Of a DNA stretch of 41,042 nucleotides, positions 1 through 41,042 are shown piece after piece. The notes under the pieces are model-generated. The model was given only the letters and a program-made list of their open reading frames with translations. It searched no databases and was not told where the DNA came from. This DNA comes from a virus: positions 1 to 41,042 of the IMG/VR virus record IMGVR_UViG_3300046524_000264. One strand, given 5' to 3'. Position 1 is the first letter of the stretch. Each line of letters opens with the position of its first letter. The translations under genes and the position numbers were made by a program.

Positions 1-121
1 AGCCACCGCTGGAAATAGTCATCGCAGACTTTGTAGATGACCCCTCTGGTCAGGTACCCGACTTTCAAAAGTCACGCGCTCTTCGTGAGCACTACCTGTC
101 GCTTCAGGAAAAAGACAACTT
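1..121. repeat. Terminal direct repeat, left copy
   Basis: Bases 1-121 are identical to 40922-41042. The repeat lies inside the coding sequence of terS and restores an uninterrupted gene when the ends are joined. This is what an assembler leaves when it closes a circular or circularly permuted molecule. It is unlikely to be a physical terminal repeat, because a lambda-type terminase normally makes cohesive ends in non-coding DNA. Confidence 0.9.
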
Positions 122-359
122 CCTTAAGGCCCGAGGCACCTTGGTAGAGCGCAAGGCGGTCGAAGATGCGGCCTATAACGCCGGTCGCTTACTGCGTGAT
201 CTTTTGCTTGGAATGGCGCCACAGCTATCGCCGGAACTGGCCTCGCTGTCTGATCCATGGCAAATCGAAAAGCGTCTGACGTCGGCTTTGCGACAAACAC
301 TGGAAGATGCTGAGCGGCTGTCAGCAGCAGATCTACAACAAGCCATTACCCCGAGCTAA
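1..359 (+). CDS. terS: Terminase small subunit, 3' part (continues from 40711-41042)
   Basis: This is the C-terminal part of the DNA-recognition subunit of the packaging motor. The reading frame is open from base 3 and ends with TAA at 357-359. Because the first 121 bases repeat at the window end, the full gene is 40711-40921 joined to 1-359, giving 189 aa. This portion is acidic and helix-rich and contains the region that would oligomerise and contact the large subunit. The large terminase gene begins 4 bp after the stop, the usual Nu1-gpA order. The family call rests on position and on the Nu1-like HTH in the other half. The split is an effect of where the circle was opened, not a broken gene. 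Confidence 0.85.
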   Translation, partial: PPLEIVIADFVDDPSGQVPDFQKSRALREHYLSLQEKDNFLKARGTLVERKAVEDAAYNAGRLLRDLLLGMAPQLSPELASLSDPWQIEKRLTSALRQTLEDAERLSAADLQQAITPS

Positions 360-363
360 ACCT

Positions 364-2376
364 ATGTCCTTAGAAATGTCGAACGGTGCGACGGTGTACC
401 GCGAAGCGTATTTCCGTGGGCAGCGACCAGAGCCAGATGTCTGGATTGATCAGTGGGCCGACGAGTACATGCGCATCCCGCGCGACACGGGTGCGGCCGA
501 GCCTGGTCAATACCACACTTCGCGTACCCCTTATGCGCGTGAGCCTATGCGCTGTCTGTCACCAGCCCACCCGTGCAAGCGCGTGGTGACTATGGTGGCT
601 TCGCAGTTGATGAAAACGCAGATTGCCTTGAACTGGATCGGCGGCCTGATCCATATGGCCCCGTCCAACATCCTCACGTTGTTACCCAGTCTGGGGTTGG
701 CCAAGCGGGTATCGTCGCGGATTAGTAAAACCATCAAGGCCACACCGGTTCTGCGTGAGCGTGTAGCGTCTAATCGCTCGCGAGATGCGCGCAACACCAT
801 GGACACGAAAGAGTTCGAGGGTGGTTCGCTGTACATCACCACGGCCGGTTCTGCGGCCAACCTGGCGGAGCTTTCCGCACGCTACATCTATGGCGACGAG
901 GTTGATCGCTGGAGTGTGGACGTGGGTGAAGAGGGCGACCCGGTCGAATTGGCCGAGACTCGCGGCAGTACGTTCGGCCGTAACGCCAAATTTTATTTTT
1001 CCAGTTCGCCGACGGTCAGGGGGGCGTCACGGATCGCTGATCTGTTTGAGGTCAGCGACCAGCGTTACTACTACGTGCCGTGCCCAACCTGTGAACACAT
1101 GCAGGTTCTGGAGTGGGAGCGTTTGCATTACTCGGCGGATTTTCAGGTTGTGCATTACCAATGTGCTGGCCCCGACTGCGACGTCCTGATCGAGGAGCGT
1201 TATAAGGGCGAGATGCTGGCGAAAGGGGAGTGGCGGGCACACACCCAAGGCGATGGCGAAACCATTGGTTTCAACTTGAATGCGTTGTACTCGCCGCCTG
1301 GCTGGACGGGTTGGGCCTCATTGGCCAAGCAATTCGAGAAGGCTAAAAAGGCTCAGGCCAAAGGCGATCTGGAGCCGATGCAGGTGTTTTATAACACCCG
1401 TCTGGCCAAGGTCTGGGATAGCGCTCAGGAGCAAACCTCAGCCGATGTGCTGAGGGATCGGGCGCGACTGGAAAGCTACGGGCTTGGCTCAATGCCTGAG
1501 GGCGTGTTGATGCTGACCGCTTCTGTTGACACCCAAGCCAACCGTCTGGAACTGATGGTGATGGGGTGGGGTGTCGGCATGGAACGCTGGGTGGTCGACT
1601 TCCAAGTGATCAACGGCGACCCCGCAGATGAGCGCACCTGGGCGGCGCTGGATGAGTTACTCAAGGCCCGTTACCGACACCCTTGTGGTGCTGAGCTGAT
1701 CATCATGGCTACTGCGGTCGACTCCGGTGGTAACCATACGGACGAGGTCTATCAGTTCTGTCGTATGCGCCGCTGGCGCAGCGTGTTCGCCATCAAGGGC
1801 GCGAGCAAGCGGGGCCGGCCGGTGATCGCGCAGCGACCGTCGATGGTCGACGTGACGTGGAAAGGCCTGACTGAACGGCATGGCGCCGAGCTTTGGATTG
1901 TTGGTACCGACACGGCGAAGGACTGGATCTACAACCGCTATGTGTTCGACACCGGCCCGGGGGCGCTGCACCTTGCCAACGACCTGCCGGATGACTTTTT
2001 CGCTCAGTGCGTGGCTGAGCGCAAAGTCACCCGTTACGTCAGGGGGCATAAGCGCATCGAATGGACAAAGGGCAAGGCCGAGCGCAACGAAGCGCTTGAT
2101 CTGTTGGTGTACAACCTGGCCATGGCCCATTACCTCGGCATCAATCGCTACCAAGATCACGATTGGTCGCGGATTCGGCAGGCGGTCTACCAGTCGGTTT
2201 CGGGCGACAGTGGCCAGCACGTTCAGAGCGAACGGCTCAGTCGGCCAGTCGTAACACCGGCAACGCCACAGGCGCCACAGGCGCCACAGGCGCCGCAACC
2301 AGCCGTGAAATCACGTCCGCCAACCGCTCCCCCACAACGCCGCAGTTCCACCAGTGGCTACCTGAAGAGACGCTGA
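364..2376 (+). CDS. terL: Terminase large subunit, GpA family
   Basis: This is the ATPase and nuclease that cuts concatemeric phage DNA and pumps it into the prohead through the portal. The product is 670 aa, within the usual GpA range. A Walker A-like segment ASQLMKTQ lies near residue 79; it lacks the classical GKT/S, as is common in this family. A Walker B-like stretch YIYGDEVD lies near residue 175, and the C-terminal nuclease domain begins around SVDTQANR near residue 387. The C-terminus carries a QAP-type tandem repeat (nt 2268-2296) followed by a Pro/Arg-rich tail. ATG 364 was chosen because it follows the terS stop; ATG 376 is possible, and upstream in-frame codons would overlap terS. 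The Shine-Dalgarno is weak, suggesting coupling to terS. Confidence 0.93.
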   Translation: MSLEMSNGATVYREAYFRGQRPEPDVWIDQWADEYMRIPRDTGAAEPGQYHTSRTPYAREPMRCLSPAHPCKRVVTMVASQLMKTQIALNWIGGLIHMAPSNILTLLPSLGLAKRVSSRISKTIKATPVLRERVASNRSRDARNTMDTKEFEGGSLYITTAGSAANLAELSARYIYGDEVDRWSVDVGEEGDPVELAETRGSTFGRNAKFYFSSSPTVRGASRIADLFEVSDQRYYYVPCPTCEHMQVLEWERLHYSADFQVVHYQCAGPDCDVLIEERYKGEMLAKGEWRAHTQGDGETIGFNLNALYSPPGWTGWASLAKQFEKAKKAQAKGDLEPMQVFYNTRLAKVWDSAQEQTSADVLRDRARLESYGLGSMPEGVLMLTASVDTQANRLELMVMGWGVGMERWVVDFQVINGDPADERTWAALDELLKARYRHPCGAELIIMATAVDSGGNHTDEVYQFCRMRRWRSVFAIKGASKRGRPVIAQRPSMVDVTWKGLTERHGAELWIVGTDTAKDWIYNRYVFDTGPGALHLANDLPDDFFAQCVAERKVTRYVRGHKRIEWTKGKAERNEALDLLVYNLAMAHYLGINRYQDHDWSRIRQAVYQSVSGDSGQHVQSERLSRPVVTPATPQAPQAPQAPQPAVKSRPPTAPPQRRSSTSGYLKRR

Positions 2377-2377
2377 T

Positions 2378-2584
2378 ATGTCATTTACGAAAAAGCACCT
2401 CGATGCGGTTGAGGCGGCCATTGCTCGCGGTGAAAAAACTGTGCGCTACACCGACCGTACCGTGGAATACCGCACGGTCGATGAGCTGCTCAAGGCGCGC
2501 GAGGAAATCCGCTCGTCGCTGGCCAGCGCCGCCGGGCCACGTTCGCGCGTGGTTCGGCTGTACCACTCAGGGAAGGGGGTCTGA
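2378..2584 (+). CDS. Head-tail connector, lambda gpW-like
   Basis: This is a 68-aa basic protein between terminase and portal, the position of gpW in lambda. It has the gpW pattern of an N-terminal helix, a short beta hairpin (VRYTDRTVEYRT) and a second helix (VDELLKAREEIRSSL). gpW plugs the filled head at the portal and prepares it for tail attachment. The start follows the terL stop by 1 bp, and the TGA stop overlaps the portal ATG (ATGA), so all three are probably translationally coupled. The family assignment is from pattern and synteny. Confidence 0.8.
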   Translation: MSFTKKHLDAVEAAIARGEKTVRYTDRTVEYRTVDELLKAREEIRSSLASAAGPRSRVVRLYHSGKGV

Positions 2585-4065
2585 TGGCCCGCCAATTTCC
2601 GACGCTGACCGGTAACGGATTTGTGTTGCCGTCCAACATCAAGGCCAGTTACGAAGGCGCTGGTGAGGGCCGCCGATCCGCTGGCTGGGACGCCCCCGAC
2701 AACGGGATTAACAGCATCAACACCCCGGCACTGCGCAATTTGCGGTCGCGCTCCCGGGCAGCGGTTCGCAATGATCCGTATGCCTTCAACGTGATCGACA
2801 AGCGCGTCAGCAATTTGATTGGCACGGGCATCACCCCACGGCCAACCATCGACGATGATGCCTTGCGCAAACTGCTGCAGGAGCTGTGGGGCGATTGGGT
2901 CGATGAGTCTGATGCGGATGATCGCACCGACTTTTATGGCCAGCAGGCGCTGGTGGCGCGCACGGTGGAAACATCGGGTGAATGCTTTGTTCGTTTGCGT
3001 CCTCGCAGTCGGGACGAAGGCTTGGCGGTTCCGCTGCAGTTGCAGATTCTGGCGCCGGAGTTCGTGCCGCACGACAAATTCGAGAGCACCAAGAGCGGCA
3101 ACATCATCCGCGCCGGCATCGAGTTCACCCCCGGCGGCAAGCGGGTAGCGTATTGGATGTACCTGTCGCATCCGCGTGACTCGGCCTCGTTGAACGCCGG
3201 CTACAACCAGCTAGTGCGCGTGCCGGCCGCGCAGGTGCTGCACATTTTCGAACCGGTGGAGCCAGGACAACTGCGCGGTGTGCCGCGATTGTCGCCGGTG
3301 CTCAAACGCCTGCGCAGTCTCGACAATTACGACGACGCGGTGCTGTTCCGTCAGGAAGTGGCCAACCTGTTTGCTGGCTTTATCAGCCGTCCGGCGCCGG
3401 ACTCCGGGCAAATACCACGGGATCCTGTCACCGGCGCTCTGCTGGATCTTGATCGCGACGGGTTCACCCCGATGGTCGCGCTCGAACCCGGCACCATGCA
3501 GGAACTCGGGCCGGGTGAGGAAGTTGAGTTTTCCAAACCGCCGGACGCGGGCAACAACTACCCAGACTTCATGCGGCAGCAATTGATGGCTGCAGCAGCG
3601 GGGTCGGGCACGCCTTACGAGATCCTTACCGGCGACATGCGCGGCATCAACGATCGAGCGCTGCGGGTGGTGCTCAACGAGTTTCGGCGCCGCCTCGAAC
3701 AATTGCAATTCAGCGTGTACGTGCATCAACTCTGTCGCCCGGTACGGGCTGCGTGGATGGACATGGCGGTGCTGTCGGGTGTCTTGGTGCTGGACGATTA
3801 CGCACAGAAGCGTCGCCAATACCTGCGCACCCGCTGGGTGCCACAAGGCTGGGCCTACATCCAGCCGGTGCAGGACGTGCAGGCGCGAGCGATGGAGGTT
3901 AGAGCCGGTTTTGCGTCGCGCAGCGAGATGGTTTTGCGCACTGGCGCGGACGCCGAAACGGTCGATCTGGAAAACGCTGCCGATTTGGCGCGCGCCACCG
4001 CATTGGGCCTCAACTACAACACCCTGGATGCCGTCGAAGACAACGACGACAAGGAGCAACCATGA
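2584..4065 (+). CDS. Portal protein, lambda gpB family
   Basis: This 493-aa protein would form the dodecameric ring through which DNA enters and leaves the head. It has the lambda-portal N-terminus with the conserved run of Arg and Asn residues (LRSRSRAAVRNDPYA) and the core segment GTPYEILTGDMRGINDRALR, typical of the family. The long C-terminal helix region ends in an acidic tail. The start ATG overlaps the preceding stop, and its own end overlaps the protease ATG by 4 bp. Length and position match the lambda-portal group; no oddities are visible. Confidence 0.93.
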   Translation: MARQFPTLTGNGFVLPSNIKASYEGAGEGRRSAGWDAPDNGINSINTPALRNLRSRSRAAVRNDPYAFNVIDKRVSNLIGTGITPRPTIDDDALRKLLQELWGDWVDESDADDRTDFYGQQALVARTVETSGECFVRLRPRSRDEGLAVPLQLQILAPEFVPHDKFESTKSGNIIRAGIEFTPGGKRVAYWMYLSHPRDSASLNAGYNQLVRVPAAQVLHIFEPVEPGQLRGVPRLSPVLKRLRSLDNYDDAVLFRQEVANLFAGFISRPAPDSGQIPRDPVTGALLDLDRDGFTPMVALEPGTMQELGPGEEVEFSKPPDAGNNYPDFMRQQLMAAAAGSGTPYEILTGDMRGINDRALRVVLNEFRRRLEQLQFSVYVHQLCRPVRAAWMDMAVLSGVLVLDDYAQKRRQYLRTRWVPQGWAYIQPVQDVQARAMEVRAGFASRSEMVLRTGADAETVDLENAADLARATALGLNYNTLDAVEDNDDKEQP

Positions 4066-5216
4066 GCAAAACCGCGAAACCGCGTATTTACAACCGCGCC
4101 GGCAAACGCGTCGAGGTACAGGACAAGACCTGGTACGCCGTTCATGCCAGCGGCGAGGCCTCCGAGCGAGTAATCGAAATTTTCGTCTATGGCGAGATCG
4201 GCGCGTGGGGCATCACTGCCAATCAGTTCGTGCAGGATCTGCGCGCCATGGACGACGGTGTGTCGCCGGTGGTCGCCGCGTTCAACAGCATCGGTGGTGA
4301 CCTGTTCGACGGGCTGGCCATGCACAACGCGTTGTCGCGGCTGGGCGAGCGCTGCACCGGCCGGATCGATGCACTGGCAGCGAGTGCGGCCAGTGTGGCT
4401 GTGTGCGGTGCCCACCGCGTGGTGATCGCTTCCAACGCGATGTTGATGATCCATAACCCATGGACTTACGCCGCCGGTGATGCTGAAGGCTTCCGCAAGA
4501 TTGCCGATGTTCTCGATCAAACCATGGAAGCGATCATCGCGGCGTACAAGGCCAAGGCACCGGACATTGACGAGGTTGAGCTGCGGCGCTTGGTAGCGGC
4601 TGAAACCTGGCTGACCGCCAACGAAGCGGTGGCACTGGGGCTTGCCGATGAAGTCGGTGACGGCGTGAAGGTCAAAGCCTGCCTCGGTCAAGGCGCGGTG
4701 CTGCAACGATTCCAGAACGCACCGGCTGAATTGCTGGCTCAGCTCGACGAGGCACCTGAACCGGATCCCGAACGCGAACCGGTGGAACCACCCTTGGTGC
4801 CGCCCGTAGTCGAGTCGGCCAAGTTGGCACTGATGATCACCCAGCGCTGCACGGCAGCGGGTATCAGCAACCTGGTGGAGCCGCTACTCAGTTCGACCAA
4901 GCTCGAAAGCGAAGAAATCGTTTTGGCCGGTCTGACACGCGCCAAAGCGGTGAACGACCTTTGCGTGGCTGCCCGGCTGCCTGAATTCAGCGCGGAGTAT
5001 GTCGCGGCCGGTCTGGATGTGCCGGCGGTTCAGGCACGTCTGTTCGACAAGATTGTTACCAGCGGTAAGGGCTTTGAAATCGACAACAGTCTGCCGTTGG
5101 CGGACGACCTGGCGCCCAAGGTGCTGGCCAAACAACCTGACCCCAACTCGATTTGGGCTGCTCGCCAAGCGGCTCAAACCGGAACCGCGCAAAGCGCGAA
5201 AGGAGCAAGAGCATGA
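4062..5216 (+). CDS. Head maturation protease with C-terminal scaffold
   Basis: This is a 384-aa ClpP/S49-like serine protease fused to a scaffold-like tail, as in lambda gpC. The fold is recognisable from 'FNSIGGD' near residue 70, the nucleophile region DALAASAASVAVCGA near residues 102-116 and the His-bearing MIHNPW near residue 131. After about residue 225 there is a Pro/Glu-rich linker, then a helical region expected to scaffold prohead assembly and possibly to be made separately from an internal start. It overlaps the portal stop by 4 bp and the decoration gene start by 4 bp. The catalytic call is by motif; the scaffold role is inferred from lambda. Confidence 0.88.
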   Translation: MSKTAKPRIYNRAGKRVEVQDKTWYAVHASGEASERVIEIFVYGEIGAWGITANQFVQDLRAMDDGVSPVVAAFNSIGGDLFDGLAMHNALSRLGERCTGRIDALAASAASVAVCGAHRVVIASNAMLMIHNPWTYAAGDAEGFRKIADVLDQTMEAIIAAYKAKAPDIDEVELRRLVAAETWLTANEAVALGLADEVGDGVKVKACLGQGAVLQRFQNAPAELLAQLDEAPEPDPEREPVEPPLVPPVVESAKLALMITQRCTAAGISNLVEPLLSSTKLESEEIVLAGLTRAKAVNDLCVAARLPEFSAEYVAAGLDVPAVQARLFDKIVTSGKGFEIDNSLPLADDLAPKVLAKQPDPNSIWAARQAAQTGTAQSAKGARA

Positions 5217-5557
5217 CCATCAAACAGGAACCGATGCACGCAGGTGAATTCCTGCTGTCCGAAGGCGCCGGGAACATTTCGCGGGAAACGATCAATGTCG
5301 CCGCCGGCCCGGCACTGAATCCGGGCCAAGTACTCGGTCTGGTGACGGCCACGGGTGAGTTTGCGCCGTATGCTCCGGCCGCCGAAGACGGCACCCAAGC
5401 TGCTGTCGCGATCCTTTACGGGCCTTTGGGCGAGTCGGACATCGTGCGCCGCGGTCGCGCTGTGGTGCGAATGGCTGAGGTCAGCGAAGCGCACCTGACA
5501 GGGCTGGATCCTGAGGCCGAAAAAGATCTGGCCGCTCATTTCCTGATCGTCCGCTAA
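5213..5557 (+). CDS. Head decoration protein, lambda gpD-like
   Basis: This 114-aa protein would form trimers on the outside of the expanded capsid to stabilise it against DNA pressure. ATG 5213 is chosen over an in-frame start 60 bp upstream because it has a strong Shine-Dalgarno (AAAGGAGC) and gives the usual gpD length. The N-terminus contains the gpD-type SEGAGNISRETI strand that threads onto the capsid, followed by a beta-rich body with AVAILYGP. It starts inside the protease stop (ATGA). A terminator-like hairpin follows before the capsid gene. Confidence 0.85.
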   Translation: MTIKQEPMHAGEFLLSEGAGNISRETINVAAGPALNPGQVLGLVTATGEFAPYAPAAEDGTQAAVAILYGPLGESDIVRRGRAVVRMAEVSEAHLTGLDPEAEKDLAAHFLIVR

Positions 5558-5578
5558 GACGTTTCCTTCTTTCATATG

Positions 5579-5619
5579 CATCCCGCCGCGTGCGGGATTT
5601 TTCGTTTCTGGAGAGTACC
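5579..5619 (+). terminator. Hairpin plus Shine-Dalgarno module before capsid gene
   Basis: ATCCCGC and GCGGGAT arms enclose a 5-nt loop at 5579-5597, followed by TTTTTCG. The Shine-Dalgarno (TTTCTGGAG) of the capsid gene comes directly after. The same design recurs near 8690, 13462, 19985 and 21085. It could be a partial terminator or an mRNA-end stabiliser that tunes capsid expression. Confidence 0.6.
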
Positions 5620-5620
5620 C

Positions 5621-6616
5621 ATGGCCGATATCGCCATTTTTGACGACGAAGCATTTACTGTCACCGCGCTGACCGCTGCACTCAATGATCAACCCTACCT
5701 GCCGGGCCGTATCAGCGCCTTGGGCCTTTTCCGCGAGGAAGGCATTACCTCGTTGACCGTGCAGATCGAAAAGGACGGTGACACCTTGGCGCTGGTGCCT
5801 GCTGGCGAGCGTGGTGGTTCTGGCCTGGTGGTTGCGGCGAGCAAGCGCAACCTGATCCCATTCAACACCGTGCATCTGCCTGAGCGCTTCACCATCAAGG
5901 CGGATGAGATCCAAGGCATCCGCGCCTTCGGCACTCGCTCTGAGCTGCAGGCAGTGCAGGACGTGGTCAATGCGCGTCTGGCTAAAGCGCGTCGTCAGTT
6001 GGATGCGACGCATGAGTTCCAGCGCATGGGCGCACTCAATGGCCAGATCCTCGACGCCGATGGCAAAACCGTACTACTGGATCTCTATGACCGCTTCGGT
6101 GTGGGGCGTCAAAGGATGTCCATGGGACTGGCGGATCCAAAGACTGAACTGCGGGTTCAATGCGGCGAGGCGCTGGATATGCAGGAGGATGCGTTGGGTA
6201 GCGTGACCAGTACTGGCTCGCGCGCCTTCTGCGGTAAAAATTTCTGGAACAAGTTCATCGTCCACCCCTCGGTGAAAGAGACCTACCTCAACAGTCAGCA
6301 AGCGGCAGCGCTGCGTGGCGACGCCCGGGAAAGCTTCGAGTTCGGCGGCATCATCTGGGAGCGCTATCGTGGCAAGGTTGCCGGCGTTTCTTTCGTCCAT
6401 GACGACAAGGCGCTGCTGATTCCCGAAGGTGTGCCCGATCTGTACATCTCGGTGTTCGCGCCGGCTGATTACATGGAAACGGTCAACACGCAGGGCATTC
6501 CGTACTACAGCATGATCGAGCCGCTGCCCTTCAACAAAGGCATGGCGGGTGAAGCGCAGTCCAACCCACTGCACTTGTGCACTCGACCGCGCGCCCAGAT
6601 CCTGCTGGAACTCTGA
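5621..6616 (+). CDS. Major capsid protein, lambda gpE family
   Basis: This 331-aa protein would build the icosahedral shell (HK97 fold). It matches the gpE family in length and in segments such as LIPFNTVHLPERFTIKADEI, the helix VVNARLAKARRQLDATHEFQ and the C-terminal YYSMIEPLP. ATG 5621 has a Shine-Dalgarno (CTGGAG) at proper spacing and lies after the hairpin; an in-frame codon at 5576 would sit in the hairpin and is rejected. Its own leader should allow high expression relative to its neighbours. Confidence 0.93.
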   Translation: MADIAIFDDEAFTVTALTAALNDQPYLPGRISALGLFREEGITSLTVQIEKDGDTLALVPAGERGGSGLVVAASKRNLIPFNTVHLPERFTIKADEIQGIRAFGTRSELQAVQDVVNARLAKARRQLDATHEFQRMGALNGQILDADGKTVLLDLYDRFGVGRQRMSMGLADPKTELRVQCGEALDMQEDALGSVTSTGSRAFCGKNFWNKFIVHPSVKETYLNSQQAAALRGDARESFEFGGIIWERYRGKVAGVSFVHDDKALLIPEGVPDLYISVFAPADYMETVNTQGIPYYSMIEPLPFNKGMAGEAQSNPLHLCTRPRAQILLEL

Positions 6617-6618
6617 CC

Positions 6619-6939
6619 GTGGGCTTTCGCGATCTGGTCGCCGACGTCGACGCGGTGGTGTTCGAAACGCTGGGCGATACGGCGCGGATCGAGGGTCGCG
6701 AAGAGCCAGTGTTCGGCATGTTCGCTGCGCCTTGGCTGCAACCCAAGTTCGGCAAGCTCAATACCGGGTTGCGCGAGCCGCGCTTCGAGATCCGCGTCAG
6801 CGATTCGCAAGGTCTGCAGCAGGGCCTGCTGGTCAGCGTCGACTTGCCTGCCTTGGATGGCGGCGGTGACTACGATCTGCTGCAACTGGAGCCAAGCGGT
6901 GACGGCCTGGTCGCCTTGATTCTGAGGTTACGGCCATGA
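6619..6939 (+). CDS. Head-tail attachment protein, lambda FII-like
   Basis: This is a protein of about 106 aa directly after the capsid gene, the place of FII in lambda-like heads. The GTG at 6619, 2 bp after the capsid stop, gives a family-sized product starting VGFRDLVADVDAVVFETLG; the only ATG further upstream lies inside the capsid gene. Beta-rich segments (ARIEGREEPVFGMF, EPRFEIRVSDSQGL) fit the small barrel-like joining proteins of this group. The end overlaps the next ATG by 4 bp. The function is inferred from synteny and general sequence pattern. Confidence 0.7.
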   Translation: MGFRDLVADVDAVVFETLGDTARIEGREEPVFGMFAAPWLQPKFGKLNTGLREPRFEIRVSDSQGLQQGLLVSVDLPALDGGGDYDLLQLEPSGDGLVALILRLRP

Positions 6940-7601
6940 GCGTAGGCAGCTATTTCAAACCCTCGGCCGGGGGCGGGATGATCTCTATCCAGTCTTCGGC
7001 CCCAGATTTTCAGGCGTTTCAGGACTTTGCCAAGTTGGTGCCGAAAGCGGCTGCTACGGCGCATCGGCGCGCGATCAACAAAACGTTGGGAAGGTTGCGC
7101 ACGCACATCGCCCGAGCAGTCGGCCGGTCAGAGCGCATTGCCGTAGCAGCGGTGCGTCAGCGGTTGCGCAGCTATCCAGTTTCCGGCGCGGCTGCGAGCG
7201 GCAAACTGTGGTTCGGTTTGAACGCCATCGAGTCCAGCCGGATCGGCCGGGCGCGGCAAACCGGCAGCGGCGTATCAGTAGCGGGGCGGCGTTACCAAGG
7301 TGCCTTTCTCAAGAAGGTCTACGGCAACAAACCCGACATCTGGATCCGCACAGCCAGCAAGCATTTCAACGGGGACGACTACCCCGACAGCACGGTCTCC
7401 CCCGGTCGCGGGGCGAGTTCGGGCTGGGTTGCTGAAAACGGCAGTCGTTTCCCGCTGGCCAAGGCCAAAGTGTCACTGGAACAGGCCCGGCCGCATTTCG
7501 ACAGCTGGGTCAAAAAAGCAGATGAGATCCTGTTGGCGATTCTCAAGCAAGAACTCAACTTTGAGCTGCAGAAATACCTCAAGAGGATCGGCAATGTCTG
7601 A
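6936..7601 (+). CDS. Minor tail protein Z-like head-tail joining protein
   Basis: This 221-aa basic protein has the lambda gpZ-type pattern: an N-terminal helix with AHRRAINKTLGRLRTHIARAV, an Arg-rich middle (ERIAVAAVRQRLRSY) and a C-terminal helix FELQKYLKRIG. In lambda, gpZ acts at the tail end that meets the head; here it probably completes the connector for a contractile tail. Its start and stop both overlap neighbours (6936-6939 and 7594-7601), so it sits in a tight coupled operon. Family call from motif style and order. Confidence 0.75.
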   Translation: MSVGSYFKPSAGGGMISIQSSAPDFQAFQDFAKLVPKAAATAHRRAINKTLGRLRTHIARAVGRSERIAVAAVRQRLRSYPVSGAAASGKLWFGLNAIESSRIGRARQTGSGVSVAGRRYQGAFLKKVYGNKPDIWIRTASKHFNGDDYPDSTVSPGRGASSGWVAENGSRFPLAKAKVSLEQARPHFDSWVKKADEILLAILKQELNFELQKYLKRIGNV

Positions 7602-8109
7602 GGAACCGTTCAGCCTGGATCAGCTTTATCGGGCGGTAGAACAGCATCTGCGTACCCACTTGCCCGGCGTGCAGGACGTCACAGCCTGGCCAGACATTAA
7701 GGATCGCGTGTTGCTGCCGGCGGTGTTTCTGGAGGTGGCCGAGATTGAGCCGGGTACCGATATCGGCACCGGCGAAACCTCGCTGGTTTGCAAGTTCGAG
7801 GCTCGGATCATTGTTGACCCGATCAAGCCGCACCATCACCAACAGGCCGTGCAATTGGCGACCCAGTTGGCGGTGCTGCTGCGTTCGCAGACGTGGGGGT
7901 TGGAAGTTGAACCCGCTGAGTTTGTGCAATCGCTGCAGGACTGGACGCAGCCGCATCTGGATGGATACACCGTGTGGCTGGTGGAGTGGACTCAGCAAGT
8001 CTATCTCGGCCCGCAGGAATGGCTTTGGCCTGACGAGCCGCCGGGCATGTTGCTCATTGGATTCAACAACGACGCCAAAGAGGACTTTGTCCCTGCGGAG
8101 GATATGTGA
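7594..8109 (+). CDS. Tail completion/terminator-type protein
   Basis: The product is 171 aa starting MSEEPFSLDQLYRAVEQHL. ATG 7594 is taken because it has the Shine-Dalgarno AAGAGGA and overlaps the Z-like gene by 8 bp; the much longer in-frame extension upstream is a shadow of that gene. The pattern of an N-terminal helix, a beta sheet (RVLLPAVFLEVAEIEPG, LVCKFEARIIVD) and a long helix (HHQQAVQLATQLAVLL) resembles phage tail-terminator and head-closure proteins such as lambda gpU. This is a fold-level guess supported by position; the exact family is not recognised. Confidence 0.6.
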   Translation: MSEEPFSLDQLYRAVEQHLRTHLPGVQDVTAWPDIKDRVLLPAVFLEVAEIEPGTDIGTGETSLVCKFEARIIVDPIKPHHHQQAVQLATQLAVLLRSQTWGLEVEPAEFVQSLQDWTQPHLDGYTVWLVEWTQQVYLGPQEWLWPDEPPGMLLIGFNNDAKEDFVPAEDM

Positions 8110-8672
8110 GTGGCTACGCGAGTGCCCAGCACGACCGCATGCTCGCTGGGGCGGTCAAGGCTTGCTATGTGGTTGCGGTGGATCTTGCTGCTTCACCGCC
8201 GGCGTGCCGGGTGTCTGATGGCGAATGGGTTAGCGCTTGGGTGCGCTGGCACAGCATCGCTGCCGGTAAGGCCAGACATTGGCGGGCGCCGTCCATGGGC
8301 GAGCAGGGCAGCTTGATCAGTCCCAGCGGCGACGTGTCGCAAGGCACATTTGTCCCGGGCCTGTATGGCAATGCCGGCCCGCCGCCAGATAATCGCGACC
8401 ACGTCGAGGTCTGGCGTTTCGATGATGGCGGCTCGCTGATCTACGACTGGCAGGCCAAGAGTTACAGCATCACGCTGCCGAGCGGGACGGTCACTATCAA
8501 AGTGGCCAGCACGGAAGCGGTCATAACCGATAGCGCGGTGAACGTAACCACCGGCAACATCAATCTGAAAGCGGCGGTGATGATCGACGGCGCGCTACAC
8601 GTTACCAAGGGCATCACCAGCGCCGGCGCGATCATTGATGCCACCGGCAACAGCAATCACCACACGCATTAA
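8106..8672 (+). CDS. V: Baseplate spike protein, P2 gpV-like
   Basis: This 188-aa protein would form the trimeric membrane-piercing spike at the centre of the baseplate. The N-terminal OB-like domain includes WHSIAAGKARHWRAPSMGEQ, and the middle is a repetitive beta-helix (SITLPSGTVTIKVASTEAVI...). The C-terminus ends SNHHTH, an HxH motif of the kind that binds the tip metal ion in P2 gpV-type spikes. The start is a GTG at 8106 overlapping the previous stop, with GGAGG only 4 nt upstream. It opens the P2-type tail block. Confidence 0.88.
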   Translation: MSGYASAQHDRMLAGAVKACYVVAVDLAASPPACRVSDGEWVSAWVRWHSIAAGKARHWRAPSMGEQGSLISPSGDVSQGTFVPGLYGNAGPPPDNRDHVEVWRFDDGGSLIYDWQAKSYSITLPSGTVTIKVASTEAVITDSAVNVTTGNINLKAAVMIDGALHVTKGITSAGAIIDATGNSNHHTH

Positions 8673-8686
8673 TTTCAACTCACTAC

Positions 8687-8721
8687 AGCCCGCCCAGTGC
8701 GGGTTTTTTCATGTCTGGAGA
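8687..8721 (+). terminator. Hairpin plus Shine-Dalgarno module after gpV
   Basis: CCCGC and GCGGG arms with the loop CCAGT are followed by TTTTTTC and then by ATGTCTGGAG, which serves as the Shine-Dalgarno region of the gene at 8727. This is the same architecture as before the capsid gene. Confidence 0.55.
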
Positions 8722-8726
8722 AATAC

Positions 8727-8975
8727 ATGGCCAAGATCGATACGACCGCCACTGAGGTGCAAGCGTCCTCGGAACCGGCAATTGCGTCCTCAGCGTTCTC
8801 ATCGCAAGAATTCTTGAAATTCCGCGACAAGCTCTACACGTCGCGACAATTGATCGTGCCCGGTACTGACCGTTCCTATCCGGTCGAGAAGGCGACGGTC
8901 ATTGTGCCGGTCTCTGACTTCGAGGCGGTCAAGTTCCTGAAAGCCAGCGAAGAATACGAGCCGTTCAAGGAGTGA
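8727..8975 (+). CDS. Small conserved tail-region protein, unknown
   Basis: This is an 82-aa protein with no family recognised. The first 25 residues are rich in Ser, Ala, Glu and Thr and probably disordered; the rest (FLKFRDKLYTSRQLIVPGTD, ATVIVPVSDFEAVKFLKAS) looks like a small alpha/beta unit. ATG 8727 has CTGGAG eight bases upstream, and the upstream in-frame codon lies in the hairpin. It sits between gpV and gpW homologues, a place where Pseudomonas P2-like tail clusters often carry an extra small gene. A structural or assembly role is likely from context only. Confidence 0.65.
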   Translation: MAKIDTTATEVQASSEPAIASSAFSSQEFLKFRDKLYTSRQLIVPGTDRSYPVEKATVIVPVSDFEAVKFLKASEEYEPFKE

Positions 8976-8980
8976 CGTAG

Positions 8981-9307
8981 ATGATCGGAATGGATCGCCA
9001 CACCGGCCTACCCATATCCGGCATCGAGCACCTGCGCCAATCCATCGCAGACATCTTGGGCACGCCGCTGGGCAGCCGCCGGCACCGCATGGAGTACGGC
9101 AGCAAGCTGCGGCGGTTTGTCGATTTGCCCGTTAACGAGGGCTGGAAAAGCGCCGTACAGGCTGAGGTCGCCCGCGCCCTTGGACGTTGGGAACCGCGTT
9201 TGAAGCTCGACCAGGTGCGCGTCATTTCCGTCATAGGCGGGCAAATCAATCTGCTAATCGTCGGGAAGTACCTGGGCGACAGCGTCACGTTGGAGGTGGC
9301 CGCATGA
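8981..9307 (+). CDS. W: Baseplate wedge protein, P2 gpW / T4 gp25 family
   Basis: This 108-aa protein would be a small lysozyme-like wedge subunit that starts sheath assembly at the baseplate. It has the family pattern: an N-terminal SGIEHLRQSIADILGTPLGSRRHRMEYGS followed by a helix ending in EPRLKLDQVRVIS. A clear AAGGAG lies before ATG 8981, within the end of the previous gene. The TGA overlaps the gpJ start by 4 bp. Length matches P2 gpW (about 115 aa). Confidence 0.9.
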   Translation: MIGMDRHTGLPISGIEHLRQSIADILGTPLGSRRHRMEYGSKLRRFVDLPVNEGWKSAVQAEVARALGRWEPRLKLDQVRVISVIGGQINLLIVGKYLGDSVTLEVAA

Positions 9308-10185
9308 GTACCGTTGATCTGTCGTCGTTGCCGGCACCGACCGTGTTGGAGCCTCTGGACTTTGAAGAGGTTTATCAGGACGGGCTGGGCGTGTTTCGCG
9401 GATACATGGGTGGAAACTGGACGGCCGCGCTGGAAAGCGATCCTGTGGTCAAGACGCTTGAGGTCGGGGCTTATATCAAGGTCGGCAACCGTGCCCGGGT
9501 CAATGACGCCGGCAAGGCGCTGCTGCTGGCACACGCCATTCGTGGCGACCTCGATCACTTGGGGGCCAACGTCAAACTCAAGCGCCTGGTTATTCAGGCC
9601 GAGGATCTGCTGGCGGTGCCGCCGGTGCCAAAGGTCATGGAAGAAGACGACCCGTTTCGCGAGCGCATCCAGTTGGCCTATGAGGGCTTGACCACCGCCG
9701 GCCCGCGTAACAGCTACATCCTGCACGCGCGTAACGCCTCGGGGCTGGTGGCAGACGCGACGGCCGAAAGCCCGGCGCCTTGCTACGTTACGGTAACGGT
9801 GCTGGGGTTGAGCGGGGAGGGTGAAGCGCCGCCGGAGCTGCTGGCGACGGTGGCGGCTGCGCTGAATGACGATGACGTGCGCCCGGTCGGTGATCGTGTG
9901 ACCGTGAAGAGCGCGCAGGTGATCCGCTACGAGATCGACGCCATCTTGCATATGGCCAGCGCCGGCCCGGAAGCTGATGCCAGTTTGGCCGAAGCGAAAA
10001 GCCGATTGGCCGCTTGGATCAATCCACGCAAGCGGCTGGGCGTCGAGGTCGCACGCTCCGCTGTTGACGCTCAGTTGCACGTTGCCGGTGTTGCCCGGGT
10101 CGAGCTGGTCGGTTGGCAGGATCTGGCCCCGACCAAGGCGCAAGCGGCGTTCTGTACGCGCTACAACGTGAGGCTGGCGGGCTGA
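9304..10185 (+). CDS. J: Baseplate assembly protein, P2 gpJ
   Basis: This 293-aa wedge protein joins gpW and gpI in the baseplate. The N-terminus (STVDLSSLPAPTVLEPLDFEEV) and the segment FRERIQLAYEGLTTAGPRNSY are typical of gpJ. ATG 9304 overlaps the gpW stop (ATGA); the longer in-frame reading upstream runs through gpW and is discarded. The gene is followed by gpI after 1 bp. P2 gpJ is about 300 aa, so it appears full length. Confidence 0.9.
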   Translation: MSTVDLSSLPAPTVLEPLDFEEVYQDGLGVFRGYMGGNWTAALESDPVVKTLEVGAYIKVGNRARVNDAGKALLLAHAIRGDLDHLGANVKLKRLVIQAEDLLAVPPVPKVMEEDDPFRERIQLAYEGLTTAGPRNSYILHARNASGLVADATAESPAPCYVTVTVLGLSGEGEAPPELLATVAAALNDDDVRPVGDRVTVKSAQVIRYEIDAILHMASAGPEADASLAEAKSRLAAWINPRKRLGVEVARSAVDAQLHVAGVARVELVGWQDLAPTKAQAAFCTRYNVRLAG

Positions 10186-10186
10186 T

Positions 10187-10792
10187 ATGAAAAGTCTACT
10201 GCCGCTCAATAGCACGCAACTGGAACGGGCCATGGAGGCCGCGTTTTTCGAAAAGACGATTGTCCCACTGCGCGACCTTTACAACCCCGACACCTGTCCG
10301 GTGCATCTGCTGCCGCATCTGGCGTGGGCGTGGTCGGTGGATCGGTGGGATTACCGATGGTCTGAGGCGACAAAGCGCGCGGCCATCAAAGCCTCGTTCT
10401 ACATCCACAAGCACAAGGGCACGATCGGCGCGATACGCCGTGTGGTCGAGCCGCTGGGTTATCTGATCGAGATTATCGAGTGGTTCAACACCGTGCCCGA
10501 GGGTGTGCCGGGAACTTTCGCGTTGAAGGTTGGCGTACTGGAAACCGGTATCACCGAGGAAATCTATCAGGAGCTGGAACGCCTGATTGACGACGCCAAG
10601 CCGGTGACCCGTCAGTTGGTCGGGCTGGCCATTAGCCTCGAAACAAAGGGCAATTTAGATATCGCCGTGTCCCTGTACGACGGCGACGAAATCGACGTTT
10701 ACCCGCCCGTCATGCGTGACATTGAGGTCACTGGCAGCTTTGGCGTGGTCGGCCGCGAACACACCATAGACACTCTGGATATTTATTCATGA
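10187..10792 (+). CDS. I: Baseplate/tail protein I, P2 gpI
   Basis: This 201-aa baseplate wedge component links the wedge to the fibre. Recognisable gpI segments are the N-terminal LLPLNSTQLERAMEAAFF, the YNPDTCPVHLLPHLAWAWSVDRWD stretch and IRRVVEPLGY. ATG 10187 follows the gpJ stop by 1 bp, and the end overlaps the fibre ATG by 4 bp. Position and motifs agree. Confidence 0.9.
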   Translation: MKSLLPLNSTQLERAMEAAFFEKTIVPLRDLYNPDTCPVHLLPHLAWAWSVDRWDYRWSEATKRAAIKASFYIHKHKGTIGAIRRVVEPLGYLIEIIEWFNTVPEGVPGTFALKVGVLETGITEEIYQELERLIDDAKPVTRQLVGLAISLETKGNLDIAVSLYDGDEIDVYPPVMRDIEVTGSFGVVGREHTIDTLDIYS

Positions 10793-12777
10793 TTGATGCG
10801 AATTCGCAGTTTTTAGCCATCCTCACGAATGTGGGCAGGGCCAAACAGGCGAATGCCGACGCGCTCGGTATTGCCTGGAAGATCACAGAAATGGGCGTGG
10901 GTGATGGCAACCCGAACGGGCTGGCGGATCCGCCGAATCCCGTCCCGGCGGCCACGCAAACCCGACTGTTAAACGAGTGGCGTCGCAAGCCTCTGAATCA
11001 ACTTCGCGTTGATCCGGTCAACGCTGCGGTAATCATCGCCGAGCAGATCATCCCGGCCGATGAAGGCGGTAAGTGGATCCGAGAAATCGGCCTGTACGAC
11101 GCGGACGGTGATCTGGTGGCCGTGGCCAACTGCGCGCCAAGCTTCAAGCCATTGCTGTCGCAAGGTTCGGGTCGCACGCAAGTGGTGCGGATGAACTTCA
11201 TCGTATCCAGCACCGGCAACATCACGTTGAAGATTGATCCAGCGGTGGTATTGGCCACGCGGGAATACGTCGACTCGCGGATTATGGAAGAGCTGGGCAA
11301 GCTCGACATTAAGCAGTCCGTGCGCGCAGCCACCACGGTCAATATCAATCTGATCGGCCTGCAGACGATTGATGGTGTCGCGCTGGAAGTGGGCGATCGG
11401 GTGTTGGTGAAAAACCAATACGTAGCCAAGAACAACGGCCCTTACGTGGTTGCGGTCGGATATTGGACTCGCGCCAAAGATGCGGACAACAACGTCGAGG
11501 TGACGGCCAATCTGACGGTGGCGGTCGAGGAAGGCACCACGCAGGCTGACAGCATCTGGCAATTGGTGACGGATGGCGCGATTGTGGTAGGCACCACGGC
11601 GCTGACGTTCAAGGACATCACCGATGGGCTGGCTCGCTTGTTTTCGCCGAACTTCGCAGGCAATCCGACGGGCCCGACCGCGCCACTGTTCGACAACAGC
11701 AAGTCGCTGGCTACAACAGAGTTTGTCGCGCGTGCTTCGGGCAATTATCGCGGTTTCACCAGTCTGACGGCGGCAACCTCGCTGACGACAGCGTCGGCCG
11801 GCACGCTGGTCACCGTCATTGGCTCATTTACGCTCACGCTGCCGCTGGCCAGTGCCATGACATATGGCGGTGCAATCCACTTTCTTAACATTGGTGGCGG
11901 CGTCGTTAACGTGGAGTGTGCCGGCGCGGATTCATACAACGTCGGCAGCGGCGCCCATCCAGTCAGCATCGCTTTGCAGCCTGGCGCCTCGCTGACGGTG
12001 GTGACCAGTCCTACACAGGCCGCTTGGTGGGCTTTTGGTTCAGCCCAGCTGCAATACGCCAAAGTGTTTGGTAATACGGCGCCGCAGTTCGACAACAGCA
12101 AGTTGTTAGCAACGACCGAGTTTGTCCAAGGAGCGTTAGGCAACTGCAAGGGATTGGTAGTGGTTTCTGCCAACACCGTGCTGACACCCGCGCAGGTCGG
12201 CAGCTATGTGACGTCGAACGTCGGTGTAGGGGCGGTCAATGTCGGCTTGCCGTTGCTTAGCTCGGTGGCTGCTGGGTCAATGTTCGTCATTACGCATTCG
12301 TCGACGGCCATGGCGTCTTTTGCAGTGGCCATTTCTGGCACTGATTCCCTCGTTTTTGACGGGCTGGCGGGAACGGCGGCGCCTTATCCGATGGCTGTGG
12401 GTGAGGTTTTGACTGTCGTTTCTACGGGCGCCGCGTGGAAAGTGTCGGGTGGTAACGGCGCGAGAATCCTTAAAAACGGCGGAGCGTTCGCGGCACAGCT
12501 GTCGGGTACCGGTTATCAGAAATTGCCAAGCGGGCTCATTCGCCAGTGGGGAACTGTTGTGACGTCGGTGTCTGGGGCGGTGACGGTAACGATGCAGAGT
12601 GCTTTTCCTACTGCGTGCTTACGGGCGTCAGCGACCATGATAGATGTCGTTAACCCCAACATCGTTTCGGCAGAGGTAGTGTCTGCAAGCCAAATCAAAG
12701 TATCTGGATGGTCGGGGCAATCGGTTCCGCTTCCCCGTGTAGTAACAATCGCGAGCTGGGAAGCCATCGGCTACTGA
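10789..12777 (+). CDS. H: Tail fibre protein
   Basis: This 662-aa receptor-binding fibre starts with the baseplate-attachment domain found in P2-type and Pseudomonas fibres (FLAILTNVGRAKQANADALG, KITEMGVGDGNP). The shaft carries two copies of a FDNSKxLATTEFV motif near residues 303 and 436, marking repeated units, and the tip (LPSGLIRQWGTVV...) resembles the gp53-like C-terminal fold of Pseudomonas fibres. It overlaps gpI by 4 bp and is followed by its likely chaperone. Fibre tips are exchanged rapidly, so host specificity cannot be read from it. Confidence 0.88.
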   Translation: MIDANSQFLAILTNVGRAKQANADALGIAWKITEMGVGDGNPNGLADPPNPVPAATQTRLLNEWRRKPLNQLRVDPVNAAVIIAEQIIPADEGGKWIREIGLYDADGDLVAVANCAPSFKPLLSQGSGRTQVVRMNFIVSSTGNITLKIDPAVVLATREYVDSRIMEELGKLDIKQSVRAATTVNINLIGLQTIDGVALEVGDRVLVKNQYVAKNNGPYVVAVGYWTRAKDADNNVEVTANLTVAVEEGTTQADSIWQLVTDGAIVVGTTALTFKDITDGLARLFSPNFAGNPTGPTAPLFDNSKSLATTEFVARASGNYRGFTSLTAATSLTTASAGTLVTVIGSFTLTLPLASAMTYGGAIHFLNIGGGVVNVECAGADSYNVGSGAHPVSIALQPGASLTVVTSPTQAAWWAFGSAQLQYAKVFGNTAPQFDNSKLLATTEFVQGALGNCKGLVVVSANTVLTPAQVGSYVTSNVGVGAVNVGLPLLSSVAAGSMFVITHSSTAMASFAVAISGTDSLVFDGLAGTAAPYPMAVGEVLTVVSTGAAWKVSGGNGARILKNGGAFAAQLSGTGYQKLPSGLIRQWGTVVTSVSGAVTVTMQSAFPTACLRASATMIDVVNPNIVSAEVVSASQIKVSGWSGQSVPLPRVVTIASWEAIGY

Positions 12778-12787
12778 GGAGAAACAC

Positions 12788-13402
12788 ATGTTCTATTCCG
12801 CACAGCTAAGCGGTTTTTACAACGTCGAGGATCATGGGCCGCGCCAAGTCTCAATCGTTGATCCGGCGTGGATCAGGCCTTTGGTCAATATCGTGCTGCA
12901 GCCCGGCGAGTCGGTCTGGGATGGTGAGAAGCTGGTAGAAAATACGGATGATGAGCCGCTGACGCTGCGCAATGTCCCCGATGCCAACGCCGTCCCGAGC
13001 ATGCTGATGGTCAACAATCCGGCCTGTTTGATTCCGCTCGATGCGGTTGAGATTACCAAGGCGCAGCGCGACGAGCTGCTAACGGGAGAGTCCACCGGAC
13101 TGGTTATTTCATCCGACAAGCATGGTTATCCGGTGCTGGTCGATCCGCCGGCACCGGATGCGGCAGTGCTTGAGGCAATCGAGCGTGCCTGGCGCGACGC
13201 GCAATTGGCATCGACGGATCCGCTGGTGTCCCGACATCGCGATGAGGTCGAGGAAGGTGGTTCAACCACGCTCGCTGCTGAGCAATACACCGAGCTGCAG
13301 GTTTATCGCCGGCAGTTGCGCAACTGGCCACAAGGCGAGGAATTTCCGCTCGCTGAACATCGTCCGCCGGCGCCGCCTTGGCTGGCCGAGCAAACCACCT
13401 AA
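12788..13402 (+). CDS. Tail fibre assembly chaperone-like protein
   Basis: This 204-aa protein follows the fibre gene with a strong Shine-Dalgarno (GAGGAGA). It combines an N-terminal beta-rich part (FYSAQLSGFYNVEDHGPRQV) with a C-terminal helical part rich in Trp, Arg and Pro (LQVYRRQLRNWPQGEEFPL), the pattern of Tfa/DUF4376-type fibre chaperones. Such proteins help trimerise the fibre or cap its tip. Called from position and the C-terminal pattern; sequence identity within this group is low. Confidence 0.7.
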   Translation: MFYSAQLSGFYNVEDHGPRQVSIVDPAWIRPLVNIVLQPGESVWDGEKLVENTDDEPLTLRNVPDANAVPSMLMVNNPACLIPLDAVEITKAQRDELLTGESTGLVISSDKHGYPVLVDPPAPDAAVLEAIERAWRDAQLASTDPLVSRHRDEVEEGGSTTLAAEQYTELQVYRRQLRNWPQGEEFPLAEHRPPAPPWLAEQTT

Positions 13403-13428
13403 ACGCCCCGCACTGACGGGGCGTTTTC
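13403..13428 (+). terminator. Rho-independent terminator after fibre chaperone
   Basis: ACGCCCCG and CGGGGCGT arms enclose CACTGA and are followed by TTTTCT directly after the stop codon. It probably ends or attenuates the transcript before the sheath gene. Confidence 0.75.
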
Positions 13429-13461
13429 TAATCCGTTACGCGTAACACCAACACCCTCACA

Positions 13462-13497
13462 GCCTCGCTTATGCGGGGCTTTTTCGTTTCTGGAGAA
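13462..13497 (+). terminator. Second hairpin plus Shine-Dalgarno module before sheath gene
   Basis: AGCCTCGC and GCGGGGCT arms (one mismatch) enclose TTAT and are followed by TTTTTCGTTTCTGGAG, nearly identical to the capsid leader. A GTTACGCGTAAC palindrome at 13435-13446 lies between this and the preceding terminator. The doubled hairpin suggests that sheath and tube synthesis is insulated from the fibre genes. Confidence 0.6.
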
Positions 13498-13505
13498 TGA
13501 GCCTT

Positions 13506-14672
13506 ATGAGTTTTTTCCACGGCGTTACGACCACGTCGGTCGACACCGGTGCGCGCACTATCTCGCTGCCGTCGTCGTCGATCATCGGCCTGTGCGACAC
13601 CTTCAGCCCGGGCGTTCTCGGCGGCGGTACAGCCAAGGCCGGCGAGCTGAAGTTGATCACCACCGAGCGCGAAGCCATTGCCGCCTTCGGCGCTGATTCG
13701 GCGATCACCAAGGCCTGTAAGGCGATCTACGTCAAAGCCAAAGCGGTGATCGTCGCCATCGGCGTGCCCAAGCTGGAAGACGCTGCGCTGCAAACCTCGG
13801 CGATCATCGGCGGCGTCCTGGCCTCGGGCCAGCGCACCGGTTTGCAGGCGTTGCTTGACGGTAAAAGCCTGTTCAACGCCCAGCCGCGATTGCTGATCGC
13901 GCCCGGCCATACGGCGACTCAGGCGGTGGCCACGGCGCTCGATAGCTTGGCGCAGAAACTGCGCGCTATCGGCATCATCGACGGCCCGGGCACCACCGAC
14001 GAGGCTGCCATGGCCTACGCCGAAAACTTCGGCAGTCGCAACCTGTTCATGGTCGATCCGGGCGTTAAGTACTGGGACACCGTAACCAGCTCGACGGTCG
14101 ACGCGCCCGGCTCGGCTTGGGCGGCAGGGCTGTTTGCCTGGACGGATGCTGAATACGGTTTCTGGGCTTCGCCATCGAACAAGGAATTGACCGGCATCAC
14201 CGGCACCGGCCGCGCGGTCGAGTATCTGGACGGCGACGAGACGTGCCGGGCCAACCTGCTCAACAACGCCAATATCACCACGATCATCCGTGATGACGGT
14301 TATCGCCTGTGGGGCAACCGCACGCTGTCGAGCGATCCGAAGTGGGCCTTTGTTACCCGTGTTCGCACGCTGTTCATTCTCATGGACGCGGTGCAGGCCG
14401 GGCACAAATGGGCGGTCGACCGCTCGATCACCAAGACCTACGTGACCGATGTCACCAACGGTCTGGATGCGTTCATGCGCGACCTGAAAGCTCAGGGCGC
14501 GATCATCAACTTTGAAGTGTTCCCCGACACCGAGCTGAACACGGCCAGCCAGATCGCCCAGGGCAAGGTGTATTGGCGCATCCGTTTCACCGACGTGCCG
14601 CCGGCAGAAAACCCGAATTTCCTTTTCGAAGTCACCGATCAATGGATGACCGAAGTGCTTGAAGCAGCCTAA
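13506..14672 (+). CDS. FI: Contractile tail sheath protein, P2 FI
   Basis: This 388-aa subunit forms the sheath that contracts to drive the tube through the envelope. Typical sheath features are the N-terminal FFHGVTTTSVDTGARTISLP, the segment LLIAPGHTATQAVATALDSL and the C-terminal GKVYWRIRFTDVPPAENPNFLFEV. ATG 13506 is preferred over an in-frame ATG at 13497 because the CTGGAG lies about 10 nt upstream of it but almost touches 13497. Length matches P2 FI (396 aa). Confidence 0.93.
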   Translation: MSFFHGVTTTSVDTGARTISLPSSSIIGLCDTFSPGVLGGGTAKAGELKLITTEREAIAAFGADSAITKACKAIYVKAKAVIVAIGVPKLEDAALQTSAIIGGVLASGQRTGLQALLDGKSLFNAQPRLLIAPGHTATQAVATALDSLAQKLRAIGIIDGPGTTDEAAMAYAENFGSRNLFMVDPGVKYWDTVTSSTVDAPGSAWAAGLFAWTDAEYGFWASPSNKELTGITGTGRAVEYLDGDETCRANLLNNANITTIIRDDGYRLWGNRTLSSDPKWAFVTRVRTLFILMDAVQAGHKWAVDRSITKTYVTDVTNGLDAFMRDLKAQGAIINFEVFPDTELNTASQIAQGKVYWRIRFTDVPPAENPNFLFEVTDQWMTEVLEAA

Positions 14673-14685
14673 GGGGGCGTAACCA

Positions 14686-15189
14686 ATGATTCCTCAAACT
14701 TTGTACAACACCAATCTGTTCGTCGACGGTGTGAATTTCTCCGGCGACGTCCCGAGCCTGACGCTGCCCAAGCTGACCACCAAGACCGATGAATATCGTG
14801 GGGGCGGCATGGCCGGCCCGATCGAGATGGATCAGGGGCTGGAAAAACTGGAAGCCTCGTTTGTCACCAAAGGCGTGCGCCGCGAGTCGCTGAAACACTT
14901 CGGCCTCGCCGATGGTACGGCCTTCAATGCGACGTTCCGGGGCGCCTTCAAGGGCCAGAAAGGCGCAGTGACGGCAGTCGTCGCCACCTTGCGCGGCCGC
15001 CTCAAGGAGCTGGATCTGGGTGACTGGAAAGCCGGCGATCCCGCCGAGATCAAACACGGCATTGCCGTCACGTACTACAAGCTCGAAATCGACGGGCGAC
15101 TGATGTACGAAATCGACATGGTCGCCGGCATTCAGGTGATCGACGGCGTAGACCAACTGCTCGAAGTGCGCAACGCGCTCGGCCTGTAA
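14686..15189 (+). CDS. FII: Tail tube protein, P2 FII
   Basis: This 167-aa protein makes the inner tube. The P2 FII pattern is clear: IPQTLYNTNLFVDGVNFSGDVPSLTLPKLT at the start, GGMAGPIEMDQGLEKLE, and the C-terminal YKLEIDGRLMYEIDMVAGI. A GGGGG-type Shine-Dalgarno precedes it 13 bp after the sheath stop. Sheath-tube order is as in P2. Confidence 0.92.
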   Translation: MIPQTLYNTNLFVDGVNFSGDVPSLTLPKLTTKTDEYRGGGMAGPIEMDQGLEKLEASFVTKGVRRESLKHFGLADGTAFNATFRGAFKGQKGAVTAVVATLRGRLKELDLGDWKAGDPAEIKHGIAVTYYKLEIDGRLMYEIDMVAGIQVIDGVDQLLEVRNALGL

Positions 15190-15201
15190 GGATAGATTCA
15201 G

Positions 15202-15801
15202 ATGACCAAAGTAATCGCTACAAACCTGCCGGCCTGGCTGTCGCTCAGTGCGCTCAGCGCCGTCGTGACCCTGACCCGTCCAAGCCAAGCGAACAGCGTC
15301 GACGTTGAGACGTTGACCCTGCGCAATCCGACCGTGCGTGAAGTGCGTGCGGCTGACCGTGCCGCCAACGGGGACGACGAACAACGCGAACTGATGCTGT
15401 TCGCAGGTCTCGCCGAAGTCGGACTGAAGGATCTGGAAGGCCTCAAGCTGGCGGATTATCGCCGCGTGCAGGCGGCGTATTCGCACCTGGTGCCGAAAAC
15501 CGATTATTCGGACTCGATGCCGGCGTGGTTGTCGCTGACCACCGATCAGGTGCTGGTGACGCTGTCGTGCCCGAGCGAAATCAACGGCGTGACCGTCGAC
15601 AAGCTGGCCTTGCGTTCGCCGACTGTGGGCGATGTGCGGGCAGCCAACCGTGCTGTGGGTGGTGACGATGAGCAGCGCGAACTGGTGTTGTTTGCGGCGT
15701 TGTCCGGTGCGCCGGTGGCGGATCTGGAGGGGCTGAAGCTGGTTGATTTTAACCGCTTGCAGGCCGGCTATTTTCGCATGGACAACGACGACGGGCTTTA
15801 A
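15202..15801 (+). CDS. E: Tail assembly chaperone gpE, two fused copies
   Basis: P2 gpE-type proteins are normally about 90-100 aa and keep the tape measure soluble during tail assembly. Here one 199-aa frame holds two copies in tandem, residues about 9-97 and 106-196. Both start with PAWLSL, carry VTL..PS, an NPTV/SPTV turn, R.A.RA..GDDEQREL and DLEGLKL.D..R.QA.Y. Many positions are identical, so this is a true internal duplication. The Shine-Dalgarno is AAGGA. The gene ends GGG-CTT-TAA, and an E'-like extension is open in the +1 frame across that stop. A chaperone role is secure from position; the effect of duplication is unknown. Confidence 0.85.
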   Translation: MTKVIATNLPAWLSLSALSAVVTLTRPSQANSVDVETLTLRNPTVREVRAADRAANGDDEQRELMLFAGLAEVGLKDLEGLKLADYRRVQAAYSHLVPKTDYSDSMPAWLSLTTDQVLVTLSCPSEINGVTVDKLALRSPTVGDVRAANRAVGGDDEQRELVLFAALSGAPVADLEGLKLVDFNRLQAGYFRMDNDDGL

Positions 15802-15913
15802 CCCCAGCGTTATCAAGTCGGCGGCGAAACGTCTGGCGGCGGAAACCGGATTTTCCGCCGCCGAGATCCAGTCGATGCCGTTCGCGGACATGGTGTGGTG
15901 GCTCACGGATTGA
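15797..15913 (+). CDS. E' extension reached by ribosomal frameshift
   Basis: The +1 frame reads from TTT at 15797 through 38 codons to TGA at 15911-15913 and ends SAAEIQSMPFADMVWWLTD, resembling the short Trp-rich E' tail of P2 gpE+E'. It has no Shine-Dalgarno or sensible start and overlaps the gpE stop. The join CTT-TAA-C is like the RF2 (prfB) +1 site CTT-TGA-C: Leu-tRNA slips onto TTT and the next codon is AAC. The frame is open upstream only to 15737, so the shift must occur between 15737 and 15801. A -2 shift would give the same frame, but no convincing slippery run is visible. Confidence 0.65.
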   Translation, partial: FNPSVIKSAAKRLAAETGFSAAEIQSMPFADMVWWLTD

Positions 15914-15951
15914 GCCGCTTTGGGTAGTGCTGGGCACATGGGGGCCATCAC

Positions 15952-18885
15952 ATGGCAAACAAAATCGCCCTCGGGCTGGTGATCGGCGGCGCCGTCAGTT
16001 CGACGGTCGGCGCCGCGTTCAAAGATGTGACCGGGCGTATCAAACGCCTTGAGGCGGAAGGCAACAAAGCGCGCGTGCTGCAGCGCACGATTGGCGACAC
16101 CATCCGCCTGCGCGAAGAATGGAAAAAGGCTCACGACACCGGCGCGGCCGGCGCGTCCAAATTACTCAACCGTTTAAACTCGAACCTCGACAGCCTAAAA
16201 AAGCAGGGGGTTGAAGTCGGTCGGCTGGAAAAAGCCTACCGTTCCATGGGGCAGACGGCCAACAAAGCCGAGCTGAAAGCCAAGGGGCATCAGCAGGTTG
16301 ATTCTGGTGTAAAGGGCATGAAGGGCGCCGTCGGTGCAGCGGTGGTCGGCGTCGGTGCCATGGCAGTGCCGACCAAGGTCAGCGCTGATTATGGCGCCAT
16401 TGTGCGTGACATCGCGATCAAGGCCGGCATTGCCAACAAGCCGCAAGAGCAGGAGATGTCGCGCAAGATCATCGACACCTCACGCGATACCGGCATGGCG
16501 CGCAACGATGTGGCCGATGTGGTCAATCAGTTGGTCGGCGCTGGTATGGATCTGAGCAAGGCGCTTGAGTACGCACCGGTTGCCGCCAAGTTTGTCGTGG
16601 GGCAGGGATCCAGCGGCGTCGACACGGCGAATATGATCAACGCCCTGGGGCAGAACGCCAAGATCACCGACCCCAAGCAGATGCAGCAGGCGCTGGAAGC
16701 GATCGCCTACCAAGGTCAGGCGGGCAGCTTTGAAGCGTCCGACATGGCCAAGTGGTTCCCGGAACTGCTGGCCAACATGGCTGCGCAAGGCATCACCGGC
16801 TTGGATGCAGTGACGCAACTGGGCGCCATGCTGCAAGTGCAGATGAAGCAGGCCGGCAGTTCGGACGAAGCGGCCAACAACCTGAAAAACTGGATGGGCA
16901 AAATCGGCTCGACCGACACGGTCAAGGCCTACGAAAAAGCCGGCATTGACTATGACGGCTCAATGAAGACTGGTTTGCAAAACGGCCTTTCGACGCTTGA
17001 AACCAGTATGGGGCTGGCTCAGAAATACATTCAGGCGACCGATCCGAAGCGTGCTGCGGCCATGGCCGAAGCCACCTCAAAAATCAGCAAGGAAGCCGAT
17101 CCAGAAAAGGCCAAGGCCATGATGGCCTCGTTTGAAGAATCGCTGCGCACCGGCGACCTGTTCGCTGACATGCAGGTCAAGGCGGCGCTGTCGGCCTTCA
17201 TGCAGAACAAGGCGCTCTACAGCCAGCTTAAAAACGATTCGCGCGAGGCTTCCGGGATTCTCGACAAGAACCTTGCCGAGCGGCGCGAGTCGTCGTCGCA
17301 GAAGTGGGCCGAGATGGCTCAATCGATGGACGACGCCATGCGTAGCATCGGGGACGCGCTAAGGCCCGTCACGGATACGGTCGCCGAGGCGTTGACCAAG
17401 GTCACCAAGGGCATCACGTCGCTGACTGATAGCGCGCCCGGGGTGGTTGCCGGTATCGCCACAGTCGGGGCGGGGCTGGTCGCCTTAAAAGGTATCGTCA
17501 GCACGATCAAGATCAGCAAGGGGCTGCTAAACATCGCGCGTGGGTCGCGGGGTGGCAGAAGTGGAAGCGAAGCCCGCAATAAAAACCCCGGCGAACTTGA
17601 TCTGGTAGCGACTGGCCTGGATGTTGTTTCTCGGGTGAAAGACGCGGTAACAGGCAGTGGCCTTGGTACTGAAGCTGATGCAGGTAACGACGGCGTCAAA
17701 AAGGTTTTCGTCGTCAATGCCGGCGCTATGGGTGGCGGTGTGGATGCGTCGGGCGAATCGCGTCGACGTGGACGTGGGGCAAGGCGCGGCGCTCGGCGCC
17801 GGTCGTTGCCGAGTTCGAGAGGGCCTCGTCTGTCTGCGCCTCGTCCACCTGTTCCGGCTCCGCGTGCGCCTGTACCGGTTTCACGTCCACCAGCGCCGGC
17901 TCCGCGTGCGCCTGTACCGGTTTCGCGGCCACCTGCGCCGGCTCCGCGTGCGCCTGTACCGGTTTCACGGCCACCTGTTCCGGCTTTGGGTTCGCCTGTT
18001 CCGGCTTCGCGGCCACCTGCGCCGGCTCCGGGTGCGCCTGTACCGGTTTCGCGGCCACCTGCGCCGGCTCCGCGTGTGCCTGTGCCGGTTTCGCGGCCAC
18101 CTGTTCCGGCTTTGGGTTCGCCTGTTCCGGCTTCACGGCCACCTGTTCCGGCACCGCGTCCCCCTGTCCCGATCCCATTGCCGTCAGTCCCTTCCGTTCC
18201 AAGTGGGGCGTTGTCCAAGCTCGGCGTCGTCGCAGACGCCGTCGGTAAGGTCGGCAAGGTGGGCAAGATCATTCCTGGCGGTACGCTGCTGGAATCCGGC
18301 GCGATGGCTGTTGAAACCTTTCAAAACGCCAAGACCAAGGATGAAAAAGCTGAGGGTTATGGTGAGGCCGCTGGCAACCTGGCCGGCACCATGGCTGGTG
18401 CTGCGGCGGGCGCGGCCATTGGTTCGGTGGTGCCGATTATCGGAACGGCCATCGGCGGCATGATCGGTGCCTACCTTGGCAGTCAGGGCGGTGCGGCGTT
18501 GGGCGGATCCTTGGGTAAATCGCTGTTTGGTGGCGAGGATGAAAAGCCCGAGGAAAAGCCAAAGGCGTCCGTGCCGACCACGCCGCTCATGATGGCGTCA
18601 GCGGCGCAGCAAGGCCCTGTGTTGGGTGATGCGGCGCGTTCGATGGCGGTGACGGCGCCGCTCAAGTCGGCAGCGCAGGCTATTCAACCCAAAGAGCCGG
18701 AAAAGCCGGTGCCTGCCAAGGTGGATCAGCAGTTTCACTACTCGCTGAGTATGCCGGTCAATGTGCAGGGCGACGTCAAAGACCCCCAGAGTCTGGCGCA
18801 AGATCTGATGCCGCACATGCAGCGAATGATGGAAGGCGCTGCCAAGCAGAATGCCGCCAAGCTGTACGACGAACCCCATGTGTAA
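15952..18885 (+). CDS. T: Tail tape measure protein, P2 gpT-like
   Basis: This 977-aa protein sets tail length and is ejected through the tube. The N-terminus (KIALGLVIGGAVSSTVGAAF) and the long helical first half (residues 1-490) are typical of contractile-tail tape measures. Hydrophobic segments lie near residues 495-520 and 806-845 (glycine/alanine-rich, glycine-zipper-like). Between them residues about 620-750 form a Pro/Ala/Arg/Val repeat coded by a 42-bp tandem unit. Such a proline-rich insert is unusual for a protein expected to be mainly coiled coil. It is preceded by a GGGGG Shine-Dalgarno. Confidence 0.92.
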   Translation: MANKIALGLVIGGAVSSTVGAAFKDVTGRIKRLEAEGNKARVLQRTIGDTIRLREEWKKAHDTGAAGASKLLNRLNSNLDSLKKQGVEVGRLEKAYRSMGQTANKAELKAKGHQQVDSGVKGMKGAVGAAVVGVGAMAVPTKVSADYGAIVRDIAIKAGIANKPQEQEMSRKIIDTSRDTGMARNDVADVVNQLVGAGMDLSKALEYAPVAAKFVVGQGSSGVDTANMINALGQNAKITDPKQMQQALEAIAYQGQAGSFEASDMAKWFPELLANMAAQGITGLDAVTQLGAMLQVQMKQAGSSDEAANNLKNWMGKIGSTDTVKAYEKAGIDYDGSMKTGLQNGLSTLETSMGLAQKYIQATDPKRAAAMAEATSKISKEADPEKAKAMMASFEESLRTGDLFADMQVKAALSAFMQNKALYSQLKNDSREASGILDKNLAERRESSSQKWAEMAQSMDDAMRSIGDALRPVTDTVAEALTKVTKGITSLTDSAPGVVAGIATVGAGLVALKGIVSTIKISKGLLNIARGSRGGRSGSEARNKNPGELDLVATGLDVVSRVKDAVTGSGLGTEADAGNDGVKKVFVVNAGAMGGGVDASGESRRRGRGARRGARRRSLPSSRGPRLSAPRPPVPAPRAPVPVSRPPAPAPRAPVPVSRPPAPAPRAPVPVSRPPVPALGSPVPASRPPAPAPGAPVPVSRPPAPAPRVPVPVSRPPVPALGSPVPASRPPVPAPRPPVPIPLPSVPSVPSGALSKLGVVADAVGKVGKVGKIIPGGTLLESGAMAVETFQNAKTKDEKAEGYGEAAGNLAGTMAGAAAGAAIGSVVPIIGTAIGGMIGAYLGSQGGAALGGSLGKSLFGGEDEKPEEKPKASVPTTPLMMASAAQQGPVLGDAARSMAVTAPLKSAAQAIQPKEPEKPVPAKVDQQFHYSLSMPVNVQGDVKDPQSLAQDLMPHMQRMMEGAAKQNAAKLYDEPHV
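17838..18175 (+). repeat. 42-bp tandem repeat encoding proline-rich segment
   Basis: About eight imperfect copies of a 42-bp unit encode APRAPVPVSRPPAP-like 14-residue blocks within the tape measure. Variants swap PRA for LGS and PVS for PAS. Because the unit is a multiple of three, other frames also stay open through it, producing long spurious reading frames on both strands. Confidence 0.9.
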
Positions 18886-18894
18886 GGAGGCCTC

Positions 18895-19740
18895 ATGGCT
18901 TATATGGAGAGCATGCAATCGGGCCTGAAGTATTTGGTCGAGGCAGCGGAAACCGGGCGGCGCAGTGCTGATGGCATGCTGACCCCGGTCAATGGCGCGA
19001 TCCGCGAGTTGACCGGCGCCGCGTCCGAGTTGGAGAACATCCCGTTTGTCGGGCCGGCCATCGGCGCCAAACTTCAGCGGGTAATGCGCGGCGTCGATGC
19101 GGCTCAAGCCAAGGTCGGTCAGGTGGCGGCGGTGTACGGCCGTGCCACCCGGGCGGCGGCCGAAGTACAGGAGCGGCTGGGCACGTTGAAGGAACAGGCG
19201 GGCAAGGCGGCCACGGCGATCAACAACGTCGCCGGCAAGGTGAGCCCGTCGCTGGCCAACATCGTGCCCACCAGTTCCTTTGCCGTGGATGCCACACCGG
19301 CGCCGGAGGCGGTGAAACCGTTCCCGCACCTGATGATTATCCAGCCGCGCGATCCGAAAATTGAGCCGTATTACTTCAACCTGGACACGGCGGCCTTTGA
19401 TGAACTGAGCCGTTCGACTGAGTTCCGCTGGGCTTCGCAAGAACGGCTGACGCGCCGACCGGCGAAGCAGGCCATCGGTATGGGCGATGAAAAGTTGACG
19501 CTCAAGGGCACGATCTACCCGGGCTTTAAGGGTGGCTTAAAGCAGCTCGACACGTTGCGTTCCATCGGGGCCAGGCTTCAACCGCTGACCATGACCACTG
19601 GTTATGGCGAGGTGATCGGGACGTGGTGCCTGAAGACAATCAACGATGAACAGGGCGCGTTTTTGCACGGCGGTATTCCCCGCAAACAGGGTTTCACTTT
19701 GGAGTTTGAGCGGTATGGCGAAGACATGCAGGACGTCTGA
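18895..19740 (+). CDS. U: P2 gpU-like tail protein with N-terminal extension
   Basis: The C-terminal half of this 281-aa protein (from about residue 140, FPHLMIIQPRDPK) matches the gpU tail-completion family: IGMGDEKLTLKGTIYPGFKGG, TMTTGYGEVIGTWCLKTINDEQG and GFTLEFERYGED. Free gpU homologues are about 150 aa, so the first 130-140 residues are extra: an Ala-rich helical stretch with AVYGRATRAAAEVQERLGTL and IPFVGPAIGAKLQ. A strong AAGGAGG precedes the ATG. The end overlaps gpX by 26 bp. The extension may be a fused tape-measure-like tail or an assembly aid; its function is unknown. Confidence 0.85.
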   Translation: MAYMESMQSGLKYLVEAAETGRRSADGMLTPVNGAIRELTGAASELENIPFVGPAIGAKLQRVMRGVDAAQAKVGQVAAVYGRATRAAAEVQERLGTLKEQAGKAATAINNVAGKVSPSLANIVPTSSFAVDATPAPEAVKPFPHLMIIQPRDPKIEPYYFNLDTAAFDELSRSTEFRWASQERLTRRPAKQAIGMGDEKLTLKGTIYPGFKGGLKQLDTLRSIGARLQPLTMTTGYGEVIGTWCLKTINDEQGAFLHGGIPRKQGFTLEFERYGEDMQDV

Positions 19741-19921
19741 TGGCGACATGCTCGATGTCATTTGCAACAACGTGTATGGCCATCTGAATGGTAGCGTCGA
19801 AGCGGTGCTTGATGCCAATCAGGGTCTGGCCGAGGAGCCTCAGCCGTTCCGGTATGGCGTTGTTATCGTCCTGCCGGATCTGCCCAGCCCAACCAATGAG
19901 GGCGTGAGCCTTTGGGATTGA
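19715..19921 (+). CDS. X: Tail protein X, P2 gpX
   Basis: This 68-aa LysM-like tail protein has the hallmark pattern of the family: TSDGDMLDVICNNVYGHLNGSVEAVLDAN, then a Pro-rich end with VIVLPDLP. ATG 19715 lies inside the gpU gene with GGAG about ten bases upstream; a longer in-frame reading is a gpU shadow. P2 gpX is 67 aa, so this is full length. Confidence 0.88.
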   Translation: MAKTCRTSDGDMLDVICNNVYGHLNGSVEAVLDANQGLAEEPQPFRYGVVIVLPDLPSPTNEGVSLWD

Positions 19922-19983
19922 CCCGGGGCGATGCATTCGCCGGCACCGCGCCGCGTTACGCGTAACGATACCTTGTTTTTCAG

Positions 19984-20015
19984 ACCCGCCTTGTGCGGGT
20001 TTTTTATTGGAAAAA
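19984..20015 (+). terminator. Hairpin before gpD
   Basis: ACCCGC and GCGGGT arms enclose CTTGT and are followed by TTTTTTATTGG, with TTGGAAAAA acting as the gpD ribosome-binding region. A GTTACGCGTAAC palindrome lies just upstream at 19955-19966. Confidence 0.6.
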
Positions 20016-20018
20016 TTC

Positions 20019-21074
20019 ATGACTCCAATGTTTCGAATCGTCGCCGATGGGGCCGACGTCACGGCCAAAATCAATGATCGGCTGTTGTTACTGCGCACCT
20101 CTGACAAACCGGGCATGGAGTCCGACGAGTTTGAATTACGTATCGACGACCGTGATGGTCAGGTGCAATTGCCACGCCGTGGCAGCTCGATTGAGGTCTA
20201 TCTGGGTTATGCCGAAACGGCCCTGACGCGTATGGGCCGTTACACGGTGGACACGGTTGAGGTTTCTGGCCCTCCGGACACGATCGTTATCAAGGGCAAA
20301 GCGAGCGACATGCGCGGCAGTGGCAAGACCATCCGCAGCGGAAGTTGGGAAGACGTGCCGCTGTCGAAAATCGTGGCCGACATCGCCGCGCGCAATGGTT
20401 GGCAGCCAGTGTGCCCGGTCTCGACCAAAGTCGCGCGGGTCGATCAGCTCAACGAGTCCGATTTTAACTTCATCACCCGGCTGGCCAAGCAGTACGACTG
20501 CACGGCCAAAGTCGCGGACGGCAAGTTGTTGGTAATGCCGCGCCAAGGTGGTCAGACCGCAACCGGTAAAGCGTTCGGTGCCATCACCCTGACGCGTAGC
20601 GACCTCAGCCGCTGGCAATTCAGTCTCGGCGATCGCAACTCGCATAAGGCGGTGGCCACCAAACACCAGAACAAGAAGGACGGCAAGCTGGCGGTGGTCA
20701 CCATCGACAACGACGACGCCCCGGACGGTCTGCCGGCGGTGCATACCGATCGCCATATCTACCCGAACAAGACCGCCGCCGAAGCAGCGGCCAAGGCCCG
20801 TCTGTCAGCGTTCAATCGCTCGACCGCCGACGTTCGCTTTGAGATGCCCGGCCGCACCGACATTTTTGCCGAGCGCCCGATTCTTGCCCAAGGCTTCAAG
20901 GAAGGTCTTGATGGTGAATATCTGGCGGACTCCGTTGAACAGGTGTTCACCCAGTCCGGCTGGTCGACCACGGTCGAATGCAATGCCGGCAAAGCAGGTA
21001 AATCCAAGGGTAAGAAAAAGAAAGAGAAAGAGGCCAAACCACCCCTCAAGGTCGTGAACATCGAGAAGCAGTAA
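20019..21074 (+). CDS. D: Tail protein D, P2 gpD
   Basis: This 351-aa baseplate hub protein connects tube and spike and is related to T4 gp27. Conserved gpD features include the N-terminal PMFRIVADGADVTAKINDRL, DEFELRIDDRDGQVQLPRRG and the segment NESDFNFITRLAKQYDCTAKV. ATG 20019 is used because it follows the hairpin and GGA; an earlier codon at 20007 would lie in the T-run. The C-terminus is a Lys-rich tail (GKKKKEKEAKPP). It ends the tail block. Confidence 0.92.
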   Translation: MTPMFRIVADGADVTAKINDRLLLLRTSDKPGMESDEFELRIDDRDGQVQLPRRGSSIEVYLGYAETALTRMGRYTVDTVEVSGPPDTIVIKGKASDMRGSGKTIRSGSWEDVPLSKIVADIAARNGWQPVCPVSTKVARVDQLNESDFNFITRLAKQYDCTAKVADGKLLVMPRQGGQTATGKAFGAITLTRSDLSRWQFSLGDRNSHKAVATKHQNKKDGKLAVVTIDNDDAPDGLPAVHTDRHIYPNKTAAEAAAKARLSAFNRSTADVRFEMPGRTDIFAERPILAQGFKEGLDGEYLADSVEQVFTQSGWSTTVECNAGKAGKSKGKKKKEKEAKPPLKVVNIEKQ

Positions 21075-21082
21075 ACGCATCC

Positions 21083-21120
21083 CATCGCCGCCTGAGTGCG
21101 GCTTTTTCATGTCTGGAGTT
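21083..21120 (+). terminator. Hairpin plus Shine-Dalgarno module before endolysin
   Basis: GCCGC and GCGGC arms enclose CTGAGT and are followed by TTTTTCATGTCTGGAG, the endolysin Shine-Dalgarno. It is almost the same as the 8690 module. Confidence 0.6.
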
Positions 21121-21123
21121 TGT

Positions 21124-21783
21124 ATGTCACTTACTCAGCAGCAGTTGCTGCAGATCCTCCCCAACGCCCGCCCTGTCGCGGGCGTTTTTGTGTCTGCGCT
21201 GGAAACGGCCATGACGCGGTTCCGCATCACGTCACCAGTGCGGCAGGCGGCGTTTATCGCGCAATGCGGGCACGAGTCGCAGCACCTGACCAAGTTGTCG
21301 GAAAGTCTCTACTACAAGGACGCCGAGCGGGTTGTGGCGCTGTTCAAAACGGGGTTCGACAAGAACCGCAACAGCCGAGCCGAGCCGGCCGAGATCGAGG
21401 ACGCCAAAGGCTACCTGCGCAACACGGAAAAGATGGCCAACCGCGTCTATGCCAATCGCATGGGCAACGGGCCCGAGGCCTCGGGGGATGGCTACCGCTA
21501 CCGGGGGCGCGGCTTGATCCAGATCACCGGCCACGACAACTACCGCCTGTGCGGCAAGGCGCTCGGGTTGCCGTTGCTCGATCGGCCGGAGCTGCTGGAG
21601 CAGCCGGAATACGCCGCGCTGTCGGCAGCCTGGTACTGGTGGGATCGAGGACTTAACGATCTGGCCGATGCCGGCCTGTTCGACGGGATCAGTCGCACTA
21701 TCAACGGTGCCGACACCGGCCGTGCTGAGCGGCGCGAACTGTGGGCCAAGGCCAAGGCGGTGCTATGTCCATCCTCGATCTGA
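21124..21783 (+). CDS. Endolysin, glycoside hydrolase family 19
   Basis: This 219-aa chitinase-like muramidase degrades peptidoglycan at the end of infection. GH19 signatures are present: FIAQCGHESQHLTKLSESLYY with the likely catalytic Glu in GHE, YRYRGRGLIQITGHDNY, and the C-terminal AWYWWDRGLNDLAD with ISRTINGA. No signal peptide or N-terminal membrane segment is seen, so export must rely on a holin, which lies at 39902. ATG 21124 has CTGGAG nine bases upstream. The 3' end overlaps the spanin gene by 19 bp. Confidence 0.93.
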   Translation: MSLTQQQLLQILPNARPVAGVFVSALETAMTRFRITSPVRQAAFIAQCGHESQHLTKLSESLYYKDAERVVALFKTGFDKNRNSRAEPAEIEDAKGYLRNTEKMANRVYANRMGNGPEASGDGYRYRGRGLIQITGHDNYRLCGKALGLPLLDRPELLEQPEYAALSAAWYWWDRGLNDLADAGLFDGISRTINGADTGRAERRELWAKAKAVLCPSSI

Positions 21784-22304
21784 TTCCGGCACCGCTGCGG
21801 CCGTGGGCGATCGCCTTGGCGCTGGTGGCGATCGCCGGCGCCGGCGCTGCCGGCAGTTGGGTGGTGCAGGACTGGCGTTACGGTAACGCGCTCGCCGTAC
21901 AGGCCCGGCAATCGGCCGAGGTTGCGCAGGCGGCGGCCGAGGCCATGGTGGGCGCGTTGGTGATCGAGCAGGACAAGCGCCTGGCTCTGGAGCAGCGCCT
22001 GAAAAGCAACGATGACAGCCATTACAAGGATCTAACCGATGCAAAGAAAACTCAGCAACGCCTGTCTGATCGCCTTGCCACTGCTGATGTCCGGCTGTCA
22101 GTCCTACTCGACACCACCGCCGCCCGTTGTGACGGGGTGCCAGCCACCGCCGGCGCCGGCCGCGTGGTTTATGCAGGAACGAGAGCCGAACTTGACCCAG
22201 CGCATGCTCAACGAATTGTCGGCATCACCGGTGACGGCGATCGAGGATTGATTGCGCTGCAAGCCTGTCAGGCTTACGCAAAAGAAGTGTCGGCACCGAA
22301 GTAG
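21765..22304 (+). CDS. Inner-membrane spanin, Rz-like
   Basis: This 179-aa protein has one N-terminal membrane segment (WAIALALVAIAGAGAAGSWVV) followed by a periplasmic helical stalk (AVQARQSAEVAQAAAEAMVG, DKRLALEQRLKS), the arrangement of i-spanins that fuse the two membranes at lysis. It starts in the end of the endolysin gene with AAGGCGG upstream. The Rz1-type lipoprotein is nested entirely inside it in the +1 frame, a hallmark of the pair. The C-terminal part with two Cys is longer than the stalk needs and matches the Rz-like proteins of Pseudomonas prophages. Confidence 0.88.
   Translation: MSILDLIPAPLRPWAIALALVAIAGAGAAGSWVVQDWRYGNALAVQARQSAEVAQAAAEAMVGALVIEQDKRLALEQRLKSNDDSHYKDLTDAKKTQQRLSDRLATADVRLSVLLDTTAARCDGVPATAGAGRVVYAGTRAELDPAHAQRIVGITGDGDRGLIALQACQAYAKEVSAPK
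22039..22251 (+). CDS. Outer-membrane spanin lipoprotein, Rz1-like (nested)
   Basis: This 70-aa lipoprotein is coded inside the Rz-like gene in the +1 frame. The signal peptide MQRKLSNACLIALPLLMSGC ends in a lipobox with Cys at residue 20, where lipid would be attached; the mature part is Pro-rich (STPPPPVVTGCQPPPAPAAW), as in lambda Rz1. An AAGGA lies eight bases before ATG 22039. Its C-terminal helix would pair with the periplasmic end of the inner-membrane spanin. Confidence 0.88.
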   Translation: MQRKLSNACLIALPLLMSGCQSYSTPPPPVVTGCQPPPAPAAWFMQEREPNLTQRMLNELSASPVTAIED

Positions 22305-22312
22305 AAAAGAGC

Positions 22313-22346
22313 GGCCGGCCGGGGTGCGTCAACATCCCGGCCGGCC
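22313..22346. repeat. Perfect 11-bp inverted repeat after lysis genes
   Basis: GGCCGGCCGGG and CCCGGCCGGCC flank a 12-nt loop just after the spanin stop. There is no T-run, so it is either a rho-dependent or structural 3' end protector, or a barrier between the late operon and the methylase gene. Confidence 0.7.
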
Positions 22347-22456
22347 ACTGTCCCCGCAGAAACTCCCTGCAAGTCCAGCCAAGGCTCTTACTCCGTGCAC
22401 GAAGCGCGGCGAGCCTAGCACCTGTCTATTCATGCAGCAAAGGAACTTGCTTTCTA

Positions 22457-23251
22457 ATGTCTTCCCCCATCATCCCTTGGATGGGCGGCAAACGCCGTCT
22501 GGCCGATCGCCTTATCCCCCTTTTCCCACCGCACGAATGCTACGTCGAGGTTTTTGCCGGCGGTGCCGCGCTCTATTTCATGAAGCCTCAGCCGTCCCGG
22601 GTTGAGGTTCTTAACGACATCAACGGCGATCTGGTGACGCTGTACCGCGTCGTGCAAAACCACCTGGAAGAATTCGTGCGCCAGTTCAAATGGGCGCTCA
22701 GTTCGCGGCAGATTTTCGAGTGGCAGAAAATGACCCGCCCCGAAACCCTGACCGACATCCAGCGCGCCGCACGGTTTTTCTACCTGCAGCACCACGCGTT
22801 CGCCGGCAAGGTTTCCGGCCAGTCGTTTGGCACTGCCACAACGGCCCCGCCGATCAACCTGCTACGGATTGAGGAAAATCTTTCTGCAGCGTGGCAGCGG
22901 CTGGCCGGCACCTACGTGGAGAACCTGCCGTGGTTGGAGTGCGCCGAGCGCTACGACCGGCCGCACACCTTCCATTACATGGATCCGCCTTACTGGCAGA
23001 CGGCGGGCTACGGCGTTGATTTTCCTTTCGAGAACTACGAACGGATGGCCGACTTTATGCGCCGCTGCAAGGGCAAGGTGATGGTCAGCATTAACGACCA
23101 CCCGGACATCCGTCGTGCTTTTGAGGGTTTCCATTTTGAAACCTTGGACATTCGCTACACCACTGCCAACCAGCGCCAAGGGCAGGCAGAAGTCACCGGC
23201 GAGCTGGTGATCATGAATTGGGAGCCGGCGGCGCTGGGAGGGTTGTTCTAG
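22457..23251 (+). CDS. DNA adenine N6-methyltransferase, D12/Dam class
   Basis: This 264-aa SAM-dependent methylase of the alpha group has IPWMGGKRRLADRL near the N-terminus (substrate/SAM motif X), EVFAGGAALYF (motif I, SAM binding) and DPPY near residue 177 (motif IV, catalytic). Members methylate adenine, often in GATC, which could protect phage DNA from restriction or affect packaging and replication timing. The Shine-Dalgarno AAGGA is about 11 nt upstream. It follows the lysis genes as a lone gene with no restriction partner in sight. The target site cannot be read from sequence. Confidence 0.9.
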   Translation: MSSPIIPWMGGKRRLADRLIPLFPPHECYVEVFAGGAALYFMKPQPSRVEVLNDINGDLVTLYRVVQNHLEEFVRQFKWALSSRQIFEWQKMTRPETLTDIQRAARFFYLQHHAFAGKVSGQSFGTATTAPPINLLRIEENLSAAWQRLAGTYVENLPWLECAERYDRPHTFHYMDPPYWQTAGYGVDFPFENYERMADFMRRCKGKVMVSINDHPDIRRAFEGFHFETLDIRYTTANQRQGQAEVTGELVIMNWEPAALGGLF

Positions 23252-23351
23252 GCGAACGATCTATCTAGACCGTCGATATCCGACAGAGGGATGGGGGCGA
23301 TCGGCGGTCAGTCCGGTAGCATGCGCCCGATCGACCATCAAAAAGCCACCA

Positions 23352-23367
23352 CTGTTTATATATCCAG
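23352..23367. promoter_or_regulatory. LexA (SOS) box
   Basis: The site is CTG-TTTATATATC-CAG, an exact CTG-N10-CAG with AT-rich centre, flanked by A before and TA after, close to the LexA consensus used in E. coli and Pseudomonas. It lies 63 bp before the 60-aa gene at 23430 and overlaps the only AT-rich promoter-like DNA there (a possible -10 TAGAAT is at 23385-23390). The gene should therefore be switched on by DNA damage. Confidence 0.72.
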
Positions 23368-23372
23368 TATTG

Positions 23373-23394
23373 GGCGATTCTAGATAGAATCGCC
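23373..23394 (+). other. Perfect hairpin in leader of SOS-controlled gene
   Basis: GGCGATTCT and AGAATCGCC (9 bp) enclose AGAT. It lies between the SOS box and the 60-aa gene, covering the putative -10 and start of the transcript. It could be a second operator or a 5' mRNA stem. Confidence 0.55.
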
Positions 23395-23429
23395 GCACTT
23401 GAACGACTGTTGTAGGAAGGAACCCCCCT

Positions 23430-23612
23430 ATGTCGGAAGCACCCTCTGTAAACCCTTTGATCAAAAGTGACCAAGCGTCTACTATCGACGCGATATATCA
23501 GTACCTTGCGTGGATGTGTCTTCAGAAAGACAGTGACCCGGAGGCGCATCCGGGCGAATGGCTGCACCTGGAAACGGTGCGGCTGGCCGTTGCTTCGCTC
23601 AAAAATGTGTAA
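23430..23612 (+). CDS. SOS-controlled 60-aa protein, candidate antirepressor
   Basis: No family is recognised. The protein is small and soluble, with a helix STIDAIYQYLAWMCLQK, an acidic loop (DSDPEAHPGEW) and a second helix HLETVRLAVASLKN. AGGAAGG precedes ATG 23430. It is the only gene with a LexA box in front. Phages whose repressor cannot self-cleave often use an SOS-induced small antirepressor (Tum of 186, AntC-like proteins of N15), and the CI-like repressor here lacks the usual catalytic Lys. The antirepressor role is inferred from these facts only; other SOS-linked roles are possible. Its stop codon lies in a 16-bp palindrome. Confidence 0.6.
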   Translation: MSEAPSVNPLIKSDQASTIDAIYQYLAWMCLQKDSDPEAHPGEWLHLETVRLAVASLKNV

Positions 23613-23621
23613 ATTTACACA
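23606..23621. promoter_or_regulatory. 16-bp palindrome related to repressor half-sites
   Basis: TGTGTAAATTTACACA is a perfect palindrome containing the half-sites GTGTAA and TTACAC seen in the repressor operators, but arranged back to back rather than with a 5-bp spacer. An overlapping imperfect TTACAC-AAAAT-GTGGAC is also present. It lies between the SOS-controlled gene and the rep control region, so it could link repressor to replication control. Confidence 0.45.
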
Positions 23622-23716
23622 AAATGTGGACGAGCAAAGGCGGGCGCGTTATTCTGAGCGCCGTCAGCCCCTTGGGGGCTAAGCAGTTAGAAGAATTAGA
23701 GAATTACGGCAGGCTT

Positions 23717-23790
23717 AAAAAAGAAAACCCCCGACCTTGGCGGGACGGGGGTTTCTGGTAATCAGCACAAATTGGCTTCAAACCGGGCAG
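23717..23790 (-). ncRNA. Candidate antisense RNA controlling repA (about 70-75 nt)
   Basis: On the minus strand a promoter-like pair, TTGCTT (23819-23824) and TAGACT (23796-23801) with 17-bp spacing, would start a transcript near 23789. It would end at a strong intrinsic terminator: a hairpin at 23728-23751 followed on this strand by TTTTCTTTTTT. No minus-strand gene exists here to need such a terminator. The size and the loop that pairs with UUGGCG in the repA leader resemble the Inc/CopA antisense RNAs of IncI, IncB and IncFII plasmids. No experiment supports it, and the pseudoknot partner CGCCAA was not found downstream. Confidence 0.5.
23725..23754 (-). terminator. Intrinsic terminator (minus) and target loop in repA leader (plus)
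   Basis: AAACCCCCG and CGGGGGTTT arms enclose a 12-nt loop containing TTGGCG on the plus strand. Read from the minus strand the stem is followed by a long T-rich run, making a good terminator; on the plus strand the T-run is short, so repA transcripts could pass. Confidence 0.7.
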
Positions 23791-23848
23791 GTAGAAGTCT
23801 ATTAGCTGATCACCGCATAAGCAAGCCCTAGCCATTAGGGATGTTTGG

Positions 23849-23962
23849 ATGATCGGCGAAGCCTCATTAGAAGGCCGCCCCGGCTTTGTGCGGGGGCGTA
23901 TAGATTTGCAGCCTCTGGCCCGCGTTTTGCGCTGGGCGCCGGCTGTCGGTGGTTCGCTATGA
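23849..23962 (+). CDS. RepA leader peptide, translationally coupled
   Basis: This 37-aa frame (MIGEASLEGRPGFVRGRIDL...GGSL) has AGGGA seven bases before its ATG and ends at a TGA that overlaps the repA ATG (ATGA at 23959-23962). Upstream leader peptides whose translation opens the rep start site (tap in IncFII, repY in IncI, repB in IncB) have just this arrangement: antisense target, leader, overlapping rep start. The sequence itself has no recognised family. If real, ribosomes finishing the leader would restart at repA, and the antisense RNA would act by blocking the leader. Confidence 0.6.
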   Translation: MIGEASLEGRPGFVRGRIDLQPLARVLRWAPAVGGSL

Positions 23963-24834
23963 AGCGCGTGACCGCCACCGTCCACCACCTGCCAAGCTCC
24001 CCGGCATCGGCGGCCTACAACGGCCTGTCGGTTGTCCAGACCAAAGCCCCGCCCAAACGCCTCAAGCGTGTCGATCGCTCGGCCCAGCCGCGCCGTCCGC
24101 GCGCCTTGACCGATGCCCAGCGCCGCACGTTCCTCGGTACCGCCGCAGAACGCGTCTGTGAAGAAGCCAAAAACCGCCAGTGCAAGTGGCTGCGCGACTT
24201 CGACACCTTCCAGTCCAGCGGCTACCGCACCAGCCAGAAGCGCTGGGACTCGCTGGCCGAGCTGATCGAGCCAATCCTTGCCCGCTTGGACATTGCCACG
24301 TTGGTGCTGGGCTACCTCGACAAAGCCGGAGAATTCCGCCTCAACCGTCAGCGCGGGCTGTCAGAAGACACCTCGCTGCAGGAGTGGACGGTTTCCCGTG
24401 TGATGGGTGCGCTGGAAGCGTCCAAGATGGTCTATCGCAAGATGCGCCGGATCTGCCACAACGGCCGTTACTGGATCACCCGCGTTACGATCAACGTCCG
24501 CCCGCGCTTCTTTATCCAGTTGGGGCTGGGCTACCAGCTCGCCGAAGCGCGCACGGAAAAGAAAGCCAAGCGCAACCAACTGTTGGCCACCTTTGGCAAG
24601 CAGCGCACAGACGCGCTGATCAAGAACGCGGCCGAGCGTGAAACCCGCAAGCAGTCACACGTCACGTCCCAGGCTAAGCACCGTCGTCAGCAGGCACAGG
24701 TTCAGGCTCAGGCCGCTGAGAATGCCGAGCGCGCCCGAGCGGCCGCATGGACGGCCTTCTGCGCCGATCCAGACACGCAGGCGCTGCCGGTGCCGCAGCG
24801 AATCAAGCTATTCAACCAGCGTTACCGCCCATAA
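23959..24834 (+). CDS. repA: Plasmid-type replication initiator RepA (IncFII/IncI-like)
   Basis: This 291-aa protein has the look of IncFII/IncI-type RepA initiators: a basic N-terminal region, a winged-helix-like core with DIATLVLGYLDK, LSEDTSLQEWTVSRVMGALE (likely recognition helix) and WITRVTINVRPRFFIQLGLG, then a Lys/Arg and Gln/Ala-rich helical tail (KHRRQQAQVQAQAAENAERA). Such proteins open an origin downstream of their own gene and recruit host polymerase. ATG 23959 is chosen for its overlap with the leader-peptide stop; an in-frame TTG at 23845 would bypass that control. A gene-free stretch with origin character follows. The family call is from pattern and context, not a search. Confidence 0.72.
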   Translation: MKRVTATVHHLPSSPASAAYNGLSVVQTKAPPKRLKRVDRSAQPRRPRALTDAQRRTFLGTAAERVCEEAKNRQCKWLRDFDTFQSSGYRTSQKRWDSLAELIEPILARLDIATLVLGYLDKAGEFRLNRQRGLSEDTSLQEWTVSRVMGALEASKMVYRKMRRICHNGRYWITRVTINVRPRFFIQLGLGYQLAEARTEKKAKRNQLLATFGKQRTDALIKNAAERETRKQSHVTSQAKHRRQQAQVQAQAAENAERARAAAWTAFCADPDTQALPVPQRIKLFNQRYRP

Positions 24835-25486
24835 CCCCCGCCACAACCAGCACCGCGTCAGGCGGTGCTTTCGTTCGTCCGCAACCTGAAAACGCCCCCA
24901 GCGGCGGCACAGGGCCTGCAAATCTCCCCCGCTTCCCTCGATCTTGACCCTCGATCCGTCCGCGCCGCGCAAAAAAGTTGCCGGCGCCGGCCGAGCAATG
25001 AGCCTTGGTTTTTAAAAGCTGCAAGTTTTCCTGTGTAGTGGTACCGCAAGGCATAAAGAAAGAGCCTTTAAAGCTCATGAACCATGCCAACGGTGCATGA
25101 CGGTCTGACGAAATAAATATGCCTGCCCACTTCGCGCCTCTAGGCGCGGGGCAAGGAACAGCTCGGCGTCAGTGATGCCGCCGTTCCGTCAGCGAGGCGC
25201 CTTCCAGTCGCTGTGAGCCGCACCTGGACCGAGCCCGACGCCATACCGCGTGGCGGCCCTTCGCTTCTTCACGCGCCGCCTTCGGCCAGTCGGTCGCGCA
25301 AGCGCTCCAGTCGACAATGAGGGGGGTTCGCTCACGTTCTTTGTCGACCTGCTGGCTCGACAGCGCTTGTCTGGGGCGATTGCTCAAACGATCCATGCCA
25401 TCACCGCACTGCGCGAGTGGTCGCGTGGGTGCGATCGCTGCGGCCGCCCTGCCGTGCTGCGCAGATCCGCGCGCCCAAATAAAAGA
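24835..25486 (+). other. Gene-free region after repA, candidate replication origin
   Basis: About 650 bp without a convincing gene; the short frames here lack ribosome sites and look like shadows. It begins with a hairpin (CACCGC / GCGGTG, 24850-24868), has GC-rich DNA with GCCGGCGCCGGC at 24981-24992, then an AT-rich patch at 25010-25120 (TTTTTAAAAGC, GCATAAAGAAAGAGCC, GAAATAAATATG), then more GC-rich DNA up to an array of TAACGAAT repeats. IncFII-type origins lie directly downstream of repA. No perfect DnaA box was seen. Confidence 0.4.
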
Positions 25487-25518
25487 TAACGAAATAACGA
25501 ATTGACGAAATAACGAAG
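25487..25518 (+). repeat. TAACGAAT-type 8-bp repeat array 1 (4 units)
   Basis: The units are TAACGAAA, TAACGAAT, TGACGAAA and TAACGAAG in direct tandem. The same 8-bp unit recurs in arrays at 25892, 26360, 33138, 33822 and 33901. It is a candidate binding site for the ribbon-helix-helix partition protein. Confidence 0.85.
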
Positions 25519-25535
25519 CAGGAATAAGGTTCGCC

Positions 25536-25563
25536 CCAAGGCCGGGCATTACGTCAAGGCCGC
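25536..25563 (+). promoter_or_regulatory. Conserved cassette leader, copy 1
   Basis: A 28-bp block with two CAAGGCCG direct repeats about 18 bp apart (first at 25537, second at 25555) is nearly identical to 26425-26452 (two or three differences). Each copy lies between a TAACGAAT array and the start of a small gene, with CCCC/GGGG flanks able to pair here. Confidence 0.65.
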
Positions 25564-25580
25564 ACTCCGGGGTTCATCCG

Positions 25581-25910
25581 ATGACCAAACAAGCACCGCA
25601 TGTGGCCGCTTTGAAAGCGGCGTTTTTTGAGCGTTACGCCATCCAACTCAATGTTCGCATTGCCGGAGGAACGCAACGCGATTGCCTGATGCTGGCCGTG
25701 CCTGAATTTCGCAAGCAAACCGAGGTCGACCGTGTGCAGTTGGTGGGGATCGGTATTTGGTTGGAGGCTCAAGGCTACTATCTGTGCGAGGATTATGGCC
25801 GCGTTGGGCTGCTTGCTTCGCCGTCCGGTTGGACGTGCTGGCATGACGGTGTGTCGGTCAAGGTGCGCTATTGCCCCGATCGATTAGCCAATAACGATTT
25901 AACGAAATAA
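25581..25910 (+). CDS. Cassette protein of unknown function (109 aa)
   Basis: No family is recognised. The 109-aa protein starts MTKQAPHVAALKAAFFERY and has a beta-rich centre (NVRIAGGTQRDCLMLAVPEF), a helix around EAQGYYLCEDYG and a short C-terminal tail. GGGG lies nine bases upstream of the ATG. Its last codons (NNDLTK) are provided by the TAACGAAT repeat array, so gene and repeats overlap. The upstream leader is shared with the gene at 26470, which suggests common regulation, perhaps by the HTH protein between them. It lies next to the replicon, so a plasmid-maintenance role is possible but unproven. Confidence 0.6.
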   Translation: MTKQAPHVAALKAAFFERYAIQLNVRIAGGTQRDCLMLAVPEFRKQTEVDRVQLVGIGIWLEAQGYYLCEDYGRVGLLASPSGWTCWHDGVSVKVRYCPDRLANNDLTK

Positions 25911-25923
25911 CGAAATAACGACA
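25892..25923 (+). repeat. TAACGAAT-type repeat array 2 (4 units)
   Basis: The units are TAACGATT, TAACGAAA, TAACGAAA and TAACGACA in tandem, overlapping the 3' end of the gene at 25581. Confidence 0.85.
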
Positions 25924-25949
25924 ACCGCCGGCACTGCCGGCGGTTTAGC
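25924..25949 (+). terminator. Hairpin after cassette gene
   Basis: AACCGCCGGC and GCCGGCGGTT arms enclose a 3-nt ACT loop. The T-run is short. It is followed by GGAGG for the gene at 25965, so it also fits the terminator-plus-ribosome-site pattern seen elsewhere. Confidence 0.6.
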
Positions 25950-25964
25950 ATTGGAGGCTGAGGG

Positions 25965-26378
25965 ATGTTTGCTTTGTTGCGGCGTGACGGGTCACGCGAA
26001 GAATTTGAGGCGCCTGATTTGTGGGAAGCGATGCGCGCCGCGCTTCGCTTGGACGCTGAACAATTGGAAATGCCGGGCGACCCTCCGCGCTCGATGACCG
26101 CCGACCAGGTGCGTCAGGAACTGGCGTTGAATCGCCCCGGGCTGTTTGATGCATTTGCCCCGGGCTGGACGCCGCCGACCGTGGATGAGTTCCGCGAGTT
26201 GCTGCGCGTGGCGAAGTTGTCAGCCAGCAAGGCTGGGCTGTTGGTGGGTGTGTCTCAAGACAAGATCCGCAAGTGGGCGGGCGGCAAAAATGAAGTGCCG
26301 TATGCGGTGTGGCGTCTGCTGAGCATCTACGCCGGGCTGGCCGAGGCGTCAAAGGTAAATGACGAATTAACGAATTAA
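25965..26378 (+). CDS. HTH (XRE-like) DNA-binding protein
   Basis: In this 137-aa protein residues about 75-125 form a helix-turn-helix domain (FRELLRVAKLSASKAGLLVG, VSQDKIRKWAGGKNEVPYAV), much like XRE-type regulators. The N-terminal half (FALLRRDGSREEFEAPDLWE) is not recognised. A GGAGG Shine-Dalgarno sits after the hairpin. The C-terminus NDELTN is read from the start of repeat array 3. It may regulate the two flanking cassettes, which share a leader with direct repeats, or bind the repeats themselves. This is inferred from location only. Confidence 0.65.
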   Translation: MFALLRRDGSREEFEAPDLWEAMRAALRLDAEQLEMPGDPPRSMTADQVRQELALNRPGLFDAFAPGWTPPTVDEFRELLRVAKLSASKAGLLVGVSQDKIRKWAGGKNEVPYAVWRLLSIYAGLAEASKVNDELTN

Positions 26379-26407
26379 CGAAATAACGAATTGACGAATT
26401 AACGAAA
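26360..26407 (+). repeat. TAACGAAT-type repeat array 3 (6 units)
   Basis: Six direct 8-bp units, alternating TGACGAAT, TAACGAAT and TAACGAAA, overlap the end of the HTH gene. This is the longest array in the window. Confidence 0.87.
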
Positions 26408-26418
26408 TGATTTTAAAG

Positions 26419-26465
26419 TCTGCTCCAAGGCCGGGTATTACGCCAAGGCCGCCCACCGGAGCAGA
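26419..26465 (+). promoter_or_regulatory. Conserved cassette leader, copy 2, with closing stem
   Basis: TCTGCTCC (26419-26426) and GGAGCAGA (26458-26465) can pair and enclose the conserved 28-bp block (26425-26452) that also occurs at 25536-25563. The right arm contains the GGAG Shine-Dalgarno of the next gene, so folding would hide it. It may be an RNA switch or operator. Confidence 0.6.
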
Positions 26466-26469
26466 CCCG

Positions 26470-26796
26470 ATGACACAAGCCAACCCCCTGACTAATGCCC
26501 AGCAAGTCGCCGCGACCATTCTTGAACAGCTCGGCGCTCGCCGTTTCATGGTCATGACCGGCGCCCGCGAGCTGGTGGCCACTTCCCAAGGTCTGCAATT
26601 CAAGCTGCCGGCGCACTTCGCCCAGGGCGGCGTGAACATGATTCGCGTTGAGTTGAATGCCATGGATACCTACGACGTGATCGCCGGCCGCTGGGCGCGC
26701 CTCGACTTCAAGGAAAAGGCCCGGGAGAACGGAATTTACTGCGAGGATCTGCAGCGCGCCTTCACCCGCCTGACCGGCCTCGATACCCACCTTTAA
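26470..26796 (+). CDS. Small conserved mobile-element protein (108 aa)
   Basis: This 108-aa protein recalls a small family scattered in phages and mobile elements, with the pattern QVAATILEQLGARRFMVMTG, LQFKLPAHFAQGGVNMIRVE, LNAMDTYDVIAGR and a Tyr/Leu-rich end. Its function is not known to me. ATG 26470 has GGAG nine bases upstream, partly hidden in the leader stem. It ends before a GC hairpin (26804-26826) that precedes the next gene's AAGGAG. Confidence 0.65.
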   Translation: MTQANPLTNAQQVAATILEQLGARRFMVMTGARELVATSQGLQFKLPAHFAQGGVNMIRVELNAMDTYDVIAGRWARLDFKEKARENGIYCEDLQRAFTRLTGLDTHL

Positions 26797-26843
26797 GGAA
26801 GCCCGCCCCGGCGAGTGCCGGGGCCTGCTAAGGAGTGCCCGCG

Positions 26844-28055
26844 ATGGCCCGCAAAACAAAGTCGATCCAGTACGTCCCCCTTGAAGAGCGTCCCGAATTC
26901 ATCGCCGCCATGGCGGCCTTGCCGGATGACCTGGCCGAGTTGGAGGTGCGCGCCGAGCGCGTTCTGGCGCTCTATCATGACGCCATGCTGGCCGCCGATG
27001 TGCAGGCATTGGATGACGCTCATCTGGTGTATCAAGCGTGTTTGATCAAACTCAATGGCGGCACCGCCTTCGGCAGTGCAACCGTGCAGGACGCGTTAGC
27101 GGCCAAGTTCGCTGCGCCGGCCGGGCAAGTGCCGAAGTGGGGCCAAGCCGGTGAGTTCCTGCTGGAGGTCGACGGCGTGCGAATGGTGGTCAAGATGGAC
27201 GTGGGCAATCTGGCCAACCATTGCGGCGCCGACCTGCACGCCGTGGACTACGACAAGCCATTTATCAGCCGCACCGGCTACCGGCACCAGTTCATGCGTC
27301 CGGCCGCGCACGTCGGCCGCACCGTCGATCAGGCGGTGCGCGCTGAAGTGCTGGAAGGTTCAGCCCGTGAAGGTTGGGCCACGGCGATCGATCAAGAGCA
27401 TGGCAAGCCGAAAGACCGCAAGGTCTGGCCGTGGCTATCCGATGCGCTGGCCGGCGTGTGTCCGGACGGCCAGTTGGCCATGTTCGGTGATGCCCCAAAA
27501 GAACCTGAGGCCAAGGCGCCGATGAGTAACGCCGATCGGCAGCGGGCTTTTCGCGAGCGGCAGCGCAAGCTCAAAGAGGAGCAGGGCATGCAGGCTGTTC
27601 TGCTGGACGAAGAAGAACGCCAAATGATTTACCGGCTGCGCGAGCTGAAACGCAAGGCCGACCCGATCGACGATCCGCGCCCGTTCCTGCTGACTCAGCG
27701 CGATCGCGGTTACCTGACCGGTGCGTTGGATTACTACGAATATTCCACTTATGGCAAGTGGAGTCAGGAGTACCCGAAACAGAACCTGCGTGAGCTGTAC
27801 GTGCGCCTCAGTGTGCACCGCCAGTACGCGCAGGCCACCGACTTTCCGCCGGTCGAGAAGCGTATGGCGTGGGAGCATGAGCAGGTCACCAAAACCATTT
27901 GGGACGGTCTCAAAAAACAGATTGCCGCCCTTGAGCGGGAAGGTGCCCAGCTCGAAAGCGAGCGCAACAAGGCGCACGGGGCCATTGAGTTGTGGGAGCG
28001 GCGTTTGCGTAACGCCGGACTGTCGACCGATTACCGTCCGCAAGAAGGCGAATGA
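26844..28055 (+). CDS. Large hypothetical protein of the replication region
   Basis: This 403-aa protein has no family recognised. The N-terminal part (PLEERPEFIAAMAALPDDLA, ALYHDAMLAADVQALDDAHL) is helical. A middle domain, about residues 85-190, has beta segments (GEFLLEVDGVRMVVKMDVGN). After about residue 225 there is a charged coiled-coil-like region (SNADRQRAFRERQRKLKEE), and the end is again helical (KKQIAALEREGAQLESER). AAGGAG lies before ATG 26844. Location after the replicon and before HicAB, and highly charged helices, suggest a nucleic-acid or plasmid-maintenance protein, but this is guesswork. Confidence 0.6.
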   Translation: MARKTKSIQYVPLEERPEFIAAMAALPDDLAELEVRAERVLALYHDAMLAADVQALDDAHLVYQACLIKLNGGTAFGSATVQDALAAKFAAPAGQVPKWGQAGEFLLEVDGVRMVVKMDVGNLANHCGADLHAVDYDKPFISRTGYRHQFMRPAAHVGRTVDQAVRAEVLEGSAREGWATAIDQEHGKPKDRKVWPWLSDALAGVCPDGQLAMFGDAPKEPEAKAPMSNADRQRAFRERQRKLKEEQGMQAVLLDEEERQMIYRLRELKRKADPIDDPRPFLLTQRDRGYLTGALDYYEYSTYGKWSQEYPKQNLRELYVRLSVHRQYAQATDFPPVEKRMAWEHEQVTKTIWDGLKKQIAALEREGAQLESERNKAHGAIELWERRLRNAGLSTDYRPQEGE

Positions 28056-28060
28056 TTCAA

Positions 28061-28102
28061 TGCAACACTAGTGTTGCATCGGCAACACTAGTGTTGCATA
28101 AT
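28061..28102 (+). promoter_or_regulatory. hicAB promoter with twin palindromic operators
   Basis: Two identical palindromes GCAACACTAGTGTTGC lie at 28062-28077 and 28082-28097, 20 bp apart (about two helical turns). A promoter TTGCAT (28074-28079), 17 bp, CATAAT (28097-28102) is embedded in them, so binding by the antitoxin would block it. The toxin gene starts 30 bp downstream. Confidence 0.8.
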
Positions 28103-28131
28103 GGCTCTACCGAAACGGACAAGGACTTACT

Positions 28132-28314
28132 ATGAAGTGCAGCGAGTTTCGGCGGTGGTTGGAGGCCCAAGGCGTTGAGTTCAAAAGCGCCAAGGGCAGT
28201 CACTTCAAGGTCTACTTGAATGGCAAGTCCACCATCTTTGCGGATCACGGCAGCAAGGAAATGCACGAAGGGCTCCGCAAGACCATCATCAAACAGCTCG
28301 GCCTCAAGGATTGA
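28132..28314 (+). CDS. hicA: HicA toxin, mRNA interferase
   Basis: This 60-aa member of the HicA/YcfA family has a double-stranded-RNA-binding-like fold with the conserved GSHFKVY (catalytic His in GSH) and TIFADHGSKEMHEGLRKTI. It cleaves mRNA when not held by HicB. AAGGA precedes the ATG. It forms an operon with hicB 30 bp downstream, under the twin-palindrome promoter. On a plasmid-like prophage it would act as a stability or anti-phage module. Confidence 0.9.
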   Translation: MKCSEFRRWLEAQGVEFKSAKGSHFKVYLNGKSTIFADHGSKEMHEGLRKTIIKQLGLKD

Positions 28315-28344
28315 GGCCAAGCTGTACCACCAAGAGGTGACCGT

Positions 28345-28767
28345 ATGTATCAGTACCCGCTAGAGCTGCACACCGAGGCCACCGGCGTGTGGTTGTCGTG
28401 CCCCGACATCCCTGAAATGAACGCCTCGGGCGACACTTTGGCCGATGCTTTCGCCGAGGCCCTTGATGGCCTGGAATCGGCGCTGTCGTTGTATGTCGAG
28501 CAGCGCCGCAAGATCCCGGCCGCGTCGCCGGCGAGCGATCCGACGTTGGTGCTGCACCTGCCGGCGCTGACCGTGGCCAAGATCATGTTGTGGAACGCCA
28601 TGTGCGACGAAGACGTCAGCCGCGCCGAGCTGGCCCGGCGTATGGGCGTGTCGCGGCAGGTGGTTGATCGACTGGTGGACTTTATCCATACCTCGAAAAT
28701 CGAGCAGGTCGAGCGCGCGCTGGGGTTGTTGGGGCGGCGCCTGTCGCTGGTGTTGGAGGCGGCGTGA
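28345..28767 (+). CDS. hicB: HicB antitoxin
   Basis: This 140-aa antitoxin has a HicB-type N-terminal domain (PLELHTEATGVWLSCPDIPEMNASG, with helix DAFAEALDGLESALSLYVEQ) and a C-terminal HTH (SRAELARRMGVSRQVVDRLV). The N-terminal part neutralises HicA, and the HTH binds the promoter at 28061. Shine-Dalgarno AGAGGTGA. Complete in length. A GTTACGCGTAAC palindrome follows the stop at 28775-28786. Confidence 0.9.
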   Translation: MYQYPLELHTEATGVWLSCPDIPEMNASGDTLADAFAEALDGLESALSLYVEQRRKIPAASPASDPTLVLHLPALTVAKIMLWNAMCDEDVSRAELARRMGVSRQVVDRLVDFIHTSKIEQVERALGLLGRRLSLVLEAA

Positions 28768-28774
28768 TCCAGTC

Positions 28775-28786
28775 GTTACGCGTAAC
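28775..28786. repeat. GTTACGCGTAAC palindrome (one of a dispersed set)
   Basis: Exact copies of GTTACGCGTAAC occur at 13435, 19955, 28775 and 36080; GTTACCCGTAAC at 29765 and 30053; GTTACGCATAAC at 40327; GTTACGAATAAC at 30339. Most lie between genes, a few in 3' coding ends. The role is unknown. Confidence 0.75.
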
Positions 28787-28806
28787 GCGCGAACAGGAAG
28801 GCCCGC

Positions 28807-29172
28807 ATGCCGTCGTTTGATCCGTTTGCCATGTTGGCCGATTGCCCAGTGTTGTCGCTGGATGAGTTGCTGAATATTCGCGATGCGGCGACGTACCTGG
28901 TGCGCGTCGAGGGCGACAGCATGCAGGGGGCGGGTATTCACAGCGGTGACCTGCTGGTGGTGAGCAAGGCGCTGGAGCCGGTACGCGGGAGCATCGTTAT
29001 TGCTGTGATCAACGGCGAGCCGATGTGCAAGCGTCTGGACTACCGCGAGGCGCAGCCGTTGTTGCGTTCGGAAAACCCGCAGTACCCGCCGCGCTACATC
29101 ATGGAAGGCGACGAATTTTCAGTTTGGGGAGTGGTGACGCACAGTGTGCGCAGCCATGGAAACTCTCTTTAA
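28807..29172 (+). CDS. UmuD'-like S24 family protein lacking cleavage region
   Basis: This 121-aa protein consists of the S24 catalytic domain alone: VEGDSMQGAGIHSGDLLVV with Ser38, and GEPMCKRLDY with Lys75, 37 residues apart as in UmuD. The N-terminal arm and the Cys/Ala-Gly cleavage site of UmuD are missing, so it resembles the already processed UmuD'. No umuC partner is present. It might pair with host UmuC to change mutagenesis, or act on LexA-like repressors. AGGAAGG precedes the ATG. It stands at the head of the small accessory gene array. Confidence 0.8.
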   Translation: MPSFDPFAMLADCPVLSLDELLNIRDAATYLVRVEGDSMQGAGIHSGDLLVVSKALEPVRGSIVIAVINGEPMCKRLDYREAQPLLRSENPQYPPRYIMEGDEFSVWGVVTHSVRSHGNSL

Positions 29173-29203
29173 TAGGCGTAATTAAGGCTAAGGAATCCCC
29201 GCC

Positions 29204-29452
29204 ATGCGCACCTATACATTGCAGCCATGCCCTTGGTGCAAGTCGCCGGCAAGCCTGAATCAGGACTGCGACACCGGTTGGTATGTGAGCTGTTCGCTGC
29301 CACGCTGTCCTGTGCTGCCGATCAGTGCGGGCTATAAGTTTGCGCACATGGCGGTGATGGCCTGGAATTGTTGCGGTCAGGCCGATGTACTGCCGACGCT
29401 GATGCCGGAGCCAAAGCGAGACGCCGAGCCGCTATCAGCGCGTTACGAATAG
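29204..29452 (+). CDS. Lar-like zinc-ribbon protein
   Basis: This 82-aa protein has the pattern of Lar-type restriction-alleviation proteins: LQPCPWCKSPASL at the start, WYVSCSLPRCPVLP, then AVMAWNCCG, with Cys pairs suited to bind zinc. Lar of Rac relieves type I restriction by host enzymes; whether this one does is not known. The Shine-Dalgarno is AAGGA. The C-terminal tail is poorly conserved in style. It belongs to the array of small genes sharing similar leaders. Confidence 0.65.
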   Translation: MRTYTLQPCPWCKSPASLNQDCDTGWYVSCSLPRCPVLPISAGYKFAHMAVMAWNCCGQADVLPTLMPEPKRDAEPLSARYE

Positions 29453-29515
29453 CGCCGATACCGGAAAAACTTTGCACCCCATTGGAAATACTTTCCCCTG
29501 AAAGGAATCCCCACC

Positions 29516-29788
29516 ATGCCGACCGAACCGCGTTACCCGCTGGCCCTGACCCTCGGCCAGATGAATGACCTGATCCCCCGGCTGGACGCTTCGGCGGCGT
29601 GCGAGGCGGATCCGGACGCGCCGATCTTTGCCTTGCTCGATCAGGTGCGCGCGCTGCGCAAGCAGGTGCTGAGCGACAGCCAGGCGCAGGCCGCGTGCCC
29701 GCACGACTACAACGAATTCACCCCGGGCAGTTACTGCGTCAAGTGTGGCGCGCCGGAGCCGTCCGTTACCCGTAACGAATCCCCCTGA
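29516..29788 (+). CDS. Small accessory protein with C-terminal Cys motif
   Basis: This 90-aa protein is not recognised. Its N-terminus is helical (LALTLGQMNDLIPRL, IFALLDQVRALRKQVL), and it ends with ACPHDYNEFTPGSYCVKCGAPEP, a CxxC-type zinc knuckle. The leader CTGAAAGGAATCCCCACC is nearly the same as those of the next two genes. The last codons overlap a GTTACCCGTAAC palindrome (29765-29776). Possibly an anti-defence or regulatory small protein, from context only. Confidence 0.6.
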   Translation: MPTEPRYPLALTLGQMNDLIPRLDASAACEADPDAPIFALLDQVRALRKQVLSDSQAQAACPHDYNEFTPGSYCVKCGAPEPSVTRNESP

Positions 29789-29803
29789 AAGGAACCCCGC
29801 CCC

Positions 29804-30046
29804 ATGAGCAATAACGTACGCCTGCGTCGCCAGTCCATCGACAACCCCGACACCGTGGAGCGAGCGCGCAAGCGCATTGCGGCGGTGGCCACGGCTGAGG
29901 GCTTCGAGCTGATGCGCGAAGACCGGGCGGTGGCCGAGGGCTGGATCGGCGCCTTGCACGTCGAAGGCCTGTTGAGCAAAGAGCTGTACGAAGTACTGGA
30001 CGCCGAGCTGGACAAGGCGGCCGCCGAATGGGAAGACCCGGTGTGA
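29804..30046 (+). CDS. Small acidic accessory protein (80 aa)
   Basis: No family is recognised. The 80-aa protein is mostly helical: RRQSIDNPDTVERARKRIAA, GWIGALHVEGLLSKELYEVL and DAELDKAAAEWEDP. AAAGGAA precedes the ATG in the leader shared with its neighbours. The small acidic helical make-up is common among phage-encoded inhibitors, but there is no direct evidence of function. Confidence 0.55.
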   Translation: MSNNVRLRRQSIDNPDTVERARKRIAAVATAEGFELMREDRAVAEGWIGALHVEGLLSKELYEVLDAELDKAAAEWEDPV

Positions 30047-30090
30047 TGTCGCGTTACCCGTAACGAATCCCCCTGAAAGGAACCCCCGCC

Positions 30091-30117
30091 ATGCCTCAAA
30101 AGGAAACCGCACAATGA
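30091..30117 (+). CDS. Possible 8-aa leader peptide
   Basis: ATG at 30091 encodes MPQKETAQ and stops at a TGA overlapping the next ATG (ATGA, 30114-30117). It takes the standard AAAGGAACCCCCGCC leader that elsewhere serves a full gene. The gene at 30114 has its own AAGGA inside this mini-frame. It may be a coupling peptide or an eroded gene start. Confidence 0.35.
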   Translation: MPQKETAQ

Positions 30118-30329
30118 ACGTCTACACCTGCCCCCAATGCGCCCAGCTCTTTAAGGTCGTGTACCTCAGTGGCACCTTCCCCGGCGGCAAGGAGCGCGAA
30201 AGCATCGACTGCCCCGACTGTGGCACCAATGTCAGCAGTGAGGTCACCAGCGCGGTGTTGTCGACCAAGGCGCTGGACGCCGAAGAAAAGGCCGCGCATG
30301 TGGCCGAGCTGGCCCGCCGTCCGGAGTGA
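30114..30329 (+). CDS. Small zinc-ribbon protein (71 aa)
   Basis: This 71-aa protein has two Cys pairs, YTCPQCAQLF and IDCPDCGTNV, about 30 residues apart, forming a zinc ribbon, followed by an acidic helix KALDAEEKAAHVAELARR. Such domains bind nucleic acid or protein. Start by AAGGA and overlap with the mini-frame. It ends shortly before a GTTACGAATAAC palindrome and a strong terminator, so it closes the first accessory operon. Confidence 0.6.
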   Translation: MNVYTCPQCAQLFKVVYLSGTFPGGKERESIDCPDCGTNVSSEVTSAVLSTKALDAEEKAAHVAELARRPE

Positions 30330-30366
30330 GTCCGCCGCGTTACGAATAACGGGACATATGTTTAAT

Positions 30367-30404
30367 AGGCCCCCCCACTTGCCAAGCGTGCGGGGGCCTT
30401 TTTT
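30367..30404 (+). terminator. Rho-independent terminator of accessory operon
   Basis: GGCCCCC and GGGGGCC arms with an inner loop around TTGCCAAG are followed by TTTTTT. It lies after the zinc-ribbon gene and before 30504. Confidence 0.85.
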
Positions 30405-30503
30405 ATGGACGGCGTTTCCCACTCCCCCCTAGACTGGTCGACCACACCCCCACCGTCTGATTTTACGCACTGACCGCCACTCACTAGAAAAGGAAGGCTG
30501 CCC

Positions 30504-30782
30504 ATGTATGAGCCCCTGACCGACCCTGCCGCCATTGACGCGGTGAACCTGTTTTTTACTGACCTGGTCAACACCGCTGACCCCGAGGAGCAACTGCCAC
30601 ACCTGCGGCCCCAGGTGGAGGACTTTCTGTTCGAAGCCTTGACCCACTCGGGCATGCTCAGCACGCAAAACCAGCTACGCGGCTTTCTGTGGGGGCTGAC
30701 GGTGGCCGGTACGCTGACGCCCAAGCAAGGCCACGAATTCAGCCGGCGGCTCGATGCGGGCCGCCAAGCCGGGTGGCTGTGA
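30504..30782 (+). CDS. Small helical accessory protein (92 aa)
   Basis: This 92-aa acidic protein of no recognised family is predicted mostly helical (IDAVNLFFTDLVNTADPEEQL, VEDFLFEALTHSGM, TQNQLRGFLWGLTVAGTLTP, HEFSRRLDAGRQAGWL). AAAAGGAAGG gives a strong ribosome site. About 100 bp of DNA between the terminator and this gene may hold its promoter. Weakly like small phage proteins next to replication genes; no function assigned. Confidence 0.6.
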   Translation: MYEPLTDPAAIDAVNLFFTDLVNTADPEEQLPHLRPQVEDFLFEALTHSGMLSTQNQLRGFLWGLTVAGTLTPKQGHEFSRRLDAGRQAGWL

Positions 30783-30819
30783 TGAGGGGTCGTGACCGTC
30801 ACGGCGAGGTATGGCCCGC

Positions 30820-31077
30820 ATGAGCCTGACCTATCGCGGGTTGGTCGACGTGCTGTTGATCGGCGCCGATGGCAGCGAGCATCGCGAGTGCTTCCCGGCG
30901 ATCATCGACGAAACGATGGCCGGCATCTTTGAAATGAGTACGCCGCACAAGCTGCCGGCGGCGCGTGGATCGCACACCATCTGCGTCACGCTGGACGACG
31001 GGCAGAGCCTCGGCGGAGATGTCGGTTATGTCGGTGACTATGGCCTGACCTTCAGTCGGCCCCGGGGCGGCGCATGA
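30820..31077 (+). CDS. Small beta-rich accessory protein (85 aa)
   Basis: ATG 30820 is preferred to 30811 because GAGGT lies nine bases upstream of it. The 85-aa product has a beta-rich make-up (YRGLVDVLLIGADGSEHREC, HTICVTLDDGQSLGGDVGYV) and no recognised family. Its TGA overlaps the next ATG, so the two are coupled. Sharing an operon with the next gene suggests a joint function, unknown. Confidence 0.55.
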   Translation: MSLTYRGLVDVLLIGADGSEHRECFPAIIDETMAGIFEMSTPHKLPAARGSHTICVTLDDGQSLGGDVGYVGDYGLTFSRPRGGA

Positions 31078-31322
31078 TCGGCGCGGGCATTCATGAGGAC
31101 GTATTGCGCGCTCTGGTGCAGGAAAACGCCGTGCGCGAATGCGTGGTGGCCAAGGTCGCCGGCGGCCCGGCGTGGGGGCTGTCGATCCGCCTGGGCGGCA
31201 CGGGCTCGCGCTGGGTGCCGGTGCGCTCCAAGCGCGAAGCGATCCGCACGTGGGCCAGCCTGACGGCGGTGGGCCGTTTTGCCGATGGTATTGGGCTGCG
31301 CGGTTTTATGGTGGAGCTGTGA
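31074..31322 (+). CDS. Small accessory protein (82 aa)
   Basis: This 82-aa basic protein is coupled to the preceding gene by ATGA. The segment LSIRLGGTGSRWVPVRSKRE followed by AIRTWASLTAVGRFADGIGL looks like a short strand-turn-helix and is reminiscent of small plasmid proteins, but I do not recognise a family. It is followed by a bidirectional terminator, ending the accessory region. Confidence 0.55.
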   Translation: MIGAGIHEDVLRALVQENAVRECVVAKVAGGPAWGLSIRLGGTGSRWVPVRSKREAIRTWASLTAVGRFADGIGLRGFMVEL

Positions 31323-31351
31323 CGCGTCACGCGCGCGCATATGACAGGCAT

Positions 31352-31382
31352 AAAAAAACCGCCTTAGGAGGGCGGTTTTTTT
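31352..31382. terminator. Bidirectional rho-independent terminator
   Basis: AAAAAAACCGCC and GGCGGTTTTTTT flank TTAGGAG. It is strong in both directions and separates the accessory genes from the repeat-rich region. Confidence 0.88.
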
Positions 31383-31867
31383 CTTTGGTAGTCCGGTTAG
31401 GAGCCTTTCTACCGTCTCACTGGAAGCGTTGACATGTGTGTCATCTTACATAGCCGAATAGTGCTGCGCAAATGCTTTTGCGCAGTGGCGCGCGGGCAGC
31501 GCGCCCAGTGGGCGCAAGGGTTTGCGCAGATTGCGCGTATTTTTTTAGAGGCCCGCGCGCGGCGCGGCGCGCTAGCGCGCGCACTTTGGCGCGCCGGTAG
31601 TGCAATAAATTTCACTGTTTTTGGCTCATATCCGACCTTTGCGTTTACCGAATTTCGGGTAACATGCGCCCAGTCCATGTGAAACGTGATGTGGGTCGGG
31701 TTGCTTTAACGAATTCAGGACCAAGGGCGCGGGCCTAGGAATCCGCGCGGATGAAACCCGAGGCCCTTTAACCCGACTGAACCTCACTGGAAGCGTTGAC
31801 ACGTTCCGAAGGCTGCCATGTGTTCCGGAAAAGCGCCGGGGGTAAGGTCGATTCAGAGGCCTTAAGT
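31383..31867. other. Gene-poor repeat region with direct repeats and GCGC-rich DNA
   Basis: No convincing gene. A 19-bp direct repeat CTCACTGGAAGCGTTGACA occurs at 31416-31434 and 31783-31801; each contains TTGACA that could be a -35 element, and the first forms TGACA-TGTG-TGTCA. At 31460-31600 DNA is packed with GCGCAA/TTGCGC and GCGC words. A single TAACGAAT unit lies at 31706. Short frames on both strands here are Ala/Arg-rich and look non-coding. It may hold promoters for the short peptide at 31868 or protein-binding repeats. Confidence 0.45.
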
Positions 31868-31969
31868 ATGAAGCGCAAGCCGAATATTCTGAATGGTTTG
31901 GTGAGCCGGTTGGTGAGTAACATCATCTACGAATTCATCCGCGACAACTGGGAAAGCTGGCTGGACTAG
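31868..31969 (+). CDS. Putative 33-aa peptide followed by terminator
   Basis: The frame encodes an amphipathic basic-then-acidic peptide (MKRKPNILNGLVSRLVSNII then YEFIRDNWESWLD). A strong TTCG-loop terminator begins 15 bp after the stop, so a short transcript with this one frame is likely. The ribosome site is weak (AGGCCTTAAGT). Similar motifs (N-V/I-Y-E/K) reappear in short frames near 32150 and 32585. Size and amphipathicity recall small membrane-active or regulatory peptides; this is inference. Confidence 0.45.
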   Translation: MKRKPNILNGLVSRLVSNIIYEFIRDNWESWLD

Positions 31970-31984
31970 CAGTTAACCGGAAAG

Positions 31985-32018
31985 ACCGTTCCACCTTCGG
32001 GTGGGACGGTTTTTTTTT
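31985..32018 (+). terminator. Rho-independent terminator with TTCG loop
   Basis: ACCGTTCCACC and GGTGGGACGGT (one wobble pair) enclose TTCG and are followed by eight T. Confidence 0.9.
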
Positions 32019-32084
32019 GCCCCCTAAAAAGCTGTTCTAGAAACCTGCGCGAGAATGTCGCGCGGATAACAGCAAAACACAGGC

Positions 32085-32113
32085 ACAAAAAAACCGCCGT
32101 TGGAAAGGCGGTT
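32085..32113 (-). terminator. Minus-strand terminator
   Basis: AACCGCC and GGCGGTT flank GTTGGAAA; on the minus strand seven T follow. It would end a leftward transcript coming from 32120-32400, but no firm minus-strand gene is seen there, so it could end an antisense RNA or a short leftward transcript. Confidence 0.65.
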
Positions 32114-32125
32114 GATTTGCGCGCG

Positions 32126-32227
32126 TTGAATTGGAGGTTCATTGCGCGGTTCGCTGAAAACGTCTACGAATCGATCATAAATTACGTATTCGGCTTTGCG
32201 CAACACTTTACGCACTATATCAACTGA
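32126..32227 (+). CDS. Possible 33-aa peptide (TTG start)
   Basis: From TTG 32126 a 33-aa frame reads NWRFIARFAENVYESIINYV and ends HYIN, the same length as the peptide at 31868, with a similar N-Y-E-I core. There is no good ribosome site before the TTG, and GGAGG lies inside the frame. A minus-strand frame overlaps. Its DNA TCGCTGAAAACGTCTAC is repeated at 32577. Weak call. Confidence 0.25.
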   Translation: MNWRFIARFAENVYESIINYVFGFAQHFTHYIN

Positions 32228-32365
32228 GTATGCGGCGCATAGTTCGGCCACTAATTCGGCTTGTTTGCGCGCGCGAAACGTACCTACGCCGGGGCGAAAC
32301 GATGCCGATGTAGTGCGCAACTGCGCGCAACCCCGCGCAACTGCGCGCAATTTTACGCAATGGCG
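32190..32365. repeat. GCGCAA repeat cluster
   Basis: Many TTGCGC/GCGCAA words occur, densest at 32312-32360, where GCGCAACTGCGCGCAA is present twice. A similar density occurs at 31460-31600. With the AT-rich stretch 32370-32470 next to it, this could be a protein-binding or origin-like region. Confidence 0.6.
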
Positions 32366-32369
32366 CTAA

Positions 32370-32663
32370 ATCAAAAAACTTCTAGAACGCCTCGTTAGGT
32401 GCGCGTCAAGGGCTTTTAGGCACTATCAAAATAAATTTCAAATAAACGACAAAATGCTTTTTTTGGGCATGGGTTTTGAGGTATTACGTTAAGCCAAGGG
32501 TGATGTTTGCCCTGGCCCCTCCGCATCCACGTCTGGAAAACGTGCCGGGATTGGAACGGCCGATAAATACCTGGCTCGCTGAAAACGTCTACAAACCTTT
32601 CAGCAACCCGTTGTTCTGTCCGGTAAGGGCAACGGGGTCAGGCTTCTGTTGGAGAAGTCGCTG
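32370..32663. other. AT-rich stretch and degenerate frame
   Basis: 32370-32470 is notably AT-rich for this genome. From 32500 a frame on the plus strand contains LAENVYKPFSNP, sharing the DNA TCGCTGAAAACGTCTAC with 32152, but it lacks a clear ribosome site. It may be a leader for the peptide at 32664 or a decayed copy of the 32126 unit. Confidence 0.35.
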
Positions 32664-32777
32664 ATGCGTCCGATCAAATGGATATGCCGTCTATGGCAGG
32701 GCTTTTGCGCACTGCTGCGGGTGGTTCAGGCTTATCGCGCCTTTGCTTGGCTGCGTGATCACCTCGACCACTTGTAA
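32664..32777 (+). CDS. Putative 37-aa hydrophobic peptide followed by terminator
   Basis: The frame encodes a Trp- and Cys-bearing basic/hydrophobic peptide (MRPIKWICRLWQGFCALLRV and so on), with GGAGAAG eight bases upstream and a TTCG-loop terminator shortly after its stop. The first 25 residues could insert in a membrane. The layout is the same as for the 31868 peptide. It might be a toxin-like or regulatory micro-protein; there is no family evidence. Confidence 0.45.
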   Translation: MRPIKWICRLWQGFCALLRVVQAYRAFAWLRDHLDHL

Positions 32778-32785
32778 CCGAAACA

Positions 32786-32811
32786 AGCCCCGCTTCGGCG
32801 GGGTTTTTTTT
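32786..32811 (+). terminator. Rho-independent terminator with TTCG loop
   Basis: GCCCCGC and GCGGGG(T) enclose TTCG and are followed by eight T; it ends the plus-strand transcript. Confidence 0.88.
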
Positions 32812-32817
32812 GCCCAT

Positions 32818-32845
32818 GAAAAAGCCCCGCCAGATGCGGGGCTTT
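32818..32845 (-). terminator. Terminator of the partition operon
   Basis: AAAGCCCCGC and GCGGGGCTTT flank CAGAT; on the minus strand it ends in TTTTT. It lies 18 bp after the stop of the RHH gene. Confidence 0.85.
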
Positions 32846-32862
32846 GCATTTGTAGCGGTGGC

Positions 32863-33126
32863 CTAGTTGCCTTGCTTGGATGCCTTGAGCAGGGCAAAGC
32901 CTTGGCGCAGGACATCGACCATGCTCATGTTGTGCATGGTCGCAAACATCTTTAGATCTTGCTTGAATTGAGCGTCAACCTTGAAATTAGCCGTTACCAG
33001 CGCTTCTGGTGATGGCTGGTAAGTGTGGCCAGCCTTGACCAGTGCGGCGGCGGCAACAGGCGAGGCCGGCGCGTCGCCTTTGGTGGACTTCTTGTTGCGT
33101 GGTGGCTTCGGGGCTTCGACAGTCAT
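32863..33126 (-). CDS. Ribbon-helix-helix partition protein (ParG-type centromere binder)
   Basis: This 87-aa protein has an unstructured basic N-terminus (KPPRNKKSTKGDAP) and a C-terminal ribbon-helix-helix (ALVTANFKVDAQFKQDLKMF, then HNMSMVDVLRQGFALLKAS). That is the architecture of ParG and similar small centromere binders of type Ib partition systems, whose tails stimulate the ParA ATPase. AAGGA precedes the start. It lies downstream of parA in one operon, with the gap between them made of TAACGAAT repeats that it probably binds. Family call from architecture and neighbour. Confidence 0.75.
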   Translation of the reverse strand: MTVEAPKPPRNKKSTKGDAPASPVAAAALVKAGHTYQPSPEALVTANFKVDAQFKQDLKMFATMHNMSMVDVLRQGFALLKASKQGN

Positions 33127-33137
33127 TGCGGTATTCC

Positions 33138-33169
33138 TTAATTCGTTAATTCGTCAATTCGTTATTTGG
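33138..33169 (-). repeat. TAACGAAT-type repeat array 4 (between parA and the RHH gene)
   Basis: On the plus strand the units are TTAATTCG, TTAATTCG, TCAATTCG and TTATTTGG, that is CGAATTAA-type units on the minus strand. The array fills the space between the two partition genes and overlaps the parA stop. Confidence 0.85.
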
Positions 33170-33809
33170 ATTGTAGCGCAACAGCGCGGTTGATGATCGA
33201 GGAAATCAGCCGTTCGGCCTGAGCGCGCAGACCTTTGTGGGATACCTCAATCACGGACAAGCCAATGTCCATGGCGCGGCTGTAGCTGACTTTTTGCGGC
33301 AGGTGGCCATCGAGTACGTGGTAAGGCTTCTGGCCCAAATATTCGTGGGCCTCTTCCAGTTCGGCCACGCTGTCACCGACATGATTCAAAGCAAAGGCGA
33401 TGCGCTCAACCGGGATACCGTGTTTGTGGTGCAGGGCGTCGGCCAGCTTTACCGCTGGATCCAGATCATCCAGCGAGAGGCCGGTAGGGATGACCAGAAG
33501 ATCGCAAATCTCGGCCATGTCGGCAGTAATCTTGCTGGCGAACGCGGCGCCGTCGAGGATCATCACGTCATAGTTATCAGCTTGGGACATGGCGTGCGCG
33601 ACCGAGCCGAACTGCTCTACGGCGATTTGTGGTTGGTGCCCGCGCTGCAGGCGACGCTGCTGCCAAGTGGTGCTGGTCGATTGGTTGAGGTCGAAGTCGG
33701 CAATCTTTACCGACCAGTCGTTCTGCGCGAAACCAATAGCGGTGCCGCGTGCGTCGGTGGATTTGCCAGGGCCACCCTTCTGATTTGCGAAGCCTACGAT
33801 CAATGCCAC
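33162..33809 (-). CDS. parA: ParA partition ATPase
   Basis: This 215-aa ParA/MinD-type ATPase has the deviant Walker A FANQKGGPGKST (with the signature Lys in KGG), a switch with MILDGAAFASKITADMAEIC and LVIPTGLSLDDLDPAVKLAD. The small size without an N-terminal HTH marks type Ib (like ParF). It would form ATP-dependent patterns on the nucleoid that separate prophage copies at division. AAGGA lies eight bases before the start. Its promoter region contains repeat array 5, so expression is probably controlled by the RHH partner. Confidence 0.88.
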   Translation of the reverse strand: MALIVGFANQKGGPGKSTDARGTAIGFAQNDWSVKIADFDLNQSTSTTWQQRRLQRGHQPQIAVEQFGSVAHAMSQADNYDVMILDGAAFASKITADMAEICDLLVIPTGLSLDDLDPAVKLADALHHKHGIPVERIAFALNHVGDSVAELEEAHEYLGQKPYHVLDGHLPQKVSYSRAMDIGLSVIEVSHKGLRAQAERLISSIINRAVALQSK

Positions 33810-33821
33810 GGTGAGAATCCT

Positions 33822-33861
33822 TTTAATCGTTATTTCGTTATTTCGTTAATTCGTTAACGAA
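33822..33861 (-). repeat. TAACGAAT-type repeat array 5 (upstream of parA)
   Basis: Units TTTAATCG, TTATTTCG, TTATTTCG and TTAATTCG, then TTAACGAA, cover 33822-33861. This is the parA leader/promoter region and a likely operator-centromere. Confidence 0.85.
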
Positions 33862-33900
33862 GGGCGAGTATAGGCCGCCTCTGGTCGAGGATCAAGAAAT

Positions 33901-33924
33901 TAACGAATTAACGAATTAACGAAT
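33901..33924 (+). repeat. TAACGAAT-type repeat array 6 (3 perfect units)
   Basis: Three perfect TAACGAAT units lie just after the LuxR-type gene and are oriented opposite to arrays 4 and 5. Confidence 0.87.
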
Positions 33925-33927
33925 TAG

Positions 33928-34344
33928 TCAGACGTAGAGGATTTGCCGGGAAGGCGAGCCGCCGGCGGTAGACGGGGAGGTGCGCAGGGTGCGGGTGTGT
34001 TCGGTCAGGGTGCGGCTGCGGCGCTGGGAGCGCGGCCGGTTGAAATCGCTATCAGTTTCCATGACGGCCATGAGGCACAGCATAAAGCACAAAGCTTGCG
34101 GGGCCAGAACGCCCAAGGTGAAGCCGCGCGTGATCATGTGTGCTTTATTCTTCGCGCCCAGCTTGCTGAGGATGCTGCGCTCGATCATGCGCATCCCGGT
34201 TTCATCAAGTTGCAGCTCGTCAGCAATGACTGGCGTCGCGAAGCCTTCGGCGGTCTTAACCAAAACAAACAGTTCGCTGTCTGACAGGTTCTGGCCCGGG
34301 TAGCCGATGACTTCCTCGCCGTGGATTTGAATGCGGGCATTCAT
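33928..34344 (-). CDS. LuxR/GerE-type HTH regulator
   Basis: In this 138-aa protein residues about 20-85 match the LuxR-type HTH: LSDSELFVLVKTAEGFATPV, IADELQLDETGMRMIERSIL and SKLGAKNKAHMITRGFTLGV. There is no receiver or autoinducer domain. A hydrophobic patch follows (LAPQALCFMLCLMAVM), then a basic Ser/Thr/Arg tail. Strong AAGGAAG Shine-Dalgarno. It lies between the partition and repressor genes on the same strand, so it may regulate either plasmid functions or host genes from the prophage. Confidence 0.75.
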   Translation of the reverse strand: MNARIQIHGEEVIGYPGQNLSDSELFVLVKTAEGFATPVIADELQLDETGMRMIERSILSKLGAKNKAHMITRGFTLGVLAPQALCFMLCLMAVMETDSDFNRPRSQRRSRTLTEHTRTLRTSPSTAGGSPSRQILYV

Positions 34345-34377
34345 GGGAAACGCTTCCTTGCGAAATAGGGGAGGCTG

Positions 34378-34629
34378 TTAGTTGGAAAGGTCGAGTTGCA
34401 GCGTGTCCAGTTGCCGGCGCATGAGGCCGAGCAGGGCGGCCATCTGTTCCATGGTTTCGACGGTGACGTGTCCCTGATCAATGCAATACAGGGCAGCGGT
34501 TTGCATGGTGCTGGCCAGTGAATGGACTTCTTTCACTGTGGCCACGCGGCGACGTTGAATGACCATTGCGCCGCCGATCTGCGCCACGGAATTGGGGGTT
34601 TTGGGGGAAACTTCGCTACCTTGCTGCAT
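34378..34629 (-). CDS. Small regulatory-region protein (83 aa)
   Basis: This 83-aa protein starts MQQGSEVSPKTPNSVAQIGG; the rest is a helical bundle (VKEVHSLASTMQTAALYCID, VTVETMEQMAALLGLMRRQL). No family is recognised. ATG 34629 is chosen over 34662 because it lies after a ribosome site (GGAAAGGCAGG) and because the earlier ATG would fall in the promoter. A repressor-type operator (34664-34680) lies over this promoter. It is probably a lysogeny-linked small protein. Confidence 0.55.
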   Translation of the reverse strand: MQQGSEVSPKTPNSVAQIGGAMVIQRRRVATVKEVHSLASTMQTAALYCIDQGHVTVETMEQMAALLGLMRRQLDTLQLDLSN

Positions 34630-34663
34630 GGGGGAACCTGCCTTTCCTAAGTTGCGTGGCATG

Positions 34664-34680
34664 TTACACGCAAAGTGTAA
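34664..34680. promoter_or_regulatory. Repressor operator over a minus-strand promoter
   Basis: TTACAC-GCAAA-GTGTAA, a perfect inverted repeat with 5-bp spacer. On the minus strand TTGCTC and TAACAT with 18 bp between them form a promoter that this site overlaps. Confidence 0.7.
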
Positions 34681-34691
34681 ATCCGAGCAAT

Positions 34692-34721
34692 AAAAAAGCC
34701 CTTACACAAAGGGCTGTTTTT
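34692..34721 (-). terminator. Terminator after the repressor gene
   Basis: AGCCCTT and AAGGGCT enclose ACACA, flanked by A- and T-runs so that it works in both directions. It separates the cI transcript from the genes beyond. Confidence 0.8.
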
Positions 34722-34722
34722 G

Positions 34723-35388
34723 TTACCTGTCGTGAGATATGCGGACAACGCGTCCGACAATATCCAGCTTTTGTAATTCTTCTAGGGTCATTTTGTTATC
34801 GGGATATTGCCCGCTGTCGCCGGCTCGCACGATAAAAGTGCCGTCCATTTCCGGGCATATCCAGCGGATCCAGATGTTGCCAGCAACGATAATGCCGAAC
34901 AGGTCAGCGCCGCGCACCGTGGTTTGGTCGCCATCAATCAGCAGCTCGTCACCTTCCGCAATCGTCGGTGCCATGCTGCCGTCAATTTGCTTGATATACA
35001 GCAGTTTGTTGCAGTTCATTCCCCTCGACTCGATATAACCAAGGCTGAAAGCGGTGCTGTCGGAGGCTTGGGTGAGCGGGATAGGCCCGGCTTTGGTCTG
35101 GATGGTTGGGGGATTGGCTGTAACGTAGTTGGAGGTGACTGCGCTGAGGCTGTCGGTATCGGTGTAGCCGTTGATCCACGCGGGGGTTTTCCCGAAGACC
35201 TTGGCGAGCAGTAAAACCATGTCGCTCGGCGGCATGCGTGAAGCTTGTTCCCAATTGGAAAAGCGCGAGTAGCCAAAGGGCTGACCGGAAGCCTGCGCAA
35301 GGCGCTCGGCTGTTTCTTCCAGTGTCCAGCCCTTCTCTTGGCGACACTGCCTAATCCGCTTAGCCACAATTTCCATTAATTCAGACAT
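34723..35388 (-). CDS. cI: CI-like repressor (XRE HTH + S24 domain) with Lys-to-Arg change
   Basis: This 221-aa phage repressor has an N-terminal HTH (KGWTLEETAERLAQASGQPF, RFSNWEQASRMPPSDMVLLL) and a C-terminal S24 domain. Ser138 is in IDGSMAPTI. The residue 37 further on, where the catalytic Lys should be, is Arg175 (NIWIRWI). The scissile Ala-Gly (A100-G101) is kept at normal distance. Self-cleavage is therefore expected to be weak or absent. ATG 35388 follows GAGAGA; a TTG two codons earlier is possible. It is divergent from the Cro-like gene, with operators between. Confidence 0.88.
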   Translation of the reverse strand: MSELMEIVAKRIRQCRQEKGWTLEETAERLAQASGQPFGYSRFSNWEQASRMPPSDMVLLLAKVFGKTPAWINGYTDTDSLSAVTSNYVTANPPTIQTKAGPIPLTQASDSTAFSLGYIESRGMNCNKLLYIKQIDGSMAPTIAEGDELLIDGDQTTVRGADLFGIIVAGNIWIRWICPEMDGTFIVRAGDSGQYPDNKMTLEELQKLDIVGRVVRISHDR

Positions 35389-35464
35389 GCGCAATCTCTC
35401 ATTAGGCGCCGTGAGGTCTCACGCCTTGGCAATAGATGGATATTATCCCTAACACGAAGAAATA

Positions 35465-35479
35465 TACACTTTAAGTGTA
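35465..35479. promoter_or_regulatory. Repressor operator O1 (near cI promoter)
   Basis: TACAC-TTTAA-GTGTA, an inverted repeat with 5-bp spacer, lies about 75 bp before the cI start. A GATAAT-type -10 for cI lies downstream on the minus strand, so the site would cover its -35 region (autoregulation). Confidence 0.7.
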
Positions 35480-35497
35480 GATACTGCGAAAAAAAGC

Positions 35498-35543
35498 TTG
35501 AGGAATGGGATGGAGTCGAAATAGACTTACACTAATCGTGTAA
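35498..35543 (+). promoter_or_regulatory. Early rightward promoter with operator O2
   Basis: TTGAGG (35498-35503) and TAGACT (35522-35527), 18 bp apart, form a promoter toward the Cro-like gene. The perfect operator TTACAC-TAATC-GTGTAA occupies 35527-35543 at its start point, so repressor binding would shut off early lytic genes. Confidence 0.68.
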
Positions 35544-35557
35544 ATGGATGTCTATTC

Positions 35558-35821
35558 GTGGAACTAAATCAGTGGATTGAAAGCGTCGGTGGTGTGATGG
35601 TGCCGGGCAAGTTGAGCCTAGGCGCTATCACCGCCGTTGCCACTCTGCTCGAGGAAGAACCGCGCACGGTGTCCTCCTGGTATCGCAAAGAGCGCCGGCC
35701 GTCTTTCAGTGCCGGCATGAACATTCTTTCCAAGTCCGGCGGTGTCGTGGACTGGAACGGCATTTATGCGCCGTTCGCCATGGAAGTGATAAAGGCCCGG
35801 GTGAAGAATGCCCGCGCTTAA
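35558..35821 (+). CDS. Cro-like HTH protein
   Basis: This 87-aa protein is first in the early operon opposite cI, the Cro position. It contains an HTH-like stretch (KLSLGAITAVATLLEEEPRT, VSSWYRKERRPSFSAGMNIL). It starts at GTG 35558 with GGATG upstream; no ATG is available in frame. It probably competes with the repressor at the TTACAC operators, though its own site is unknown. It overlaps the next gene by 14 bp. Confidence 0.65.
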   Translation: MELNQWIESVGGVMVPGKLSLGAITAVATLLEEEPRTVSSWYRKERRPSFSAGMNILSKSGGVVDWNGIYAPFAMEVIKARVKNARA

Positions 35822-36374
35822 CCTGCCTGCCAATTTCTCCGCGTTGCCGATCGTGCTTAAGGTCGAGCAGCGTTTTGGTCTGCCTGGCTATGCCCGCCTG
35901 ATCAAGCTGCTGGAGCAGTTCGCCGTCAGCCCTACGCGGGATGTCGGTGTGATTGAACTGGCAGCCAGCGACTGGCGCGAAGCTTTGCAGGCGGGCCCGC
36001 TTGAGCTGAATCTTTTCCTGACCTTCTTGGCGACTGACGGCTTTGCAACTGTCGATCAGCCGTCCGAACCAAATGCCCCGTTACGCGTAACGCTAACAAA
36101 CTTTGCTGACTTTTTGCCGCCTCTGCTGTTGCCCCGTGTCGCTAATGAATGGCGCCATTGGTTCACCGCTGAGGCCGGTCTTTCTGCGGATCAAGGGAAA
36201 GACCCCTACAACCAGTCTTTGTTCCGACGCTGGTGTGCAACAAACGTCACGATTGACGAAATTAATGCCGCCATAGAGCTGGCAACTCAGGAAGGTTCGG
36301 GCATGACGCCGGCCAACCTGCATACCCATTTGATGACTGTGCGCAAAGACAAATTAGAGTTGGCTCGCCGCTGA
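35808..36374 (+). CDS. Early protein, possibly replication initiation-related
   Basis: In this 188-aa protein the N-terminal domain (IVLKVEQRFGLPGYARLIKL, then LEQFAVSPTRDVGVIEL) looks like the winged-helix/DUF4373-type domain found in phage replication-initiation proteins. The C-terminal domain (PYNQSLFRRWCATNVTIDEI, NAAIELATQEG) resembles the DnaT-like helical unit. It may load the host helicase for lytic replication. It contains a GTTACGCGTAAC palindrome (36080-36091) within the coding region. The function is inferred from domain style and position after cro. Confidence 0.55.
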   Translation: MPALNLPANFSALPIVLKVEQRFGLPGYARLIKLLEQFAVSPTRDVGVIELAASDWREALQAGPLELNLFLTFLATDGFATVDQPSEPNAPLRVTLTNFADFLPPLLLPRVANEWRHWFTAEAGLSADQGKDPYNQSLFRRWCATNVTIDEINAAIELATQEGSGMTPANLHTHLMTVRKDKLELARR

Positions 36375-36396
36375 TGGCGCGCCTTAGGGGTTTTCC

Positions 36397-36858
36397 TTGT
36401 TATTGATTGCACTGTCTGGTGGCCACCCGAAAGAGCGTAGCGAAATCGCCGAGCGCCTTGTTTTATGTGGCAAGGCGCGTTTGGCCGCTTTTGCCATGGC
36501 CACTCCAAGCGAGAAAAACGTAGGGCGTCGTCTGGAGGTTCTGCGCGCGTTTCTGGACGGCCCGACCGTCGACCAAAGCAAACCGGCACCGGTGGACGGG
36601 TTGGTGATTGCCAACTGTCTGAGCGAGCTGGAAGCGGACGAAATCCGCCGCCGTGGTGGCTTTGTGTGGCACCTCTATAGCCGACCTTCGGGTTCGGTCA
36701 GCATTCGCCTCGGTGACCTGATCGTCACTGATGGCAATGCCGGGTTTTCCCATGTACGCGAACCATTGGAGGCGCTTTCCGAGGCCTGTATGGCGTATCT
36801 GGCGCGCAGTGGCAGCGTGCGCGCGGCGCTTGGAGATCTGGCCAATGGTCGGGCGTAG
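36397..36858 (+). CDS. Early protein of unknown function (153 aa)
   Basis: The best start is TTG 36397, with AGGGG six bases upstream. The 153-aa protein opens with LLIALSGGHPKERSEIAERL, which resembles a degenerate P-loop of dNMP-kinase-like folds but lacks GKS/T. The middle has VDGLVIANCLSELEADEIRR and GGFVWHLYSRPSGSVSIRLG. It may be an inactive nucleotide-kinase-like protein. It overlaps the next gene by 14 bp. No firm family. Confidence 0.55.
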   Translation: MLLIALSGGHPKERSEIAERLVLCGKARLAAFAMATPSEKNVGRRLEVLRAFLDGPTVDQSKPAPVDGLVIANCLSELEADEIRRRGGFVWHLYSRPSGSVSIRLGDLIVTDGNAGFSHVREPLEALSEACMAYLARSGSVRAALGDLANGRA

Positions 36859-37057
36859 CCAAGCCCTGCCCGGGTATGCCTACGGTGACCCGGCAAAAAT
36901 CGTCGAGGGCCAGGAGCTGCGCGCGCTCGGCTGCAAGGCGTGTGTACGCGCCGAGTACGCTTTCGGGCTGGCAGTGTGTACCAGCGGCCTCAAGTTCCCG
37001 GCCTGCAAGAGCGGGTATCGCAACGGCTACAAGCTGACGCCCGAAGCCGGCGGCTAA
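36845..37057 (+). CDS. Small Cys-rich early protein (70 aa)
   Basis: This 70-aa protein has four Cys in the order GCKACVRAEYAFGLAVCTSG then PACKSGYRNGYKL, probably a zinc site. ATG 36845 is chosen because it overlaps the end of the preceding gene in a coupled fashion; longer in-frame readings are shadows of it. Similar small Cys proteins precede late regulators in Pseudomonas prophages. Function unknown. Confidence 0.6.
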   Translation: MVGRSQALPGYAYGDPAKIVEGQELRALGCKACVRAEYAFGLAVCTSGLKFPACKSGYRNGYKLTPEAGG

Positions 37058-37067
37058 AGGGGGCTTT

Positions 37068-37493
37068 ATGGCGAGACGCAAAGGCAACAACCGTCTGGAT
37101 AGCGCCTTGGAACTATGGGCGCGCTGGAGCTGGCCGGAAAGCGGCGGCGCCACCAGTGGAAAATCCATGCTCGCCAAGCTCATCGACAATAAAGGCGAAA
37201 TCTTTTTCGGCGGCTCGGGCCCATCGGGCGGCCCGGTGGACGGCCTCGAAAGCAAGATTGAGGCGGCCGTGCTGGGTATGTTCGTTGTCGATGCGCTGCG
37301 CGCTGACGTGCTGCGTCTGGAGTACGGCGCGAACTGGTGGTCTGTCGCCTTTCGCCGAAAGATTGTTGGTTATGAGCAGGACGGCATCGGTCAGTTCGAA
37401 AAGGCCGACGCTTTGGGCGTGAGCTTAAGAACCTATCGCAGTCGTCTCGCCGAGGCGCGCGCAACCATTGAAACCGTGCTGGGGATCCAATGA
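37068..37493 (+). CDS. Late transcription regulator / antiterminator Q-like
   Basis: This 141-aa protein has a C-terminal helix-turn-helix-like part (FEKADALGVSLRTYRSRLAE, ARATIETVLG) and a helical middle (IEAAVLGMFVVDALRADVLR), the pattern of DUF1133/RinA/Q-type late regulators that end early operons of lambdoid phages. A likely target is the promoter-terminator pair at 39701-39867 before the holin. AAGGGGG Shine-Dalgarno. Its TGA overlaps the next ATG. The call is by pattern and place. Confidence 0.55.
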   Translation: MARRKGNNRLDSALELWARWSWPESGGATSGKSMLAKLIDNKGEIFFGGSGPSGGPVDGLESKIEAAVLGMFVVDALRADVLRLEYGANWWSVAFRRKIVGYEQDGIGQFEKADALGVSLRTYRSRLAEARATIETVLGIQ

Positions 37494-37762
37494 ATTTTCA
37501 CCCTTTGTTTTCTGGCTTTCATGGGGCCAGCCCTTACGCAGTAGGGGATGCCCTTGGGTTCGCCATTCATGTCGAGACGGATCTGGGCAAATTGCCGGCT
37601 TCGCTCAACCCCGAACAGCGTGCGCGAATGGATCAGGGTGGTGACCTGGCCGGCTACCAGTTCGCCGGCGGCTGGAATGCCCCGGGCGTGCATTGCCTGA
37701 TGTTCGCCAAACCGCTGACCGTCGTGGCCGCCAAGTTTTGGCAGGCCGGTCTGCCGACGTGA
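37490..37762 (+). CDS. Early protein of unknown function (90 aa)
   Basis: This 90-aa protein is coupled to the Q-like gene by ATGA. It starts MNFHPLFSGFHGASPYAVGD and contains HVETDLGKLPASLNPEQRAR and CLMFAKPLTVVAAKFWQAGL. No family is recognised. It ends the early operon; the 154 bp after it carry no gene and may hold the integrase promoter or the attachment site, but no core can be identified from one sequence. Confidence 0.5.
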   Translation: MNFHPLFSGFHGASPYAVGDALGFAIHVETDLGKLPASLNPEQRARMDQGGDLAGYQFAGGWNAPGVHCLMFAKPLTVVAAKFWQAGLPT

Positions 37763-37916
37763 CCCGTTAAAAGGCTGGTCGCGCAAGGCGTCAGTTTCGC
37801 TGTAACCGTTCCAACCATTCGATTCCTGAGCATTGCTGCGTTTGCGGCCTTGCTTTGCCTGAAGAAAGACAACGCCGCCCGCCGGCATGGCCGTGGGCAC
37901 CATTGAGGCACGCACC

Positions 37917-39182
37917 ATGGCAACACTCACAGTCGTTATTTCTGACGCGGTGATCAAGCGGCACGCTGCAGATCCGCACATTGATGAACTCAAAGACCCA
38001 CGGCACCCGCTGCGCTTTCGTTACCGTAACGATCGCACCAAAGGCAGTTGGCACCTGGTGCGCTACAACAACGGCCCGAAGTGGCGCAAGGCGGCGAACT
38101 GGCCCGACGTGCCGGCACGCCTGATGATCGACAGCGTCCCCGAGGTGCTGGCCCGCCTGATGGCCGATCCGACAGCGGTGGCCACCGTCGATGGCTGGGA
38201 GCGCGTCGGCCAGGTGCTGGACTGGTACGTCGAACGGTTGAAGGCTGACCGGGCGCTATCCAGTGAGCGCCGGGCGTCCTCGATGTCGGCAATCACCCGC
38301 CAGTTGCTGCCCGCGTTGGGCGACTTGGCACTGTGCAAACTCAATGCCGACACCCTCGATCGCCATCTGGTGTGGCACATGCAGTCGGAGTACAGCCTGG
38401 GCTACGTCAAATCGACCTTGGACGTGCTGAAGGTGGTGTTTAGCCGTGCCTTGACCCTCAAGAAGATTACCGTCAACCCGATGGCGGGTATCACGTTTGG
38501 CAACTTCACCAAAGCCAAGATCCGGCCCAAGGGCGCACGTCTGCGACATGTCGCCGTGGTGGATCTGCTGGCTGAGTGGGCTGAGTTCTTTGCGGCGGAT
38601 CCGGCCGGCGTTGCGCTGATGGTTCTGATGCTGACCCATGCCACGCGCATCACTGAAACCCGTCTGGCCAAATGGAAAAACATCCATCTGGAAGCGGGTG
38701 AATGGTTCATTCCTGCCGTTGATACCAAAGCCAAGCGCGACCATGTGTTGCCGCTGACCCCGCAGGTTGTGGCCTTTCTGCGTCGTTACCGTGAGGCCCA
38801 AGAGGCGAAGGGGTATAGCGGGGCTTATTTGTTTCCGTCGACCGGTCGCGATGGTTCCTCAATGTCCCGCAGTCAGGCCTTTGCCGTATTCACCCGCTAC
38901 GGCGCTGGCGAATGGACAAGCCACGACCTGCGCAAACTCGCGCCTTCTATATGGGCAAACCTCGGCGTCGATCCGTTGATTGCCAAGTTGCTGCTGAACC
39001 ACGCGCTGAGCGATCTGGAGCGCACCTACTTCCAAGCGCTGGGCGATCAAGTCAAGCGCAACGCCTTGGAGCGGTGGCACGCATGGCTCGATACGCAGGG
39101 TTTTGACGCGTTGCAGGACAAGACAGGAGCAAGACGCGCCGTAATGCCGAATGCCGTAGACCCCGCAGAATCGCTGGCCTGA
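37917..39182 (+). CDS. int: Tyrosine recombinase (integrase)
   Basis: This 421-aa integrase has the catalytic residues in order: Arg in THATRITETRLAKW (about residue 243), Lys in TKAKRDHVLP (about 271), HxxR in SHDLRKLAPS (about 336-339), His in LLNHALSDLE (about 363) and the nucleophile Tyr in ERTYFQAL. An arm-binding-like N-terminal domain and a core-binding domain precede them. ATG 37917 has GAGG upstream; an earlier in-frame ATG at 37887 lacks a ribosome site. It should insert the phage into a host site, even though a plasmid replicon is also carried. Confidence 0.9.
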   Translation: MATLTVVISDAVIKRHAADPHIDELKDPRHPLRFRYRNDRTKGSWHLVRYNNGPKWRKAANWPDVPARLMIDSVPEVLARLMADPTAVATVDGWERVGQVLDWYVERLKADRALSSERRASSMSAITRQLLPALGDLALCKLNADTLDRHLVWHMQSEYSLGYVKSTLDVLKVVFSRALTLKKITVNPMAGITFGNFTKAKIRPKGARLRHVAVVDLLAEWAEFFAADPAGVALMVLMLTHATRITETRLAKWKNIHLEAGEWFIPAVDTKAKRDHVLPLTPQVVAFLRRYREAQEAKGYSGAYLFPSTGRDGSSMSRSQAFAVFTRYGAGEWTSHDLRKLAPSIWANLGVDPLIAKLLLNHALSDLERTYFQALGDQVKRNALERWHAWLDTQGFDALQDKTGARRAVMPNAVDPAESLA

Positions 39183-39223
39183 GCCGAACAACCCAAATTA
39201 AACATATAAGAGGATTTTAAATC

Positions 39224-39679
39224 ATGAGTAAGGGGTTATTGGCAGGGTTCGTGGCTGACGATCTGATTGATCGCGAGGCGTGGCTTGCTCAGCATTCGCC
39301 TGCGTCCCGTGGCGGTGTGACGCGTCACGACGATGAAGATTGCGGGATAAAGCCGGCGACGAAGCGCAAGCAGGAACAGCGCGAGCGGGATGTGGAGGCG
39401 GGGGTTGATGAATTGCGCGTCAGAATCGGCCCGACCGAGGCGGCGCAATTGGCTGAAGGCCTTGAATTCAGGGCCTTAGGGGGCGAGCCGTATACCGCAA
39501 CCGAATACCTGTTGACGCTGATCCGCCGTGACAACGAATTGCTCCGGCAGCAACGCGGAGTTGTTGAAAACAAAATTTGCGAACAGTGCCGAAAGCCTTT
39601 GCCACGGGGCTGCGGCGGGGTTTGGGCGGGGGAGTTGTCCTGCGCTTTGCCGCCACTCAAGCGGGCCTTGGAGTTGTGA
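39224..39679 (+). CDS. Protein after integrase, possibly regulatory (151 aa)
   Basis: This 151-aa charged protein contains KQEQRERDVEAGVDELRVRI, then PTEAAQLAEGLEFRALGGEP and YTATEYLLTLIRRD, reminiscent of small ribbon-helix-helix-type or plasmid regulator proteins. A CxxC (EQCRKPLPRGCGG) near the end may bind zinc. AGAGGA Shine-Dalgarno. It follows int by about 40 bp and probably shares its mRNA. A role as excision or late regulator is possible; not recognised. Confidence 0.55.
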   Translation: MSKGLLAGFVADDLIDREAWLAQHSPASRGGVTRHDDEDCGIKPATKRKQEQRERDVEAGVDELRVRIGPTEAAQLAEGLEFRALGGEPYTATEYLLTLIRRDNELLRQQRGVVENKICEQCRKPLPRGCGGVWAGELSCALPPLKRALEL

Positions 39680-39700
39680 CCTGCTCCAAAAAGCAAAGGG

Positions 39701-39734
39701 TTGACAGTGGTGGTGCTTTACACGTCTAGTGTTT
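39701..39734 (+). promoter_or_regulatory. Candidate late promoter overlapped by repressor-type operator
   Basis: TTGACA (39701-39706) and TCTAGT (39725-39730), 18 bp apart, with TTTACAC-GTCTA-GTGTTT (39717-39734) lying over the -10. One arm is perfect and the other is GTGT(TT). It is followed by about 100 nt of leader and a terminator before the holin, like lambda pR'. Confidence 0.55.
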
Positions 39735-39836
39735 TTTTACACGAAAAGAGTTGCAACCTTTTGCAGTTTGCCCTATCGTTTGCGTCATTGTGGTGTTGTT
39801 CCGGCCACGATACTCATCGCAAAACAGTCAATTCAG

Positions 39837-39867
39837 CCCCCGGCCCTCACAGGTCGGGGGTTTTTTT
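39837..39867 (+). terminator. Terminator between late promoter and holin
   Basis: CCCCCGGCC and GGTCGGGGG (one wobble pair) enclose CTCACA-type loop bases and are followed by seven T. It sits downstream of the candidate late promoter, so late genes would need antitermination; it also ends the int transcript. Confidence 0.85.
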
Positions 39868-39901
39868 ATGCCTATTCCCCCGTGATTCGGGAGACAGCGA
39901 G

Positions 39902-40228
39902 ATGCCGAACATGCCCCCAGAAAAAGACCTGACGTTCTGGGTCGTTGTTGTTACTGCGCTCAAGGATCACGGCTTTGTCGGCCTGCTGGCCTTCGTCCTG
40001 AGTTATCTGCGGATTCTCTACGAAGACAAAGAACCGCGTTGGGATCGCCAGTTGTTGGAGGCTGCCTTGGGCGGCGTTCTCACGTTCCTGGTGGGTATCG
40101 GTGTTGAGAAGTTTGGTCTCGGTGGTGGCTGGTCATACGGCTTTGCCGGTGTGGTCGGCGTCCTCGGTGTAGAGCAGGTTCGACAGTTCGGGCGTCGTGT
40201 GGCTGAGCGCAAGGCGGAGACGCTGTGA
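39902..40228 (+). CDS. Holin
   Basis: This 108-aa protein has three likely membrane segments: VVVVTALKDHGFVGLLAFVL, LGGVLTFLVGIGVEKFGLGG and WSYGFAGVVGVLGVEQV, with a basic C-terminus (RQFGRRVAERKAE). The pattern fits lambda-type class I holins common in Pseudomonas prophages just upstream of terS. It would make holes for the soluble endolysin coded at 21124, so the lysis genes are split into two loci. ATG 39902 follows GGGAGA; longer readings run through the terminator. Confidence 0.82.
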   Translation: MPNMPPEKDLTFWVVVVTALKDHGFVGLLAFVLSYLRILYEDKEPRWDRQLLEAALGGVLTFLVGIGVEKFGLGGGWSYGFAGVVGVLGVEQVRQFGRRVAERKAETL

Positions 40229-40353
40229 AGCGCCGGCCGCTGGTGACGTTGATGGTTGTCCTGCTGGCTTACGCCTTTTCGGGACATTTTGAGTGTCGAG
40301 AGTCAGCCGCCTGTGACGTGTCGGCCGTTACGCATAACGAGGCGCTCCAATGA
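40225..40353 (+). CDS. Small secreted/membrane protein after holin (42 aa)
   Basis: GTG 40225 overlaps the holin stop. The 42-aa product has a basic start, one hydrophobic segment (PLVTLMVVLLAYAFSG), then two Cys (HFECRESAACD). It may be a lysis accessory or signal-bearing peptide. A GTTACGCATAAC palindrome (40327-40338) is within its end. Coupled translation supports it; no family recognised. Confidence 0.5.
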   Translation: MKRRPLVTLMVVLLAYAFSGHFECRESAACDVSAVTHNEALQ

Positions 40354-40480
40354 GTGGCAATTGGTCAGTTCGAGCGACGCCGCACCGTTTTGGTGCTGAA
40401 AACTGCCGGGGCCCCTGGGGTTTTTCGAAGGGTACGGGGTCGGAAACCCGCGGGAAAGCGTTAGCCGCAGGGCTGGAAAG

Positions 40481-40692
40481 TTAGTTGACAGCGGTTGACA
40501 GGTTGACAAGGAATGCCGGGTTTTCAGCGACAGAGTTTGCGTGATCCCAAACAGTTTTTTCTAGTGGATTCCCCCCGGTTCTATTGGGGTTTCAGGCATT
40601 TTTACACCTGTTCAAATTATTGAACACCAGCCCCTGTGCAATGGCCAGAAGGCTTGTCAACTAAGCCGGGTTAGTTGACAGGATCGACAAGC
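40481..40692. other. Structured region before terS, candidate cos site
   Basis: Three GTTGACA words lie at 40484, 40494 and 40502. A run CCCCCCGG..GGGG lies at 40571-40589. The inverted repeat TGTTCAA-ATTA-TTGAACA is at 40609-40626. A perfect 10-bp inverted repeat TGTCAACTAA/TTAGTTGACA (40655-40664, 40671-40680) is enclosed by outer arms GGCTTGTC and GACAAGCC (40651-40658, 40685-40692). Lambda-type small terminases bind repeats just before their gene, so this is the likely packaging site. Confidence 0.55.
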
Positions 40693-40710
40693 CAAGACGA
40701 TGGAGGCCGC

Positions 40711-41042
40711 ATGGCTTTTGTAACTCGCAAGGAGTACTGCGAGCTGAAGGGGTGGTCGAGGCAGTACGTTGGCAAGCTGGTCAAGAATCAACGACTGGTT
40801 CTGAATGCCACCGGTAAGATTGATGTGGAGGCCAGCGAGAAGCTTCTGGCCATGACGAGCGACCCGAGCAAGGCCGCCGTCGCCGCTCGACATGAGCGCA
40901 ATCGCCCCAATCGGGGTGATCAGCCACCGCTGGAAATAGTCATCGCAGACTTTGTAGATGACCCCTCTGGTCAGGTACCCGACTTTCAAAAGTCACGCGC
41001 TCTTCGTGAGCACTACCTGTCGCTTCAGGAAAAAGACAACTT
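40711..41042 (+). CDS. terS: Terminase small subunit, 5' part (continues at base 1)
   Basis: The N-terminal part of the Nu1-like subunit begins MAFVTRKEYCELKGWSRQYV and GKLVKNQRLVLNATGKIDVE, a winged HTH like Nu1 that recognises DNA at the packaging site. A GGAGG lies just before the ATG. Residue 71 onward falls in the repeated end, and the frame continues through base 1 to the stop at 359 (189 aa in all). The repeats at 40481-40692 directly upstream are its likely binding sites. It starts the late packaging and head operon. Confidence 0.87.
   Translation, partial: MAFVTRKEYCELKGWSRQYVGKLVKNQRLVLNATGKIDVEASEKLLAMTSDPSKAAVAARHERNRPNRGDQPPLEIVIADFVDDPSGQVPDFQKSRALREHYLSLQEKDN
40922..41042. repeat. 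Terminal direct repeat, right copy
   Basis: Identical to bases 1-121, showing that the contig is circular. Confidence 0.9.

Follow-up and report, generated by a model that had tools for sequence, protein, structure and literature searches.

A 60-aa gene in a P2-tailed phage genome of 41,042 nucleotides (IMG/VR record IMGVR_UViG_3300046524_000264; this whole stretch is called the window below) probably encodes an antirepressor that is controlled by LexA and made during the SOS response. In its logic it would correspond to N15 AntC, Gifsy GfoA/GftA and 186 Tum, with no detectable relationship in sequence. We consider this the best explanation because the gene co-occurs with a single repressor family, is independent of the type of RepA encoded next to it, has been lost naturally from the plasmid pHN2, and has precedents: an SOS-made antirepressor is a known solution for repressors that are not cleaved, as in 186 (Tum; PMC7708051) and in Gifsy and N15 (GfoA/GftA and AntC; PMC3121763). 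Sequence comparison strongly supports the LexA box, the protein-coding nature of the gene, its co-occurrence with the repressor family and the loss of catalytic residues from the repressor; we infer the binding of the small protein to the repressor, the promoters and the order of events.

The window carries genes for the terminase gpA, a Dam methylase, ParA and a phage integrase. Related elements exist as complete plasmids in Pseudomonas, Aeromonas, Edwardsiella, Vibrio, Halomonas and Delftia, which makes a phage-plasmid the best reading of the element. The host is probably a Pseudomonas, since contigs of P. fluorescens and P. maioricensis hold close homologues of the small gene. One of the related plasmids, pHN2 (82 kb), appears to hold the same element twice.

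Linear plasmid-like phages (repA + telN) have been surveyed for alternative induction routes, and phages with non-proteolytic repressors were set aside in that survey as needing further factors (Silpe 2023, PMC10432266). The small-gene family provides a concrete candidate for such a factor across a wide range of phage-plasmids, and some of these elements carry resistance genes or transposons as well. It offers a one-gene test of their damage sensing. The arrangement of LexA box and small gene is found in related phage-plasmids of at least six genera, a wider distribution than could be seen in the preliminary description, which was made from the window alone.

The LexA box and the small gene

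The small gene and its LexA box lie between a dam gene and a repA-like gene:

22457-23251, plus strand: dam gene (dam-type methylase), left neighbour of the small gene on the same strand
23350-23369, plus strand: LexA (SOS) box CACTGTTTATATATCCAGTA, 17/20 to the consensus, the sole strong site in the window
23361-23390, plus strand: candidate promoter of the small gene as read from the sequence, with a -35-like TATCCA (23361-23366, within the LexA box), an 18-nt spacer and a -10-like TAGAAT (23385-23390)
23373-23394, plus strand: conserved palindrome GGCGATTCTA-GA-TAGAATCGCC between the LexA box and the ribosome-binding site, single copy in the window
23430-23612, plus strand: 60-aa gene, proposed LexA-controlled antirepressor, with homologues in 34 other records and under purifying selection
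23845-24834, plus strand: repA-like replication gene, start codon uncertain, homologous to 'hypothetical' proteins on Pseudomonas plasmids

The CTG-N10-CAG box that the preliminary description placed before the 60-aa gene is present as described. Its CTG (23352-23354) and CAG (23365-23367) lie within the 20-mer CACTGTTTATATATCCAGTA, which equals the canonical LexA 20-mer TACTGTATATATATACAGTA at 17 of 20 positions. Other CTG-N10-CAG sites in the window score at most 13, and among 200 randomised windows (first-order Markov copies) none reaches 16 and one reaches 15. A degenerate scan of the window (TACTGTN8ACAGTA, up to 3 mismatches) gave 4 hits against 4.66 expected, a count not above chance, with the site at 23350-23369 as the best hit; the case is therefore carried by the exact site and the comparison between relatives. 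Each of the 35 carriers has a LexA box (15-18/20) upstream of the homologous gene, its end lying 15-70 nt before the start codon. The carriers compared with the window comprised 13 viral contigs and a further 5, 3 genome contigs, 7 records of plasmids or phages, and 6 distantly related phage-plasmids, some of these records being near-duplicates. The upstream flank of the small gene diverges among the relatives and the LexA box is kept.

A hexamer of the form TAGAAT, TAAAAT or TAATAT follows the box at a nearly fixed distance in the Pseudomonas, Aeromonas, Edwardsiella and Delftia relatives, and in the Pseudomonas, Aeromonas and Delftia types this spacing would put the -35 element inside the LexA box. 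The Vibrio types L060, L063 and L064 have a TTGxxx-17-TCTAAT pair that runs up to the box. LexA would thus lie over the promoter in both arrangements, and in most carriers the position of the box fits promoter overlap. These promoters were placed by eye, and a strict-threshold promoter scan of the window reported none, the candidates for the small gene and for repA included. That the box is conserved in six genera and lies over plausible promoters strongly supports LexA control of the small gene, and with it the SOS control that had been proposed from the window alone.

In 18 Pseudomonas-type relatives, the palindrome that follows the LexA box keeps 94% of cells paired, with two pairs changed on both sides; it is a candidate operator or 5' stem-loop. 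We rejected it as a CI operator, there being no second copy in the window.

The ORF at 23430-23612 is preceded by a Shine-Dalgarno-like AGGAAGGA at 23414-23421. Its homologues in 34 other phage-plasmid records, from Pseudomonas, Aeromonas, Edwardsiella, Vibrio, Halomonas and Delftia, range from 16 to 93% identity. In 16 close homologues the mean pN/pS is 0.38 and variation is greatest at the third position of codons; the ORF is therefore a real protein gene. Four residues (Asn8, Leu10, Thr18 and Gly42) are invariant across 28 members, and an AlphaFold2 model predicts a helical hairpin (helices 15-35 and 41-57; mean pLDDT 89). Searches of Pfam, PHROGs and NCBIfam with 28 members gave no significant match, nor did comparison of the small protein with PDB sequences, PDB folds and BFVD; a match to the TraM antiactivator fold (2q0o, E 8) was set aside as expected of any helical hairpin. 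We think it likely that the small proteins are a family of their own, new and so far unannotated, among the LexA-controlled antirepressors, which are a known kind.

The repressor of the carrier phages

The repressor gene lies about 11 kb from the small gene, which places the latter outside the immunity region:

34723-35394, minus strand: CI-like repressor with an HTH and an S24-type C-domain (Pfam HTH_3, weak Peptidase_S24), catalytic Lys replaced by Arg

Every small-gene carrier record that is long enough encodes a repressor of this one S24-type family. It was found in 10 of the 13 viral contigs with the small gene, the other three being fragments of less than 10 kb, in 8/8 further small-gene genomes, and in complete plasmids and phages. 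The predicted structure of the repressor matches those of the 186-lambda hybrid, 186, lambda and LexA repressors. The position of the catalytic Lys was set by alignment with an intact S24 protein of the window (28807-29172) and with the cI of VP882, which is autoproteolytic (Silpe 2023, PMC10432266). It is occupied by Arg in 25/25 aligned repressor relatives, and the catalytic Ser is Ala in four of them (L059, L062, L063 and L064). The repressor profile aligns to N15 CB (hhalign 96.5%, E 8e-10), a non-proteolytic repressor (Silpe 2023, PMC10432266).

These substitutions and the homology to N15 CB support, at the level of sequence, a repressor without self-cleavage, a property that the preliminary description had raised as a possibility. 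The exchange of Lys for Arg may leave weak residual cleavage, and the linker of the window's repressor happens to contain an Ala-Gly dipeptide. A phage whose repressor lacks the catalytic Lys needs another damage-sensing route. VP882, the one genome used as a contrast, has a cI that keeps Ser and Lys and shows no LexA box by the same rule.

Two minor observations concern the same proteins. The repressor genes of Vibrio phage VPHZ6 (L027 25649-26167) and of plasmid pVPGX2 (L028 32160-32594) look truncated or frameshifted. At 28345-29172 the window also encodes a HicB-like HTH protein and, after it, an S24 (UmuD-like) protein that stands alone and has kept both Ser and Lys; the two are found together in pHN2 as well.

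Candidate operators on the repA side and the probable target of the small protein

Candidate repressor operators and other elements of repA control were located as follows:

23615-23631, plus strand: candidate repressor operator TTACACAAAATGTGGAC, overlapping the repA-side -35, conserved in 19 Pseudomonas-type loci
23627-23655, plus strand: candidate repA promoter, TGGACG (23627-23632), 17-nt spacer, TATTCT (23650-23655), a highly conserved block in relatives
23717-23840, minus strand: putative antisense RNA against the repA leader, with a T-run terminator at its end (minus-strand terminator-like site)
34664-34680, plus strand: perfect candidate operator TTACACGCAAAGTGTAA, before ORF 34378-34662 (minus strand)
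35464-35480, plus strand: candidate repressor operator ATACACTTTAAGTGTAG, cI-cro intergenic
35527-35543, plus strand: candidate repressor operator TTACACTAATCGTGTAA, cI-cro intergenic

A further operator-like site lies outside the switch region, at 39718-39734.

The motif TTACAC-N5-GTGTAA is found twice in the cI-cro interval and a third time, as TTACACAAAATGTGGAC, on the repA side, directly after the stop codon of the small gene; 10/12 arm positions of this copy are identical to those of the cI-cro site TTACACTAATCGTGTAA. The motif differs among relatives, the cI-cro and repA-side copies changing together: TACCAC-N5-GTGG in K303, ATCACAGATAGTGGAAA in a Delftia plasmid, TTTCCGC-N5-GTGGT in two Vibrio plasmids and AACAC-N5-GTGTT in P. 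lundensis. In the test for a repA-side operator, palindromic cI-cro 17-mers served as queries and random windows from the genome concerned as the control; this gave a Fisher's combined p of 4e-10 over 11 phages, which the test treats as independent and which are partly related. When all cI-cro 17-mers were used the result was weak for single phages, and the palindromic restriction sharpened it. L026 and L061 failed the palindromic test; the P. aeruginosa element L026 has no clear operator on the repA side, and L061 shares an exact 17-mer between cI-cro and the repA side in the version with all 17-mers. A repA-side operator is thus supported statistically, and the repressor probably silences repA directly through this predicted operator on the repA promoter. 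If the operator is real, plasmid replication and the lytic programme are under the same repressor.

The preliminary description had also noted that the small gene borders the repA control region. A promoter/operator-like block and the terminator of the putative antisense RNA do come after the gene, and the probable repressor operator on the repA promoter gives this neighbourhood a relevance beyond what had been seen there. The putative antisense RNA has a very stable fold (z = -4.5) and an Rfam match to the Pseudomonas rnk leader that stays below threshold (E 0.005), and is probably a copy-number control. In NZ_OR552796, the gene in the position of the repA-like gene is annotated 'plasmid replication protein repA'.

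Such surroundings could suggest that the small protein is an SOS-induced regulator of the replicon, acting on RepA, its mRNA or the antisense RNA and raising copy number. In every annotated relative the small gene immediately precedes repA, the repA leader has antisense-RNA-like features, and the divergence of the small protein correlates positively with that of the adjacent RepA (r 0.39). This correlation is, however, below that with the DNA-binding domain of the repressor about 11 kb away (r 0.55, Mantel p 0.0002; 0.54 when controlling for RepA), which is modest evidence that the repressor, and not RepA, is the target. The coupling between small protein and repressor is loose, L014 and L017 going the other way with repressors 99% identical to the window's and small proteins only 80-85% identical. 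RepA types have also been exchanged with the small gene retained: in related phages, small proteins 62-93% identical to the window's stand beside RepA proteins of just 24-51% identity (L013 has a RepA at 51% and a small protein at 93%, L054 a RepA at 24%). RepA relatives on five ordinary plasmids have no small-gene homologue upstream. Finally, pHN2 is without the LexA box and an intact small gene, and keeps the repressor, repA and the plasmid state; its decayed small-gene remnant (L062 31311-31360) amounts to a natural knock-out. The RepA swaps, the ordinary plasmids and the loss in pHN2 therefore point away from RepA as the target, and the predicted repressor operator on the repA promoter would make the position of the small gene sensible without it. 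We regard regulation of the replicon by the small protein as unlikely.

Co-orientation with repA across a gap of about 0.2 kb would also fit an SOS promoter that is only a second promoter for repA, with the ORF as an incidental leader peptide. The purifying selection on the ORF (pN/pS 0.38), the conservation of the protein sequence as far as Delftia and Halomonas, and the presence of a separate conserved repA promoter-like block and operator, with hairpins in between, make this very unlikely. Small SOS-controlled phage proteins directed at the host are known in general, and a protein of this sort that leaves the repressor untouched, such as a cell-division or growth inhibitor, is compatible with the sequence. 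We nonetheless find it quite unlikely in view of the co-occurrence, in six genera, with one non-cleavable repressor family that is otherwise without evident SOS input, and of pHN2, in which the repressor is intact and only the input from the small gene is lost. Modulators of RecA or LexA are often small and LexA-controlled too, and a DinI-like or GIL01 gp7-like protein (GIL01 gp7: PMC4551915) might tune the SOS response itself. This reading seems to us the least likely of all: none of the 28 scanned family members has a DinI Pfam match, and the consistent presence of a non-cleavable repressor is left unexplained.

The proposed switch and known antirepressors

Under the antirepressor reading, the lysogen would persist as a plasmid in which host LexA, bound to the box at 23350-23369, keeps the small gene off, and the non-cleavable repressor occupies the TTACAC-N5-GTGTAA operators at cI-cro and, before repA, at 23615-23631. 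DNA damage would lead to the destruction of LexA and to synthesis of the small helical-hairpin protein, which would bind the repressor and release it from DNA, opening the early lytic operon and repA together. The full scheme joins an unrecognised antirepressor family in at least six genera, a repressor acting on the repA promoter, a single SOS-made protein that frees both the lytic genes and the replicon, and, in Vibrio, a divergent HTH gene as a second, SOS-independent input; taken as a whole we offer it tentatively.

The small protein has no detectable homology to the known antirepressors tested. The closest parallel in organisation is N15, for which AntC is given as the LexA-controlled antirepressor of a linear plasmid-prophage (Mardanov and Ravin 2007, as cited in PMC3121763). 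Both elements are plasmid prophages with homologous repressors, non-proteolytic in N15 (CB) and predicted to be so in the window, and both have a LexA box before a small ORF. In the N15 record (L083) the box (39562-39581) lies 22 nt before an unannotated 75-aa ORF (39604-39831), which is presumably antC; gp50 and gp51 were rejected as AntC, as no LexA box stands directly before either. The N15 repressor operators flank CB, and one of them is on the replication-gene side, as predicted for the window. The presumed antC is located in the early region, whereas the small gene of the window is at the junction of the late genes and repA, and the two proteins are not alignable (hhalign probability 0.1%). 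It seems that homologous repressors came to be paired with different SOS-controlled small proteins, or with ones that have diverged beyond recognition.

The Gifsy antirepressors GfoA, GftA and GfhA resemble the window's protein in being small, LexA-controlled, encoded outside the immunity region and paired with an uncleaved repressor (PMC3121763). The small protein is set apart from the Gifsy proteins by the lack of a dinI gene in between and by its having no Pfam, PHROGs or NCBIfam match. Tum of 186 is a LexA-regulated anti-CI factor in a P2-type phage (PMC7708051), and the modelled repressor of the window matches 186 CI structures. Tum, however, has 146 aa with a DinI-like half (PMC3121763), whereas the window's protein has 60 aa, no such half and no DinI Pfam match. 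The likeness to Tum suggested in the preliminary description accordingly stands for the logic and falls for the sequence, in which we detected no relationship.

A last comparison is with the TF-smORF lysis modules of linear plasmid-like phages, namely vqmA/qtip of VP882 and those of phages 72 and 63 (PMC10432266). Their small proteins also lack homologues, lie near replication or partition genes of phage-plasmids, and inactivate cI (PMC10432266). Unlike the predicted system of the window, with its SOS box and non-cleavable repressor, these modules work independently of SOS, are under a divergent transcription factor and belong to phages whose cI is autoproteolytic. The window has no divergent transcription factor beside the small gene, the left neighbour being the same-strand dam-type methylase gene, and the catalytic Lys of its repressor is replaced. 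In the Vibrio members L008/L009 (5448-5846, 5989-6198), the LexA box separates the small gene from a divergently oriented HTH gene, a possible dual input that would resemble the SOS-independent TF-smORF modules.

Follow-up and report, generated by a model that had tools for sequence, protein, structure and literature searches.

RepJ, encoded by plasmid pPsv48C of Pseudomonas syringae pv. savastanoi, initiates replication and is essential for it (Bardaji et al. 2017; PMC5304414). In the REx-C control module of pPsv48C, stem-loops are accompanied by a leader gene coupled to rep and by a putative antisense RNA, and replication, leader coupling and incompatibility map to the RepJ control module (PMC5304414). 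Antisense control of copy number through a UUGGCG loop is known in enterobacterial resistance plasmids and has been suspected in the RepJ plasmids of Pseudomonas; Asano et al. 1998, as cited in PMC10724649, has the motif in its title. An earlier note on the DNA analysed here had proposed that an antisense RNA controls a repA gene through a loop containing this hexamer, known from plasmid copy control. We confirmed the precedent directly in two fetched plasmid sequences: ColIb-P9 has a hairpin with a UUGGCG loop 130 nt upstream of rep, and R100 has a hairpin with a UUUGGCG loop 145 nt upstream of repA.

The window, that is, the whole stretch of DNA that was analysed, comprises positions 1 to 41,042 of the IMG/VR virus record IMGVR_UViG_3300046524_000264. 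It carries a 121-bp direct terminal repeat, making it a circular-ended virus record, and encodes phage proteins (gpA terminase, head protease, major head, tape measure and tail proteins) together with an S24/CI-like repressor and a tyrosine integrase. A ParA-like partition protein is encoded at 33162..33809 on the minus strand; rep and ParA share a contig or record in 7/7 relatives tested, and the ParA-like protein provides supporting evidence for a plasmid state of the virus. The window thus unites structural genes with genes for plasmid replication and partition in one circular molecule, as expected of a phage-plasmid, and the Pseudomonas-type virus it represents appears to be maintained in its host as a plasmid. 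Evidence for the extrachromosomal state comes from one relative, pPAC1.3b (NZ_CP097559.1) of P. aeruginosa, a complete circular plasmid record of 42.8 kb. This close architectural relative shares with the window the phage structural genes, ParA, the S24 repressor, the integrase and the same control module, and differs in having another stem, a Rep annotated as hypothetical that is 52% identical over the aligned part, and an inserted Tn3-family transposase.

A first scan identified seven close viral relatives, and a query with the alignment yielded 35 viral and 18 genome loci, which include contigs of 36-40 kb from Pseudomonas fluorescens, P. maioricensis and Azotobacter beijerinckii. The ends of the draft relatives overlap by 0 bp in two and by 44 bp in one, and circularity is not claimed for those. 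The replicon had no DNA or protein match in 50,697 phage records. The plasmid pBH6::BH9 (PMC6435834) was rejected as an example of the same kind, since in that case a Mu-like phage was captured by a plasmid.

The rep gene (23959..24834, plus strand) encodes a protein of 291 aa that we identified as a RepJ-type replication initiator by tblastn, by alignment and by an AlphaFold2 model. Its product had no Pfam, NCBIfam or meaningful PHROG match. By tblastn it is homologous to proteins of Pseudomonas and Azotobacter plasmids that are annotated as hypothetical, and the search against Pseudomonas plasmids including NC_019292 (pPsv48C) gave an E-value of 3e-14. The protein alignment contains 26 invariant columns. 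On this sequence evidence the protein is a distant homologue of RepJ. The AlphaFold2 model (pLDDT 83, pTM 0.66) has a winged-helix-like core, for which Foldseek returned only small winged-helix (MarR-like) fragments, none with E <= 0.001, and no confident PDB match. The window Rep gave no hit to NF040977, the IncI/IncL/M/IncFII RepA family; the Reps of its relatives matched that family weakly (best E 9.5e-5, 22 bits against a cut-off of 70). Homology between RepJ and IncFII RepA was rejected, because the weak matches were one-way and the reverse and profile comparisons were not significant. Hence the part of the earlier note that called the controlled gene repA gives way to a RepJ-type initiator, and its other part, an antisense RNA acting on the UUGGCG loop, stands as the best-supported reading. 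Some RepJ homologues (L039-L042, L053-L056, L060 and L061) are without a control module and are immediately preceded by a different gene; they are similar to clades III/IV in Bardaji et al. and may have been recruited to another role in prophage-like regions. Downstream of rep, a conserved non-coding block at 25040-25160 (0.82-0.93 identity) is a candidate for the origin or for an essential downstream structure as in RepJ replicons.

The hairpin at the centre of the control region, SaL1 (23725..23754), lies 217 nt upstream of the initiator gene and would act in both RNAs: in the sense RNA as the target hairpin, and in the antisense RNA both as the terminator and as the hairpin that recognises the target. 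Its sequence, AAACCCCCGACC-UUGGCG-GGACGGGGGUUU, forms 11 pairs around an exact UUGGCG hexaloop at 23737..23742 on the plus strand, read as CGCCAA in the antisense RNA, just as had been noted for the rep leader. There are 51 TTGGCG hexamers in the window, and SaL1 is the only case in which one occupies the hexaloop of a hairpin exceeding 4 pairs. When the leader was simulated with a first-order Markov model, a hexaloop of this sequence arose with p=0.00045 on a stem of at least 8 pairs and with p=0.00005 on a stem of at least 11 pairs.

Related hairpins have exchanged their stems while preserving the pairing. Among 17 distinct hairpins from phage and plasmid RepJ leaders, 8 of the 12 base pairs are altered on both sides, so the compensatory changes that the earlier note had proposed looking for in relatives do occur. 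The covariation score of the sense strand was 0.583, compared with 0.123 for shuffled alignments and at most 0.18 with the register slid, and that of the antisense strand was 0.652, compared with 0.195 when shuffled. Paired cells make up 98.0% of the alignment for the antisense strand and 93.1% for the sense strand. Because 11 cells are C.A in the sense and G.U in the antisense strand and only one is the reverse, the data point to the minus strand as the strand selected to fold; judged by eye the asymmetry corresponds to ~5 independent events against 1, which is not decisive alone.

The UUGGCG loop is found on at least four stems: CCCCCGACC in the window clade, GCCCGGAG in pPAC1.3b, CCCCGAGG in L043, and GCCCCGG in several plasmid-type replicons. 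Other loop alleles include UUGCCG and its exact reverse complement CGGCAA, both on the one stem AAAACCCCAGGC...GCCUAGGGUUUU, and likewise the pair UUGCAG/CUGCAA on other stems. The loci with inverted loops are L033, L047, L048 and L052 (SaL1 loops), and also L049, L067 and L072. The antisense RNAs of two replicons with inverted loops would be mutually complementary, and such an inversion could, to judge by these alleles, switch incompatibility in one step. A UUGGCG hexaloop also occurs outside both Pseudomonas and the enterobacteria, in the hairpin CCCCCGACG-UUGGCG-CGUCGAGGG at 2001-2041 of the Dyella sp. plasmid p2, 5' of an ORF (2105-2980) with a weak match to RepA_IncFII_LM (E 1.1e-8). A hairpin in a Serpentinimonas plasmid, with another loop and no rep coupling, was treated as a chance terminator.

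Downstream of SaL1 on the plus strand is an ORF for a leader peptide of 37 aa (MIGEASLEGRPGFVRGRIDLQPLARVLRWAPAVGGSL; 23849..23962), the TGA stop of which overlaps the ATG of rep (ATGA at 23959). Its translation start region (23837..23857, plus strand) contains an AGGG Shine-Dalgarno sequence and the AUG at 23849. The leader ORF, of 24-44 codons, ends as NTGA over the rep start in 24/24 phage-type loci, and the same overlap is seen in several plasmids; indels within the ORF are multiples of three among relatives. In the consensus fold the rep Shine-Dalgarno sequence and the first codons of rep are paired in one stem, which shows a few compensatory changes, as expected if rep depends on translation of the leader. 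Control probably runs through the leader peptide coupled to rep. Deletion of most of the leader gene in the 2017 study left replication without visible loss (PMC5304414), which warns against too central a role for the leader.

The IncI/IncL/M-type systems likewise have a UUGGCG loop and a coupled leader; in them, translation is activated only once the loop has formed a pseudoknot with a CGCCAA-like site just upstream of rep, a step that the antisense RNA prevents. Close to the Shine-Dalgarno sequence of rep, the window contains CGCCGG, which could pair with UUGGCG if two of the pairs are G-U; however, near relatives with an identical loop do not keep this site, and when loop alleles are compared, the sequence near rep fits its own loop no better than other loops. 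A pseudoknot has also been argued against for RepJ, the control and rep fragments being exchangeable (PMC5304414). We therefore regard activation by pseudoknot as improbable in this locus.

The predicted antisense promoter (23796..23824, minus strand) consists of a -35 TTGCTT at 23824-23819, a 17-nt spacer and a -10 TAGACT at 23801-23796, at the place where it had been described. Only 7/12 positions agree with consensus, and a generic sigma-70 scan with a cut-off of 9/12 missed the site. On single-sequence evidence this is a weak promoter, and its support is comparative: TTGCNN-17-TARACT is present in 24/24 phage-type loci, 59-65 nt from the loop, and most plasmid-type RepJ replicons have TTGCNN-17-CATAAT or CATACT at the corresponding place. 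The spacing stays at 17 nt over a spacer sequence that has diverged, which argues for a promoter and not for general conservation. With a start estimated 7 nt after the -10 (~23789) and an end at ~23717, the predicted antisense RNA (23717..23789, minus strand) is ~71 nt, in line with the 70-75 nt originally proposed, and 71-77 nt across the phage-type loci. These conserved signals define a putative small antisense RNA gene that is kept in all close relatives examined. The strong minus-only terminator of the earlier note proved effectively that, because SaL1 is followed by UUUUCUUUUUU on the minus strand and merely by UUUCUGG on the plus strand. A minus-strand ORF of 94 codons (23704-23988) spans the entire module without independent support, and so, as that note had held, the terminator is not explained by any minus-strand gene.

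These features bear on the proposal that SaL1 is a plain bidirectional terminator separating rep from the methyltransferase/ORF60 side, its promoter-like and loop motifs being due to chance. Such a terminator would account for the stable GC hairpin and its U-runs. It would not account for a loop hexamer conserved across replaced stems or for an antisense promoter at a fixed distance in 24 loci, the module always precedes a rep-coupled leader, and there is no minus-strand gene to terminate, which makes this explanation very unlikely. Loop, stem pairing, promoter and coupled leader are all conserved in the 24 phage-type loci. The outcome that the earlier note had given as refuting its proposal, loss of the hairpin among relatives sharing the initiator, was thus looked for and did not occur. 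Rfam gave no match at the gathering threshold. A relaxed search produced a sub-threshold match to rnk_pseudo, the Pseudomonas rnk leader, at 23717-23834 on the minus strand, over the antisense promoter and terminator (30.5 bits against a cut-off of 55, E 0.0014); identity with this family was rejected, and the match was judged to reflect a shared promoter-plus-terminator look.

Upstream of SaL1 is a candidate promoter for the rep mRNA, TGGACG-17-TATTCT (23627..23655, plus strand), proposed from sequence and conservation and weak with respect to consensus. Just upstream of it, at 23607..23620, lies the perfect 14-bp palindrome GTGTAAATTTACAC, the sole perfect copy in the window and identical in the eight members of the window clade that come first in the alignment; it is a possible operator of the rep promoter. 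A 60-codon ORF (23430..23612, plus strand) just upstream of the rep promoter shows conservation of 0.71-0.95 among relatives and had no family match, and pPAC1.3b has a similar ORF upstream. The 60-codon ORF sits where CopB does in R1/R100, a likeness of position only.

Comparison of the loci shows the predicted hairpin, its loop, the putative antisense promoter and the leader coupling to be under selection; transcription of the antisense RNA, repression and copy control are what we infer. It is highly probable that this module controls, by means of an antisense RNA, the copy number of a phage-plasmid whose replicon is of the RepJ type; the antisense RNA most likely limits the replication protein and so would set copy number, as in the well-known resistance plasmids. 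An antisense RNA of ~71 nt would be made constitutively from the minus strand, and its CGCCAA loop would kiss the UUGGCG loop in the leader of the rep mRNA. The rep mRNA, starting upstream, would have to be translated through the 37-codon leader, with Rep made by translational coupling. Pairing would spread along the hairpin and then into the 5' arm of a second stem-loop, SaL2 (23757..23814, plus strand), predicted by folding, of which the 5' arm GGUAAUCAGC lies within the antisense target and the 3' arm GCUGAUCACC outside it. With the 5' arm occupied, the 3' arm, which is complementary to the leader start region, would pair with the leader start GGAUGAUCGGC and mask it. As copies accumulate, antisense RNA would rise, Rep would fall and initiation would become less frequent, and phages sharing the same loop should be incompatible.

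The predicted antisense RNA falls ~60 nt short of the leader AUG in the window (53-64 nt across loci) and does not cover the leader start directly, so that it would most likely block leader translation by refolding. When the antisense target was blocked in silico, the freed 3' arm of SaL2 paired with the leader start. With the target occupied, opening the leader start cost a mean of +3.1 kcal/mol more over 24 loci, compared with -0.3 kcal/mol when the middle segment was shuffled and +0.4 kcal/mol when the target was shuffled; for the window the value is 2.0 kcal/mol, which 5% and 0% of the respective shuffles attain, and the effect is near zero in several relatives, namely L025, L029, L032, L034, L048 and L058. 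We put forward refolding as the main mode of repression as a supported proposal with a little less than an even chance of being right. Antisense-induced attenuation of transcription of the rep mRNA, of the pT181/pIP501 type, in place of translational control, would also fit an antisense-dependent refolding of the leader, yet the sense strand has nothing resembling an intrinsic terminator from SaL1 to rep, and conservation of a leader ORF coupled to rep speaks for translation, so we give it scant credence. The proposed combination of a refolding switch, unlike the direct occlusion or pseudoknot of IncFII and IncI, with a one-step change of incompatibility by inversion of UUGCCG to CGGCAA on the same stem, is tentative, and we consider it rather unlikely to hold as a whole.

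If the antisense control proposed here operates, it would be the standing one in a family of phage-plasmids from Pseudomonas and Azotobacter, in which rep carries only a hypothetical annotation. The module would offer a way to recognise such phages and would predict which of them are able to share a cell, and the antisense RNA presumed for the RepJ family becomes directly testable.

Among known systems, the extrachromosomal prophages of mycobacteriophages resemble the window as plasmid-maintained prophages with RepA or RNA-based replication (PMC7157519); at their origins RNA was proposed as the initiator (PMC7157519), whereas here the antisense RNA would control a protein initiator. R1/R100 of IncFII share an antisense RNA acting through a coupled leader ORF (CopA, tap, repA, CopB; PMC5717011), and differ in a two-stem CopA, compared with one hairpin here, and in their Rep. 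IncI-alpha ColIb-P9, IncB and IncL/M share the UUGGCG target loop, an antisense RNA of ~70 nt and the coupled leader. They differ in having a pseudoknot, for which there is no conserved partner here; the stem in the window is short, its Rep falls outside NF040977 by score, and its predicted antisense RNA falls well short of the leader start on the upstream side. The RepJ/REx-C replicon has a homologous initiator, a terminator-like stem-loop 1 with a putative antisense promoter downstream of it, a second stem-loop, a rep-coupled leader ORF and loop variation. As in REx-C, sequence and covariation in the window support stem-loop 1 as the terminator of a predicted antisense RNA with its promoter downstream, and the leader is coupled to rep by the NTGA overlap. 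The window system differs in occurring in phages, in a Rep only ~30% identical, and in its stem, antisense promoter -10 and leader lengths; the antisense RNA of REx-C is likewise putative. The 175-194 nt core of this replicon is not conserved in the window at the nucleotide level, as blastn of the control region returned no RepJ plasmid. The likeness is one of layout, loop and promoter only, and thus indicates a divergent relative of the RepJ replicon and not a copy of the described REx-C module. We place the locus with the RepJ/REx-C kind, of which it would be a divergent variant carried by phages, and predict that it works like the UUGGCG-loop antisense control of ColIb-P9, IncB and R100.
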